Assembly (NCBI RefSeq): GCF_000760515.2
Contig: NW_013546400.1
Span: forward strand, 1-64,000
Source: Mitosporidium daphniae
Taxonomy: Eukaryota > Microsporidia
Length of the DNA: 64,000 bases
Reading direction: 5' to 3'
Made by a program: the position numbers and the translations under genes. Positions within the stretch are counted from its first letter, which is position 1; each line of letters begins with the position of its first letter. The notes under the pieces are model-generated. The model was not told where the DNA came from. It did not search any database and saw only the letters and a list, made by a program, of their open reading frames with translations. Positions 1 to 64,000 of this stretch are shown here, piece after piece.

Positions 1-2958
1 TTATCAATCACTGATGTAGCTGCGGTTTCTGCTGTGCAGAAACTTGTACGTAAGGAGCGGGGTCGTACACCTCTTATCGGTGCGTTTCTTGCCCGCGATA
101 CAGAATCAACTCTAAATAGTTCCAAGGACGCGATAAAGAATGAAGACACAGAGTCAGCCAAAGATCAGCAAGCGGGTCCAATTCCAGACACGCTACCGTT
201 CTATCCAGTCGGTACGTTATGCACTATCGTTAGTGCGTTGCCGACTGGTGGAGGAGCTCCACTGACTCTTGTCGTTTATCCGCACTACCGTATCAAGGCA
301 GATTTTGAGGCCCTGAATGATACTATTGCCAATAACGATACATCTGCTGATTCAGAATTGTCATCATCACCGTCTTCTCAGGTGTCTCAGTCACCCCGCA
401 CCCAGGCCTCTATGACGCTGCGGGTTCGGTTATTGGAACCACTACATATTGGTGCAACTGGATCCGAGAGAGCTCTGGCACAAGAGTGCATAACGCTGCT
501 TAGTTCTCTCGCTAAATCGAACGCTTTCATTCGTGAACACCTTGCTTCATTCACGCAGCCACTGCCGAGTGTTGATGAGCCAGAAGCCTTGACAGACCTT
601 ATTGCTGTACTTTGTTCCGGACCACCACAATCACTTCAGAGGATCCTGGCCTCAGAGTCTATGGAAGAACGGTTACGGATTGCTCTCGAGTTATTGTTGC
701 GCGAGTCTGAATCGACACAGTTGCTGATTGACATTCGGCGCAGTGTTGAAGAGCGGCTTTCTTCACGCCATCGTGAGGCGCTTTTACAAGAGCAGTTACG
801 TGCTATTCAGCGTGAACTTGGCAATGCGAACAGCAATTCCCGGCCAACAGGAGAATCCCTCCGCGAGCGTGCGATTTCTCTTTTTGAAAGCCGTATTGCA
901 CCTCTACGAGCTAAAATAATTGCAGAATCTCCGACAGTAACTCCACTTAGCACACCATCAGCCCCAGTGGAGCCCCTTTCACAACCAACATCACCTGTTA
1001 CATTTTCTTCCCTGTTAGCGCCTAGCATCCCTGCACTGCTGCAACTTATAGATGAGGAGATGGAGCGTCTTGCAAGCGTGGAAGTGAGTTCTGGCGAGTT
1101 TGGCATTATTCGTACGTATCTTGACTGGCTTACGGCGCTTCCATGGCTTTCCAGCCCTGCCAAAAATACGCCATCCCTTGAGGAGGCCCGTACAATTCTT
1201 GACACAGACCATTGGGGGCTGGCAGATGTTAAGCAGCGCATCATCGAGATGCTTGCATCTATCCGTTTGCAAGGCCAAAGCTCTGCTGTCGGAACCAACT
1301 CCTCACGCTCCGTATTGTTGCTAGTGGGTCCACCAGGCATCGGAAAAACTTCTATTGCGGCGAGCGTGGCTCGCGCCCTCGGAAGGCCCTTCTATCGTCT
1401 CTCATTAGGTGGCCTTGCGGATGTAGCTGAGATTAAGGGCCATCGACGCACATATCTCGGTGCCATGCCTGGAAAGCTTATCCAAGCATTGCTACAGACG
1501 CAATCACATGCTCCGGTCATTCTACTTGACGAGATCGATAAAGTTGGTATGGCAACAATGGGTGGACGCGTTGGCGGTGACCCAGGTGCTGCACTTCTTG
1601 AGGTTCTTGACGGCCGGCATTTCGTGGATTATTTCCTAGATACTCCCGTCGATCTTTCTGGAGTAATTTTTGTTGCCACTGCAAATCAGACAGATAGCAT
1701 TTCTGCCCCATTGTTGGACCGGATGAGCATTATCAGATTGTCTTCATATGTTACCGAGGAAAAGATTGCTATTGCCAAGCGGCATTTACTTCCTCAGGCG
1801 CTTTCCTCTACAGGGCTCGGCCATGTTCATGTTATTGGCTCGGAATCACCTATTTCTGTGGACGAAAATGCTACTTGTAGTGACCAAGTTGACAAAACCA
1901 TGCCCGGTGCCTCTGATCAGCTAAGCCCTGATAACAAGAAAAAATCCAGTGTTGAAGTTTGCTTGAGTCCCAAAACAAGCGAGTGCGTCATAGAATTTCC
2001 GGAGGCGACATTGCGGACGCTCATCGATAATTGGTGCCGGGAGCCAGGGGTGAGGCAATTACGACAATCCATCGAACGCATATGTCGGCGTATTGCGGCA
2101 ACCATTCTTGAACATCCGGGTGCGGCATTTGATGCTGCCCTCAGCTCCCTATACATCAAAGGGAGGTCTGTTATGACAAAAATGACAACGGAAAATACAG
2201 TGTCAATTTCCTCACCCATTCGTATTGGTGTCGAGGCATTGCCGCAGCTCCTTGGTCTGGCACCATTCTCTTCTGAGCTTAGTGATTTCGGCAGCAAGTC
2301 ATTGCCACCTGGTGTAGTGGCTGGACTTGCATGGACACCATATGGTGGGGCTATTATCCACATTGAAGTGATTCGTATCAATGAGACCGAGAATACCTCT
2401 GGATCTGAAAAAGAAAATGACCTGGTGCACTCCTCGTTGGCGCTACCATTGAAAACCACAGGACACCTTGGGAAAGTCATGGACGAATCGGCGGCGATTG
2501 CACATTCAGTAGTTCGCATGGCTCTAGCTGCAGATTCACAAACATCTCTTGAAGCTATACCTGCCAAGACAGGCTCGCATGGAACACTGCATCTACACGT
2601 GCCTGAAGGTGCGACTCCGAAAGATGGACCATCTGCCGGAGTTGCCATGGCCGTTGCTCTGCTCTCGCTGGCCCGAAATGTCCCCGTTCGCGCAGGGCTT
2701 GGTTTTACAGGTGAACTCACACTCTCTGGTCGTATCTTGCGGATTGGTGGTCTGCGAGAAAAAGCACTTGCTGCACGGCGGGAGGGGTTGACTGCGATAG
2801 CATTCCCACGAGCAAATATCCCCGAATGGGAGGAGATGGAATGTGCTAAGCCAGAGCCGCTCGTTGGTCCCAGTGTTGGCCTTGTTGGGTTTCCCGTCTC
2901 TTCCCTACAAGAGGTGCTCCCCATTGCCTTTCCGAAAACTTCCTCTCCCACCGCTTAG
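1..2958 (+). CDS. PIM1: ATP-dependent Lon protease, 5'-partial
   Basis: Lon-family AAA+ serine protease, probably the mitochondrial-matrix form that degrades damaged proteins. The frame is open to the left window edge and the first in-window residues already belong to the N-terminal Lon domain, so the start lies outside; 985 codons are visible. The N-terminal substrate domain is followed by Walker A GPPGIGKT (about codons 443-450), Walker B ILLDEIDK, and the C-terminal protease domain with catalytic Ser in PKDGPSAG (codon at 2632) and Lys in GGLREKA (codon at 2761). Serine- and threonine-rich insertions lengthen the region before the ATPase and the one after Walker B. The C-terminus ends PTA, not a PTS1 tripeptide, which argues against the peroxisomal paralogue. 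No intron is needed, unlike most genes here. Family certain; compartment inferred. Confidence 0.93.
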   Translation, partial: LSITDVAAVSAVQKLVRKERGRTPLIGAFLARDTESTLNSSKDAIKNEDTESAKDQQAGPIPDTLPFYPVGTLCTIVSALPTGGGAPLTLVVYPHYRIKADFEALNDTIANNDTSADSELSSSPSSQVSQSPRTQASMTLRVRLLEPLHIGATGSERALAQECITLLSSLAKSNAFIREHLASFTQPLPSVDEPEALTDLIAVLCSGPPQSLQRILASESMEERLRIALELLLRESESTQLLIDIRRSVEERLSSRHREALLQEQLRAIQRELGNANSNSRPTGESLRERAISLFESRIAPLRAKIIAESPTVTPLSTPSAPVEPLSQPTSPVTFSSLLAPSIPALLQLIDEEMERLASVEVSSGEFGIIRTYLDWLTALPWLSSPAKNTPSLEEARTILDTDHWGLADVKQRIIEMLASIRLQGQSSAVGTNSSRSVLLLVGPPGIGKTSIAASVARALGRPFYRLSLGGLADVAEIKGHRRTYLGAMPGKLIQALLQTQSHAPVILLDEIDKVGMATMGGRVGGDPGAALLEVLDGRHFVDYFLDTPVDLSGVIFVATANQTDSISAPLLDRMSIIRLSSYVTEEKIAIAKRHLLPQALSSTGLGHVHVIGSESPISVDENATCSDQVDKTMPGASDQLSPDNKKKSSVEVCLSPKTSECVIEFPEATLRTLIDNWCREPGVRQLRQSIERICRRIAATILEHPGAAFDAALSSLYIKGRSVMTKMTTENTVSISSPIRIGVEALPQLLGLAPFSSELSDFGSKSLPPGVVAGLAWTPYGGAIIHIEVIRINETENTSGSEKENDLVHSSLALPLKTTGHLGKVMDESAAIAHSVVRMALAADSQTSLEAIPAKTGSHGTLHLHVPEGATPKDGPSAGVAMAVALLSLARNVPVRAGLGFTGELTLSGRILRIGGLREKALAARREGLTAIAFPRANIPEWEEMECAKPEPLVGPSVGLVGFPVSSLQEVLPIAFPKTSSPTA

Positions 2959-3529
2959 ACTTTTAGCCATTCAACATGGTATACCACCGCCACCACCGCA
3001 ATGGGCCAAATATGTATCCAAACAAACAAATAAATAACTATTTTAATCGCCGCTTAATTATACGACTATTATTAGCCATCGCTGAAAATGGAATACCAAT
3101 CCATGGAATGGATATAAAGCAAATGTTAGCGGTTTATTTTGGCAAAAGAAATAAGCATCCTTTTTTTAAATCCCCCCTTTAATATTGCCAACGTTGTCAA
3201 GTTTAAAAGTTGAAAGAAAAGGAATTTGTCTACTAGCCCCTTTGAGATTTGGGTTCCCTGCAAACATGCATGGTCAAAACTGTGGTTAGCAGGCGATTCG
3301 CGTATTTATCTTCGATTTTACCTTTAGCCAAGTTATCTTGCTACAATCTTGAGCCACGTCGCTTCTGAACAAATGGGGAATCTTGCCTGTGGCGGCAGAT
3401 TTATGCCGAGCCGTGGTATATTTAATTTACGAAAACCTCCAATCATGTGTTGATTGGATGTGATAGAGTAAACTTTGCGGTTGGGTTTAATTATGAACTT
3501 TTTAATTTTAATTAAATTGAAAGCTTTTT
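2959..3529. other. intergenic region, Lon to FCF1
   Basis: No supportable gene. Short open frames here lack family features. The last 50 bases before FCF1 are rich in TTTTAATT/AATTAAATT runs and look like its start-proximal promoter. Confidence 0.5.
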
Positions 3530-4099
3530 ATGGCCAAATTCGCCAAGGTCAAGCGAATACAGAAAATCAAAAGGACAGCAAAGCTGGACGAAGAAAAGGC
3601 AAAGGCACAAACAAAGCTGAAATCAGATGAACAAGGAAATGAGGTGCGTCATGTTGCAAGACCTAACGCATCGTTTTTCTTTGAACACAACAAAGCGCTG
3701 GGACCGCCCTACCATGTGATCGTCGATACAAACTTTATCAACAAATCGATTCAAATGAAAATTGAAATCGTTCGCGGCGTAATGGACTGCCTCTTTTCCC
3801 GCTGCTTTTTGTACATCACCGATTGCGTAGTGGCTGAGATTGAAAAGCTTGGTCCAAAGTATCGCATTGCACTTACCTTTGCTCGAGATGAGAATATTTT
3901 TGAGCGACTTCCGTGCATGCATAAGGGCACATATGCAGATGACTGTATCCTTTCGCGCGTAGCGTCGCACCCATGCTTTATCGTTGCGACAAACGACAAG
4001 GAACTGAAATCCAGGATCAGAAAGCTGCCAGGAATTCCGATCATGTATGTGGCAAAGTACAAATACTCTATTGAGCGGTTACCTGAAGGCATGGTGTAA
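3530..4099 (+). CDS. FCF1: rRNA-processing endonuclease Fcf1/Utp24 (PIN domain)
   Basis: PIN-domain endonuclease of the small-subunit processome, which cleaves pre-rRNA at the 5' end of 18S in the nucleolus. The 189 residues match the usual family length. A basic Lys-rich N-terminus is followed by the PIN fold with its acidic residues in VDTNFI, DCVVAEIEKLG, DDCIL and ATNDKELK. The C-terminus YKYSIERLPEG is characteristic of Fcf1 rather than of its relative Utp23. Single exon. The ATG is preceded by an AATTTTAATTAAATT tract, the start-proximal box seen across this window. It converges on TRS33 downstream with 128 bp between. Confidence 0.95.
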   Translation: MAKFAKVKRIQKIKRTAKLDEEKAKAQTKLKSDEQGNEVRHVARPNASFFFEHNKALGPPYHVIVDTNFINKSIQMKIEIVRGVMDCLFSRCFLYITDCVVAEIEKLGPKYRIALTFARDENIFERLPCMHKGTYADDCILSRVASHPCFIVATNDKELKSRIRKLPGIPIMYVAKYKYSIERLPEGMV

Positions 4100-4227
4100 C
4101 GTCGTAAATTATCTGAGATTATCAATAAATCCACAAGCTTTATTCCTGCTAAAGGGCAAGCAATTGCAAGACCTATTGGGAACAGGGGCTGTTTTAAACT
4201 GAGAAAACATGGTTCATAAATGGCTAC

Positions 4228-4792
4228 TCAAATGCGGGTCAGGTGCAACGACCCGGGATATCCTGTTGCAGAAACATGGATTCCAAGGGAAGAAAGAAAC
4301 CCAACAACAATGCCAACAATAATGGGATTGGGAACATATCTCTGGGTCGCATCTGCAGCCTTCCATCCGAGGACATATGTGCCCTGATGATTTGTTTTCA
4401 AATTCTCGATGGGAAATTTGTACCCATTGATGATCGGCCAAAGGTCCCTGCATATGCACTTGATCGCCTCAAGTTCTTCCGAAAAACTAGCGCCATTCCT
4501 GTCGCTCATAAACCTAGATAAGCTTAGAAAACCCGACATACCTTTCTGAAAAGCGCATCCCTATCTCTTTTCCGATTTCTTCCAGCTTTGATGCCTCCTT
4601 ATTGTCTGGAGAAGATTTTCCAGATGTATGTTGACTAGCCTCTATGTTTGCCGAACTACATTGACTAATTTCTAGAGTCTGTGGATTTTGATCATTTGAT
4701 GATATGATGTTTCTATGGCCCTTTAGTCCTTTTGCTGAGAGATGCACTATTTCCTGTAGAAGCAATTCATAGGGAAGCGCTGCAATTTGCAT
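4228..4792 (-). CDS. TRS33: TRAPP complex subunit Trs33/TRAPPC6
   Basis: Bet3-fold subunit of the TRAPP tethering complex, a Rab GTPase exchange factor for ER-Golgi and Golgi traffic. Two exons (4542..4792 and 4228..4513) are joined across a 28-nt GTATGT...TAG intron, giving 178 residues. Splicing joins KLEEIGKEIGMRFSER to a second exon carrying the Trs33 hallmark LKTNHQGTYVL and the C-terminal strand SSLGIHVSATG. An acidic/Ser-rich insertion in exon 1 is not typical of the family. The start has an ATTTAAATTTTGA box directly upstream. Assignment rests on the NHQGTYVL segment and overall layout. Confidence 0.85.
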
Positions 4793-5032
4793 TCAAAATT
4801 TAAATCGACCAGCTAGCTTAAATTTTAACATTTTCAATCTCCAGGACTTGACCTGATTTGGCCAGCTTAGCCAAATAAGATATCTTTCATGGTAAGATAT
4901 CTTTTATGGCGCTGACGATGAGACATTGACCGCCTAAATATTGAGCACCCTCCATGGTTATCTTTTGCTTACCATAGAATAAATAAATAAAATTTATTTT
5001 ATCGACTCGTTCTTATCTTTTGGGCTTTGATT

Positions 5033-6367
5033 CTAACGATTGAGAGAATCGATGCTCTCATTTATGTTTTTTTCAAAGCTATTTGTAACATTAGAGGGTT
5101 CAGAGCTAATAGTATCTTTAGGGTTAGCCTTATTATCAAGCTTTTTCTGGTCCTCAGGATTGCTTGGCTTTTTAGGGTTAGATGTTTGTTCATCAATTGT
5201 AGAGGTAGATTTCTCATATTTCTCATATTTCTCAGATTTCTCAGATGCATTAGGTTTGGATTTTCCAATGTTTTGAGAAGCTTCGTCACCGAAAGCGATG
5301 AAGCTAGCAAGGAAATTTAGGCCATTAAAAAGTACGGAAAAAAAGCCCTTAACATAGTTGTCCCAAATATCTTTTGATACCTCTGTTGGCGATGTAAAAT
5401 AAATGTTAAAGAACAAGATCGCCTGTATTGCTCTTGGCAGGAACCCAGACATTCCACATAAGCCATCCAGAATAACAAGGGCAGAGAACCTGATATAGGC
5501 AAAGTATTTCCAATAGATACTTTTTTCTTTCCCTTTAATGGCTCTCAATTTATGTTCATGAGATTCGCCAAAGCTGAAATAAGAATGATGGATAGCTTTT
5601 TCATCGGGATAAGTAACCTTTCGTTGTGGATACAACCATAGATAAGCGGGAAGAAAGATCGTATAGATATAAAAAACGACGGAATTAATAGCATTGTTAT
5701 GAAGTCCAAGTATGAGACCAAAATACAAAACCACAGACAGCGTTAGCCGCGCATTTAATTGCAAAACAAACAGGACTGCTTCGCCATAACTCTCAATATG
5801 AAACATCTCGGCAATCGGAAACACTTCTTCAAGGGTAACAGCCCGATTATTATCAAGTTCATTGAAAGTAGAGCTCCTTTTTTTTCCATCAAGCAATGTC
5901 GTGTCGATAACCATGTTAGGAGGCAAGTTAATATAGGTATTCCCGCCATCAGACCATAGCATACGAACACCGTCGTTAAGGCGGTCAAAAATATATTTCC
6001 AGTGAATTGGCGCCGGTAGACCAAATGGATACCATAACCTGAATTCGTAAAGCATTAAGAAGATTTTTAGGATGAGGCCATCCGTTTTTAGGAAATATTG
6101 GGTAATTGTAATGGTAAAAAGTACCTTGAAATAGTCTAAGAAATTTGATTTGTGCTTATCGGACACAAAGTAATGGTATGCTGGAAACACAAAATTGATG
6201 ATCAGAGCTGAGGTGGCCAATATCGATGGAAGAAACAGGGATACAAGCGATATTCCGAACACCACAAAAACAAGTGTATTATTGTCGCCATTTACATCAA
6301 CCAGCCTGTTGAAAATTTCAGCCCCATGGGTAGAATTTATGCTTTGAATATATGGGGTTATAGACAT
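5033..6367 (-). CDS. membrane protein with two TB2/DP1/HVA22 (REEP)-like regions
   Basis: 444-residue multi-pass protein. Two segments resemble the TB2/DP1/HVA22 domain of REEP/Yop1 proteins, which wedge into and curve ER membranes. The first is around residues 50-120 (FPAYHYF followed by LYEFRLWYPFG). The second is around residues 215-350 (FLPAYLWLYPQ, then FFNIYFTSP and IWDNYVKGFF). Both have the order hydrophobic hairpin, PAY motif, hydrophobic hairpin, amphipathic tail. The C-terminal 75 residues are hydrophilic, Lys/Ser/Glu/Asn-rich, with a small KYEKYEKS repeat. Single exon. The REEP relation is my reading of spaced motifs; another polytopic ER protein family is possible. Confidence 0.5.
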   Translation of the reverse strand: MSITPYIQSINSTHGAEIFNRLVDVNGDNNTLVFVVFGISLVSLFLPSILATSALIINFVFPAYHYFVSDKHKSNFLDYFKVLFTITITQYFLKTDGLILKIFLMLYEFRLWYPFGLPAPIHWKYIFDRLNDGVRMLWSDGGNTYINLPPNMVIDTTLLDGKKRSSTFNELDNNRAVTLEEVFPIAEMFHIESYGEAVLFVLQLNARLTLSVVLYFGLILGLHNNAINSVVFYIYTIFLPAYLWLYPQRKVTYPDEKAIHHSYFSFGESHEHKLRAIKGKEKSIYWKYFAYIRFSALVILDGLCGMSGFLPRAIQAILFFNIYFTSPTEVSKDIWDNYVKGFFSVLFNGLNFLASFIAFGDEASQNIGKSKPNASEKSEKYEKYEKSTSTIDEQTSNPKKPSNPEDQKKLDNKANPKDTISSEPSNVTNSFEKNINESIDSLNR

Positions 6368-6486
6368 TCGAAAGAGCTGAATTCACGTGTGTATGGTCTT
6401 TATGTAAGACAAAGCTTACTGTTGGTCGCATCCGAAAACAAGTTTTGCGACATTTTTTAAAATAAAATACCCCAAATTTTAAGTTT

Positions 6487-9260
6487 ATGACACTGAAGCC
6501 TCAGCATAATAACCGTACATTTTGGCACCGATTTACTTTTAGAGGACGAGGACAATATAATTCAGGCTGTTGTTCTCATAGATCTCTCTACGGATAGGTC
6601 CTTTGAGCCTTTGACATTTGGCACCCAGCGAGTGAGCTTTATTTTTTAATCCCGACAGAGTCTATTACCGGTTGCCAACATCCCGCTGGTATCATACACG
6701 CTTGAATGGCTTGCCTCGTCCGGATGCATTTCCAGCATCATCTTGGCTGGGACCGTTGATTCAATATCTCCTCTTCTGGCAGCCATCAAGTAAGTTTGTT
6801 TTGGCAACTTTAGCGAGCTCGTCCAGCACAATTCGATTTATCCGCCGATTTCTCCATTTTACACAAGCACCTCATGTTCATCGCTTGGAGACCAGTTGAG
6901 AGACATCGATGCAGCTGGAATTGTTACGGGCGATTTTTTGCTTTTGCGCAGCGGCGCCTTGGATTATCTTTCAAATTCACCTCTTCTTCCGATGTTGGAG
7001 CTGCACCGCAGCCGGAGAAAATCGGCAAGCTCCATCATGACCACGCTATTGAGGCGGCTTCCTCCGTCGCATCATGCAAGAAATGCAAGAGATGCCTCCA
7101 TTTATGTTATCGATGGCGAAAGACTGGTTTCAATGCACTCGATAGATCCCAAAATGGGTATTTTTAATTTCTTAAAGCCGGTTAGGGATCCCACTCTCTC
7201 TCAATGAACTGATTCCAAAGAAAACCTCTTCACTTGAAGTGCGGTTTGATCTTGTGGACTGCTGTTTGGATATTGTAGGCTCTTATTTTTCTTGCTCATC
7301 TAGTGCTCGCCAGAGGTGCTGGCCCTGTTCACAGAAAATTTCGACTACCAAGATATAAAGGTCGACTTTTTCCAGGGAATCTCAGCCAGTGATATTCTTT
7401 CCTATGAATTCTCAGTTTCTATCCTTGGCGAGCAAGCTAGCCCTAAAGGTAATGCTGGCTCTGGTAGCATCAATGGATCCTATTTTTCCGTGGTCAATTC
7501 GACCTTTGCTTTTATGGCTGCAAGCAGAGATATTCTGCAAAGATGGTGCTATCCGTTGGTTCCAGATATTCCAATGTCTTCTCTGCTGCATAAGGTTATA
7601 TCACCAGCCATGGGTACTTCCACATCTCCCACCATAAAAGGCGCAAAAGGCTCTTCAACCAAGACAATCTGTCATGGCCAGGGCGTAAAATTAAGACGCT
7701 ATGGCACTTGCATTGCGTATGTTGGGGAGAAAGTCACCATGGGAACCGGGGTGCGTTTTGAAGGCCATGTACTGATTGGGTCGAATTCGGTAATCGGCTC
7801 CGGGGTCGTTCTAATTGACTGTGTAATTGGTGCTAGAACGATCCTCGACGCAAACGCTTCTGTAAAAAATTCGATCCTTTTCTCATCAGATGATGCAAGT
7901 TGCCGTATAGGCACGAATGCCTCAATCCAGGGCTCTTTGCTTGCGCCTGGAACCGTCGTTGCAGATGGTGTTCGGACAAGAATAGGAACCATTCTGGGTA
8001 CCTGGACAGGTCTATGCCCAATATATTTGGAGACTGATCTTGATCCAACTTGCTTGAGATGGGTATCCTCTAAGCTCCTTTCCATTGGATCAAAGACGGA
8101 AACAGACAGAAATACTCATCGGCCGAACCAGCCTTCAGTCTTTATGTTTATATCTTCAGATGAGGAGGAGGCTCACCATTTTACGCCACCTACTTCTTTA
8201 GTGCCCTGGAGTGTAGCTTTAGGCAATCGTCTTCGATTTGCGTTTAAAAAGAAAAAATTTGCAAGCCCTTTCCCTGCTCGACCTGAATCGGAGAATGAAG
8301 ACAGTCATGAACGCGGGGAATCAGATAGTGATGATGACAATGAAGACGCTGATATGAAAGAAAATATTAATGACCTTAGGGATGTAGAAATAGAATTATC
8401 CAAGTCCGCTTTTTTCAAAACCAACGACAATTGGCTCACTCTGAACGAGCCCATGTTTTTTTCCACTAAAAAGACACCGTGGGTCGAGGACGTCCATGCA
8501 AGTCCTGATCCGACACAATCACCAGATTCATTAACATCTCTGAAGAACAAACAGAGCATATCGCTTTCTGGCCTTTCTGGCCTTTCTGGACTCGAGACTG
8601 CATCTGCTTCAATGAGCCAAACATCAAAAATGCCACCCGTGGTGCATACTCCCTCTGCTTCAAGTCATCCACAATTTGCGACAGAAATCGTAGAGACTCT
8701 AAAGCATGCTTTGGACTATGTTGCAGAAGTGGATAGCAGCCCATCATCGCCAATGGGCTCTTCGCCAACATCGGCAGATCTTCAGGCCTTTGTGGAGAAC
8801 ACTTGTGTCGAAATTAACGCCCTGAAATTTGCATTCAATGCAAATTTTCTTGAGGTAAGAAAAGCAGTGATCCCAGTGCTTGTTCGCCATAGTTTGAGTG
8901 GCGAGAGATCCTCCAAAATCCAACAAGTAAGCCGTACAAAGTAACTGCTAGGTGTTGGAGTGTTGGTTACCGTTGTTTTCCAAAATCTGCCACGGGTCAA
9001 GTGCCCAGAGTGAAATACTAACCCTACTTTTGGACACATGTGTTGGATGCAAGACAGGGATCGCCGATTTTCGTTGGATCGTATCGCATATGTATCAGCT
9101 AGATATCTTGGAAGAGGATGATATCCTCAAATGGTGGGAAAATGCCACTTCGGCAGAGCTCTCCGCTGACCTCAGGACACATGAGTATTCGTCAATCCTA
9201 TTTTCGCTATCCTCCTTCATAGAATGGCTTGAAGAAGAAGATGACAGCGATCATTCCTAA
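6487..9260 (+). CDS. GCD6: translation initiation factor eIF2B epsilon
   Basis: Catalytic epsilon subunit of eIF2B, which exchanges GDP for GTP on eIF2. Seven exons: 6487..6514, 6543..6631, 6659..6789, 6814..7157, 7186..7274, 7304..8926, 8952..9260. Introns are 28, 27, 24, 28, 29 and 25 nt and every junction keeps frame, giving 870 residues. Order: nucleotidyltransferase-like domain (IIQAVVL, LLPVANIPLVSYTLEWL, SLGDQLRDIDAAGIVTGDF), left-handed beta-helix repeats (IGSNSVIGSGVVLIDCVIG), a long acidic/Ser-rich linker, then the catalytic W2/eIF5C domain ending in the acidic FIEWLEEEDD. It is longer than the yeast protein (about 710) because of the linker. The ATG follows a CCCCAAATTTTAAG box. 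Confidence is very high because splicing restores family motifs at each junction. Confidence 0.95.
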
Positions 9261-9974
9261 CCCTAAAATACATGTGTCAATCAGATGTTTTTAATAGGCC
9301 GGGAATTTGTTAAGTAGTCTCCCTAATATATTAAGATAGGCGGTTTGAATCTGTGCTAGTTTCTTTAAATTTTGTCGAATTATAACGATTCCCATGATGG
9401 GTGGCAGCACGATATTGTCTGCTGCCTGCACATAAGGGGTTTTTAAGCGCCTTGCATCCAGAAATTTTACAGGCAACGAAGAGCACGAGCCGGGATATCA
9501 CTTACCCTGCCCTGTCCTCAAACCTCAATCGCTCTTTGTAAATACATTCCCGCAACGAAAGTAGGAGATCTTTGATTATATGAGTTAACCCAACTGAGCT
9601 CCTAAATTACAGGCACCCGATTAATTGAAATTTAATTTCGCTTAATTTAATGTCAGGTTCGGACTATATGGGAGCAGAGGCTCCTCTTTTCAAGCAGCAA
9701 AGCGAGACGATAATCGCTGCAGCTGGATAAAGAGGCTAGGAGGCTAATTTTATGAACCCCCATTTTGACTAAAATTTTGAGTTTCAAACTAAATCCCTTG
9801 CTTTCTGGTACATAATGAATTTGATCCCAAATAAGGGCGATCTGATGAGTAAATTTTCGGGGTTTCATTGGCCACTTTAGCAATTATTGAATTTAATATT
9901 CCGATTGGATGTAAAATTTCCGGTGCAAAACGGTCTAAAATTTTAAAAGCTTTTTCGAAAAGCTGTCCACATTG
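9261..9974. other. intergenic region before coiled-coil gene
   Basis: No supportable gene. TAACCCTAAA overlaps the GCD6 stop codon. An AAAATTTTAAAAG box lies about 35 bases before the next ATG and probably belongs to its promoter. Confidence 0.5.
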
Positions 9975-11826
9975 ATGCACGTTCGAAAGCGTCTACTATT
10001 TCTGACAGCGTTGATCGCAATTCTCGTTTTGCCCTCTCTGCAATTTCAAGACGAAGTGCAAATAGACCATTATCAACAAGATGATTCAACAGGCGCGCAG
10101 AGCAGGGATACTGATTCAAAGGGCAACGAAGAAAGAGTTGACAGCATATTAAAGCGGGTTCAAAGTAGTTTTAGGAGGGCTCGTAAAGCCTTTCAAGTAA
10201 AAAAAAGGGCCTCTAAGAAAGTGTCTATGGAAGCAGCTGAGCCACTAGATACACCAGGATCAGCTTCGCAAAAACTATCAGATTTAAAAAGTCGAACAGG
10301 TCAAGAATATCCACCACTTCAACCAAATTTACAAAAAAAAGAAGCTCTACAGGCTCAAACAAGAGATGAAGAAAGTAAAACAATTGAAGAAATTCTGGTG
10401 TATCAACAAAATATATTGGTTTTAGAGCAGCTATTACTTAAACAAGATAAAAAAAAGTGCTCACTCGATTAGTTTATAGACCTATGCCAATGCAAAAGGC
10501 TCTACAAGATCGAGAAAATATAAACAACCTACTAGCCGAAAAAAATCTAAAAGATCTGCCGTCTTCATGTAGCCCTCTAAAGAAGCTGCTAGATCGACTA
10601 TTTCAGATATCTCAGATATCTGAAATATCTCTAAAAAATCCAAAAGAGTTAGAAAAACTAAACGATCTGATGTCTCAAAAAAAGAAGCTAGCTCAAGAAG
10701 CTCGGGACGAATTAAGAGGACTACAAAGTAAGCTATCTCAAAAAGCTCAACAACAGTTTGAAGAAGCTAGAAAAGCTTTAAAAGATCAAAAAAGCGATCT
10801 TCTAGATCCACAAGACGCTCTACTAGCTCAAAAAAATCTACAGACTCGAGAACATATATTAGATCTACAATATCTACTAGTTCAACACGCTCAAAATGAT
10901 CTAGAAGATCTAAAAGATGAAAATCGTATGTTAATTCAAAATTCTCGACGCTCTCAAAAAGATCTGAACGCCCTAAAAATGCTAATAGAAAAAGAAGATC
11001 TAAAAAACCACCTATCTTCATGCAATGCTCTAAAAGATCTTCTAGATGAACTACATAAGCTAAATCCAATATATAAACTAAAGCAGCCATATGAAATACT
11101 TAAAAAGCCAGAAATTCTAGAAACACTAAAATCTGTAGTAGCTGTAAAAAATGAGTTAGCTAAAAAAGCTCGAAATGAATTAATGGAACTACAAGATCGA
11201 CTATCTCAAGAAGCCCAAAAAAAAGATGAGGAAGGTGGTTCTCTATCAACTGTAGAAGGTTCATCACCTCCGCAAAGTGATTCTCAAGAACCTAAATCAG
11301 ATATACAACATTCATCAGTTAAAATGGATCTAGAAAATCAAAAAGGTTCATTCAGCAATCTAAACAGTCTGATAGATTACCTATTTCAAATATCTCAAAC
11401 AGAATTACCACCACGAAAAAATGAAATATTTCAAGAAGCTCAAGAAGATATTCAAAATTGCGTGTTAAAAGATAAAAAAAAGAGCTAAAAAACCGTATAC
11501 AAGATCTAAAAACCAAACTGCAAGATCTAGAAACCAAACTGCCAGATCTAGAAAACAAACTGCCAGATCTACAAAAAGAACTGGAAAATAATAAAAAAGA
11601 ATTAAAAGATCTGATCGATCTGCAAGAACTGCAAGAACTACAAGAACTGAAAGAACTGCAAGAACTGAAAGAAACTGTGAAAGAAATGCAAGAAACTGTG
11701 AAAGAAATGCAAAAAAAATTTGATATTTTAATTGAATCTTTCCAAAAAGGTAAAGAAGCTCGGGAAAGAAACAAAGGCCCTATTAACTCAACAGGATATG
11801 TACTCTGCAGAAGAATAAGAAGTTAA
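9975..11826 (+). CDS. secreted repetitive coiled-coil protein read in three frames
   Basis: Not recognised. The ATG at 9975 opens a typical signal peptide (MHVRKRLLFLTALIAILVL, then a small-residue cleavage zone), followed by Lys/Glu/Gln/Leu-rich coiled coil. Frame 1 runs to 10472, a second frame continues from 10457 to 11488, and a third from 11482 to 11826. Composition and repeat units continue across both breaks. Each break falls on an identical GATAAAAAAAAG. A joined product would be about 617 residues. Repeat modules of about 150 residues start near 10544 and 10997 (each with an LSSC motif), with a partial copy near 11357. The last 110 codons carry LQELQELKEL-type heptads. Possibilities: frameshifted gene, two 23-nt introns, or a decayed or misassembled gene. 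A secreted structural or polar-tube/wall-like role is speculation. Confidence 0.6.
10446..10457 (+). promoter_or_regulatory. first slippery A8 tract (candidate -1 frameshift)
   Basis: GAT AAA AAA AAG in the zero frame contains the heptamer A_AAA_AAG. A -1 slip makes GTG at 10457 the next codon, opening a 342-codon frame. The -1 frame has a stop (TAA at 10448) just upstream, so the switch must happen between 10451 and the frame-1 stop at 10470. An alternative is a 23-nt GT-AG intron at 10457..10479, which restores the same frame. Confidence 0.45.
10544..11470 (+). repeat. tandem coiled-coil modules
   Basis: Two diverged copies of a roughly 450-bp module begin near 10544 and 10997. Shared order: NLKD/DLKN, LSSC, LKKLLD/LKDLLD, a helical stretch, then a K-L-A-x-(E/K)-A-R segment and a LSQ(K/E)AQ segment. 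A third partial copy begins near 11357 (LNSLIDYLFQISQ). Confidence 0.7.
11471..11482 (+). promoter_or_regulatory. second slippery A8 tract (candidate -1 frameshift)
   Basis: Identical GAT AAA AAA AAG in the reading frame of the second segment. A -1 slip gives GAG at 11482 and a further 114 codons. The alternative stop (TAA at 11473) again confines the switch to this tract. A 23-nt intron at 11462..11484 would also restore frame, but it would need an unusual GAG acceptor. Confidence 0.45.
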
Positions 11827-13814
11827 ACAATATCACCAAAAAAAGTGCAGCCGAAAAGCTCGATAAAACAATAAATTCAACGCGTTTAAGCCCGTTAAGT
11901 GGTAAATAATCGCATAAGAAGCTCCGCCTACTTTGGGAGCCCTAGTTTAAGGTCGTTCTGGTCACTGCTGACACGCGTTGCTAGAATCGTACAATCCTCG
12001 CGAGTGTTGGTTGAGTGCATTCCTTCAGTTCACCCAAATAACTGTCAGATCTGGCATTCTCACTCAGTGCTATTGAATCGATTTCGTATGCTAATATATT
12101 GAAATGCCCCGGAAAGGAATCGCCCCATCAATACCGCTAAGCTCTGCATTTCCCGGCTTTCTTGGTTAAGAATTTGTTTTAAAGTCGCTGACCGATAAAA
12201 GAATCACATAGAAGCAAGATTTATGACACGATGATGGCTCTTTTTCTTCACTCCATTTCAAAAAAGAAAAATACTGAAGCGCATCTTATCATTGGCGAAT
12301 GATGCCCAATACTGATCCCTATGTTCATATCCGCTTGTGTAATTCTTCAATGTCATAGAAATTCTTACTAAATGATTTGGGCAGTTGCCAGTGGTGTGAT
12401 TTCCACACTTGGAATGCTGATTCCCTTAGCTCTTTGCCCTTCAAACAAAAGTGCCCCTGGCGTATCTAAACCCAACCGAACCCTAAGCAGCTTCCGGATC
12501 TAGAGAGTGCATTCGGCGAGGGTGACATCCGAGACCCTGTCAGGATTTTTATTAATAGTATTTGTCTGATCCAAGTGCAATTTCAACGGATGGAAGGATA
12601 CTTTTAATATCGTTATCGGCGAAGAGTTAAATATCGTTCAAAGTTGTCGTCTTTGTTGGTATTCTGATTCTAAAACAATTTAAGATTAAATAACCGATAT
12701 TATATCACAGGACAACATATTCCAGCTATATGTCGATAGCCAATCTAGACTTGACAATCACAATTCTTATCAGTATCTTTATCGATGCTACCATTGACTT
12801 GTGTAGAACCTTGGATCTAAAATGGATCTGTGTAGCTAGTGAAGTTGGATTTCGGGTCGCTTCAGTGTTACCGGTTTATGGTCTCAATATCTTGGCTTGC
12901 GGATACCCTATAACGCTCACTACTGTCGCTTTTTTGGTTTCGGACTAAGATATGTTTTCCTTGCGCTATCATTCGAAAATAGCACTTATTAGGCATCAGC
13001 AAAGTATCGGCTCTCTTGATCTATTCTGAATTTGTCCCTCGTTATCTTATCTTGCTTCTATAAATCGCATATTTATTCATTTTAAAAGCGAATTTTTTTG
13101 GTTGTTTGAACCCTTTGTTTTGTATTACCGCTGATTATGGCAATCGCAGTTCCCAATCTAAATGAAAGAAATTCCGCGGTTTAGTGCGATTTTCTTCCAG
13201 AATGATTAGAAACACCCTCCTCGCGGTGATGGCAAAAACTCGAATTCTAAGACTAATGGGATACGGCTCCTGATTTGAGATCCCACAACATTGGTGAAGG
13301 AAGTTCTTAAATCGGTTTGGATCTATTCTAGGCTAAAAGGCACAATTCCTAACCATAACCCTATAAATTAAAGATTTGATATTACGGTCGCGATAATATG
13401 GGAATTTTCCAAAGACATTAAAGCACAAATTGCTGCCAACAAGAGGAAATACCGACTTTAAAAGGGTGAAAGAAAGACAGCGGGATAACCCCCCCCCCGC
13501 GGAAATATCATCATGCCCTGCATAAATGGCAGGAAGAAGGCTCTATACGCCGATAGGAGTCCTAGCTGAGAAAAGCCGTTACCTTTTGCGATCAAAAATG
13601 CCTTGTTCCTTGGAGAGACTTTGAAGATAATTAATGATCCTAAGATTTGAAAAATATCCTGTCAAGTAGTGAGACATGCGTAACAGAGCTATGAACCGAG
13701 ATGACGCTGGTTTATAAATCAAGAGTGCACTACGACCCAACAAATTAATTTCGAGCAGCCATTTTTGGACGGGAAACGGGCCTTACATGTGAGATTTATA
13801 AGTTGACCGGAAAA
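11827..13814. other. 2-kb region without recognisable gene
   Basis: The longest gap in the window. I found no frame over about 75 codons with family character on either strand, and no chain of frames linked by 22-38 nt introns. It holds a C10 homopolymer (13489-13498) and scattered telomere-like CCCTAA words. It could hold an ncRNA or rapidly evolving gene; I see no positive evidence. Confidence 0.4.
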
Positions 13815-16370
13815 TCAAACTTTATCGGGTTTATCAGGTAGGGACAGGACTCCTTCTGGAATGTCAAGAGCAGCCTTAAGAGCTTCCTGTGAGACGGTAT
13901 ACTTTGCCAAAAGCTGGGCAATCGGACGGTATCTCATCCAGGAGGGATGTTTTGTGCGTCTATTGTGGTCATCTGCAATGGCACCTAGTGCGCTAATGGA
14001 GGAAAGACGAACAGCGCCGCAATGGAGCCCGATCAATGAGCAACGGGTGCCCAAGGCGTCGCTGGCTTCAAAAGCCTGTTTTTGTGCCATTTCCATGGGA
14101 TTGGCATCATTCGATACCCTTCGGGCTTCCATTGCCATCGAAGCGAGATGTTCTACAGCCAGCCAGGCAAAACGCATCGCCAAAAGACGATCAAAGGGAG
14201 AAGGCTCGCGTCCCTGTTGTAGGTGCCCTAACTTTGAAACACGTACGTCAAATTCGCCCTCACTCTCCATTTCCAGCAGGGCTGCAAGTGATTCTCCAGT
14301 CAGTGCTGGTGAAAGATGCTCTGGTAATACGATTAGACGTCCCAGTCGTCGATCATCCTGAAAACGTCTCCGCAAATGTGCAGCTTCTCGCAGGATGTCT
14401 TCTACCATGATTCCCTCTTCAGGCAAATAGGAAAATGTTGCTGCAGCTGCAAGACCGCCCAGCAACGAAAGGTAGCCGCATTTTCCCCCGTGAACTTCCA
14501 CCACAAAGGTGCGTTTTTGTGACGAGGCAGACTGTCGAATGGCGTCACATGATGCGACGATCATGTTAAGCGCAGTATCAGAGCCAAGCGTTATATCTGT
14601 CCCGGGCACATTGTTGGAAATGGTTGCAGGGACTACCACCATTTGGATACGTCCAAGAATGCTATGATCTGCCCCAGCAGCCTGCAGCTGACGCAGAGAG
14701 AGATAGGCCTCATAGCCGCCGATGATGAGAAGCGCTTGCACTCGTTCTTGTTCAAAAAGCCGTGCAATGTTACCAAGGCGCCCGCTTGGCAGTGTGCGGT
14801 CCGTACCTAAATGTGAACCACCTTCACCCACCCAGCCATCGACATCCATCCAGGAGAGCGTGGTCGTTGTCGGCTTGCGGTCACAGGCGCAGCAAAGCTT
14901 CTCAGGCTTGCTCCCATTTTCAGATTGACATCTGCAAGGTCCCGTTTCGGCATCTAAAGCTACCGATCCCCAGCCGCCAAGCAATGCCAAAGGCTGAAAC
15001 CCGCGATTTATTGCCGCGCGCACCATGGCAAATGTAGCTGTGTTCATGCCTCCACATGGTGGACCCACATGTACCACAGCCATTCTGGGAGCATTTGGCG
15101 CAAGCAAGGAGGCTCCTTGTGCGCTGGCGCAGAGTGCTTCATAAATCTCAAAGTCTTGATGAAAATCACGATCTCGAAGTCGGAAAACTTCACCTAGGAC
15201 GTTGCGTTTGGCAGCATCGTCAATGGAACGTGTTAAGGCAACGCATTCGCGCAATGGCAAAGTGCATATGGAGCCCCCCTGCATGCCAATGATGGTTGCG
15301 GCACCGTTGGGGTGTCGTTTCTTTGCTGCGTTTACAAGTGAACTGACAGCATATACACCCTGAAGCGCCGCAAGGATACGGTCGTATGCTGAGGGCATCC
15401 CTCCGCGCTGCACATGACCCAGGACCGTTGCCCGGACATCTAGCTTTAGACGTTCCGTAAGCGTCTTTTGCACCATTGCGGCTGTAATTGGTCGCCCATC
15501 TCCGTCAACAGCTCCTTCAGACAACAGCACAATGGATTCACGTTTACCAAGAGCTCGATTTCGCGTGATCGCCTGGCAGAGTGCCTCGGGCCATTTCTCT
15601 GAATTTTGTGGCTGCTCTGGAATGAAGAGCCAATCTGCACCAGAAGCCAGCGCTGCAGCCAGGGCAAGCCACCCGCAATTGCGACCCATCACTTCGATGA
15701 TGAAGGCTCGCTGATGTGAGCATGCTGAAGTAGTGATCGCGTCAATTGCCTCGGTGATGCGATGCAGTGCTGAGTCTGCCCCAATGGTCATCTCTGTCCC
15801 GAGCATGTCCTTGTCGATGGATCCAATCAACCCAGCAATATTGACAGCTGGGTGCCTCTCAAGAGTACCCTTTGGGAGCTCACCTGTTGCCTCCAACTCT
15901 TGAACCAGAGATGGCCACTCTTGGCGAAGTAAGTCTGCGCCTGTTAAAGAACCGTCTCCACCGATGACGACAAGAGAATCGATCTGCAAAAGTAGAAGAT
16001 TTCGCACAGCCGCCAATCTTCCTTCTCTGCTTCTAAACCTTGCAGAGCGGGCAGAGCCAATGATGGTGCCACCCAACGGCATGATTTGGGCGACGCTGTT
16101 CCAATTAAACTCGATGATCATTGGGCCACCTTGGACCAGTCCCTCATAGCCCTCACGCACAGCATAGGGGACACAGCCAGAAGAAAGGGACATTCGGACA
16201 ACGGACCGAATGGCAGCATTCATGCCCTGCGAGTCGCCTCCACTGGTCAAAACAGCGATTCGTAACTTTTGCTTTGGCTGGTCGAGCCCCTCATCGTCTT
16301 CTTGGAAGGAACGGGGTGGTGGCGACGGGGTTACGCGATGATATTCGTAAATCTCGGAATCGATTGCCAT
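13815..16370 (-). CDS. PFK1: ATP-dependent 6-phosphofructokinase, two-lobed fungal/animal type
   Basis: Glycolytic phosphorylation of fructose 6-phosphate. The 851-residue protein has the fused two-lobe architecture of fungal and animal PFKs; the in-frame codons before MAIDSEI are excluded as leader. The N-terminal lobe keeps LTSGGDSQGMNAAIR, GGDGSLTGAD and the catalytic-type SIDKD loop with GTEMTIG. In the C-terminal lobe the equivalent loop is TISNNVPGTDITLG, so the catalytic Asp is gone, as expected for the regulatory half. A short Cys-rich insertion in the second lobe contains CRCQ and CCACD. Single exon in an intron-dense neighbourhood. Confidence 0.95.
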   Translation of the reverse strand: MAIDSEIYEYHRVTPSPPPRSFQEDDEGLDQPKQKLRIAVLTSGGDSQGMNAAIRSVVRMSLSSGCVPYAVREGYEGLVQGGPMIIEFNWNSVAQIMPLGGTIIGSARSARFRSREGRLAAVRNLLLLQIDSLVVIGGDGSLTGADLLRQEWPSLVQELEATGELPKGTLERHPAVNIAGLIGSIDKDMLGTEMTIGADSALHRITEAIDAITTSACSHQRAFIIEVMGRNCGWLALAAALASGADWLFIPEQPQNSEKWPEALCQAITRNRALGKRESIVLLSEGAVDGDGRPITAAMVQKTLTERLKLDVRATVLGHVQRGGMPSAYDRILAALQGVYAVSSLVNAAKKRHPNGAATIIGMQGGSICTLPLRECVALTRSIDDAAKRNVLGEVFRLRDRDFHQDFEIYEALCASAQGASLLAPNAPRMAVVHVGPPCGGMNTATFAMVRAAINRGFQPLALLGGWGSVALDAETGPCRCQSENGSKPEKLCCACDRKPTTTTLSWMDVDGWVGEGGSHLGTDRTLPSGRLGNIARLFEQERVQALLIIGGYEAYLSLRQLQAAGADHSILGRIQMVVVPATISNNVPGTDITLGSDTALNMIVASCDAIRQSASSQKRTFVVEVHGGKCGYLSLLGGLAAAATFSYLPEEGIMVEDILREAAHLRRRFQDDRRLGRLIVLPEHLSPALTGESLAALLEMESEGEFDVRVSKLGHLQQGREPSPFDRLLAMRFAWLAVEHLASMAMEARRVSNDANPMEMAQKQAFEASDALGTRCSLIGLHCGAVRLSSISALGAIADDHNRRTKHPSWMRYRPIAQLLAKYTVSQEALKAALDIPEGVLSLPDKPDKV

Positions 16371-17106
16371 TAAGTATGTGTATAAAAAGTTGCACGTCAA
16401 TTCATTTTATAGGAATGCTTGCACCAATCGGAATCCTCCCCGGTGTATTAGTGTTGAGAATTAAAACTTGGTACCATTTAAAATTTAATTTCAACGATTT
16501 GAACTGTTGTACATCACTTGGGGGGAACGCTGGGTTGACCAATAAATTCCCTGTATTTCAAGCAAAGACAATCGAGAACAGTAAGGCATGCATTTCCAAA
16601 TGCAGGCTTTCTTCAGGGCCAAGTTTTTATTTGGACAACAGTGTATATTAGTTGGCGTTGCGCATTGACCCGCTAGACCTTGGTAATTGAACATATAGTG
16701 AAAGGAGGCTTCATTTAAGGAATTTGGGAAAATCGCCATCAAAAGAAAACAAATGCTAAAGCATTAGAAATGAAAAGGGTCCACTGCGAGATTTTTTTAA
16801 CAATAAAGCATGTCGCGTAAAATATGAGAATTGAATGCTCAACCAACAAAGGCTGAATACATCAAAATAGCACGAATCAATTTTGTAAATTCTCAAGCAT
16901 GCATGTGTTTCAAAATTGGGGTACCTACCCCATTTTAAGATAATATTACGCAGGCTACGACAAATCAATGAAACATTTATGTTGTAAAAAATTAAACTTT
17001 GTAGCAACCAAGGGGACCAATCACAACATTGATCCATAAAGGGATATCATGTCATTGTGATCGATCAGGTAATCGAAAGTAAGAGGGAATTCCCATTTTT
17101 CCGGTT
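16371..17106. other. intergenic region between divergent genes
   Basis: Divergent promoter region of phosphofructokinase and the I9-like gene. No supportable gene or RNA seen. Confidence 0.45.
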
Positions 17107-17513
17107 ATGATTCATTTGCTTCTAAAAATTAGCTTTCTGATTCTTACATTCCAACCACATTCATTGACACATAGGGTATCCAAAGCCACACAACCAGATA
17201 GCCTAGAAAAGATGCTTGACAACGTTAAATGCAACCAACCGACTGATTTTCTGATTACTTTCAAAGACACTGCCAAGCAACAAGATATCGATCGGTTTAT
17301 TAAGATTATCGAAAGCAAGGGCGGCCATGTTTTGGAGGCTTTTAAAGCGTTCAAGATCATCCTGGCACGTCTCCCTGAAAGCTTGGTGAGTAAGACGTCG
17401 CGTTTGTTATCTATCAAATAGGTTCCATGAATGAGAAACAATCGATATTCCAAGATTGTCATATCCACTCCATCGAGAAAAATGAAATCGTTAGGGCCAT
17501 AAACCGAAAATGA
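17107..17513 (+). CDS. secreted peptidase-inhibitor I9 / subtilisin-propeptide-like protein
   Basis: Small protein of 124 residues from two exons (17107..17389 and 17422..17513) with a 32-nt GTAAGA...TAG intron. Residues 1-20 form a hydrophobic signal peptide. The rest is one inhibitor-I9-type fold: DFLITFKDTAKQQDIDRF, then LARLPESL, then after splicing HIHSIEKNEIV, which is the family's closing strand. Relatives are yeast Pbi2, a vacuolar proteinase B inhibitor, and the propeptides of subtilases. There is no peptidase domain downstream, so this is a free inhibitor or chaperone. A signal peptide is unusual for Pbi2-type proteins and suggests a secretory-pathway or extracellular target. Unspliced translation would stop early and lose the last strand. 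Confidence 0.65.
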
Positions 17514-17586
17514 CACCAGCACATTTGGGACTGATGGTGAACCATATTAAATTTTGAGCACCGTCAGTATTAAGTACCAAGTAAAT

Positions 17587-18815
17587 TTAAGTGCCGAATA
17601 CCCGGTGAAGAGAATAAACACATATGACTGAATTTTTGGAAAACGAAATTAAATGATTTTGTTCTGCAAGGAGATGCATCGCTATAATGGGCCCGGAATG
17701 TAGCGTATCCAGCCTTGAAATTTTGGGACCCTGGTCCAATATATTTGAAAGCAAATAAATGCTAAGGAAGATGTTATGCCGAATTTTTACCTCCCGCCCC
17801 ATGTTCCCGAAACAATCGAGCTTCCCTGGGAACAGCAAAGTGAGGAAGAAAGCCCCCCCTCACGAAGGTTGCGATAGACAATCGATGGGGTTTCCTAAGG
17901 ATTAACATCCATTTTCATCGCCATACAAGATTTGAAAGAACGGCAACACGATTCTCAACACCGGAGATAACCAGGCGCGACTCTGGGGAATAAAACACGC
18001 TTAAAACTGAAATAAAATCTCAATAAAAACTTGGATGGCAAAACACGGCCACCAACGACATTAAAGTTCGTGACACTGCGTCATAAATGCAGATATTTCC
18101 ACTCTCATAGCCGCATATGAGCTGAGAAAAGTCTGTTGAAAGGCACATCACCATGACGGTTCCTGCGATCAAAAAATAGAAAATACCGGCATTATTATCC
18201 GGGGCTTGCATTAAGTCTTCACAGGAAAATAGCGTAGGGCCGTCAAAATTCCATCCATACACCGAGATCTGTTCGGTAAAAATATCAGAACCATACAGCA
18301 CTATTATTGGCAGAAGGTCGGTAAAGGCAAGAAAGTTTCTGTTTGTTAAAACAGCAAAGTACCTTATTGAATAGAATGGATGCATAAGATATCACAATTG
18401 GCAGCGACTTGGTTCTTTTTTCTTCTAAGATAAATCGATTTGAAACGCTCCATTCAATAAGCACGCCATCTTTTGAGCAAGAAAGTAAGGTCAGCGGAAA
18501 TGTGTGGTAATAAATTGCTTGCAACCCTAACCCTGAATTAGGAAAAATTCAAACCCAGCAAATTAGGATCAGAGCCATGTGCATGAATGCCTTTGTAGGA
18601 GGCAATGATGGATCGTGTTGAGGCCTCCCAAATTACAAGATCGCCGCTGCTAAACCTAAAGGGTTTAGTTTTGACCGCGTGTACCCAACAAAATATATGT
18701 CTCTGCCACTTTCATTAGCGTGCATCCCGGGTACATGCAAATGATGGGTTGCCGAAATGGCGACCGCCATATCCCCTGAGGGGTTATATAGAAACGTAGT
18801 GAAGATCGGGTTCAT
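17587..18815 (-). CDS. ASA1: WD40 protein, ASTRA-associated Asa1/GNB1L family
   Basis: WD40 propeller of 338 residues, length and ending like GNB1L. Asa1 works with the Tel2-Tti1-Tti2 chaperone system for PIKK kinases. Eight exons: 18685..18815, 18555..18655, 18409..18526, 18187..18362, 18031..18162, 17927..18006, 17791..17894, 17587..17761. Introns are 29, 28, 46, 24, 24, 32 and 29 nt. Diagnostic blades include FSSGDLVIWEASTR, MCLSTDFSQLICGYESG, SRLVISGVENRVAVLSNL and the terminal LISFSKNSVICVYSL. The third (46-nt) intron is the least certain, because other splice choices do not restore frame well. Intron 2 could end six bases earlier. The ATG follows a TAAATTTAATTT box. Subfamily assignment is moderate; WD40 identity is firm. 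Confidence 0.65.
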
Positions 18816-18962
18816 GAGGATTTTGAAATTAAATTTACAGCCAATAAAATTAAAATGTGCAGCCAATTATATGTTGAGGAGACAAAGTTTTTAATTTTCA
18901 TTGCATTCCTTTGATCTGGATGCATTGCTGGTTTTGCTGTCCCACTACTTTAATCTGATATA

Positions 18963-20417
18963 ATGCTTACTTCTTCGATGGCTTCCCCAGAGCCTTTTTG
19001 TGAAAAGAAAAATAAACAATCATCATTCCAGCGATTTAGATCCAGCAAAGGCGCTGTCCTCTTTGTTTGCTCCCTGGCTTTGTTTACTGACATGCTGGTG
19101 TATGGAATAGTGATACCAATTCTTCCCTCCATTCTTCGATCGATTGGAATTCCTGCAGAACACGAAACCACATACTCCACAATTTTGTTCTCTGCCTATG
19201 CGCTTGGTCTTTTTTTAGCAACGCCAGTGTTTGGAATTTTATCGGACAAAACAGGAAATAGAATGACCCCGATGCTGCTTGGATTAGCAGGGCTTGCTTT
19301 AACGACGATTTTATTTGCCATTTCATCGCATTTTTATATTCTTTTGCTTGCAAGGTTTCTTCAAGGAATTGCTGGAGCGGCCTCCTGGGTTGTCGGGATG
19401 GCTTTGATTGCCGATACTTTCCCCATAAATCAGCTTGGTTCGTCGCTAGGATTTGTAATGTCATTCAATACTGTCGGATTTATTTGTGGGCCTATAATTT
19501 CTGGATATGCTGCCACTTACATCTCGCTTAGATCGCCGTTTTATATTTGTGCACTTTTCGCTTTGCTGGATTTTGTTTCGCGTATCATATTGAAGCCTCC
19601 TAAAAGCGCCAAGCCAGAAGCATCCTGCTTGGAGGTAGCACCGGCTTCCCAACCGGATCAATCTCTGCCTGACACTGCCACCGCTCCCAAGGCTTCCTTG
19701 CTGAAACGGTTTTTTGCCTCCGACATAATATCTATGCTTTGCCATATTGAAATTTTCCTTTTGTGTTTTGGCGTGACGTTAGAAACTGCATCGATGTCCA
19801 TCATTGAAGCGCTTATAGCCGAGTACTTGGAGGTATATTTTGGGCTTTCAATAAGCGAATGTTCAAACACTCTGCTTTTTTTCATATTGCCAAGTGCCTT
19901 TTTTTCGATTCTCATGGGAAAGCTGACGGACACGTACAGCCGTAGTCGTCTTATCATCATTGGAACGCTATTGCATTCCGTGGCTTCTCCCTTTGTTGCG
20001 CTTGCGTCAACCCTGACTCAATTTAGAATTGCAGCCGTGATGTTTGGGCTCTCCACCTCATTTATGGTTACTCCAATCATGCCGCAAATGACATTTCTTA
20101 TTGGATCCTATGGAAAACACACCACATCATATGCTAAGCTTTATTCTCTGTATCTGATTTTTTGCAGCCTTGGCATGGTGCTTGGGCCGATCATTGCCGG
20201 TTTACTTATGTCCTCGATTTCGTTTCTGGCTGCAATGTTTGTGTTCCCCATTATGGGATGTTTGGTATTCCTACCTTTATTTGTAACCATAACAATCTAC
20301 AAAGAACGAAGCCGGTTCAGGTTAGCCAATTTATCTGATACTCTGTCTCCATTCTCATTTTTCAGGGAGTTATTTATACCGCTGCCAGAGCCTGTCTATT
20401 CCAAATCTTTTATTTGA
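18963..20417 (+). CDS. major facilitator superfamily transporter (12 TM)
   Basis: Polytopic transporter of 484 residues with twelve predicted membrane helices in two blocks of six split by a charged loop (about residues 215-250). The loop between helices 2 and 3 carries the MFS signature GILSDKTGNRMTPMLLG, and helix 4-5 has LQGIAGAASW. It is most like drug:H+ antiporter/vesicular-amine-type MFS proteins; substrate cannot be read. Single exon with short hydrophilic ends. It is divergent from the WD40 gene with 147 bp between starts. Confidence 0.85.
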   Translation: MLTSSMASPEPFCEKKNKQSSFQRFRSSKGAVLFVCSLALFTDMLVYGIVIPILPSILRSIGIPAEHETTYSTILFSAYALGLFLATPVFGILSDKTGNRMTPMLLGLAGLALTTILFAISSHFYILLLARFLQGIAGAASWVVGMALIADTFPINQLGSSLGFVMSFNTVGFICGPIISGYAATYISLRSPFYICALFALLDFVSRIILKPPKSAKPEASCLEVAPASQPDQSLPDTATAPKASLLKRFFASDIISMLCHIEIFLLCFGVTLETASMSIIEALIAEYLEVYFGLSISECSNTLLFFILPSAFFSILMGKLTDTYSRSRLIIIGTLLHSVASPFVALASTLTQFRIAAVMFGLSTSFMVTPIMPQMTFLIGSYGKHTTSYAKLYSLYLIFCSLGMVLGPIIAGLLMSSISFLAAMFVFPIMGCLVFLPLFVTITIYKERSRFRLANLSDTLSPFSFFRELFIPLPEPVYSKSFI

Positions 20418-20569
20418 TAAAGCTGATAGCCTTCATTTGTCCAAAAATAGGGAGAGCACATGTTTAGGTTTCCATTGACGAGATAATTTGCATCGCCTTG
20501 GGCGTTGTCATTTGTACACAGTAGTAGGATATCTTTTTGTAAACATCGCCTTCATCTTTGGGGAGAAAC

Positions 20570-22277
20570 CTAAAGCTGATCATCATGGGATGTGTACATC
20601 TTAATGCAGTCTAAAATGCCCTCTGCAATAATTAAAACGTCCTCGATAAATATATCTCGCAGCTCCAAAGCGGTAAGGGGCGTAGAGGTCGGTGGGAGCC
20701 TTTCCGATCGAACATCGTAGATGCCCTTCAAATATAAAGTGATCGTGTCGTCCAATAAGATCTACACGTAAAGTTTCGGGCTTTCCCACCTTTGACAGCC
20801 TCATATAGAAATTTAGCGTCAATGTTTGCAGATTGCACCATGAATGCTTTCTATATAGCCTCGAAATAAAGCCATAAATGAAGCTTCTCGAATCCGAATC
20901 AAAGATTCCTTCGCCGAAAATACCGAGCAACACGCACTTTATGGCTTTGATTGCTGTCCTAACTAGTGGAGACACTTTTAACACAACGGGAAAACTAAGT
21001 AGTTTAAAGAAGCATGCATACCTTTTTATGGAGTATGATCCCGAAAGAGAGGGCACCAATGCAAGCAACTCCCTCCACGCCACATCAGATGAAATGCTCA
21101 AACAAACATTGCCGTCAGCAAGCAAATCTTTCACACTCTACGTCGGTTACAACACAAATCAACACATTCTTGATTAAAGCGGCAGAAAACTCGGCAGACA
21201 ATCCGGACCGAATTAATCGCAACATCATAGATTCCAAGGACCGGGTGAACAAAAAAGTTTCAACGCCTTTGGTCTAATGAATATGCAAACCAAAGCCTAG
21301 ATACCTGTAAAAACGAAGGCAAAGCAGAAAGTTCTCGAACTAGTGTACAAACATTCACACCCTTTGCAAGCTCAAAAGTGATTTTGGATAATTTTTCGTC
21401 CACCAAAAAGGCTGAATATTCCCACAAAGATTGGATCTACACGTGTTTCAATATGAGCTATTTCCATACATGGTCAATGGAATACCCTTTGATCGAATGT
21501 AGCAGTGTAAATTCAAGGTAAAACAAAAACAGCAAGCGATCAAGCGTGGAATCGATGTCGTGGATAGAAAAATGTCGCAAATAGTCGTCCAACAAAAGCT
21601 ACCGTAAACCTGCAAATTCTGGCTTACTTTTTTTTCAAGCAGAAACGAAGTGGGGATTGTATCTGAAATTTCGGAAATGTTTTTCAAGATCCCCGTGTCG
21701 GCATTGGTGAAGCCGAACAAACCCTGGTGATCTTGTTGAACGTGTGTGGCCTTTTTGCAAAAAGAGGCAACTTCGGAGATCAAACGGCTATCTTTCTGCA
21801 ATCTATCCTCAGTAGAAAAAAGTACTTTTCAATCCATTCCAGCAACCCGATTGCAACCGCCTTCTGCATCGAGGCTGTGTATCTATGAAGCGCCTCATCT
21901 ACAAATTAGCAGGCTCTTACTTATTATAAAAAGCGCATTGACGTTTTCCCCGTTATATTTATACAGTGCAGTGGAAATCTATCACGCAGTAAGGTAAGAT
22001 AATTTGGATCTGCTACCTGTTTCAAAGAAAAAATGTCCTCTTTTCTGCTATGTCATAAAAGGAAAGGCTCTTACGATGATAAAAAGCCGTACACATCGAC
22101 CGCCAAAATGTCGAGCAGTCGATTGAGTTCGTATGCAAATTCGACGCATTCATCTGTGTTTTGTTGGTGCAAGGAAGTCAAACTCATAACAAAAATGTAA
22201 TCAATTTTTTTATTATGCTGATGACTAAAATTGGGCTTTGCGCTGAAAGCGCGCCCATCATCTGATATCGTGTACAT
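20570..22277 (-). CDS. unidentified all-helical protein, 11 exons
   Basis: I do not recognise the family. Eleven exons: 22075..22277, 22017..22047, 21921..21978, 21826..21898, 21628..21802, 21470..21598, 21305..21436, 21166..21273, 21022..21137, 20790..20994, 20570..20761. They join with introns of 27, 38, 22, 23, 29, 33, 31, 28, 27 and 28 nt, all GT-AG, to give 473 residues without a stop. The product is Leu/Ser-rich, probably alpha-helical throughout (for example LLLDDYLRHFSIHDIDSTL), with no signal peptide or membrane helix. The size and helical character would suit a tethering-complex or HEAT-like subunit, but that is a guess. The start may instead be the internal Met at 22186. Clean frame restoration at ten junctions is the evidence that it is a gene. 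Confidence 0.6.
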
Positions 22278-22347
22278 GTGTTACTAGCACACGCCAGCCA
22301 TCGATTTGGCCAATTTAAAGGTGTAAATTTTAATTGGTGCCTCCCAC

Positions 22348-23226
22348 ATGCTTGTGGAATGCTTCAAATATGACGCAAACAACAACTTGATAGCTCTTTG
22401 TTCCGGAAGTTTACATTCTTCCGAAACATCCCTGATCCTGGTGGGGGGGATGTATGATGGCCCTTTTTCTTTAGGTTACTCTGAAGCGTTACATTTTGCC
22501 GCTCAGGAAATGGGATCGACGTGCCTCATCCAGCCCATCCTTAGAAGTTCATATCGTCAATTTGGAATTTCAACATTGGACTCTGATGCTGAAGATCTTT
22601 ATCAGCTTGTTTCCAAGCTAAGTTCCAAAAGGGTTATACTGATTGGTCATTCGTCTGGATGCAATGGGATTCTTCATTTCGTCCACCGATTTTTACCGAC
22701 GCTTTGCTCTGAAGAGGCCGACATGATAAGAGGTAAAATTTGTGGAATCGTTCTGCAGGGTGCTGTTTCCGATCGGCAATACATTGTTTCTGTACTTGGA
22801 GAGACAAAAGCAACTCAATTTCTGGAAACATCAAAAGCGCTGATATCCTCTGGACAGGCACACTCGATCATGCCTGCGGAGGCTGTCCCGATGGAGCCTA
22901 TTGTTCCAATCACAGCCAAAAGATTCTATTCTCTTCTCCAAGGCGATGATGAGATGTTTTCGACCGACAAAAACGAGTCCATTATGTTTTCTGTATCCGA
23001 AACGCTTCCAATTTTAGTATTTATATCGGACAAGGATGAATATGTTCCGCACAACCAGGTCAATCAATCATCGGTCGTTTCCTTTTTTTCGAAAATCCTC
23101 CCTCATCATGCAAGCAATAAGATTGTGGTTTTAAGAAACGCCAACCACGGTCTCTCCACGCTCACAAAGGAGCAGGTGGTCGAGCACTTTATCAATCCCA
23201 TTGTTCAATGGATTGGCACTTTATAA
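22348..23226 (+). CDS. DUF1749 alpha/beta hydrolase
   Basis: Alpha/beta-hydrolase of 292 residues, in the fungal/plant DUF1749 family that includes the fusarinine C esterase SidJ. The oxyanion-side motif GGMYDGP is followed by the nucleophile elbow GHSSG (Ser), a later Asp in SDKDEYVP and the His in NANHGLS, so the triad looks complete. No signal peptide, so cytosolic. Substrate is not readable; siderophore ester hydrolysis is only one known activity in the family. Single exon. It shares a 70-bp divergent promoter with the unidentified 11-exon gene and converges on INTS3 with 21 bp between stops. Confidence 0.8.
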   Translation: MLVECFKYDANNNLIALCSGSLHSSETSLILVGGMYDGPFSLGYSEALHFAAQEMGSTCLIQPILRSSYRQFGISTLDSDAEDLYQLVSKLSSKRVILIGHSSGCNGILHFVHRFLPTLCSEEADMIRGKICGIVLQGAVSDRQYIVSVLGETKATQFLETSKALISSGQAHSIMPAEAVPMEPIVPITAKRFYSLLQGDDEMFSTDKNESIMFSVSETLPILVFISDKDEYVPHNQVNQSSVVSFFSKILPHHASNKIVVLRNANHGLSTLTKEQVVEHFINPIVQWIGTL

Positions 23227-23247
23227 ACCGGATCCCAATAAATGTGG

Positions 23248-26200
23248 TTATTGTTCTGCAGCAGTGAAGGGCATAATTGCTTCAATTAACGACGCAATGT
23301 ATAAGGACTTGTCGCCATCAATAAAAGGGGTTGAAAATAAAATGTCTGCGCGCTGTTCGCCTTTACACAAATCTATTATCAAAAAAAGGATTCCATCCAT
23401 GAATTCAGATGTGTCTTTGCAAATTTCTTTCGATTGCTGAAGAAGCTTGTGACAGATCGTGAGAATTCTGTACGAATGCTTACTTCCCAGCTTAAAGCAA
23501 GCGGAAAGCAGCAGCTTCCAAAAGAAGATTTGCTCGTATGATTCCCAGCGCGAAAAGGAGGACTCTACAACGAAAATGATAACACATAAACCGGTACCAA
23601 TGATGGCGTTTAAAATCTCATTTGGCGGCAAAAAAATCTCTGCAAGCGGCAGCGACTTGATTATCCCCATCCGTATACGGATACAGTCAGAAGAGTCCAT
23701 ATCTTGAACGATCATGTGGATAAAATCTTCATACTCACTGACAGTAACACTGTTAATCGAATACAATAGCAGCCCAGAAGCCTTAACTAGACAGCAGTAG
23801 AAAAGGGAGAGGTTTTCTATGTAAATGTTCTAAAACTAAAACCACCCACTTGGATACCTTTAAAGCCTGCACAAAAAGAAATGGAAAGTCTTCTGACCAC
23901 TTTTTCAGCATCTCCTCAAATACACCGCCTTTACAATCCTCCAACGACGACCACCAGCAAATAAAATGAGAATAAAGTCTGGATGAATTTTGGATTGCAT
24001 CGGATAAAATACATTCCGCCCCATTTTGATAAACAAAATATTTTTCCTCCGAAAAGGTGCTTTCAAAAGGGAAAGGAAAAATACGATCCAGCTGTGCAAT
24101 TTCGCCTTCCTTAAAGGAAGCCCCTACTACTTTGCTTTCTAAATGCTCATGGGACTTGGAAGAATTATAAACCAACCCAGGTTCATCCTCATCAGGTAAT
24201 CTCAATATAAGCAGCTCATTATCTTCTTCTGGACTGGATGCTTCCTTGTCTATTTGTGGGAACGTCACGTTCACATTTTCATCGTGCTTCTCAGGGGTTT
24301 CTGGCGAATTTAAAATTGAAATTGCCTCTTCAGGCGCTTCAAACGTCGAAACATTTAACGATATCGGAGTTTCCTGATTTCGGATCGGATCTTCATCCTC
24401 GCCATCGGAAAAACAAGGCGAAATGCTAGAGGCTGGCTTGAGAAGTGATAGCAACATGGACTTCATGTCTTTGCTCCATGAATCCTTCGCTGGGCCGCCA
24501 AATATGCTTTCCAGCGTGCTAAAAAGTTATGGACACCAAAAAAGCTACCAGATAACGCCTTTGGAAATTAGTTGCGAAAGAGAAACCGAAATTGAATTGG
24601 AAATGCTGGATGAAAATAGACTTCCAAAAACGCCGTTGGCATTAAATAAAAACTCAATCAAAGATGAGGTGATTGCGGGATATTTTACAACCGAATGTGT
24701 CAACAGCAAGATTCCAGGCTCTAACATAAAAACAACCAAATACCGATATTCATGATGCTCTCCCCCTCCGGATAGAAAAAGAGCCAATCGTAGAATATTG
24801 CCAATTTGGCCATCTTAATTGAGAAGGGTGACTAAATTTATAAGAAACTCAATCTCCTGCCTTTGCTAGTCTCAATAGCCATCCTAAAATCATCCATCGT
24901 GGGATAATATCAGAAGCTAGAACCGAATTTGAAGGGTGGATTACACAGCAAATGAATCGAATCAGGTCCGGAATAAGAATTTCTTTGATGGCTGAGCGAG
25001 ATTCGTTGGTAAGATGCCATTCAGTGTACCATGTCTGATAGGTTCTTTGGGAGCCTATCTTAACATTTTCCAGCATAAAGACAATATTGGACTCCATCTC
25101 TGGAGAAAGTCGCATTGCCAGTAGCCTTTTTGATGGCGGCTTCAACCCGAAAGAATCGGGGCCATGGTTCTGCTTGATTATCGCCTGAAGATCATTCCAA
25201 AAGGGCGAAATCGCTGGATACGAAGAAATGCCCTCAAATGTGCGGATGAAATCGCGGCCAAGATCCTGAAATATTGCAGCCATGTGGCTTTCAAGTAAAT
25301 GGCAAGTCAAGTTGATCGCCTGAGCTTGCACATAGCTGATCCCATCAAAAGCAAGGATAAGTCTGGAGACTATATAATAGACCGAAGATGCCACTGGATC
25401 AAGGGCTTTTTTATGGTGGAGCGATACGGAGAGAAGGTTTCCTACCAAATTGAAGTGCTGGTCTGCTGCCTTGGCACAATCCCACACCCCGATGTTTCTA
25501 AATAAATTCACTATAATTCCTTCCATAGAACTGGCTCCATGGTCGAGTAAAGCGCCCACCAGCCAAATCACCTGAAATGAATGCAAAAAAGTACCTTTGC
25601 TTGGATTTGTGGCAATAACTTGGCGAACCTAACATGAGATAAGACCTTTAAAAGGCCACTCACGAGCGAGAACCCATCCCTAACACTTGCGCATAGGGAG
25701 GAAAAATTCTACATTCAAAAAATATTGGCGTTTACAATCAAAGATTCGGAATCGTTTGGTGCAATCAACACTCCATACAGAAGGGCGGCTTGAAATTGCG
25801 AATGTCGCTCAGTGGAAAAAGAGCACTAATGTTGCAATGAGAAAAGATATCCACGAACCTGCTCAATTACAAATTGTTGCAAAACATGTTGGCCCTGCTG
25901 CAAAAGCGGGATGAGTTTGGAAAAAAATATCTTATTGGCTTCCACCTCAAATTCGTCTGACTCATCCAGCGGCGAATATCCATCAACATACAACAGCGAG
26001 ATAAATCCAGCATTTTTAACAGGCGCCACAACCTGTGGTACCGGTGGCTCTGGATACATTTCCGGCTTAATAATATCCGGCTGCAACATATTACTGTGAA
26101 TAAAATTAAAGTTTTCTGTTGGTGGGATATAATTAACTCCGGGAAACGATGTTGCAGCCGGAACAGGGAGGAACATTGGAGGCGAAAGTGGGTGTGCAAT

Positions 26201-26353
26201 TGGACTATGGTACGCATCGGCAACCTGCATTGCATATGGGTATGGCATTGTTGGAACATGCTGTGCAAGATAATGCGCATGTGAATGCTTCTGTCGATGG
26301 CGGTGATGATCGTCATTGTCGTTATTATTTTCGCTACCAGGTCGCTTTGGCAT
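23248..26353 (-). CDS. INTS3: Integrator complex subunit 3 / SOSS-A homologue
   Basis: Homologue of INTS3, a subunit of the Integrator RNA 3'-end-processing complex and of the SOSS single-strand-DNA complex. Eight exons: 25859..26353, 25736..25825, 25595..25708, 24861..25571, 24744..24831, 24549..24720, 23858..24518, 23248..23829. Introns are 33, 27, 23, 29 (GC-AG), 23, 30 and 28 nt. The product is 970 residues; human INTS3 is about 1040. Diagnostic stretches: VIWLVGALLDHG, DLIRFICCVIHPSN, LASDIIPRWMILGWLL, LAIFYDWLFF and EPGILLLTHSVVKYPAI. Splicing exon 6 to 7 recreates the ISKGV-xx-LESIFG segment. The N-terminal 110 residues are His/Pro/Asn-rich and lineage-specific. A Glu/Asp-rich linker follows the conserved core. 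Confidence 0.88.
24832..24860 (-). other. 29-nt GC-AG intron in INTS3
   Basis: No GT donor can bridge the in-frame TGA here. A GC donor (AAG|GCAGGAG) with acceptor ATTTAG removes the stop and gives exactly the spacing between GWLL and KLA(I/L)FYDWLFF that I recall for human INTS3. Confidence 0.6.
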
Positions 26354-26513
26354 GGCAAAAAAAATGCAAACTTGAGGAACTTTACCATGTGCTAGGGTTG
26401 CTGCTTTAGGGTTGATGTGGTTTTGTCTGAACCCTTCAATAGTAAAACCTAACACAATTCAGGTCCGATTGCATACTGGGTCCCACCCGGCACACCCACA
26501 CCTGGCGTCAAAT

Positions 26514-27408
26514 ATGCAATTGATAACAGCAGTAACCTACATTTGCACATTTGAGTATAACATTTAAGAAGTACAGCTAAATTTTATTAAAATTCTGCAC
26601 ACAGGTGTCATGAATCCCAAAAAGTTCGCCATAAAGATGCTCTCTTTAGGAAGCTTGCATCAATTCTCTCTACGCATGGAAATTGCTTCAATGGCTGGCA
26701 AATCGCCTGGGAATTATCTGCTACGCCTTGGAATCTTTTCGGTCCAGCTCCCCCGCTAACGGCCTTTTTAAGCTCCGGAGTGAAGACATCTCTTAGAATC
26801 CCCTCTTTTGCCGGGGAATTCAAGGTGTGATGTTTGCAATTAATCGGCATTCTTGGTTTTAGTTCCCGGTTGCGGTAGTGGCCATGATGTTGCCCTGTTT
26901 TCTGGAATGGGATGGCGTTCCTATGGCCTTGACATTAGTCCATCTGCAATTAACCATGCTTGGGAATTGGTATTTTTTGCCTGCTTTCCTAGCATTCTCA
27001 TGTGGGTCCATTAATTTCCTTTGAAGTTGGAGATTTTTTTCGGCACCAGAATGAATATGACCTAATATTTGATTATACGTAGCTCTTCCGTTGCAATCAT
27101 TTTAGTTTCCTCTGTGCTTTGGATCCACAGCAGCGAAATTTATGGGCAGACAAGATGCTATCCTTGCTTCTTGCAAAAAAAGGCCAGCTTCTGACTTTAA
27201 TGTTCCCTCTTTATGATGCCCCATCAGAAGAGAAGGAAGGACCTCCATTTCCATTGACTGAAGCCATGTAGCGGTTGCTGAAACTAATTCTTACAGCTAT
27301 ATGGACCTTCTTGCAGTGCGCGGATTTCAGGTTGTATATCAAGAGAATGATGTACCCAGCGCTAATGGGCGACAAGGCCTTGAGAAGCTTGCTCTTTGGT
27401 CCCTTTAG
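26514..27408 (+). CDS. TPMT/HOL-family S-adenosylmethionine methyltransferase
   Basis: Thiopurine/thiol methyltransferase family; plant HOL members methylate halide or thiol ions. Exons: 26514..26554 (tentative), 26605..26779, 26797..26824, 26863..26969, 26993..27078, 27106..27267, 27297..27408. Spliced motifs in family order: WQIAWELSATPWNLFGP, VPGCGSGHDVALF (SAM loop), GLDISPSAI, YDLIFDYTFLCALDPQQR, GQLLTLMFPL, GPPFPLTEA and the C-terminal RQGLEKLALWSL. The junction before VPGCG works only if a 17-nt intron (26780..26796) and a 38-nt intron (26825..26862) are both removed. A single-base indel is the alternative. Other introns are 23, 27 and 29 nt. The first exon and its 50-nt intron are weak. 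Confidence 0.75.
26780..26796 (+). other. candidate 17-nt intron
   Basis: GTGAAGACATCTCTTAG. Its removal, with the next intron, joins the frame of PPLTAFLSSG to VPGCGSGHD with the family's normal spacing. Confidence 0.4.
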
Positions 27409-28091
27409 AATATGCAACCTTCGCTCTGAACCGGAACATATTGATGAGTAAAAAATTGAAGACATAAGTAATCAGAAATCAATTTACGCGCAGTACTGTC
27501 GATTTACAAATATTCCGCGATGTAACTTGACTTTTAGTCGTTGCATCGCTTGTTAATATTCGAAGACCCAATCCGTCCTCTTTTTCAATGATGCATTTTG
27601 TCTGCTTCGAAAGTTAGAATTTTGTGCTTTGACCATGCCTCTGATATCCAGCCGCATGTGCTGTATATTTTCTGAAGAGAAATCGAAATGGTCAAATGTA
27701 TCAACCTTTTCAATGAATTTATTGCAGGCAGTTTTGGTTTTTGCTGCACAGCAATATATTACATGCTGGCGTGAAAATGTCCTTTTTTCCTTGCATCAGC
27801 CCTCTTTTGGGAGTGATGAGAAAAGGAACCTTTCATATTGTGGATCTATCAACTAATTGGCACGCACAATAATATGGCTGGATATGCACTCAAAATAAAG
27901 AAACAAGCCCCGGTACGGGACTCTTCTCGCCAATCGGGAAATGACCGTAACTTTCGTATCAAGCAGCCCCGATAGTCTATTGTTCCCTTTTTAGAGTTGA
28001 AAACAAGCTCACCAGTCTATTTTGATGTATTGAAATTAATTCTGTGAAACTCTCCTAAATAGTCGCCTGCAAGCACTCAGTTGCATCTTTG
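27409..28091. other. intergenic region
   Basis: Between the convergent methyltransferase and SHE9 genes. A 75-codon frame at 27629-27856 has no family features and is not called. Confidence 0.4.
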
Positions 28092-29120
28092 CTATCCAAT
28101 AATACCAATTCTGGACGCGAGAAACACGAGGGCGGATCCTGCCATAAAAAGAAGGGCCCGCTTTGGGTACTCGTTAATTGCAAACGGCTGAGGCTCCACC
28201 ATAGGAGCCCTGACTTCCGCGACGGTGGGTTGAAACTCTCTCAATGATCGAGATCCTGCTGCTTCTGCAAGGATCCCATCAAGCCTGTCCAACTTTTCCA
28301 TCACCGCAACAGCAAAAGCTTCCTGCTGGCTTTCTAAAACACTAGGAACAACATGGCGAGAGTCCTCTTTGATTGAGCGAATGAGGGCAGCACGCCGCTT
28401 TGGTTCCAATATCATCTGCATGTAAAGGAAAATGACAATATTTAGTGCCATCAATGAAAAGGTGCCTGCAGTTGAAAGCGCACGGATCTTATCAGACCAC
28501 GTCTGCTCACCTTGGTAACGCTCCTTCATTGCCTGTACCAGAAGCGCATGCGTTGCATCGACTGTGCGAGAAGCACACTCAGCGGCCAATTTTGCATCCT
28601 TTTCAAAGGAATCTGCTCGGATTTCGTCCTTGTAAAGTGACGTAAATATGGAAATCTCCGTTTCTGACCACGTTGCCTTCCTAGCTAATAGTGACTGAAG
28701 CTCGCGTTGCAGCATGGCGCGAGAGTCGACGGCAGTTTGATAGCGTCGCTGTGCTTCCTTGAATGCATCATTAGAGATGTCATATGCTTTTGAGGCTTCA
28801 TCAACTGCTATCTTTAGTTGCAGAATGGAATCGTATCCTGTTTTCTTATCAATAAACTGCCTAAAGTTGGTTTCATTAATGAAGCTTTGTCGCAGCCGGG
28901 TGATAGATTCTGGGATTTCTATTGAACGGATCGCAGAAAGCGAATGCTGTGCTGTTAACAAAAACGGAGTAAAAATTGCAAACAGAGGGCCGGACGTCGA
29001 ACGAAAAGACCCAAAATTTGAAGCAATCAATTCAAGATTTTGGGGGTTCCTTACGGCAGTGGCTATGCGTGCTGCTGGGGCAAGCAAATGCCGCCGCATC
29101 AACGCAAGGAGTTGTTCCAT
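28092..29120 (-). CDS. SHE9: mitochondrial inner-membrane protein She9/Mdm33
   Basis: She9/Mdm33 is a fungal inner-membrane coiled-coil protein linked to mitochondrial fission and membrane shape. The 342 residues start with an Arg-rich, acid-poor presequence (MEQLLALMRRHLLAPAARI). A long coiled coil follows with the family block RYQTAVDSRAMLQRELQSLL, RKATWSETEI and FTSLYKDE. Then comes EQTWSDKIRALSTAGTFSLM leading into a membrane helix and LEPKRRAALIRS. A second membrane helix lies at the C-terminus. Single exon. Its presence argues for mitochondria with a developed inner membrane. Confidence 0.88.
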   Translation of the reverse strand: MEQLLALMRRHLLAPAARIATAVRNPQNLELIASNFGSFRSTSGPLFAIFTPFLLTAQHSLSAIRSIEIPESITRLRQSFINETNFRQFIDKKTGYDSILQLKIAVDEASKAYDISNDAFKEAQRRYQTAVDSRAMLQRELQSLLARKATWSETEISIFTSLYKDEIRADSFEKDAKLAAECASRTVDATHALLVQAMKERYQGEQTWSDKIRALSTAGTFSLMALNIVIFLYMQMILEPKRRAALIRSIKEDSRHVVPSVLESQQEAFAVAVMEKLDRLDGILAEAAGSRSLREFQPTVAEVRAPMVEPQPFAINEYPKRALLFMAGSALVFLASRIGIIG

Positions 29121-29383
29121 GCCTGCCGTATAGAAGCTGCTGCAAATATTTAAATTTTTCGCTTCCGACTAATCAAGTTTTTAGTTCTAAATTTGGTCCT
29201 AAATTCCAAACTAACTGCCGCAACGTATCAACATGATGCGTGCGCAACATAAAGAATTTTTGACTCTCTTGAGAAGATTCAAAAGAATATGCGCAGTTAG
29301 TTTGAAGCAATGATTGCCATTGTGTGTGTGTACTCTGTTAGAGGGACATTTTTTGTAGTTTATAAAATCGAGAATTTATTGCA

Positions 29384-30152
29384 ATGAAATTCCCGACCCC
29401 TCGCGTGCTGCCGAACCTTGTAGAAAACTATGGCGTATACGAGCCTTCAGGTCCGTTCTAGCCACCAAAATTTCATAGAAGATTCATATTTACTTCTTGA
29501 CGCCATAGAGGCGCTGTACTCGACACCGACATCTCATATCCCCGTACTTGCCTTGGAAATTGGAACCGGAAGCGGGATCATCTCTGCATTTGTTAAAGGG
29601 ATCCTCAAAGGAAACAGTAAATGTTGCACTTTAATGGGTAGCTTTTGTTCTGGGGATCGATATCCATTTAAAGGCAATCGAGGCTTCGCATCATTGTGCG
29701 CTTTTGAATCGCTGCCAGATTAATTTGGTCAATGCCGATGCGCTTACATGTGGTTTTCGGCAAGCTTCGCTCTTTGATTTGATTGTTTGCAATCCGCCAT
29801 ATGTCCCCACTACGGAGGAGGAGCTTTTAGATGCCGTTGGATTGGAGAAATCGTGGGCAGGCGGCCCCACATCTGGCACCAACTCGATGATTTCATATTT
29901 GCTGTCGCAAGGTGTTCTTGAGGTACTTCCGCATTTAATCGGTAGTCGATGCTCTCACCGATCGGCGGAACTTTTCTGCTTTTGGTGGAATCTGCCAATC
30001 GACCTATGGATCTAATTGCTCGGTTTTTGAATTGCCATTCTCCAGAGCATTGGTGTATTGATGTACATTTTCGTGCTTATTTGTAGACTCTTCTTCGGCG
30101 AAAGGCCGGAATCGAAGAACTTTTTGTGCTCCGCTTTATAAGGCGATCTTAA
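29384..30152 (+). CDS. MTQ2: eRF1 glutamine methyltransferase Mtq2/HemK2
   Basis: Class I SAM methyltransferase that, with Trm112, methylates the Gln of the GGQ motif in eRF1. Five exons: 29384..29450, 29479..29616, 29642..29922, 29946..30062, 30087..30152; introns 28, 25, 23 and 24 nt; 222 residues. Splicing makes YEPSEDSYLLLDAI, then LEIGTGSG (SAM loop), the catalytic NPPYVPT and WAGGPTSG. The end, LLRRKAGIEELFVLRF, appears only when the 24-nt intron carrying an in-frame TAG is removed. Motif content and length are typical of the family. Confidence 0.95.
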
Positions 30153-30221
30153 CCTCCGCCTGACGACGTATCCAATAACACCCAATGGTCTGCATCTGAT
30201 CGCTGTGTTTGCTGCTCCGAT

Positions 30222-30909
30222 TTATTCTAAATAAACCTGTTTCGTTTTGAACAGATGCTGTTGGACGAATCGTCCCAAATGGAACATATGGACGCGCCGG
30301 TGATTTCCAAAAATGCCACCGAGTTTCTCATCGGCGAGGATGTATCTCCGATCGCGAGGATCCTGAAGGTCCGCCTCCTTAATATGCACCCATATTAGTT
30401 TGATGGCCTCCGCAGAGGTGACCTCTGTCCGTCCGCCGAGGCAGATGCTAAGCTTGGGTGAGGCGTGTAAGACCGGAAAATTTGACACGCCTGTACGTTT
30501 CTTTTTGATTGGCGCAGCCTTCTTTTTAGATGTGATGCTGCCATGTATGCCTGTACTCCGCTTTGGTCGTTTCGTTGCCATACGTTCTTCACGGGCCAGT
30601 TGCAATGCTAGCTGGTGATCGCTCTGTTCTTGCAGGATTTCAAGCGATTCGGAATTGACATCCATTCTCTTGCGCAATTCAGATCTGATCTCCTCAATGA
30701 TAAGCATCCGCATCTGTGGCGAGATAAGCTCTGGGCGCCCAGGAAACTCCTTTTCGAGCGAAATACGGGTCTCCTTCAGCGTGGTTGTCTGTGGATCGCT
30801 ATGCATTACCAGCTCTAAAGTGAAATGGAGACTTACCTGCAATTTTCTGTTTGATCTCCACTGGCAACCCCGTTGTCTGTGCATCTGAACCCAACGGGGG
30901 GCACTTCAT
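30222..30909 (-). CDS. SWIB/MDM2-domain chromatin protein with DEK-C N-terminus
   Basis: Two exons (30837..30909, 30222..30814) with a 22-nt GTAAGT...TTTAG intron; 221 residues. The N-terminal region resembles the DEK C-terminal fold (LPVEIKQKIAELVMHSDP, then SLEKEFPG). A basic linker follows, then a complete SWIB domain: LSICLGGRTEVTSAEAIKLI, HIKEADLQDPRDRRYI, ADEKLGGIFG and VHMFHLGRFVQQHL. The architecture matches yeast Uaf30/Tri1-type proteins, which act in Pol I upstream activation or chromatin. It shares a 43-bp divergent promoter with HBS1. Confidence 0.85.
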
Positions 30910-30952
30910 CAAATTAAATTCAAGGCCAATTTCAACTTTATGTATTAGGACG
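30910..30952. promoter_or_regulatory. bidirectional promoter SWIB/HBS1
   Basis: Only 43 bp separate the two start codons. It contains AAATTAAATTC and CAATTTC elements, so each direction has an AAATTT-like box. Confidence 0.5.
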
Positions 30953-32547
30953 ATGGTCCATTACGAGGACTACTCTGACGATTGCGATGACGACTACGCC
31001 GACAGTTTCTCGGACGGGGACGAATATGACGTCTCATTTTCCGCAAAGGTCAAAAAGCAACCTATCCACAGTGCTACAAACAATCCCAAAAGCAAGGATC
31101 AATCAAAGGATGTTAAGCAGCCCATGCAGCAAAAGAAGAATCACCAACGGGCCGCAAAGCCTGCATCGGGAAGTATCAAGCCAGCACCCACATGGATCTC
31201 TCTTGCTGGGCATGTGGATTCTGGAAAGTCTACATTGACTGCGCGGATTCTGCGATTGGCTGATTCACCTGACGTAACACCGGAAGAGCAAAGACATGGG
31301 ATCACCATGGAGCTCATGATGAAAAGGATGGAAGGCTTTGTTTTCATTGATGCTCCCGGACATTCTGATCTTCTTGAAGTGACCAGTAAAGCTGCCTCAC
31401 TCGCATCCATCATTATTGTTGTGATCGATCCGACTCCTGGTGAATTCGAGCGCGGCCTTGGGGCCCAGACCGAAGAGCATCTTCGTGCCATTTCAATTCT
31501 TGCGCCTTTACCTCTGCATTTGGTTTTTGCCATCAACAAGATGGACAAAGTAAGTTTGGTTCTAATTTCTAGCTCAGTTGGGATATGCTACGTTTCCACA
31601 CCGTCGCCGAGATTCTCTCGTCACTGGTCGAGCAAATCTGGAGGGAATCCGTATTCTCCACACCACCAGCCACCATACAATGTGTTCCTCTCTCCGCTAT
31701 CACCGGCGATAATGTCTTTGATTTGGATATTTCTAACTTGAGCATCGCCGATGGAAACGGCGCTACTGCAAATACAAACGATCATTTTCTTACGCTTTGG
31801 GAGGCAATTAGCAAGACTTCTCGTGCACAATCACAAACAGAGACTCCCAAAAGCATTGGCAGTGCTTTTTTACTCTCTGTTCTTCATACAACATCGGCAG
31901 CCGGATCCAATTCATTTGTACTTGAGGGCCGCGTGGCCCATGGTACCATTGCACTGGCGTCTGCCGGCTGCATGAGTGTTCGGATTTATCCAGGTGCACA
32001 CCTTGCCAAGCTGTCCAAGCTTGCCCTTGCAGATAACGAAGTGCATTCTCCCTTGCCAGCGACTGTGCGGAGCACATCTCCGACCAAATCGAGCATCTCA
32101 TCTGCAAAATACATCGAAACGGGAGAATTTGTGTCATTTTCACTTGATGCCGATCCTTCACTAGTAGCCACAAGTACTTCTCTGATAGTTTCGCAATCGT
32201 TCCAATGGCCGGTCCGTGAAGAGCGCATTTTCGATGGAAAAATTTCGCTCCTGCCCCTCAAAAAGCACGCCGATTTTATTGTAGTGCCTGGGTCAACGTT
32301 TATTGCCCTCATTTCGTCGATTGCAGGCATGAGATCAATGCCTTGTGAAATTATGGCAATCAATCCGACTGCCCCTTCTTTGCGTGCACCGAGGTTTCTC
32401 CGCCCAGGTGCGAGAGGCTGCGTACGCCTGCGGTTTGATTTTGCCATCCTGTGTGCACCACCGTTCCCGCAAATCAAATTCTTGCTCTTGCATCACGGCA
32501 AGTCCGTAGCGACCGGCGTAGCGGATGCCCCTGTAAGTACAGCCTGA
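30953..32547 (+). CDS. HBS1: ribosome-rescue GTPase Hbs1
   Basis: eRF3-like translational GTPase that with Dom34/Pelota rescues stalled ribosomes. Two exons (30953..31549, 31573..32547) with a 23-nt intron; 523 residues. The acidic N-terminus (EDYSDDCDDDYADSFSDGDE) matches the Hbs1 N-terminal motif. G1 GHVDSGKST, switch region EEQRHGITM, G3 DAPGHSD and G4 NKMD are present. Three beta-barrel/helical elements follow, including the ALISSIAGMRSMPCEIM region and a C-terminal GARGCVRLRF. The N-terminal linker is short and lacks the PAM2-type sequences of eRF3, which supports Hbs1 over eRF3. Confidence 0.85.
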
Positions 32548-32940
32548 TAAATGTAATCTTTATTACAAATGTTGAGATCCAAAAGTACATTGAGCATAGA
32601 AACACAAAGCGCCGCGCTTTGGTGTAGGTCAAATGCAAAGCTGGTCCACTCCAGTTGGGGCTATAGTTGATGCACCGTAGGTTTCGCCCAACCCCTTCAT
32701 CGTAACCCTTAAATTATGTTTATCAAAGCCATTTGGAGCACTTCATTTTTGTGCAATTTTAAATTTGTCAAATAAGGGCAGTGCGGTATGACTCACCACC
32801 CGCACATCAGGAGGTTTGTTGAGCACTTTTCCGCAACATCAAGGACATGAGCCAAGATTTTGTCTGAACGTTAACTTTGCACGCGCGCCGGAGTTAGACA
32901 CGTATAGTGGACACCAATCATTTATTAAAATACAAAGGGG
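32548..32940. other. intergenic region
   Basis: Between the convergent HBS1 and RAD51 genes. Nothing supportable seen. Confidence 0.4.
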
Positions 32941-34224
<1,284 letters not shown>

Positions 34225-34279
34225 TATTAAAAATGGAGATAAAATTAATTATAAATTTTGCAAATTATTTAATGGATCT

Positions 34280-36016
34280 TTAAATGGGCAGTTCATAAAT
34301 ACGCACAATATGCTTGTTAATGTGCTCCTTGTGAAGTACATATGACCCGGCAGGAAGTACACGGAGTCTATCAACAATGGCTTTTAAAACGGCAAGCCCG
34401 CCAGCCAGGGTAACATTTGCCGTGTGTGTGGCAAAATCTTCTGGATTCCATTGCGAAATACCGACAATATCATAGCGGTTCTTGTCCTTGCCAGGCGTGC
34501 GAGTAATAAATCCAACCTTGATATAGTCGGTGTCGGCAAGCAGCGCTTGAAGAGCCCACTTGGCCAGCTTGGAGCCGTTATTTTTCATCTCATGCCCAAG
34601 AACGGCCCCCTTTTGTGAGTCCAGACGAGAAAACAAGCCGCCCGATGATGAGCCGCTTCCAGACCCGGATGTGTTTCCAGACAAAGGATAGTATTCGTTC
34701 AAAGCAAAGAGCGAGACGGTCGCCTCAGAATCTTGGATCTTCACCACACCATCGACCGTTGATCTGCAAACGAGGAACAGATTATCTCCGAGTGGAAATC
34801 GGCGATACCTAACCGCACCAAGATCGGTTGAATTGTCGGACATGTCCTCGTCCATCGCTCCTGGGGATGCGATCGGGTGTGCCTCCTTCTTCAGAACCTG
34901 ATCTCTAAAGGACTCATTAATCAGAAACGCCTCTTCAAATCTGACCCTCCGCTCCTCAGGATGAAGAGTGGCATCCGAGCTTGTTTCGTTGACCGAATAA
35001 AGACTACTGGCCAGAACGGCTGGATTTCGGGCGTCGAAAATGATCCGACCACGGCTATCCACTCGTGCAACAAGATCCCAAGGATAAAAAGAGCGAGGTG
35101 AAATCATGAGCAGTGCAAGAATGGCATCGGTTGCAAAAACATGCCCGGTGTCCGAGTCAGACATCTAATGTAAATGTACACATGCTGCTTACATGAAGGA
35201 GGACGGGGTCAAGAGATGTCGTGCTCAGTGAATGAATTTTTGGAATTTTCGGGGGATCATCAAAAAGATTTGAACGGCGCTGAGCGGGAATTTGTAATGA
35301 CTTTGATGTCTTGCTCGATAGTTTGTTATATGATTTGTCAAAGGAACGCACATTTCCATCTTCCTGCAGAGTTTCTCCGAGGCCCTTTAGCGAGTCGCCC
35401 CCCAGTAAGGTGGTGGTGGCTGCGGCCGTTGCTGTGTACACGCTGGAGGGCAGAAGCTTTACAAGCGGGGAAAGGTCGATTTCGCAAATGAGGCTCCAGT
35501 TTGTGGACGGGTTAAGCGTCACCATTGACATGGCTGAGTGATGCCCATCAAATCCGCCACTCGCCCCATATCCGGCCGAAGACAAATGCTTATTGAGCTC
35601 TTTCCAATTTGAAGATGACGACCCGGTGGGTACGGGCGACGTTATTCCTGCCTTCCCGCCCGCCTTGTATCCGGAAGAGTTCATACGAGACGCGGAGCTT
35701 CCGTGCGTCTTGCGAGACGTTATAACGGTAAAACCTGACGGAGATTTTAAAGAAGAAGCTGCTAAAAATCAATAAAACACAAGGGCATACACTCAGCGCT
35801 ACTTGTCAAAATAGGGGTGGCCGGCTTTTTGGGGAAAACAACCTTCAATGCCGGTTGTACAGGCAATTGGCTGTGATGCGAATGATGAAAATGATGCGTA
35901 TATTCAGAAAGCCAATCTGCAATTTTTAATGTGGCATTTTCAATCGCTGCATTTGTGAGCACCGACATAGGTGGGAGAGTGGGAGAGGACCCTTTCATCT
36001 CATGCATGTTGCTCAT
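34280..36016 (-). CDS. EIF3D: translation initiation factor eIF3 subunit D
   Basis: eIF3d binds mRNA caps and the 40S platform within the eIF3 complex. Three exons (35791..36016, 35193..35761, 34280..35164), introns 29 and 28 nt; 559 residues. The core starts where exon 2 is spliced to exon 3: SLDPVLLH joins MSDSDTGHVFATDAILALL, then PRSFYPWDLV, YRRFPLGDNLFLVCR, LDSQKGAVLGHEMKNNGSKLAKW, GFITRTPGKDKNRYDIVG and a final IVRIYELPI. The N-terminal part diverges from the family consensus and is His/Ser/Ala-rich. The acidic C-terminal tail of animal eIF3d is absent. Confidence 0.93.
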
Positions 36017-36044
36017 TATTAGGTTTAAAATATAAACCAACGCA

Positions 36045-36072
36045 AAATTAATTAATTAATTAATTAATTAAC
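36045..36072. repeat. TTAA-type microsatellite
   Basis: About seven units of ATTA/TTAA upstream of eIF3d; simple-sequence expansion of the AT-rich promoter type found near starts here. Confidence 0.8.
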
Positions 36073-36271
36073 TAATTTTAATCACCACCAATGCTACTCG
36101 TTTCAAGCTCCGGATGCATGCAGGGCAGCTCTAAATTTAAGGTCCGAGAAATTTGCCGCAGAAATTTCTGCTATCGGCGATACCTCGGCGCGATAGCCAA
36201 CAAATAATTGGTCTTGCTTGACAACTTGCGTTGTATAAAATGTCTCTTCTTTATGTCTTTTATTGGCATGC

Positions 36272-39200
36272 TTAGGGGTTGGCAGCTAGGGCGGCAATTT
36301 TTTCGTAATAGCGACTCATGAATTCAAAAAAGGCAAACTGCGTTGGCTGGATGCCGTACGTATACACAAAGCGCGATGCAAGGTATGATCCGAAGATTGC
36401 CCGCAAGTATTCCATTGGAATCCGCTCCATGAGTTTGTCTAGACCGACAAGATCTAGTAGCAGTTTCGGCATTGCCTCTGAAAGCACATGACGACGTAGG
36501 GCGGAGTTTTCCCACAATGACGTATGTCTCAATTCCTCATTGAGCTTCACAATGGCAAACGAAATTTCGTCAGACAGCATCGAGCGCGAGATTCCCGTTC
36601 GCTTATTTTCTCTCCAAATCGCCTCGAACTCAAGTTGCGCATTCTTCTCAATGACAGCATGCACCGCTGCCACATACGCCTGGTAAAAGGAAGGCAGGGA
36701 TCCGTCTTTACCCATCTGCATGTGCTCCGAAAATTCAGCATCCGTCATCGAAAGCGCCGCCAGGACTTCCAGAGACGATGAAGTTACGCCGCCCTTGTTC
36801 GCCGAAGCGTCTTTGAAAATGATGACTCCTGCACGCTCAAGAGCAAGACGCGCCTCTTGGGTAAAAAAGAGATTTGCACCCTCGACCACATATTTCCACT
36901 TGGGAGAACGACCATCCTCACCAGCTCCGGTCAAGATGGACGTAACATTGGAGGCATCCACGGACTCTGGGCGTCCTCCACACGGCACGAAAAGGTCGCA
37001 AGCTGCGTATTCGCTCAAGTGGAATTCGTTTCTGAAACGCAAGCCGTCCTCCACAATGTGACCGTCTGGTAAGCGCACGTCTTTATCTTCGATGAGGATC
37101 CGGGCTCCGCGAGGACCCAGTTTTTTATCATCAAAGCAAGTAACCATTTGCCGTCCATTTGCCAATCGCAGTAGCTCGCTGCGATTGAGACCATCCGGGT
37201 CGAAGATCACTCCAGAGCCGTCCACCACGGCCAGCGTACGATCGTTAGAGATTTTGATTTCATTTGACCCAAGGTCGCCATCTGGCCCACCTGTTTGTAT
37301 TTTTTGAATCGATTCTTCGCGCAATCCGAGCTTACGATATATGCCCAAAACATATTGGTGCACCGAGCGTGTCGTCATTCCATACAGATCGTGAGGAATG
37401 CCGCCGAGACTCTGAGACTTACCGGTGGTAAATGCTTTCCAAAAGGATGCGCCCCGCTTTTGAGCGTGCTGAGAGGCCCAGTCCATGTACTCGGCACTGC
37501 CCTCGTCAGGGCCCAAGAAGAGGATTTCCTCTGCACCAAGGTGATCTACGATGCGTTCGTTTGTGGGGCCGCATTTGCCCGGATTGATGACCAAGTCGAG
37601 CAGTGAATCGACATACTTTTGGAAAGCTACCACTGATTTTTCCTGCTGATCGACATTGAGCAAAATGGTGCCCTTGGAACCACCTTCTGGGATGTCTTTG
37701 TTTTTGCGCTGCTGCGTTGCTGCCAGCCAATAATTCTCGTCAAAGAGCGAGCGGAAATTGATGCTATACGCCTCGCTGTTTCTGCTTCTGATGATTCGAA
37801 TGCCTCCCCGAGCGATGTCTCTGAAACGGAGATGGAAGCCTTTGAATTCGGAGCCAATCACTAGGAAAAGACCGAAAGGGCGGATCGGATACTCACCCTG
37901 GGGCACAAATGCCGGATCCAGACGAAATGAGAGCGCCACTTTTGTTTGCAGATAAAAGTTTGTCTTGAGCACGTGGCGATTAAATGTGAGCAAGCTCTCA
38001 AAAACCTACACATAAAATGGAATAAACAAAGTCGTAGCAAAATCGTAACGACGATCGCCAAAATCAAACAATCGCGTTAAAAATAAGAATGAGAGAGAGA
38101 TAAAGAGAAAGAGGTACATAACAGCAGATGAGGGGAAATACATACGCCCCAAACAAAAAGACCTCCATCAAGGAACGATGGAAACAACACATCAAAAGTG
38201 GATGAACAAATTTAAATTGTAAGCGGCACAATACATACCATATACTCGTGGTTATTAACGACTGTTCTGCGAATCAACTCAATGATTTCATCCTCGTTGA
38301 GCACATGGTTCATATGCAGGCGCTGGAACGAAAGTGAAGGCTGTAATGAATTTTCTGAGCAAGAGCCAATATAATGCGCCATTGCAAAATTTACATACAG
38401 TGCGCGGATGAGCACAGGATAGCGCTTGATGATATCAAGCACATACTCTCTGGTAAAAGTGTCCTGGCGCAATCGCTTTTTTAGCCTGGCAAGGACATCC
38501 AGGTGCACTGGATTGTTCTGGTCAACAATGGATGCCAGACTGACAAACTCAGACCCAAGTCTGTTGAGAAAGTGTCCCGCAAACACAAAACCCACATAGC
38601 CGTAAATGGCCTCCTGCACAGAAAGCTTTGCCTCTTGAAACAGACTTTGCAGCGGCGTAGTGGGGAGGCAATATATGAGCGAAGTTTCTTTCATTATCTG
38701 CAGAATAGACAGCTCAATCGGCGGTGGCGGTGGATGAGATCCGTCCAGGTGATGGTTCGAGCCAGAGTCCATCAGCGGATTGAGATAGAGCGTAATGATG
38801 GTGACTCCATTTGCAAATTGCTCGACATACTTGCGAGAAGAGAACAGTCCATAATAGTGGTAAAGATCTGAAAGTGCCGAAAAGAGGTTAAGCGTAGTTT
38901 GCTGGCGGTAGCCGATAACCAAGCGCTTTTGGCGGATGCCTTCAATTTCAAACATCTCAATGACAGGCCCAGTGCGCGTGAGCACGTTGAGCATAACTTT
39001 TTGGTAAAGGTCGAGGGTTTTTTCGGTCGCTCTCGACAGAAATGTGATGTCAGAGACCTTTTTGATGTCGGTTTCCGTTTCAGAAACATCGGGGTCAACC
39101 CATTGGCACCTCGAAACAAAGTAGCATCGTAATTGTGTAGTGGAGGAGTAGGAAACGGTGCCTAAAGAGCGATAGGACTCCAATCGATACGAGCATCTGC

Positions 39201-39744
39201 GTGACGAGATGTTGAGATATCGCGTGTCAATTCTTTTTTCATATTGAGGGCCAACAACCGTAGACACTCCCGGTTTCGATGTGTGGATGTAGACGGCGCG
39301 ATCGTTGTCATCCGACTCGCGCTTTAAATTGATGTCAACCATTGAAGGGTGCTGGTGCTGGTGCTGATTGTTGTGATGGTGCTCCGAGGGAATTCCGCTA
39401 GGCGAAGAGGAGGCGTACCCTTCCTTGTCCTCGTCTCGGATGTAGGCGTTAATTTTGGCACCATATAGAGCCATAACGTGCTTTGCGATCACTTCGACGC
39501 TCTCCAGCGCGAAATACTGATCGTCAATGCCGAGATTGGAGTATAACCAAGCAACCTCATTTTCGATCAGAGATTCTGGAATAAAGCCTTTCTCTTTGAT
39601 GTAGTTGGCAACTTTGATCATTTGGTCGGCTTTGCCTTCAAAAATATTCTCCACATATCCACTCTCGTTTTTGAGCATCGTGGGAACAGGAGAGATTGTC
39701 CTTAGCGTGTCATTTGACGTCTTCGTCAGCTCTAGGACTGTCAT
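36272..39744 (-). CDS. GDH2: NAD-dependent glutamate dehydrogenase, large type
   Basis: Large (about 115-kDa class) NAD-specific glutamate dehydrogenase converting glutamate to 2-oxoglutarate and ammonia. Two exons (38239..39744, 36272..38005), 1079 residues, close to yeast Gdh2. The N-terminal half carries the fungal-specific regulatory region. The catalytic half has LKTNFYLQTKVALSFRLDP, FRDIARGGIRIIRSRN, QQRKNKDIPEGGSKG (catalytic Lys region), GPDEGSAEYMDWAS and KAFTTGKSQSLGGIPHD. The NAD-binding part has GGPDGDLGSNEIK and YVVEGANLFFTQEARLALE. The intron between HEYM and VFESLLTFNRH is 233 nt, the longest in the window. Confidence 0.97.
38006..38238 (-). other. 233-nt outlier intron in GDH2
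   Basis: Canonical GTATGT donor and a pyrimidine-rich GTGTAG acceptor. Internal inverted repeats CCATC/GATGG and GTCGT/ACGAC are present. No open frame continues through it. Confidence 0.85.
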
Positions 39745-40078
39745 GGCAGTGTATTTCGGTGGAAAACTACTATGGTAAGCTTTGCACTGATGTACCGATA
39801 CAAAAGCCTAATCTAGTGATGCGAAGATAAAAATTGGTATATTCATGCAAAATCTGTGAAATGTGTATTTAGTCATGCTTGCAATTAGTAAATGATAAGA
39901 ATTGACACAACTCTCTGCAGATTGCGCGTAGCTGATGCAAACGATGATTAGCATTTGATTGCCTAAAGTAGGGCTATAAAGTTCGGGTTTAAATTGTCGA
40001 ATTTAAATCGTAAAGTTTAATTGCAAAATGCGAATGCCCATGCCGATGGATTTTTAATTTTTTTTCGTGCCCTTCATA
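39745..40078. other. divergent promoter GDH2/RPS11
   Basis: AT-rich spacer with GAATTTAAATCG and TTTTTAATTTTTT blocks close to the RPS11 start. No gene seen. Confidence 0.45.
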
Positions 40079-40234
40079 ATGAACGTAACCGAGCAAGTCG
40101 AAAAATCTTTCCAGAAGCAGGATGCTGTCTCCATGAATTCAAAGCGCATCATCCTTCGCAACGGCGTCATCAAACGCTACTACAAAGATATTGGCCTTGG
40201 CTTCAAAACCCCCAAAGAGGCAATAGAGGGCACA

Positions 40235-40266
<32 letters not shown>

Positions 40267-40567
40267 CGTCTCCATCCGCGGCCGCATCCTTACCGGAACC
40301 GTCAAGTCTACAAAGATGAAGCGTACCATTATTGTTCGCCGAGAGTATTTGCATTATGTTTCCAAGTACAATCGCTACGAAAAGCGCCATACCAATCTAG
40401 CTGCGCATTGCTCGCCGTGCTTTATTGGAATCCAGCCTGGTGATGTTGTGACTGTCGGAGAATGCCGTCCCCTCTCCAAAACCGTCCGCTTCAATGTGCT
40501 CAAGGTCCAGAGGAAGGATAACAAGTCTGCCACTGCCACTTCGGGAAAGCAGTTTTCCAAGTTCTAG
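40079..40567 (+). CDS. RPS11: 40S ribosomal protein uS17 (S11)
   Basis: Cytosolic small-subunit protein, 162 residues, usual length. Strongly conserved core: [56 protein letters not shown], then [20 protein letters not shown], ending KQFSKF. The eukaryote-specific N-terminus distinguishes it from bacterial or mitochondrial uS17. The start is the ATG at 40079, because upstream in-frame codons have no Met. Confidence 0.97.
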
Positions 40568-40766
40568 TTTATAAGCGTTCGTTGTCATTAGTAAAGTTGA
40601 TTTATCATGACCTTTGCACGCTAGTATTTGTTAACGTTTCGCATTTGAGCGCCTTTGTGGGATACACGCATCGATTGCACCTTGATGATGTGGCTCTTGA
40701 TGCCCGTGGAAATCCCACCCGCAATGAGCGGTATTAATTAGGGCCCGGATTTTATTGTAAATTACA

Positions 40767-41345
40767 ATGCCTGCAGCCCCTCTCAACGTGGCATTGGTGG
40801 ACCGGTTTTTCGAGGCAAGAAGGGAACTCGCGTCCATTTATATATCCCCTTCGTTGATCCGAAAATCGGAGGCCATCATTCTGTCCGCTGGTAAGGTTGG
40901 CACATCTTCTAACCCTGCCATAGGCCTGGCCGGTCTATGTGTCGGTTCATACTGTGGACTTCTCATGGCATCTAAAGGAAGGCTTTCTTCGCTGCTATAT
41001 GCTACAAGTAGATGCAGCAATTTCTTTCAATAGCGTTTGGCACGATTGGACTCACGTTTGGAGCAGGCCTCGGTGTTCAAGGTGCATTTTCCATTCTCAA
41101 CGCGAAACGGCCACACTTCATGCAAGCCTTTGAAAGGTATCAGCTCCTGAGAAGAAAAATTCTGCTCCACGGCCGAGAAGAGTCTCTCTTGACTTCCGGT
41201 AAGTTTTTGCTCCAAACCACCGTTAGACCTGACCATTTCGACGCACTCAAAAGACGGATCCATTGAAAATGAAGTGGTTAAAATCGAGGCCTATCCTGCA
41301 ACCGAAGAAGCCGAGCAAAGGTTAAAAGGTACGTGGCCCATGTAA
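40767..41345 (+). CDS. small membrane protein, possible MICOS Mic26/Mic27-like
   Basis: Three exons (40767..41007, 41034..41198, 41227..41345) with 26- and 28-nt introns; 174 residues. A basic amphipathic segment (DRFFEARRELASIY) is followed by two closely spaced hydrophobic segments: IGLAGLCVGSYCGLLM, then ASKGRLSSLLYA, then FGTIGLTFGAGLGVQG. A hydrophilic tail follows. This helix-basic-loop-helix pattern resembles the apolipoprotein-O/Mic26/Mic27 fold of cristae-junction proteins, but no diagnostic motif settles it. Without the second splice the frame ends at 41266. Confidence 0.4.
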
Positions 41346-41428
41346 AAGTTACTCCCATCACAGAGCTCTTTGCCAGACGGTAAATTTTAGGGTTATAGCC
41401 CGATTTAATAAATCCGATTTTATGTAAT

Positions 41429-42068
41429 ATGGGCCTCTCTACCTTCCACGACTCCACGTGCATGGCATGCGGAGTGAACCCCGCTGAGGACTACGACCTT
41501 TACGAGGAATATGCAGGCTTTTCTGTCTGCTTCAAATGCAAGCAAGCAAGCCCAGAACTGTACAAACGCATTTCAAAAGGAACGCTCCAAAAGGTACCCC
41601 GTTCAATTTAACCGCTAGGATTACCTTCTGGGAGACCATGATATCATGCTATTTGATTTAAAGTTTGTTGAAAAGCCCAATCCAAAGGGGTCCAACTATG
41701 CGCGGATGAAGTTATTCCTTCGCTGTGAGGCGCAAGCAGCTGCCATCAAGAAATACGGCTCGCTTGCTGAGTTGGAAGAAGAGAAACATCGTCGAAAAAA
41801 CGCTGTGCTCCAGAAAAGAGAATCTGTTTATGAGAAACGGCTTCGAGAGCTGAAGCGGGCAAGCCTTGGCACGGAGGCGATACAGCTAAAGTCTCTCGTC
41901 CGGAAGCATGTCCATCAGTTCAAAGATGCCGAAGAAACCCATGACGTGCTCGATGACGACAAAAAACTCGCAGGAGCCCAAAACCATACCCCCTTACTAG
42001 ACGGCAATAATCTCCAGGTCAAAAGATGTACCATCTGTGGGCTGCAAATTAGCCTTGAATCGTTTTAA
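41429..42068 (+). CDS. RAD14: nucleotide-excision-repair protein XPA/Rad14
   Basis: Damage-verification scaffold of nucleotide excision repair. Two exons (41429..41593, 41619..42068) with a 25-nt intron; 204 residues. Zinc finger CMACG-x15-CFKC. Splicing then gives DYLLGDHDIMLFDLKFVEKPNP, the family DNA-binding core, followed by YARMKLFLRCEAQAAAIKKYG, a basic coiled coil and a C-terminal CTICG...LESF element. It is shorter than human XPA (273), mainly because the disordered N-terminus before the zinc finger is almost absent. Confidence 0.92.
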
Positions 42069-42418
42069 ATTTAAATTTTACTTTGTTAACAAAAGCGGGC
42101 CAATCGAAGAACGATAAATTTTATTAATTGGCCAATTGAAAGCCGACCGGATATGTGACATGTGATTTTGAGCGACCAATGAAAATAAGACATTGAGTCA
42201 CAGCAATGATCGTATCCGGTTTCTTTTTATCTCGCTTTAGAAGCTCAGTACTTATTATTGCGCTTCTTGTTTCATTACTTCCTTGCCCTACGATAATTTT
42301 CTTACATCCGTAACCAAACCTACTTCCAATACTTTCCACACGAAATACATATACTACTCCGCGTCATTCGCTACCGCTCTCCATCGATTCGGACAACCAG
42401 AAGGCCGCTCATATCACC
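42069..42418. other. intergenic region upstream of bHLH gene
   Basis: AT-rich near XPA (TTTAAATTTAAATTTTAC) and otherwise featureless. No gene supported. Confidence 0.4.
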
Positions 42419-43555
42419 ATGCCGATGAATGGAGGTAAGAAAGGCACGACATTTGAGGATTTTTCGTTATCACAAGAGGAAGCTTTCTCTCGTGAAAACG
42501 GACACATGAAGACCCTTCTACCATCCTCTACAAATAACAATAGAAATGCACCATACCACCACTTTCCCCATTTACAACAGACTCCTCACCATTCTGGATA
42601 TACGGCGTTACAACATCCGCACATTTCTCAGCAAATGGGACAGCACCGTTACCCTAACCCTCCAGTCCACTCTCCGCAGCAACATCAGCTGATACCGGGA
42701 TTTGTACCCCCTAACACAAGCCCGCCATGTAATGGAGGCGGATTTTACTTAGAAAATGAAAAGATCTCAACATCGTCCGATTATCCATCTCCCACTCACC
42801 AAGTAGGCGTTCGGTACCCGGAGGCCACTCATGGAGCATCGCAAATGCAGCCTCAAATGACACTTTCCAATTACCGAGAAGGATATCCCAGCTCTTTTGT
42901 TTATCGCAATCCGCAACCTCCTCCTCCTCCTCCTGAATCTGTACATCAAGCCCCCGAAAGTCTTTTCCGGTCCATGCACATGCCTCCTCATATTTCCCCG
43001 AATCAACATATGTTTATGATCACAAAGAGAGATGAGATCACCGCTTCAGTCTCAATGAAGCTAAAAAAGAAGCGCGAGAGCCACAATGCTGTTGAAAGGA
43101 GAAGACGTGATAATATCAATGAGCGGATCCAGTTTCTTTCCTCAATCGTCCCTGAATGCAAAAGGAGACAAGAACGCTCATCAATCGTGACAGGAATGGA
43201 TTCCAAACGCTCCCAAATTCTCGTGCCCAATATGAAACTTAACAAGTCGTTCATTTTGCAAAAGGCAACAGAATACATCGAAGCGATGACAATGTACATT
43301 GAAAGGCAGTCCGTGTTGTTGAAGGAAGTTATTCCATCGTATGTTGGCGGCATTGAAGAGCTCAATGCTTCTGTCGTTGAAGAAGGAAACAACTTTATCT
43401 TTTCCCTAGAAAATTTGCCATCAGACTTCCAAGGACTACAGGAAGAAGAAGAAGAAGAAGAAGAAGAATCAAAGCAAGAGGCCACCCAACGGAGAGCCCC
43501 AGAAGAAGCCATTCTTCAAAAGAAGCTTCAAGCTGAGTTTCGAGATCAGACATGA
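42419..43555 (+). CDS. bHLH transcription factor (USF/class-B type)
   Basis: 378 residues. The first 190 are Pro/His/Gln/Ser-rich, typical of an activation region. The bHLH domain starts KKKRESHNAVERRRRDNINERI. The basic region carries the H-x3-E-x3-R pattern of class-B factors that bind CACGTG E-boxes. Helix 1 is IQFLSSIVPEC, a long loop follows, and helix 2 is NKSFILQKATEYIEAMTMYIE with a short zipper-like continuation. The loop is extended compared with USF. The tail is Glu-rich. Which pathway it controls cannot be read. Single exon. Confidence 0.88.
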   Translation: MPMNGGKKGTTFEDFSLSQEEAFSRENGHMKTLLPSSTNNNRNAPYHHFPHLQQTPHHSGYTALQHPHISQQMGQHRYPNPPVHSPQQHQLIPGFVPPNTSPPCNGGGFYLENEKISTSSDYPSPTHQVGVRYPEATHGASQMQPQMTLSNYREGYPSSFVYRNPQPPPPPPESVHQAPESLFRSMHMPPHISPNQHMFMITKRDEITASVSMKLKKKRESHNAVERRRRDNINERIQFLSSIVPECKRRQERSSIVTGMDSKRSQILVPNMKLNKSFILQKATEYIEAMTMYIERQSVLLKEVIPSYVGGIEELNASVVEEGNNFIFSLENLPSDFQGLQEEEEEEEEESKQEATQRRAPEEAILQKKLQAEFRDQT

Positions 43556-44229
43556 CAGCCTCCAAACAGGCCTGTCTGCATACGCCCCGAATTAAGATTA
43601 ATAAATTGCTGCTTTATAAATTGGGGTTTAAATATTTGCGAGAGAAATTCCATTTCCGGGTCTCCTCCATTGGCCAAGCCTTTGCTCATACCCACCGCAC
43701 AAAAATTAATCATTATGATCAAGTTACCTGGGGACTGCGATGCGTATCAAAAAACAATGATCCGCCCTGCTGCTCAAATCAGATATTTATGCTTCTCTTG
43801 TTTCACTTGAAGGTACAGCGATCACCGCTAAACGGAAATATCATCCAATTGATCAGCATGATAAATTGAGCGTAGCTTGGGTGAAAAATTAACGCTCAAG
43901 CATTTTGATAACTTTCAAACGGCCGGTGACGCATCAAGTCCCGGCTATTTGGCTAGAACAAAGGGTTAGGCAAGATTTTGCCCAAGCTTTCGCTTTGACA
44001 TCATATTTCTGGAATCGAAGACACTTTATTGGCTCAAAAAAGTGTAAGCGCCTACAAATGACGAATGGATTTTATCGCAAAGATTCAAACACACACGTTA
44101 GGAAAAGTTTGGTGCAAATGGAGGTAACAGCTAACGAAATGTAAAAAACGTCCTTTCGAACTAAATAAAAAAGTCAACACGAGAATGTTATATTGTGATA
44201 GGGATTTATTGTCCAAGATTTTATGTGCA
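43556..44229. other. intergenic region with an unexplained short frame
   Basis: A short open stretch at 43775-43881 (reads YASLVSLEGTAITAKRKYHP and ends in a stop) looks protein-like, but I could not connect it to a start by any plausible intron. Nothing else supportable. Confidence 0.3.
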
Positions 44230-44480
44230 TCACAGGAATAGATGAAGAAGCATCACAAGCGCAATAAAAATGACGGCAGCAATAATCAAATACACGGGCT
44301 CTCTAAATCGATGAATGTTAACACAATGGGATACACTTGCGGACCGGGTGTTTCGGACTGGTAAAACTTATTGAGCGTAGATCCGGAGTGTGAAGATATC
44401 TTTGGCGAGCTTGCAGATGATTGTCGTTTTCTACATGTAAGGATTATATGGGAAGCTCACATGAGGACGGAGGAAGACAT
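44230..44480 (-). CDS. SBH1: Sec61 translocon beta subunit
   Basis: Tail-anchored ER protein of the Sec61 channel. Three tiny exons (44461..44480, 44335..44430, 44230..44302) with 30- and 32-nt introns give 62 residues. A Ser-rich cytosolic N-terminus is followed by the family block NKFYQSETPGPQVEPVYLII and one C-terminal membrane helix ending LLHLFL. Each exon alone is too short to be noticed. The ATG is preceded by AAATTTAAATTTTT. It shares a 79-bp divergent promoter with MET22. Confidence 0.8.
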
Positions 44481-44559
44481 TATGATTGAGATCAGTAATT
44501 CCAAAAAATTTAAATTTGTAAAATTTATGGTGATTATTGGGGAAGGACATTAAATTTTC
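44481..44559. promoter_or_regulatory. bidirectional promoter SBH1/MET22
   Basis: 79 bp between starts. AAAAAATTTAAATTTG faces SBH1 and TTAAATTTTC with GGGG faces MET22. Confidence 0.55.
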
Positions 44560-45763
44560 ATGGTCTGCGAGCCTCCAATTGCGCTGATGGTTGGAGCTGC
44601 ACGGGCTGCCTCCAAATATACGGAACTTATCCGAACCTCAAAAGATGAATCGCTAAAAAGAGCCTCCTTAAAAACAGACTGCTCTCCAGTGACAGGTTCT
44701 GCACCCAGCCTTACCATCTAGCCGCTGATATTGGCGCGCAGGCGATCATTATCTCTCACCTTCGCCAGTTCCCCGATGCATCGATACTTGCAGAAGAGGA
44801 CTGCAGCTCTTTGGAAAACCGCTCGGCACAGTTTATCGAAACAGTGTCTCAAATACTTTGTCCCTTCATATTACAACAAACGGATGGGAAAAGTGACAAT
44901 CAACAAGCTGCCATGGGTGCCGATGGGCAAAAGATGGATCTGTTCCAGGTAAGACCGTGTCTAGATTACTTGAAGTTGCTTGAATATAAGGGTAACGGTG
45001 CCCATTATTACTGGGCCATCGACCCTGTTGATGGAACCAAGGGATTCATTCGAGGAAATCAATATGCCATCTGCATTGCCTTGCTTTCGAGCCTTGACAA
45101 TAAAGTGATTGCCTCTGCCATGGCATGTCCAAATCTGCGTGCATATTCTGCCCAGGGGTACTCATATCCATTATCATCGTTAATAGCCCCTCTGTTGGCA
45201 CACTTTTCTTCGCTGCTGCCGACAAGGGCTCATATGAGATTTCATTTGATCATTATGATGAGCTGTTAAAGGCATCTTCGTCGTTGGAAGTTTCAAGTTC
45301 TCGGTTATTTTCTGCCGCGCGACGGCTCGTTGTTTGTGCAAAATCCACCAAGAATAGGAATATCACCATTTGTCGATCCGTTGAAGCAATGCATTCTCCT
45401 CCGGCGCTGATAGAAGCGTATGTGAAGGAGCGCGTGGATCCTTCTCTCAAAACAGAGTATCTTGAACTTGATTCACAATGCAAGTATGCCCTCGTTGCCA
45501 GGGGGGATGCCGACGCCTATGTCCGCATTTCTGATTCTCGGGCAAAAATTTGGGTATCATTAGTGGTGAGATAGCTTTCAATTTAGGATCATGCTTCCGG
45601 ATCTTTACTTGTCGTAGAAGCAGGCGGAATGGTCTCCATGGCATCCAATCTTTGCATGGAAATCACGTTTTCCAACTGCCCAGAGATGCCATTTAATGAT
45701 GGCATTGTGGCCCACTGCAAGGGAACATTCTCCAAATTGAGTGTCACTCTTTATGGTGTGTAA
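44560..45763 (+). CDS. MET22: 3'(2'),5'-bisphosphate nucleotidase
   Basis: Hal2/Met22 hydrolyses 3'-phosphoadenosine 5'-phosphate from sulfate assimilation and sulfation; it is Li/Na sensitive in yeast. Four exons (44560..44695, 44722..45157, 45187..45553, 45587..45763), introns 26, 29 and 33 nt; 371 residues. Splice 1 makes the family block TDCSPVTAADIGAQAII. Then ILAEED (metal Glu), WAIDPVDGTKGFIRG (metal loop) and ACPNL. Splice 3 joins KIW to DHASGSLLVVEAGG, the second metal site. All magnesium ligands seen in the family are present. Confidence 0.93.
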
Positions 45764-45926
45764 ATTCTTGGCAAAATTTGCCCTTCAATAAACAACACAA
45801 AAGTGATAAGAACGAGAGAAGCTGTCAATTGCCCCGGTCGATTTTTTTCCGAAATAAGAAGGCCCTTTAGACGCCTCGGCTTGATACATGTTGATGGCAA
45901 TTGTGCAGAAATACTATATCAGCTTC

Positions 45927-46322
45927 TTACATTGTTGAGCCCACGTGTGGATGGAAAGTTGGCGGTAATGGGATTCCTGTGGCACTTTAAAGCTTGGAAA
46001 CACCCGAAATTTGCTCTCCAGGAATCTCTAAAAGCCTCAATGTGGCACCAAAATCTCTGTTTGGGGAAAGAACAGTCAGAAGGATATTTGATTGACAGTC
46101 AAATGCCATTAGTGTCCCTCGAATCTCGCTCTTCTCGCTAGATTTCAACAGCACAACAACCTCTGACCCGAGGTAAGAAAAGATTTCGTCACACGAGAAA
46201 ATTGGCTGCTCATGCATGCAAGTGGATGGCTGTAAAAATGGCGTGCACTTGTACGCCACGGGATGCTTCCGGTACCCCACACATGTGGGCTCCACGTAGC
46301 AATTGCAATGGCCGTTCATCAT
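45927..46322 (-). CDS. LSM-domain protein with Cys-rich N-terminus
   Basis: Two exons (46004..46322, 45927..45976) with a 27-nt intron; 122 residues. Residues about 45-105 form an Sm fold: FSYLGSEVVVLLKSS, then IRGTLMAFDCQSNILL (Sm1), then LRLLEIPGEQISGI in the Sm2 position. IPGEQI replaces the usual IRG motif, as in atypical LSM proteins such as NAA38/LSMD1. The first 44 residues contain six Cys plus His (CNC, C, C, C, C) that could bind zinc. TAAATTTT just before the double ATG supports this upstream start over the internal Met. Subfamily uncertain. Confidence 0.6.
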
Positions 46323-46630
46323 AAAATTTACATTTGGTGCAGATTTCTAACCCTAACTCCGGTGCAATTTAATGCACATCTAAAGGATTGTTAAGCCCCC
46401 GAGTAATTTTATTTCGCTTCATAAATTTAATTAAATTGCTGCGCGGTTTTCATTGTTGTCTAAAATACTTTAAAAAGCTACCACAACCCTTCATCATAAG
46501 AGGACACCACAACAGTAACAAAATAGATGGTTGGCGATAAAATTGATCGCAATTACATTTAGCGTTGGTCGCACCGCTTACCTTTACCCCGAACGGATAC
46601 AAAATTAAATTTATAAATCAGAAAATCAAG
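46323..46630. other. intergenic region
   Basis: Contains CTAACCCTAACTCC at 46350-46363 and AT-rich TAAATTTAATTAAATT. No gene seen. Confidence 0.45.
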
Positions 46631-48769
46631 CTAGGAAGAGGCAAAGCGGCGTTCGCCGCTAATCGAAGACCGTGCAAACTTCTTACGCTCATTGGCATCG
46701 AGGAACTGCTTACGTAACCTTATGCTTTTAGGTGTAACCTCGATCATTTCGTCATCTAGGTGCAAAAATTTAAAGTCAACAATACCTGCAACATACGCAA
46801 TAAAGTCTTCAAGCGAGAAAGCTCTCGGCGGGGCCAGACGAATGGCCTCATCTTTGCTGATGGCGCGGTAGTTTGAGGTGGTCTTTGTCTTTGCAGGATT
46901 GACATCAATATCGTGGGACCGGCTGCATTCGCCAATCACCATTCCAGGATATACGGGCTTTCCTGGGCCTACAAAAAGCGTGCCCCGGCCTTCGAGCTCT
47001 CCAAGAGCAAAGGAAGTGGTGATGCCCTCAGCCATGGAAATCAGGGCACCCTTCCTGGCGCACTCAATGCGCCCCTTAAACGGCTCATAACCGGAAAAGG
47101 TGTGGTTTATAACACCTGTTCCGTGAGTATCATTCTTGAATTCCGAATGGTAGCCAAGAAGGCCCCGCGTAGGGATCTTGAAGATCAGGCGGGACTTTCC
47201 AAGTGCTTCTGAAACCCGGAGCAACTCGCCTTTACGTCGAGTGAGCTTATCGATGATGACACCTGTGTACTGTTCATCCAAGTCGATAGTAATTTCCTCA
47301 ACGGGCTCTAGCTTGACCTCCCCCCCATCTGAATGTTGTTCAGTCTTGAGGAGAACCTTTGGCGGTGAAATAGAAAATTCAAGCCCTTCTCGCCGCATTG
47401 TTTCTATAAGGATGGCAAGATGAAGCTCCCCTCGCCCATAAACCTCGACAAAGTCCGTGTTGGCGGAAGAAGAGCCCGTAGAGACCACATTAAGTGCCAC
47501 ATTTGTTTCGGCCTCTTTGCGAAGACGCTCTGCCAACTGCTGGCAAGTCGCTGCCCGTCCTTCTCTTCCGGCTAGTGGTGAAGAATTTGACGAGAATAGA
47601 ATTGAAAGCGTTGGTGGATCGATTGGATCCCACGGAAGAGCTTCTGTGACCTCTGGTGCACAAATGGTACTGTTGACGGTAGCAGTGCAGACACCGGAAA
47701 TGGAAATGATGTCCCCGGCTGCCGCCTCTTCAATAGGCACCTGAGAAAGCCCCCGACGGATAAAGAGGCGAACTACGCGGGCTTCCTCTGTGGAGTTTGG
47801 CTTGGAGGCCTCTGGCGTGATCACTTTGATACGGTCATTAAGACGAACCGTGCCATGCTCCACTTTGCCAAGGAAACATTTTCCCACATATGCTCCAGAT
47901 TCGATGTTGTTCACCAACATCGAGAACGGCCGAGATCGGTCTCCCAAAGGAGGGGGCACATGTTCGATGATCTTTTTGAAGAGGATCTCCATTGATGACG
48001 GCCCATGCTTCCCAAAAAGCCTCTCCTTCAAATATGCAGATCGTGCTGAAAAGTCCATTGCCGGGGTATTCTTGATGGCTTCTAATAGAATGGAGGATGG
48101 ATTGATCTCGGTTGCCCATCCCTCCTTTGCAGAGGCAAACAAAATCGGATATGCCATTTGCTTTTCGTTTGCGCCCAACATGCAAAAGAGATCCAGAATA
48201 TCCGAGTCAACCTGGTCCGTGCGAGATGTTTCTCGATCGACCTTATTGACCACCACGATTGGCGCCAGACCGCGACGCAGTGCTTTGGAAAGCACAAACT
48301 TTGTTTGAGCCATTGGACCTTCGGTAGCATCAACCACCAGAGCCACACCATCTACCATCCCAAGAACGCGCTCCACCTCACCGCCAAAATCGGCATGCCC
48401 CGGCGTGTCGACAATATTGATGCGGTAGCCCTGATACTGCACACTGGTACTCTTTGAAAGGATTGTTATTCGACGCTCTTTTTCCAACACATTTGAATCC
48501 ATGCTGAGAATTCCATCTCCGTCTTCGCTGGCAGTGCCATTGGAAGAAGCGAGGGAGTAAAGAGCCCCGCTCTGCTTAAGAAGGCAGTCCACCAAGGTGG
48601 TTTTTCCATGATCCACGTGTGCGATTATGGCTAGATTTCTGATTTTGCTTTGATCTACAATGAACGATGACGATTCACAAGAGGATGTTGAAAAAAACCG
48701 CCCCACACGAACATGCTGCAATGGAGGTGCATGCGGAGCAATTCTAAACACCCGCCTAGCTTTAAACAT
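46631..48769 (-). CDS. TypA/BipA translational GTPase with organelle leader
   Basis: Bacterial-type ribosome-associated GTPase, 712 residues from the ATG at 48769. The N-terminal 35 residues ([17 protein letters not shown], then VGRFFSTSS) are Arg-rich and acid-free like a mitochondrial presequence. G1 AHVDHGKTT, switch [19 protein letters not shown]4 VNKVDR. It has the TypA-specific [11 protein letters not shown], later [11 protein letters not shown] and [14 protein letters not shown] at the C-terminus, which separate it from LepA/Guf1 and EF-G. Single exon. Probably acts on mitochondrial ribosomes, inferred from the leader and from nuclear genes for mitochondrial ribosomal proteins nearby. 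Confidence 0.93.
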
Positions 48770-49033
48770 GCAGCGACAATAAAATTTCAACCAAATTAAA
48801 CGGCATTATTGCAACATTTAAATTTTATCCCTTCAATGCGCTGACAGACACATGTTTCAACGCATTGACATGCATGTTTCTTGCCTGCTAGTCTGGCCAA
48901 TTACTTTGATCAACTGACTGCATCAGTGGATTGCATCAACATGCTTTCCGAAAAAGGGAGCAGTAGATCGCCAAATTAAACTGCTTCAATGTTCATTCTG
49001 TCACCATGCATTTTTACCAGTGAGCCGGTATTC

Positions 49034-49651
49034 TCATTGCGAGCTTTCCAATACCAGGTCAATGCAAAAATTTTCTGCATTTTCAGATGGCCCCAAAAAG
49101 GCTGACCAGGCGCTTTTGCTGCTATTTTCACCACGCTCATCATAAACTGTATGCCAAGGGGCAACAGGCGACAGTAGCGACTCCATGTTTATTTCTCTAT
49201 TGGCGTCCTCACTTTTAAGCTTGACGACCACATAAAACGTCGTTGCCAACGGAGATTCTTTGTCTTTGTATCCCGTATCAAGCACTTTCAAAATCAATGT
49301 TTGCAACTTGGTTTTTACAGAGAGGAACTCTTTCTCTACAAGAGGAGCCGTCGGTGATCCGAACGATTTAATGAGCAATGAAAGCCTCTCCAAAGGCTCT
49401 TTTGCTTCCTTCGTACATTGGACAATGGTGAACGCGGACATTGAATTCGATTTCATCAGTCCCCCAATTGAGGCAAGCAGGGTTTGCAGATATCCGCACA
49501 GCACAGAATGTCTGCATCTCCACACGGGTGTGTCAAAGGACGTGGATTGCGCAAAGAACGAACTTGGATAGATGGATCTCGAATATAAAAAGCAGTGTAA
49601 CGACGCTTCAATGAACTCCATCAACATGGCAAAGGGAGCAGCGTGTTCCAT
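49034..49651 (-). CDS. REV7: HORMA-domain protein Rev7/Mad2B
   Basis: Accessory subunit of translesion DNA polymerase zeta. 205 residues, one HORMA domain: MLMEFIEASLHCFLYSRSIYP, the short FDTPVW strand, LCGYLQTLLASI, the central strand SAFTIVQCTKEAKEPLERLS, FYVVVKLKSED and a C-terminal safety-belt-like ENFCIDLVLESS. The spacing and VYP/IYP-like motif point to Rev7 more than Mad2. Single exon; a possible 3' splice to a further 17 codons was judged weaker. Confidence 0.7.
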   Translation of the reverse strand: MEHAAPFAMLMEFIEASLHCFLYSRSIYPSSFFAQSTSFDTPVWRCRHSVLCGYLQTLLASIGGLMKSNSMSAFTIVQCTKEAKEPLERLSLLIKSFGSPTAPLVEKEFLSVKTKLQTLILKVLDTGYKDKESPLATTFYVVVKLKSEDANREINMESLLSPVAPWHTVYDERGENSSKSAWSAFLGPSENAENFCIDLVLESSQ

Positions 49652-49804
49652 GATTTCCAGTAAAATTGTAAATTAAAATTAATTTGCAAAGCCAACAAAG
49701 TACCGGAGCATGTTGACTGACCAAAGATCAAGAACGCATCCCTACAATGGCATTCAATGTGCCTGAATATTGCTATGTTTGTTGTGATGCTTTAATAAAT
49801 ACAG

Positions 49805-50041
49805 CTACTTGGAATACTCCTCGCTTTGAATCCACACCGAATACAGCATCTTAACAATAATCGATAAAGGAATAGAACATCGCGGCTTTTTCTGCTGCTC
49901 AATTAGAAGATTATACAGTCGAGGATAGTTATCAGGCTGAAAAGCCTCCCTCAATTTTGAGTCGTCGATGGTTGATCCTCCAGCATGTTCAGCAATGCGC
50001 TGTGGCGGGCCATAACAGCCCAGTTCCGTGGTTAGGGTCAT
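49805..50041 (-). CDS. small orphan protein
   Basis: 78 residues from the ATG at 50041; not recognised. No signal peptide or clear membrane helix. Contains a Pro/Gly-containing start (LGCYGPPQRIAEHAGG) and a helical C-terminus (RLYNLLIEQQKK, VKMLYSVW). It is called because an AATTTTAATTAATTT box lies before its ATG, in a 36-bp spacer shared with SAM50. It could be the last or first exon of something longer. Confidence 0.35.
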   Translation of the reverse strand: MTLTTELGCYGPPQRIAEHAGGSTIDDSKLREAFQPDNYPRLYNLLIEQQKKPRCSIPLSIIVKMLYSVWIQSEEYSK

Positions 50042-50077
50042 TTGAAAGGGCAAAGAAATTAATTAAAATTCCGGTCC
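50042..50077. promoter_or_regulatory. 36-bp bidirectional promoter
   Basis: The whole spacer between the orphan and SAM50 start codons; dominated by AAATTAATTAAAATT. Confidence 0.5.
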
Positions 50078-51466
50078 ATGAATGGAGAGTCACTTGAAAT
50101 TGGAAAGATTCGCGTCACTGGAGCCGACAGGACAAACCATGCGCTTTTGGTTGAGCTATTTGATCCCCTTTTTCAGTGCAAAAGTGTTTCCGAAATAAAC
50201 GAGGCCATCTCAAATATTGATGGCCAAATGCAGGCCTTTGAAATCACCAAAAAGCCTCTCAGTGTTTCGCTCGAATTTTCCTCTTCCAACCGTGGACCGA
50301 AAGTTCCAGTGAATCTTGTCGTTGCAGTCGATGAGAAGAGCCTAACCGCAAAGACAGGAACAGAATGGAGGCATAATGAAATAACCATGGTAGGACCTCT
50401 AGCTTGTTTATAATAAGAATGCTGGATGCTCCATCCATAATGTCTTTGGAAAGGGGGAAAAGATCGATGCAAGCTTTGATCTGGGCAAAGAGTACACGTC
50501 CCCATTCAATGTATGTCAACACCTCATAATTGCTAGTTTACATTTTCAAAGAACTTGTTTTTTGATCGAAACATTCAGTTTCGCACTTTTCTCTTTTCTT
50601 CAACGAACGAAAGAGAAAATCATCTGGTCAAAGAACACCATCGCTTTTGCCATCGAAGCTCCTTTTCCGTAATTTGGTCTTTTTCAACTAATTTATTAGT
50701 GGATCAAAGGCAGCTTCTCTCACATTTTCTCGTTTGGGTCTGTAGAAAGAACGCTCTCCGCCCCGGTCATCACAGAAGATGCAATATCTTCTTTCAAGTC
50801 ATCTATTGGTTACCTATTTAAATACGACACCCGCAACGATCCTCTTCTTCCCTCGTATGGGAAATATTTCCACGCATCCTCGGAATGCAGTTTACTTGAC
50901 CAGCATAGCGGCCTTACAGTGAAAAACGAACTGTCATCCCAGTTTCACTTCCCTGTATGGTCTAATCCGAATTTAGTAGGTCTATCCAATTTATTTAGAT
51001 ACTATCTCTTGGTGGCTGCTTTGGATTGATCTTTCCCTCACATGTTCCTCAAAACACGCTTTCGTTTATTGATGATAAATTTTTTTTAGGTGGACCCACC
51101 TCGGTCAGGCTTTTTCCTTTGAGGAGCTTGGGACCGCAAATCACAATGCCAGAGCCCCCTGGGAAAATATCTACCGGTGGTGATCTTTCCGCTGCATTTG
51201 GAGTTTCTTTCTCCTTTCCAATAGTGTCTGATCTCGAGTCCATCGTTCGGGGTCACATTTGGACAAATTTCGGGCATTTGTCAAACTACCATTGGAGAGG
51301 AGAAAACCTTTCAGGAATAAGTTTTGGTTCTGGCATCATCTTTAAGATCTTTAACATTGCCAGGTTGGAGGCAAACTTTGGCTGGCGCTTCACTGCAGAT
51401 AAAAGGGAGAGCCTCTCTTCTTCCTTTGTGGGCCCTTCACTTGGAATTAGCACCGAATTTCTGTGA
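50078..51466 (+). CDS. SAM50: mitochondrial outer-membrane assembly protein Sam50
   Basis: Omp85-family beta-barrel that inserts other beta-barrels into the mitochondrial outer membrane. Five exons (50078..50389, 50418..50510, 50537..50668, 50700..50975, 50999..51466), introns 28, 26, 31 and 23 nt; 426 residues. One POTRA-like domain (IRVTGADRTNHALL, then IDGQMQAFEI), then the barrel with NVFGKGEKI, SSIGYLFKYDTRNDPLLPSYG and the signature loop DDKFFLGGPTSVRLF. It ends in an amphipathic strand with a terminal aromatic (STEFL). Motifs appear in the correct order only after splicing. Confidence 0.9.
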
Positions 51467-51688
51467 TTAAATTAATAGTTCGCACCTGCAAAGATACGCA
51501 CTACGCTCCAATCATTTTCTGTCATTTGGACTCTCGCTCGCTTCCTCCCCTTATGTGCACAAACAGTTGCAAGGATTTGTCGAGATTTTAATTAATTAAT
51601 TAAAAAGAACGGTACACGTTTTACAAAGGAGAAGTCACCATTGCGGGCGGAGACAAATTGATGGAGTTTATTTATCTAGAAGGAGTTA

Positions 51689-52501
51689 TTAGAGACCCGC
51701 GAGGAAAGCGATGAGCAATAAGGTTCCTGTCAAAAAAGAGGAAACGAATGCATGGGAGGCGTCACTTTCTCTGCTCTTAATTTGACCAAGCCCTTTAGGA
51801 CCGGGAGCATCCTTAACTTTGCTCTTGGCACACTGGTCGATTGTGACGACTTTGTAGCCCTTCTCAAGAACATATTCAATGACATTTTCCGTGGCTGATG
51901 CGGAAGACGCGAGATAATCGCGCTGGACGGAAATGAAACCACCCTTGGTATTCGGCGACATTTTGTCAAGGGTTTGTTTATAGACACCGAGAATATCATC
52001 CTTGGAATAATCATAGGAGTCGATATTATACGTTGAAATGATATATCCTTTTGAGATGATTTTTTGCAGCTGCTCGATGCCGAGATCTTTGTATTTCGGA
52101 ATTCGCAGATAAACAGGTTTATATCCGACCACCTGTTTGATGATATCTGCACGAGCGGAAATCTCATCTAACAAATCTTCATCGCTGATGCCATTGAGTT
52201 CGAAATCCTCTTCAAGCGACAATCCAATTAGATGGCCCTCTTCAGCTGCACGCTGCAAGTTAGCTACAATTGCTGCTTCATTGAGAAAAGTGACTACTGG
52301 ATGAAATGTGGCTTTAACGTTAAGATTCCTCAATGCATCGAGGATATCTCCAGTGTAAAGACTTGGCCCCTGGTCAAATGTGAACGCAAAATATCCAGAA
52401 GGGCAGAGATTAACTACAGGATCTCTTGATGGGAGGGGAGCAGCAACTGCGCTTTGATAAAGAGCAAATGCCGAGATTAATGAGAGGGCTTTGAACTTCA
52501 T
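51689..52501 (-). CDS. GPI-anchored polysaccharide-deacetylase-like protein, active site lost
   Basis: NodB/carbohydrate-esterase-4 fold, 270 residues from the ATG at 52501. Signal peptide (MKFKALSLISAFALYQSAVA), catalytic-domain start FAFTFDQGPSLYTGDILDAL, a second motif at VKATFHP, and a C-terminal Ser-Ala linker with hydrophobic tail FLTGTLLLIAFLAGL typical of GPI addition. The canonical TFDDGP is TFDQGP, and the H-x3-H metal motif after GHLIG is missing (LSLEEDFEL). The divalent-metal site therefore cannot form as in active enzymes. A structural cell- or spore-wall role is inferred. A related deacetylase-fold wall protein is known from Encephalitozoon. Confidence 0.8.
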   Translation of the reverse strand: MKFKALSLISAFALYQSAVAAPLPSRDPVVNLCPSGYFAFTFDQGPSLYTGDILDALRNLNVKATFHPVVTFLNEAAIVANLQRAAEEGHLIGLSLEEDFELNGISDEDLLDEISARADIIKQVVGYKPVYLRIPKYKDLGIEQLQKIISKGYIISTYNIDSYDYSKDDILGVYKQTLDKMSPNTKGGFISVQRDYLASSASATENVIEYVLEKGYKVVTIDQCAKSKVKDAPGPKGLGQIKSRESDASHAFVSSFLTGTLLLIAFLAGL

Positions 52502-52829
52502 TATTTTGAGAAAGAGCCGAGAAAAATTGTTTATACATATCGTCTGTGTTGTATACATATACCATCTAATCTGTATCCAAGCATCTGATTTATTGATAAA
52601 CTAAAGGGGTTGTTATGCGATTTTCCCAACCTTTCATACCATCGCCATCACAATATCAATCAAAACAACAAAAAGTCAACATTTTAATAAAAAAATCGTA
52701 AATAAATAAATATTCTCAGAGGGAATTTAATAAATTTGGACTTCAATTTATTAAAATTCAATTCAAATTGGACAGGGCTGGACTAGATGAAAGGGCAATC
52801 TATCATCGTAATATGCAATATAAAACTCT
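52502..52829. other. intergenic region
   Basis: AT-rich, with AATAAATTTGGACTTC and TTTATTAAAATTC near 52730-52760. No gene supported. Confidence 0.4.
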
Positions 52830-53693
52830 CTAGATTTGAGCATCAAGATTGGAAAGCAATTGAACAAGACATTTTTTGGTAATGGCGTCGTCTGAAATTA
52901 ATGGGGCAAATGAATTCGTGCGGAGTGGTTCTGGAAGGCACTGCTTCAACGCATCTTTGGCCCTAATTAGACAATAAAAACCAAACTTTTACTTTGGATT
53001 TTCTGATAGCCGTAAATAACATCTAACAACGTGCTTCAGTAGACGAGTCGATGGCATTTCCACAAGTTGGACCGTTATGACATTTAGTACAGATATTAGC
53101 AGGTACAGGTGGTCATAGGACTGGCAAAGAAAAGATAGGCCATACTCGTCCAAGAGAGTTTTTTGAATGATGAAGATAGCAACTGTCTTGCAAAGCTCAT
53201 TTCCGGTCTCCATAATTCGCAAACAGATCGGAATGGCCTCCGTGTTAATAAGGAACTTAATAACATCCGAAGAGTCGTGCTTTACCAATGCTCCAATGAT
53301 ACCAAGCGACGTCAGTCGCAAATACTCGAATGGACGCGACCGAGAGGTCGAAGACAGAATCGGATATAAATAGAGTGGCAGTTGGGCCTGGATAAATTTT
53401 ATTCTTGTTTCTGAATGAGAAGCAAGACATTGCATCAGGGCAAGCGCGTTACAAACGCGGGTCGATATTGCTGCTGCAAGGGTTGACTGATTCAAAAGGG
53501 GGTATATCGATATAACCTCAAAAAGGAGAACCGAAACCACAGCCGGGTTCGACCAGAGGAGAAATGGAAGGGGTTCATATGACTCCCGTATCTTGCTCAA
53601 CTCTAAGAGGGAGTGATCTCGCTCCTTTGGGGCTATGAGCGACGAAATTAGAGATGAAACTTTTGATTCAGAAATTACGCTAGGGGAGGACAT
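52830..53693 (-). CDS. CAF40: CCR4-NOT subunit Caf40/CNOT9
   Basis: Armadillo-repeat subunit of the CCR4-NOT deadenylase. Two exons (52993..53693, 52830..52962) with a 30-nt intron; 277 residues. Highly conserved: TRVCNALALMQCLASHSETR, SRPFEYLRLTSLGIIGALVK, PICLRIMETGNELCKTVA and RLLKHVVRCYLRLSENP. The spliced end is AKDALKQCLPEPLR, as in other eukaryotes. The Gln-rich N-terminus of yeast Caf40 is absent. ATG preceded by CAAATTTTAATTTTC. Confidence 0.96.
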
Positions 53694-53824
53694 CAAAAAC
53701 TGAAAATTAAAATTTGAATGTTCAAATTGGAAGTCGAGCTGTTGGGGGTTACAAAAAGGACTGCCTCAACCCTAACCCTCGTTTACAAGGCGACAGTTGG
53801 TCAAAGAGATCATTTATTGTGCAG

Positions 53825-54589
53825 CTATTTTTTGTTGATGACCTTCAACTTTATGGTTTCGTCATTTACAAAAATCCCTTTTCCCTTGTATGGTTCTGGC
53901 TTACGAATTGACCGAAGTTTGGCCGCAAAAATATGAAGCTGCTGCTTATCCACGCCTTTCATCTCGATTCTAGTGGGCGAGGTGCAACCTGCAGAAATGC
54001 CGGCAGGTATTGGTATTTGTGTGAAATGAGAATATCCAACCTTTAGAATAATTGAATTGTTTTCGATTCTTGCTTTGTATCCAATTCCAACCAGCCGTAA
54101 GATGACCTTATGCCCCTATAAAATGAGTGTTTGGAAAATAACCTCTGTGATTCCGATGGCAAAATTGGACAGGAGCTTTTGCGTAGTTCCCCACATGGAC
54201 TTTACAAATTTTTCTTGGTATTTCGTCACCTTTTGTCCAGAGAGAGATCTGTCAAGATCCAGAGACACAAAAAGCTCTTGTTCGCGTGAAGAGTCGGTGG
54301 AAAGTGTATCTGCACTTGCAGCTAGAGTAGGATCCGAATTTGTGTTCAACTTGTGACTAACGACCAGTCCTTTTACTATTGGGAAGGACACAGCACCAAG
54401 AGGGCCGTCCATTCTTACCAAGGTAGCATACTCGGTGCGCTTGAAAGTTTTAGAAGAGTCGTCAATAATGGGAGAAATCTCGATCTTAACACTGGCGTCA
54501 ACCAAAATTGGCTGCTTCCCAATAAATGAGTATAACCGTCGGAACCTTAACAAAGAAGATGCACAACTTGGCTTTGGTAAGAAGGTCAT
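53825..54589 (-). CDS. MRPL6: mitochondrial ribosomal protein uL6
   Basis: Large-subunit mitoribosomal protein of bacterial L6 type. Two exons (54143..54589, 53825..54115) with a 27-nt intron; 245 residues. Basic leader (PKPSCASSLLRFRRLYS), SFIGKQPILV, a lineage-specific Ser/Asp-rich insertion, WGTTQKLLSNFAIGITEG, then after the splice KVILRLVGIGYKARI, ILKVGYSHF, PTRIEMKGVDKQQLHIFAA and the signature RKPEPYKGKGI. The cytosolic L9 (uL6) ends differently, so this is the mitochondrial form. An AAATTTAAATTTTAG box with GGGGG lies before the ATG. Confidence 0.9.
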
Positions 54590-55254
54590 GCCCCCAAAAC
54601 TAAAATTTAAATTTGAAATTTGCCTAATCGGTACAGCTTTGCAAGCATGTTATACCATGCCATCCCACTAGCTACATAGCCTGCTGCTGGATGTTTTAAT
54701 TGATTCTGTCTTATAACCACAGTATCTTTATGAAATTTAATAACCATTTTTTGTTTATCTAAAATGCCATTTAATCATTAAGAGTCTAGACTAATGCCGC
54801 AATGTTAATGTGGACCAAATATACACGCGTCATTGTGATTTACGTCATCGATACCCTGTAGGTATTCATTGATCTCAAGTTTAAGCTTCAGAGAGTTTTA
54901 GAAAGAGCCTCTATTTGATAAGCAGTCTGTTTGATCGGGTTAAATTGATAACCTTTTCAGTGACCTTTTAACGCACTATTTCGACAACACGCAGCCAAGA
55001 TAGGAAAATTGGCCGGTAGTGTGTCTGGTAGTAATCAAATGAACCTCTTTTGGAGGCTCGACTCGTCTGGTAGACATGACATATTAAAGAGCCGTCTGAA
55101 ATTTGCTTGTTGGTGTTTCCTCAAAGTTTGGGTCGTTGGTGCATGTTCAAACAGCAAATAAACACCAGGCGGAGCATTAAAAATCAAACCATTTATTAAA
55201 ATATTCACATTTGTATGGAGTAATTGGCCCCTCGATAGAACACGAAAACGAGAC
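54590..55254. other. intergenic region
   Basis: Between the uL6m promoter and the RPC34 3' end. No frame or splice chain with protein character seen. Confidence 0.4.
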
Positions 55255-56257
55255 CTAAATTGTAAAATGGCGAATCAATAGTTGATTGTATACCGGACAC
55301 GAAAAGCAAGGCAACTTGGACAGAGGATTTTCCAGAGAAAACGGCCTTAGAACTTTGTACAAGTAATCGATATCTCCATCCTCAGAGGTGCTTCCAATGG
55401 TTTTTTCAATCCTTCCTGAATAAATTAGGGTATCTAGAATGTTTGAGATATCCTCAATCGACAATTCAATGTTAGATATTCCAGAATTGCTAATAAACAA
55501 ATGGATTTCATCCAAAGATGCATATCCATCATAATTAGAGGGGAAAACCACAGAGGGATCCTTGGGAACAGACTACAAATTAGACCCCAAAATCAGACTA
55601 CCTTGGAGGCGATAAATTTGAACGACGCTTTGCAGAGGCCCTCTATAAATTCCGAGTCAAGTTCATTGTCGCTGAACCAAGGACCACCTGTGACATCTAC
55701 CGATGGTTCAATATCAAATAGCATGTATACTTTTTTTGTTGTGTTCTACAATTAGAGCAGGCTCGAACCTTAATCGACTTGATGGACTTTACAAGCTTTT
55801 TTGACTCTAAAGCCTTTAGGATCTTTGTTAATACGTTCTGATGCAGATTCGTCTTCATCTTGAGGTCTTTGATCCAAATTCCTACAAAAACATCATAGTC
55901 GGTACCTTTGTTTCCAGAAGACTTGATTGTATGATAAGTGATTTTTTCTTCCGAGGATAGTTCGGAAACCCTATATGCGTTAGATAAAAATGTACAGCGA
56001 ATATTCGGCAATATCTATGAACTTGTATCGCAAATGTGCGCCATGCTTGTGGAATTGGATGACGCCCTAAAGTAAGGAATCACAAATACTTTAGAGGAAA
56101 GGGAATTGATCAGCTCAGCGACGTTTGCAATGGTCCATGTTGGAAATTCGGCAAATATATCGTCGTCGCCGATGCCCTAGAATAAAAATGCGGCCCATAC
56201 ATTGGGACACTTGACTCCGAGCTCGAATAGTAGTTTCTCATTTGTGGACAAGTCCAT
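55255..56257 (-). CDS. RPC34: RNA polymerase III subunit Rpc34/RPC6
   Basis: Winged-helix initiation subunit of RNA polymerase III. Seven exons: 56201..56257, 56090..56176, 55996..56066, 55906..55970, 55769..55881, 55602..55745, 55255..55572. Introns 24, 23, 25, 24, 23 and 29 nt; 284 residues. Spliced product: GNKGIWIKDLKMKTNL, LKALESKKLVKSIKSIK, VYMLFDIEPSVDVTGGPWFS, ISNIELSIEDISNILDTLIY and the C-terminal Cys-containing iron-sulfur-type region LPCFSCPVY. The last element is shortened relative to human POLR3F. Six clean junctions make this one of the best examples of the splicing pattern. Confidence 0.92.
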
Positions 56258-56612
56258 TGAAAAAACCGTAATCCCATAATTGAAATTTTGGGTTGAACAT
56301 TTAAATTTACAAATCAGGCGCGACATTTTATCTTTGCGCATGGGTAATCTCTATCAGTGACGTTTTAACGGAGGTGAGATTATTGCTAGTTGAAAACTAC
56401 CCCAATGCCCCGCTCTATGGCTTGCCATAGGGCAATTTTTGGAGGATTGTTTTGCCAATCCATCACCTCAGTAATGATAAAACGATGTAGTTTCCGACCC
56501 GACAAAACGATATAGTTTACCAGTCAATAAAAGCATATAGCGTTATAAGCCAGCATCCCAAATTTGCGTTTCTATTATGGTTCGGTGCAGCCGTTTTTCC
56601 GTTTATTATTAA
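56258..56612. other. intergenic region
   Basis: Contains TGTAAATTTAAATG, the RPC34 start-side box region. No other feature supported. Confidence 0.4.
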
Positions 56613-56975
56613 TCAGTGTAACGGCTTTACCCTAGCCTGCCTGGATAAACCTATCCTTTTTGTGGGTGATAATAGGACCGATTTAGAAGGTGAAAACTGG
56701 GACGTTATTTCCAGATCTTTAACTAAGGATGTGGTCTTGGGTGATTTAACATCAACTGCCTTTCGCCCTCTAGCAGCCACTTTGGGCTTGACAACTTTTT
56801 TTGGTGGCGCTTTTTTTTTTGAGGCTGCTCTGCTTGCAATTAGCCTGGATTTTAGAGACCCCTCGCCTGCTTCATTCCCAGAACTTTCTTGAGAGCCAGA
56901 CAATTCTGTCTCACTAGACGAATCGGTGTTGATTTCGTCGTTGTCGTCATCATCATCCATGGTCAACCTGGACAT
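56613..56975 (-). CDS. RAD51AP1-like protein with C-terminal RAD51-interaction motif
   Basis: 120-residue disordered-looking protein. Acidic/Ser-rich start (MDDDDDNDEINTDSSSETE), basic Lys/Pro-rich middle (KKKAPPKKVVKPKVAARGRK), then LSPTKRIGLSRQARVKPLH at the very end. That ending matches the RAD51-interaction motif (RLGLSR-x-x-RVKPLH) at the C-terminus of RAD51AP1. Basic DNA-binding patches plus this motif are the RAD51AP1 layout, here in miniature. RAD51 is encoded 22 kb away in the same window. The motif is read directly; binding is inferred. It shares a 32-bp promoter with the next gene. Confidence 0.65.
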   Translation of the reverse strand: MSRLTMDDDDDNDEINTDSSSETELSGSQESSGNEAGEGSLKSRLIASRAASKKKAPPKKVVKPKVAARGRKAVDVKSPKTTSLVKDLEITSQFSPSKSVLLSPTKRIGLSRQARVKPLH

Positions 56976-57007
56976 AAATAAAATAATTTATTTTGAAATT
57001 TTAATTT
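56976..57007. promoter_or_regulatory. 32-bp AT-only bidirectional promoter
   Basis: The complete spacer between two divergent start codons; A/T except for one G, containing TTGAAATTTTAATTT. Confidence 0.55.
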
Positions 57008-57374
57008 ATGACTTTTTCAAAGGAGCAAACCGATGATTTTATCAAGTACCTCCTTTTTTAACAATAGACAATGGGAGCTCAAAATGCATGAAAAGGAGCA
57101 ATCGGAGCTGAAAAAATTCGACACCGAATTGAAAAACATGAAGCTCAAATCGGAGGAGGAGTTGTCAAAAATAAATGCAGAATTGGAGAACAGCCCGACA
57201 GAAAAACCAGCAGATATCCTCCCCGCGGGTGGGGAAATTGAAAACGAGGATGGAAATCTTAACTGGCTAGAGATGGTCAGGCGGATTGAAGCAGATATTT
57301 CAGAGGGTAAGACCACGCTGTCGGAAGGTCAAAAATTCATGTTAGATTTGATAAAGAAAAAGTCGACGCAATAA
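57008..57374 (+). CDS. small coiled-coil protein, clathrin-light-chain-like
   Basis: Two exons (57008..57045, 57068..57374) with a 22-nt intron; 114 residues. Splicing places KEQTDDFIK before QWELKMHEKEQSELKKF. A charged coiled coil is followed by a Pro/Gly linker and NLNWLEMVRRIEADI, then GQKFMLDLIKKK. Clathrin light chains have the same order: coiled coil, a Trp-centred segment and a final basic helix. It is much shorter than typical light chains. Assignment is tentative. Confidence 0.4.
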
Positions 57375-57401
57375 ATAAATTGTCCCGAAATTTTATTTTT
57401 T

Positions 57402-57940
57402 ATGGGTAAAAAAATTAAAACCGAGTCTGCGGTTGCCTCTGAGGTATCGCCCACAGCTGAAAAAGAATCTTCTTGCGATGCTATTGTTCCCGGTACGTTG
57501 TCTCCGATAGCCCATCCGCTTGCAGATGCAAAGCTTTACAAAAAGATACTCAAGACCGTCACAAAAGGTATCCCGCGGTTTAAATCACCCATTAGCATCT
57601 AAATTCAAGGTTTGTAAGCGCGGCGTCAAGGAGGTTGTCAAAAGCATTAGGACGGGAAAGAAAGGGTACTTTACTGCCATTTTTTTCTAGGCTTGTAATT
57701 TTGGCTGGCGATGTCAGTCCAATGGATGTCCTCAGTCACCTCCCAGTTTTGTGCGAAGATAATGCTATTACGTACGTGTTTGTGCCTTCAAAAAGCGCCC
57801 TCGGCTTGGCCTCGTCGACTCTTCGTCCAACATGCTGCATAATGCTCCCAGAACCTGACTCCAAATCCAATTCCGAGTATATTTCATATTTCGAGGAAAG
57901 CCGTAACAGATGCAAAGATTTGTTGCTTAAAGCAAATTAA
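57402..57940 (+). CDS. NHP2: H/ACA snoRNP protein Nhp2
   Basis: L7Ae-family RNA-binding subunit of H/ACA particles (pseudouridylation, rRNA processing, telomerase RNA). Three exons (57402..57567, 57596..57665, 57691..57940), introns 28 and 25 nt; 161 residues. SPIAHPLADAKLYKKILKTV, then spliced KASKFKVCKRGVKEVVKSI, GKKGLVILAGDVSPMDVLSH, LPVLCEDNAITYVFVPSK and LGLASSTLRPTCCIML. The order and spacing are Nhp2-type rather than Snu13 or L7Ae. The ATG is preceded by CCCGAAATTTTA. Confidence 0.93.
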
Positions 57941-57970
57941 ACTTTTCCTTTTAAAATTTTGGTTGCCCAT

Positions 57971-59347
57971 ATGGTACACACGTTCCAGATGGTATTTAAT
58001 GGCCTGTCGATGACCTCTTTATTTTTGACAGCCGTCATTATAATTATCTATCTTAGCAACCAAAAAAACGATTTGCTTGTTTTCACAGGAATAGTTATTT
58101 TCCTAATCCAGGGGATGATGCTTATGAGCTCCGTTTTTTATTCGAAGAACTTTTCGGACCATGAGTGTTATTCAGGCTCTTATCTTTGTATCATCCAGGC
58201 TATTTTTCTGAATTATGCAACGATTTCCCTGCATGCTCTTGTGGCNTGTATGATGTATCATACCTGGCTGCAAGTAATATCCTGGAAGCCCTCACAATAT
58301 CCATCGCCCAAGTGTGTACAGAGTGAATTGCATTTAGGAATCTCATCGGCGGGTAATGGGTTTTGTTTAAAACAATGGAAGCAAACTGCAAACTCTATCC
58401 AATTTGAGGCCAATAATAACTCTCCACAGAGCACTAAAGATGGTATCAAAGAGGACCAAAATCCCGGCGGAGTTTGGAAAAATCTCGGCAAAAGTGCTAG
58501 CCCTTATTGTGTCATTAAGAGCTTCCACTCAAAAGATCACGGAAAATTCAAGAAACCACGCCTAGGCACGTTAAACCAATATCTGTTCATCTCGTTCCTG
58601 ATTCCCGCTTTTCCAACCGTGCTACTGGTCTTTTTTATCCTTGGCTGGGGGTGCCACATGAAAACGATTGTCCAGCCATTTTCTTGCTTTTGCTATATTT
58701 CTGGAACCTTTTGGGTCAAATTTTTTACATTCATCGGTTGGTGTCTGGCCTTTTCAATACCGGGACTGGGATTTGCCTTCCATCTTCTATACAAGATGCT
58801 GTTTCTACGCGAGCAAAGCATCCAGCTCGGCAGGACCACATATCTTACCAAGGTATCGATTTCTAAGATAGCCCTTTCCACGTTTATCTATTTTCTATGT
58901 GTCTTTTCCAACCTCATCCCGCACATCTTTTTTTTCCCAAATGATCCAGAATTCCCACTTAACACATCTTTACTACCAACTTTGTCTTTAAGCGATATGA
59001 ATCCATATGCAAACAAATATCTCTGCTGGTGGATTACTCCGTGTTCTTTTAAAGATATACAAAACCCCACCCAAATGCGGCAGATGTTCATCAATAGCGA
59101 GCTTTCGTTTTTTCAGGACCCGAGATTGGCTTACTACGCATACATGCGATGCCCAACCATTTCGTCGCTGCTGCCGTCTCTGCTTGGAATTGTGTTTTTC
59201 CTGATGTTTGGATTTGGAAAACATGCTTTGTCGTTTTATTTAAAAGTCTTTATGAATGTAAAGCATGCATTTTGTCAGGCCCAAGAGGCGGTTTTGAAGT
59301 GTAACCCTTTGAAACTGTGTCGGGAAACCTTCTCAAAAAGGAGTTGA
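57971..59347 (+). CDS. multi-pass receptor-like membrane protein, about seven TM
   Basis: 458 residues from the ATG at 57971; one ambiguous base (58246) falls in a GCN codon and does not change Ala. About seven hydrophobic helices are visible: near residues 10-28, 37-55, 70-95, 212-235, 240-268, 300-320 and 395-415. A long hydrophilic loop of about 100 residues follows the third helix. CIIQAIFLNYATISLHALVA followed by CMMYHTWLQV resembles helix 3 of seven-TM receptors of the cAMP-receptor/Frizzled-like groups. Family not settled; short in-frame introns inside the loop are possible. No signal peptide. Confidence 0.45.
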   Translation: MVHTFQMVFNGLSMTSLFLTAVIIIIYLSNQKNDLLVFTGIVIFLIQGMMLMSSVFYSKNFSDHECYSGSYLCIIQAIFLNYATISLHALVXCMMYHTWLQVISWKPSQYPSPKCVQSELHLGISSAGNGFCLKQWKQTANSIQFEANNNSPQSTKDGIKEDQNPGGVWKNLGKSASPYCVIKSFHSKDHGKFKKPRLGTLNQYLFISFLIPAFPTVLLVFFILGWGCHMKTIVQPFSCFCYISGTFWVKFFTFIGWCLAFSIPGLGFAFHLLYKMLFLREQSIQLGRTTYLTKVSISKIALSTFIYFLCVFSNLIPHIFFFPNDPEFPLNTSLLPTLSLSDMNPYANKYLCWWITPCSFKDIQNPTQMRQMFINSELSFFQDPRLAYYAYMRCPTISSLLPSLLGIVFFLMFGFGKHALSFYLKVFMNVKHAFCQAQEAVLKCNPLKLCRETFSKRS

Positions 59348-59525
59348 GCCTTTGTACAAAATTTACCTACAACAACAAGGGCTTACAAAACGCCATAATC
59401 TGTTTATAAATAAAATTTATTTTAACTTGCAAGCCAAACCAAACCAAACCAAAGAAAAGAAACCCAAACCGGACCCAACAACATTCAACTTCAAATTTGC
59501 AAGGTTCATTTGTAAACACAAATTT

Positions 59526-60107
59526 TCAATTCATCCGAAGTTTAAGCTCATACTCTTGGTCCGAACCAATCCAGGTGTTAGAGATGATCAAAATCTTCAG
59601 GCACAAAACATCACCAGATGTCGCCTCGCTAGGCACAGAAGCCTGCAATGTCAGTGATAATTCGGCGCTATTTTCTGCTGTTTTAGTCCAAGCCCCAAAT
59701 GGAAACCTTTTTATTGCCATGATGGACTTTTGGTATCCAACAACGGCCCAACCGCTCTCTTCATCCCTTTGAGAAAACGCTTCTTTTGGGATATTCGGGA
59801 CAAGTGCATACTTTTGCTTGCCCTCTTGGCTAGGATCCTCCTTAAGGATGGGGGTGAAATCGCCGTCGACCCATGGTCGGCTTATAGCAATTTTAATGTA
59901 TATCACATCTCCTGCAGAGCATTCATACTCGGCATCTCCATTTTGCGGGTCAAGCATAACAAAATCACACGGTTCGTTGAGCGAAATAGAGTAGGCTACG
60001 TTTAAAATAGGGTATTTCTGCGCTGCAATCGTTTGGACTCTAGTAAGGCTTTCAATGGACAATGCAGATCTCAGTTCGGCATTTTCAAGCAGTGAAGGGG
60101 GAGCCAT
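59526..60107 (-). CDS. stand-alone Sec63/Brr2 C-terminal domain
   Basis: 193 residues from the ATG at 60107. The second half matches the C-terminal beta-sandwich of the Sec63 domain in Brr2/Ski2-like helicases and Sec63: GWAVVGYQKSIMAIKRF, then ISNTWIGSDQEYELKL. The first half (ALSIESLTRVQTIAAQKYP, then GDVIYIKIAISRPW) fits the preceding segment. No helicase or J domain lies upstream. The next gene starts 59 bp away on the other strand and an AAATTTTTG box precedes the ATG. This is therefore a free-standing domain: a split-off subunit, or the end of Sec63 encoded separately. Confidence 0.6.
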   Translation of the reverse strand: MAPPSLLENAELRSALSIESLTRVQTIAAQKYPILNVAYSISLNEPCDFVMLDPQNGDAEYECSAGDVIYIKIAISRPWVDGDFTPILKEDPSQEGKQKYALVPNIPKEAFSQRDEESGWAVVGYQKSIMAIKRFPFGAWTKTAENSAELSLTLQASVPSEATSGDVLCLKILIISNTWIGSDQEYELKLRMN

Positions 60108-60166
60108 CAAAAATTTAATAGCCACTTTAAATTGAAAATTAAAAACTACGAATTTCGCTCACTGCG
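60108..60166. promoter_or_regulatory. 59-bp bidirectional promoter
   Basis: Between the Sec63-domain gene and ALKBH1 starts; carries CAAAAATTTAATAG and TTTAAATTGAAAATT. Confidence 0.5.
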
Positions 60167-61282
60167 ATGCACATTAATGAACGGCGAAAGGCAGTTTTGG
60201 GTCCTGGCGAGTCGGATCCTCTCGGTCCATATGAGGAGGAAATACGCGAAAGAAAGGGCATCTCTGCACGAGATCCAATCAACCAGACCCTATTTAGACA
60301 AATGGAACGGAAATTCAAGAAATTCTTGTCCGCTTCCTCGATTGACGACCCGTTGCCTCCAATCGTTTCCGGAAATTTATCCGATGGCGAGCTTCAACAA
60401 CAATTTAACGCATGTGTGTCTTATGTGTCTCCAAATTTGGATTCCGAATTTGCCGCTGAAGAGAGCATAATTTCGCCCAAGGTGCGAATAATTACATTTC
60501 CAGAAATCCCGGGACTGATATATGCTCCATCAATGATACGGTCAAAAAGTCAGCTGCCTTTATTGGTCTCTATAATGAAGGATGGCATGAAACCAAATTC
60601 ATCATCCAATTTGGATCTCCTATTTCAGGAGGGAGGCAGTTTGGGGACTAAAGCGAAGCCAAACGCGCTTGCTGCCATTCCAACGGAGGGGCTTTTCTCC
60701 AAGATTCTTTCACAAACATGGGAAGCCTCTGATGCATTAATTTCGCTGTTCAGGAGATATAGATGGGTTGCCTTGGGGGTACAATATGACTGGACAACCA
60801 AGGAATATTCATGGGAGGCACCGCCTTCGCCTATCCCTGCAGAATTGGCAAAGCTTTCAACGGAAATTTGTACAGTACTTGTAGGATCTTCTGGAATCAA
60901 TTACAAACCCCAGGCTGGGATTATCAATTTTTACCGCCCAGGCGATACATTGACTGGGCACGTCGATCGATCAGAGCCGGACGACCAGTCCCCACTCGTC
61001 TCCATAAGCATTGGTCTTGATTGTATTTTTCTTGTGGGCGGCCCTACCAGAGACGACTCTGTACTCCCATTTCGGCTGTCAAGTGGAGATGTTTTGCTGC
61101 TCATGAGGGAATGCCGTAGAAATTATCATGGAGTTCCATTGGTAATTCCTGGATCACTGCCACAATGCCTCAAAGCCTCTGCACTTGATGGATGTGATAT
61201 TTCCGAGGAAGAGTCCCTGGCATTACGATTAATAGATGATGCTCGCATTAACGTCAACATCAGGCAGGTTTGGCCTTCGTAG
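60167..61282 (+). CDS. ALKBH1: AlkB homologue 1 dioxygenase
   Basis: Fe(II)/2-oxoglutarate dioxygenase; family members demethylate tRNA (m1A, m5C oxidation) or act as DNA lyases. 371 residues, single exon. The core starts with YRWVALGVQYDWTTKEYSWE, then NYKPQAGIINFYRPGDTL and GHVDRSE (Fe ligands His and Asp). Then SISIGLDCIFLVGG, LSSGDVLLLMRECR, NYHGVPLVIP (distal His) and ARINVNIRQV (2-oxoglutarate Arg). These are specific to the ALKBH1 branch. The N-terminal 100 residues include a predicted helical region common to ALKBH1. Confidence 0.92.
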   Translation: MHINERRKAVLGPGESDPLGPYEEEIRERKGISARDPINQTLFRQMERKFKKFLSASSIDDPLPPIVSGNLSDGELQQQFNACVSYVSPNLDSEFAAEESIISPKVRIITFPEIPGLIYAPSMIRSKSQLPLLVSIMKDGMKPNSSSNLDLLFQEGGSLGTKAKPNALAAIPTEGLFSKILSQTWEASDALISLFRRYRWVALGVQYDWTTKEYSWEAPPSPIPAELAKLSTEICTVLVGSSGINYKPQAGIINFYRPGDTLTGHVDRSEPDDQSPLVSISIGLDCIFLVGGPTRDDSVLPFRLSSGDVLLLMRECRRNYHGVPLVIPGSLPQCLKASALDGCDISEEESLALRLIDDARINVNIRQVWPS

Positions 61283-62901
61283 CATATCCAAGATACGTCC
61301 AACAGTAAATTTACTGTACATCACGCGAGTTCTTTTTAGTTGATTGGCAAATACATTTGACAATTTCACCCTATTCATTCTTAGCAGTTTATCAACCATT
61401 TGGCATGTTTGCTTCGTCCCCAAAAGGGGCTAGGTTGCTGCCATCAAAAAATCCATTGTCTAGTGCGAAAAAATATCATGTTGAGGGCATTTGTAAAGTA
61501 AGTTGCCAAACGACCCGTTGGGCCCGTAACATTTTAAACCGCTTGCTGCCTTGCAAAATGACGCAACATGGTATTTTTCATGGTTAAGAAAATTAAATCT
61601 TTTCAAAGTGCTCACTAGATAAATTACAAAACGTACATTGGAATCACTCTGACGATTTCTTGCGGAACCTTATAAAAACATGAAGTCTTTCGAACGTCAG
61701 CAAGATTTTTTCTTCGCTATTGGAGAGTATAATACTTTTTAAAATTTTCGTCTTCTAGGACCTTGAGCGCTTATCTTTGGTTAACAATCCAGATCCCGCT
61801 AGACCCCCAATTTCATTTTGAGGTTCAACTTTGATGGTTAAAAGGCTATTCTTTAAAGGGCTTGAAAGACCTCGGTTTTTTACGACAAAAGCTCAAGGGA
61901 GTCCGTTTAAGCATATCAAATTGCTACATTCAGATGGTTTCAAATGCGGATTGGAGCCGAGGTCTTTTCTTTGAGTCAAGTTTTAGCATTTTCGTTATGA
62001 TTGCTATGCATTTCTTGCATAAAAGGGTTACAAACGCGTGTTCTCAAATCCCAATAGTCAATGCCAACACTTTACATTTGCAAATTTTTTGGTCTTTTTC
62101 ATCTTTTCTGGAATAGAAAACCGCGGTTGAAATCCATTGGATGTAAGATCTCTGGGTTTTAGCACACGTCAGAGCACAGCAATTGATCCACTGCTTTTCT
62201 CTGGCCGAGTTCTCCAAACTTGATCACAAAATTTAATAGCAATTTTGTACACCTAAAAAAGGGCCGGAAATTCTTGACATACTTTCGGTATGTTATCAAA
62301 ACTAACAAAAGTAATCGCAAAGGCACAATATCCGTCCATAGCGATCGCAGGTGATTCTTTATGAGTATAATAATCATACCCTGGTATGTTCATAGTGTGA
62401 TGATTTCCTCACATTTTCTATTGATCGATATGTCGGTGTTCCCTTTTCTTCAGCCCTGTCCACAACTAAAAGGAGAATGGAAGGAATGAAGGCGGCTATG
62501 AAAGGGATAACGCTAACTATGGAAGGAAAAGCCAAACTCTTGGAGCCCCCATTTTTGTAGTGTTCTTCAGAAAGCTGTTTTCTTGCCTCTTATAGATGGC
62601 TTTTTACTCGGGTCTTGGCATCAAATGCAAGCCCTAAATCAAAGAATTACTGAAGGACCAATTAGCTCTGGTCAAACGGCCTGTTTATCAAAGATCCTTA
62701 AAGGATTCCATTTATCGATGTAGCAATAATACTACTGAACATGCATTATGTAGATGCTGTGAAAAATTCTCCGTGCATCTCGGGCTTCTAGTAATATCGG
62801 TTTGTTAGTCCAGCTCCTCCATCACTAAACGACATTGTTGATAGGCAAAAATATTTCAAATTAAATTTTCCAATGCCTTGTGCACATGAGGGCTTGATAA
62901 A
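61283..62901. other. 1.6-kb region without recognisable gene
   Basis: I found no supportable gene or splice chain. A frame starting ATG at 61396 followed by a canonical GTAAGT could be a first exon, but no continuation was found. Promoter-like AAATTAAATTTTCC lies at 62860-62873, before RPN5. Confidence 0.4.
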
Positions 62902-64000
62902 ATGGCAAGCCAGGATTTAAGCTTGCCAGTGTACTTTAGATTTGTAAAATTACAATATTTTAATTGCATCCCGATCATGGAAAAAATAGAGGATATCATC
63001 CGACAATCTAACATTCTTTTCGAGGTAGGCTTGATTTTGTTTACGTCCCAGTCTGAAAACATCTCTTCAGCAATTGCATATCTTTTGGTTGCAGAGAAAC
63101 ACGCCAGACAAAACGAGCTTGCAAGTGAAAGTGCACTCATCACCAACCATATTATGTCGCTGTGCTTAAACTCGGGCGATTTTGAGCTCTACAAGTCAAC
63201 GCTAACTACGCTTTGCAAAAAAAGAGGCCAGCTCAAACAGGTACGCCATTCGCTAACTTTTAGACCATCACTTCCCTAGTGCAGCTGGCTCTAGAGCAGC
63301 ATCTGACATTAGAGCGTGACAATGGCAGGCGGGAATCGCTTATTGAAGTCCTGCGGGAAATCACCGATGGAAGAGTATCTTTTTCCCTAATCAATAGGTC
63401 TTTGTGGAGGCTGAACGTGCCAAGCTTGCCTTGTTATTAGCCCGCATTTATGAAGCCGATAAAAAGGATGTACAGGGCGCCGCCCGTATTCTCAACGAAA
63501 TTCAGGTAGCTTTTGTGTCCTATTTTTCAGATTGAGACCTTTGGCTCTCTAAACCTTCAATCAAAGCTGGAGTTTTTACTTGAGCAGATGCGGCTGACTC
63601 TTGAAATTGGCGACACGACAACGGTCCAGATTTTGTCAAAGAAGATGGCCCCTAGGGCCTTTGACGAGCATGAGGCTCTTCGAGCCCGCTACTATGACTT
63701 GCTTGCCTGCTGTAGTCTTCGGCAAGGCGAGTATCTTGCCTGTGCCCGCGCCCTCAAAATGATCTTGGAAAGTGCTGTTTCTAATTCGGAGTTACAGGAG
63801 CGCTATCCGCTTTCCGGGCTTTTGGAGAAAATCATTTGTTTTGTGGTTCTGGCCCCATACTCTCCAGAGCAACAGGATCTCTTGCTCTCCATGAGCAACG
63901 ACGAACGTGCGCAGCAATTGTCTATCCCGCTCTTCTCAATTTTGACTCTCTTTAAAGAAGAGCTGCTGATTCCATCAAGCTCCACTACACAACGTTACGG
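62902..64000 (+). CDS. RPN5: 26S proteasome lid subunit Rpn5, 3'-partial
   Basis: PCI-family subunit of the proteasome lid. Exons: 62902..63024, 63052..63240, 63264..63374, 63398..63505, 63531..>64000; introns 27, 23, 23 and 25 nt. The first intron is a multiple of three and inferred only from better alignment. Spliced landmarks: AIAYLLVAEKHARQ, TTLCKKRGQLKQ, VLREITDGRVFVEAERAKLA, AARILNEIQIETFGSLN, FLLEQMRLTLEIGD and VVLAPYSPEQQDLLL. The C-terminal PCI/winged-helix part lies beyond the window. The true start may be the internal ATG at 62977. Confidence 0.9.

What the first reader, a model, noticed from the sequence alone, without database searches (positions are those of the whole stretch)
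9975..11826. Three reading frames of one secreted coiled-coil gene join at two identical GAT-A8-G tracts
Frames 1, 2 and 3 of a signal-peptide-bearing repeat protein meet exactly at 10446-10457 and 11471-11482. Both tracts read GAT AAA AAA AAG in the active frame, the classical A_AAA_AAG -1 slippery heptamer. In both, a stop lies immediately upstream in the new frame, so the switch is confined to the tract. Two equal, in-phase sites in one gene suggest programmed -1 frameshifting or polymerase slippage that would yield three nested products (about 161, 500 and 617 residues). 23-nt introns also restore frame at each site, and homopolymer undercalling could mimic both.
Basis: partly seen in the sequence, partly recalled or inferred. 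Interest (0 to 1): 0.8.

Follow-up and report, generated by a model that had tools for sequence, protein, structure and literature searches.

The report
Secreted-protein gene with two frame breaks
A gene for a secreted, probably rod-like protein in an uncultured fungus-like microbe changes reading frame twice, each time at a run of eight A's; it is most likely an ordinary mutated copy in a gene family, with a smaller chance that the slipping is used on purpose.

Summary
One gene (9975-11826) runs through three frames; a codon model trained on two paralogues switches frame at about 10455 and 11475, at the two GAT-A8-G tracts. Three family members look broken near their start. Introns are unlikely: short introns here score 9.5-16.2 bits, the two 23-nt candidates 2.2 and -3.7. 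Programmed -1 frameshifting is weakly supported: all six A8 runs are slippery heptamers but only two shift (these read A_AAA_AAG, the others A_AAA_AAA), and only site 1 has a well-placed hairpin. Undercalling is possible but not favoured: A9 and A10 runs are called 129 and 36 times, and no longer version was found among proteins. Best reading: real one-base contractions at the two runs in a decaying paralogue. A sister copy (contig C9) may show the same -1 join at an A8 run.

The parts
9904..9931 (+). family promoter element (ATTGGATGTAAAATTTCCGGTGCAAAAC)
   Evidence: 13 matches in the genome with up to 3 mismatches, 0 for the reversed control; 5' region aligned with that of C62
9975..10043 (+). 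leader, looks like a signal peptide (MHVRKRLLFLTALIAILVLPSLQ)
   Evidence: 16 of the aligned residues shared with the C62 leader; similar leaders at the other copies read
9975..10472 (+). frame-1 reading, 165 residues to stop TAG
   Evidence: codon model
10446..10457 (+). site 1, GAT AAA AAA AAG; frame 1 gives way to frame 2
10464..10514 (+). hairpin 6 nt after the site-1 heptamer
   Evidence: -14.2 kcal/mol; z -2.65 to -3.66 depending on the window; 9th lowest energy of 299 windows in the gene; but 2 of 90 other windows in the gene reach z about -3.4
10451..11488 (+). frame-2 reading, heptad-like repeats
   Evidence: found only as itself in the protein collection
11471..11482 (+). site 2, GAT AAA AAA AAG; frame 2 gives way to frame 3
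11476..11826 (+). frame-3 reading, tandem heptad-like repeats, stop TAA
11840..12077 (+). 3' flank homologous to the 3' flank of paralogue C28 (limits approximate)
   Evidence: alignment

Best explanation
The gene is one copy of a lineage-specific family of secreted, often coiled-coil proteins in an uncultured fungus-like eukaryote. Its two frame breaks are real one-base contractions of A-runs that encode lysines, made by replication slippage in an A-rich gene. The sequenced allele most likely makes only the 165-residue leader-plus-stub protein and is a recently disabled paralogue in a birth-and-death family. Shown: the frames, the break positions, the family, other members that look broken. 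Inferred: that the contractions are in the organism's DNA, that they are mutations and not used signals, and that the copy is off.
For: Frame switches fall at the two tracts. Six of the gene's 17 A-runs of 6 or more are 8 long, and the two that break are the ones that start at a codon boundary, as expected if each was one base longer before and so among the most slip-prone sites. Three other members, C97, C115 and C43, close after 15, 22 and 43 codons. A sister copy, C9a, seems to have a -1 join at an A8 run and has tandem repeat units that differ by one A. Elsewhere most assignable long runs keep frame: 21 of 28 runs of exactly 8, and 5 of 5 of 9 or more.
Against: No relative with an unbroken frame was found, so the unbroken ancestor is inferred from codon signal alone. 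There is no stop codon inside any of the three frame segments, so any decay is recent. All -1 cases seen are contractions, none an expansion, which recoding or undercalling would also give. The broken state of C97, C115 and C43 could be hidden introns; they were not broken at A-runs.
Confidence: 0.45

Rival explanations
1. Assembly or base-calling undercall: both tracts are one A longer in the organism and the gene is one intact frame of 617 codons.
For: Homopolymers are the usual place for such errors. Runs of 9 are somewhat fewer (129) than the trend of shorter runs predicts from 536 runs of 8. One other T8 run (C27) carries a +1 join in an unidentified long frame.
Against: Runs of 9 and 10 are called 129 and 36 times genome-wide, and 5 of 5 assignable runs of 9 or more keep frame. 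The frame-2 protein cluster counts 2 sequences on 3 contigs, yet no protein from about 340 to 1080 residues that matched the pieces was found. The contig ends within 640 nt downstream of 5 of 13 family promoters (binomial P about 4e-6), which suggests a short-read assembly, less prone to this error (inference).
Confidence: 0.2
2. Recoding: -1 ribosomal frameshifting or RNA-polymerase slippage at both A8 tracts makes 165-, 504- and 617-residue products from one gene.
For: A_AAA_AAG in phase at both sites and at neither of the other four A8 runs. Site-1 hairpin with a 6-nt spacer. A second family member seems to need a -1 step at an A8 run. Genes with two -1 shifts are known in some retroviruses (PMC5009743, passage).
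Against: Site 2 and the C9a tract have no downstream structure of note. The four other runs are also slippery heptamers (A_AAA_AAA) and keep frame. Paralogue C28 reads through with an A8 run in frame. The slippage passage seen speaks of runs of 9 in bacteria (PMC5009743). That A_AAA_AAG is weaker in eukaryotes than in bacteria is recalled.
Confidence: 0.18
3. Reversible switching (phase variation): the A-runs change length in the population, turning the long forms on and off.
For: A-runs in a coding region of a secreted, variable family. Homopolymer switching is well described in bacteria (listings only: PMC2831843, PMC11868660).
Against: No length variant was seen; population reads are not available here. 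One search for a eukaryotic counterpart found no paper.
Confidence: 0.12
4. Two 23-nt introns at the tracts.
For: They restore frame, and this genome has very short introns (24-33 nt in 18 chosen examples; one, 28 nt, splits the eIF3d gene).
Against: Donor plus acceptor scores are 2.2 and -3.7 bits against 9.5-16.2 for the 18 introns (hand-picked and scored in-sample). Longer options reach 8.1 (80 nt) and 8.7 (185 and 164 nt); the 12 best of 102 listed for site 2 include no GTA donor.
Confidence: 0.03

Closest known systems
-1 programmed ribosomal frameshifting at A_AAA_AAG (dnaX type; genes with two -1 shifts in some retroviruses; recalled and PMC5009743 passages)
   Same: in-phase A_AAA_AAG at both sites, old-frame stop within 5 codons, new-frame stop just upstream; hairpin at site 1
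   Different: no structure at site 2; four other slippery A8 runs keep frame; no conserved shift in relatives could be shown
Homopolymer phase-variable (contingency) genes of bacteria (paper listings)
   Same: mononucleotide runs inside the coding region of a secreted protein of a variable family
   Different: eukaryote; no length variation demonstrated
Frameshifted paralogues or pseudogenes in lineage-specific secreted-protein families (general knowledge, recalled)
   Same: common 5' region and leader, divergent repetitive bodies, other copies that look dead
   Different: the copy has no stop codons besides the two frame breaks; each copy carries its own promoter element

Membership tests
-1 programmed ribosomal frameshift | slippery heptamer in phase | tested here: met
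   A_AAA_AAG at 10451 and 11476; but four unshifted A8 runs carry A_AAA_AAA
-1 programmed ribosomal frameshift | stimulatory structure a few nt downstream, site 1 | tested here: inconclusive
   hairpin after 6 nt, 9th of 299 windows by energy; similar z elsewhere in the gene in 2 of 90 windows
-1 programmed ribosomal frameshift | stimulatory structure a few nt downstream, site 2 | tested here: not met
   stem starts about 19 nt downstream, -4.2 kcal/mol, 187th of 299; pseudoknots were not modelled
-1 programmed ribosomal frameshift | shift site conserved in relatives | tested here: inconclusive
   C9a has a possible -1 join at another A8 run; C28 has none; no relatives outside this genome
-1 programmed ribosomal frameshift | trans-frame product | not testable with these tools
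   needs ribosome profiling or peptides
Phase-variable gene | homopolymer run in the coding region that sets the frame | tested here: met
   two A8 runs at the frame breaks
Phase-variable gene | run length varies within the population | not testable with these tools
   no reads available
Spliceosomal intron | splice sites like those of this genome | tested here: not met
   2.2 and -3.7 bits against 9.5-16.2
Disabled paralogue (pseudogene) | frame-breaking change relative to the coding ancestor | tested here: met
   codon signal changes frame twice
Disabled paralogue (pseudogene) | loss of expression or of selection | not testable with these tools
   no RNA data and no orthologue for a substitution test
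Leader/promoter family seen here | shared promoter element followed by a similar leader peptide | tested here: met

The most novel reading that the evidence does not exclude
A family of secreted coiled-coil proteins in an uncultured fungus-like eukaryote uses slippage at A-runs (ribosomal, transcriptional, or reversible in the DNA) to release nested protein lengths from one gene, with two slip sites in this copy and at least one in a sister copy.
Probability: 0.25. Interest if true: 0.75.

Novelty: new member of a known kind. Interest (0 to 1): 0.38.

Why it matters
If the breaks are plain mutations, the gene is a snapshot of fast birth and death in a secreted-protein family of a poorly known lineage. 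If slippage is used, it would be a rare eukaryotic gene with two -1 steps, or a eukaryotic counterpart of bacterial homopolymer switching. Read mapping alone would separate several of these readings.

Tried and rejected
Introns: scored and rejected. Separate genes: leader, promoter and codon signal fit one gene, and the promoter element occurs once on this contig among the matches found. Known domain: none for frames 1 and 2 in Pfam; frame 3 was not scanned. Homologues elsewhere: for frame 2 only itself among 7992 scored candidates and none in viral contigs (19 pattern matches, none confirmed); none for the three pieces together among 7994 candidates. Frame 3 against frame 2, and frames 1-3 against C9a and C28, as proteins: 5 of 7 in-frame comparisons did not exceed the best of 100 shuffles; C28 against frame 1 (79, shuffle maximum 68) and frame 2 (102, maximum 94) did, so the codon model, not protein similarity, carries the frame argument. 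Conserved C-terminus after frame 3: the 3' homology has non-triplet gaps, so I take it as flank. C27 T8 run with a +1 join: no Pfam family on either side, left open. Papers: searches listed nothing on this family in the rows shown, 77 found no paper; I saw listings, plus passages by term in PMC5009743 and PMC8476143 and a term search with no hits in PMC5701793. No paper was read in full.

Full report
What is there. The window lies on contig C81 (101,558 bases) of an unnamed assembly of 4,662,434 bases in 147 contigs. Its phosphofructokinase has its best named relatives in Syncephalis and Rozella (44 and 43% identity) and an unnamed 82% relative; animal proteins follow at about 40% (best 120 of 7990 listed). 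Lon, two-domain PFK, GDH2 and a TypA/BipA-like gene and She9/Mdm33, eIF3d and Integrator subunit 3 fit a fungus-like (holomycotan) eukaryote. That placement is an inference.

The observation. Frames 1, 2 and 3 meet as described. To test that frames 2 and 3 are coding and not just open, I trained codon preferences on two paralogues from other contigs (C9a and C28; 512 codons). In 30-codon windows frame 1 wins in 8 of 8 (9975-10395), frame 2 in 17 of 17 (10455-11415) and frame 3 in 5 of 5 (11475-11715). Hydrophobic residues follow a 3.5-residue period in frame 2 (3 of 500 shuffles reach it) and frame 3 (0 of 500), weakly in the mature part of frame 1 (33 of 500), so 'coiled-coil' is fair; no structure was predicted.

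Family. The leader of frame 1 matches contig C62 (E 0.005; E 5e-5 in reverse), and the 5' regions align beyond the leader. A promoter pattern made from copies known by then hits 13 places with up to 3 mismatches (8 exact), 0 in the reversed control. I read 10 of the 13 (C9 twice, C23, C28, C51, C62, C81, C97, C115, C134), four of which had served to make the pattern; all 10 encode a similar leader. C36, C69 and C96 were not read, and the last two have 3 mismatches. C43, found by protein search, is an eleventh. Bodies differ: coiled-coil-like in C81, C9a and C28, tandem repeats in C23 and C134, hydrophobic segments in C51. C97, C115 and C43 close after 15, 22 and 43 codons, unless an unseen intron saves them. 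The 3' flanks of C81 and C28 are also homologous.

What the tracts are. The gene holds six A8 runs. All six form an in-phase A_AAA_AAN heptamer: A_AAA_AAG at the two breaks, A_AAA_AAA at the four others. The two that break are those that start at a codon boundary. In 248 kb I examined 61 A/T runs of 8 or more. With a rule asking for 60 open codons on both sides, 53 runs of exactly 8 gave 21 in frame, 3 at -1, 4 at +1 and 25 unassigned; 8 runs of 9 or more gave 5 in frame and 3 unassigned. Two of the +1 cases (C2) lie inside a 265-codon in-frame ORF, so the rule errs there; the other two (C7, C27) are unexplained. The three -1 cases are the two of the finding and one in C9a. C9a lies on a stretch fetched for another A8 run before the family was known, so it is an independent encounter. 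Its support is weaker: the -1 frame scores as coding only over roughly 60-90 nt of an A-rich tail, and TAATAA follows in the old frame, so it may simply be the end of that gene.

Mechanism. Replication slippage at long A-runs of an A-rich gene explains position, context and the broken sister copies, and needs no special signal. Programmed -1 frameshifting gains from the heptamer type and the site-1 hairpin, and loses from site 2, from the four unshifted A_AAA_AAA runs and from the structureless C9a tract. Introns fail on splice-site quality; that comparison uses introns I chose by eye, one with Pfam support on both sides (eIF3d, 28 nt) and one on the upstream side (an eIF2B-epsilon-like gene, 25 nt). 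Undercalling remains possible: runs of 9 are common in the assembly but somewhat below the trend of shorter runs.

Databases. The frame-2 protein is found only as itself (P0001, 334 aa, 2 sequences, 3 contigs, longest 101,558 bases as this contig); whether the other contigs are independent data cannot be seen. A search with the three pieces separated by X, which admits proteins of roughly 340-1080 residues, scored 7994 candidates and found none at E 0.001. An allele unbroken at either tract should have appeared if a deposited assembly held it and its gene had been called.

Verdict.

Noticed in passing
window 8927-8951 (+) and 35165-35192 (-); more: Very short spliceosomal introns (25 and 28 nt) in conserved genes, next to a long one of roughly 230 nt in GDH2 near 38010-38238.
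   Followed up: partly
L034/L053 (C9:14300-16250): Two tandem family members; the first ends near an A8 run with a K/E-rich tail continuing in the -1 frame, and its tail repeats differ by one A (A8 against A7).
   Followed up: partly
L057 (C51:6640-8800): A family member with the same promoter and leader but a body with several hydrophobic, membrane-like segments.
   Followed up: no
L044 (C27), T8 run at locus position 882-889, minus strand: A long frame without Pfam match carries a +1 join at a T8 run.
   Followed up: partly
C36, C62, C134, C23, C9 near contig ends: In 5 of 13 family promoter hits the contig ends within 640 nt downstream, as if the repetitive bodies break the assembly.
   Followed up: partly
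window 46631-48790 (-): A TypA/BipA-like GTPase gene in a eukaryotic contig.
   Followed up: no
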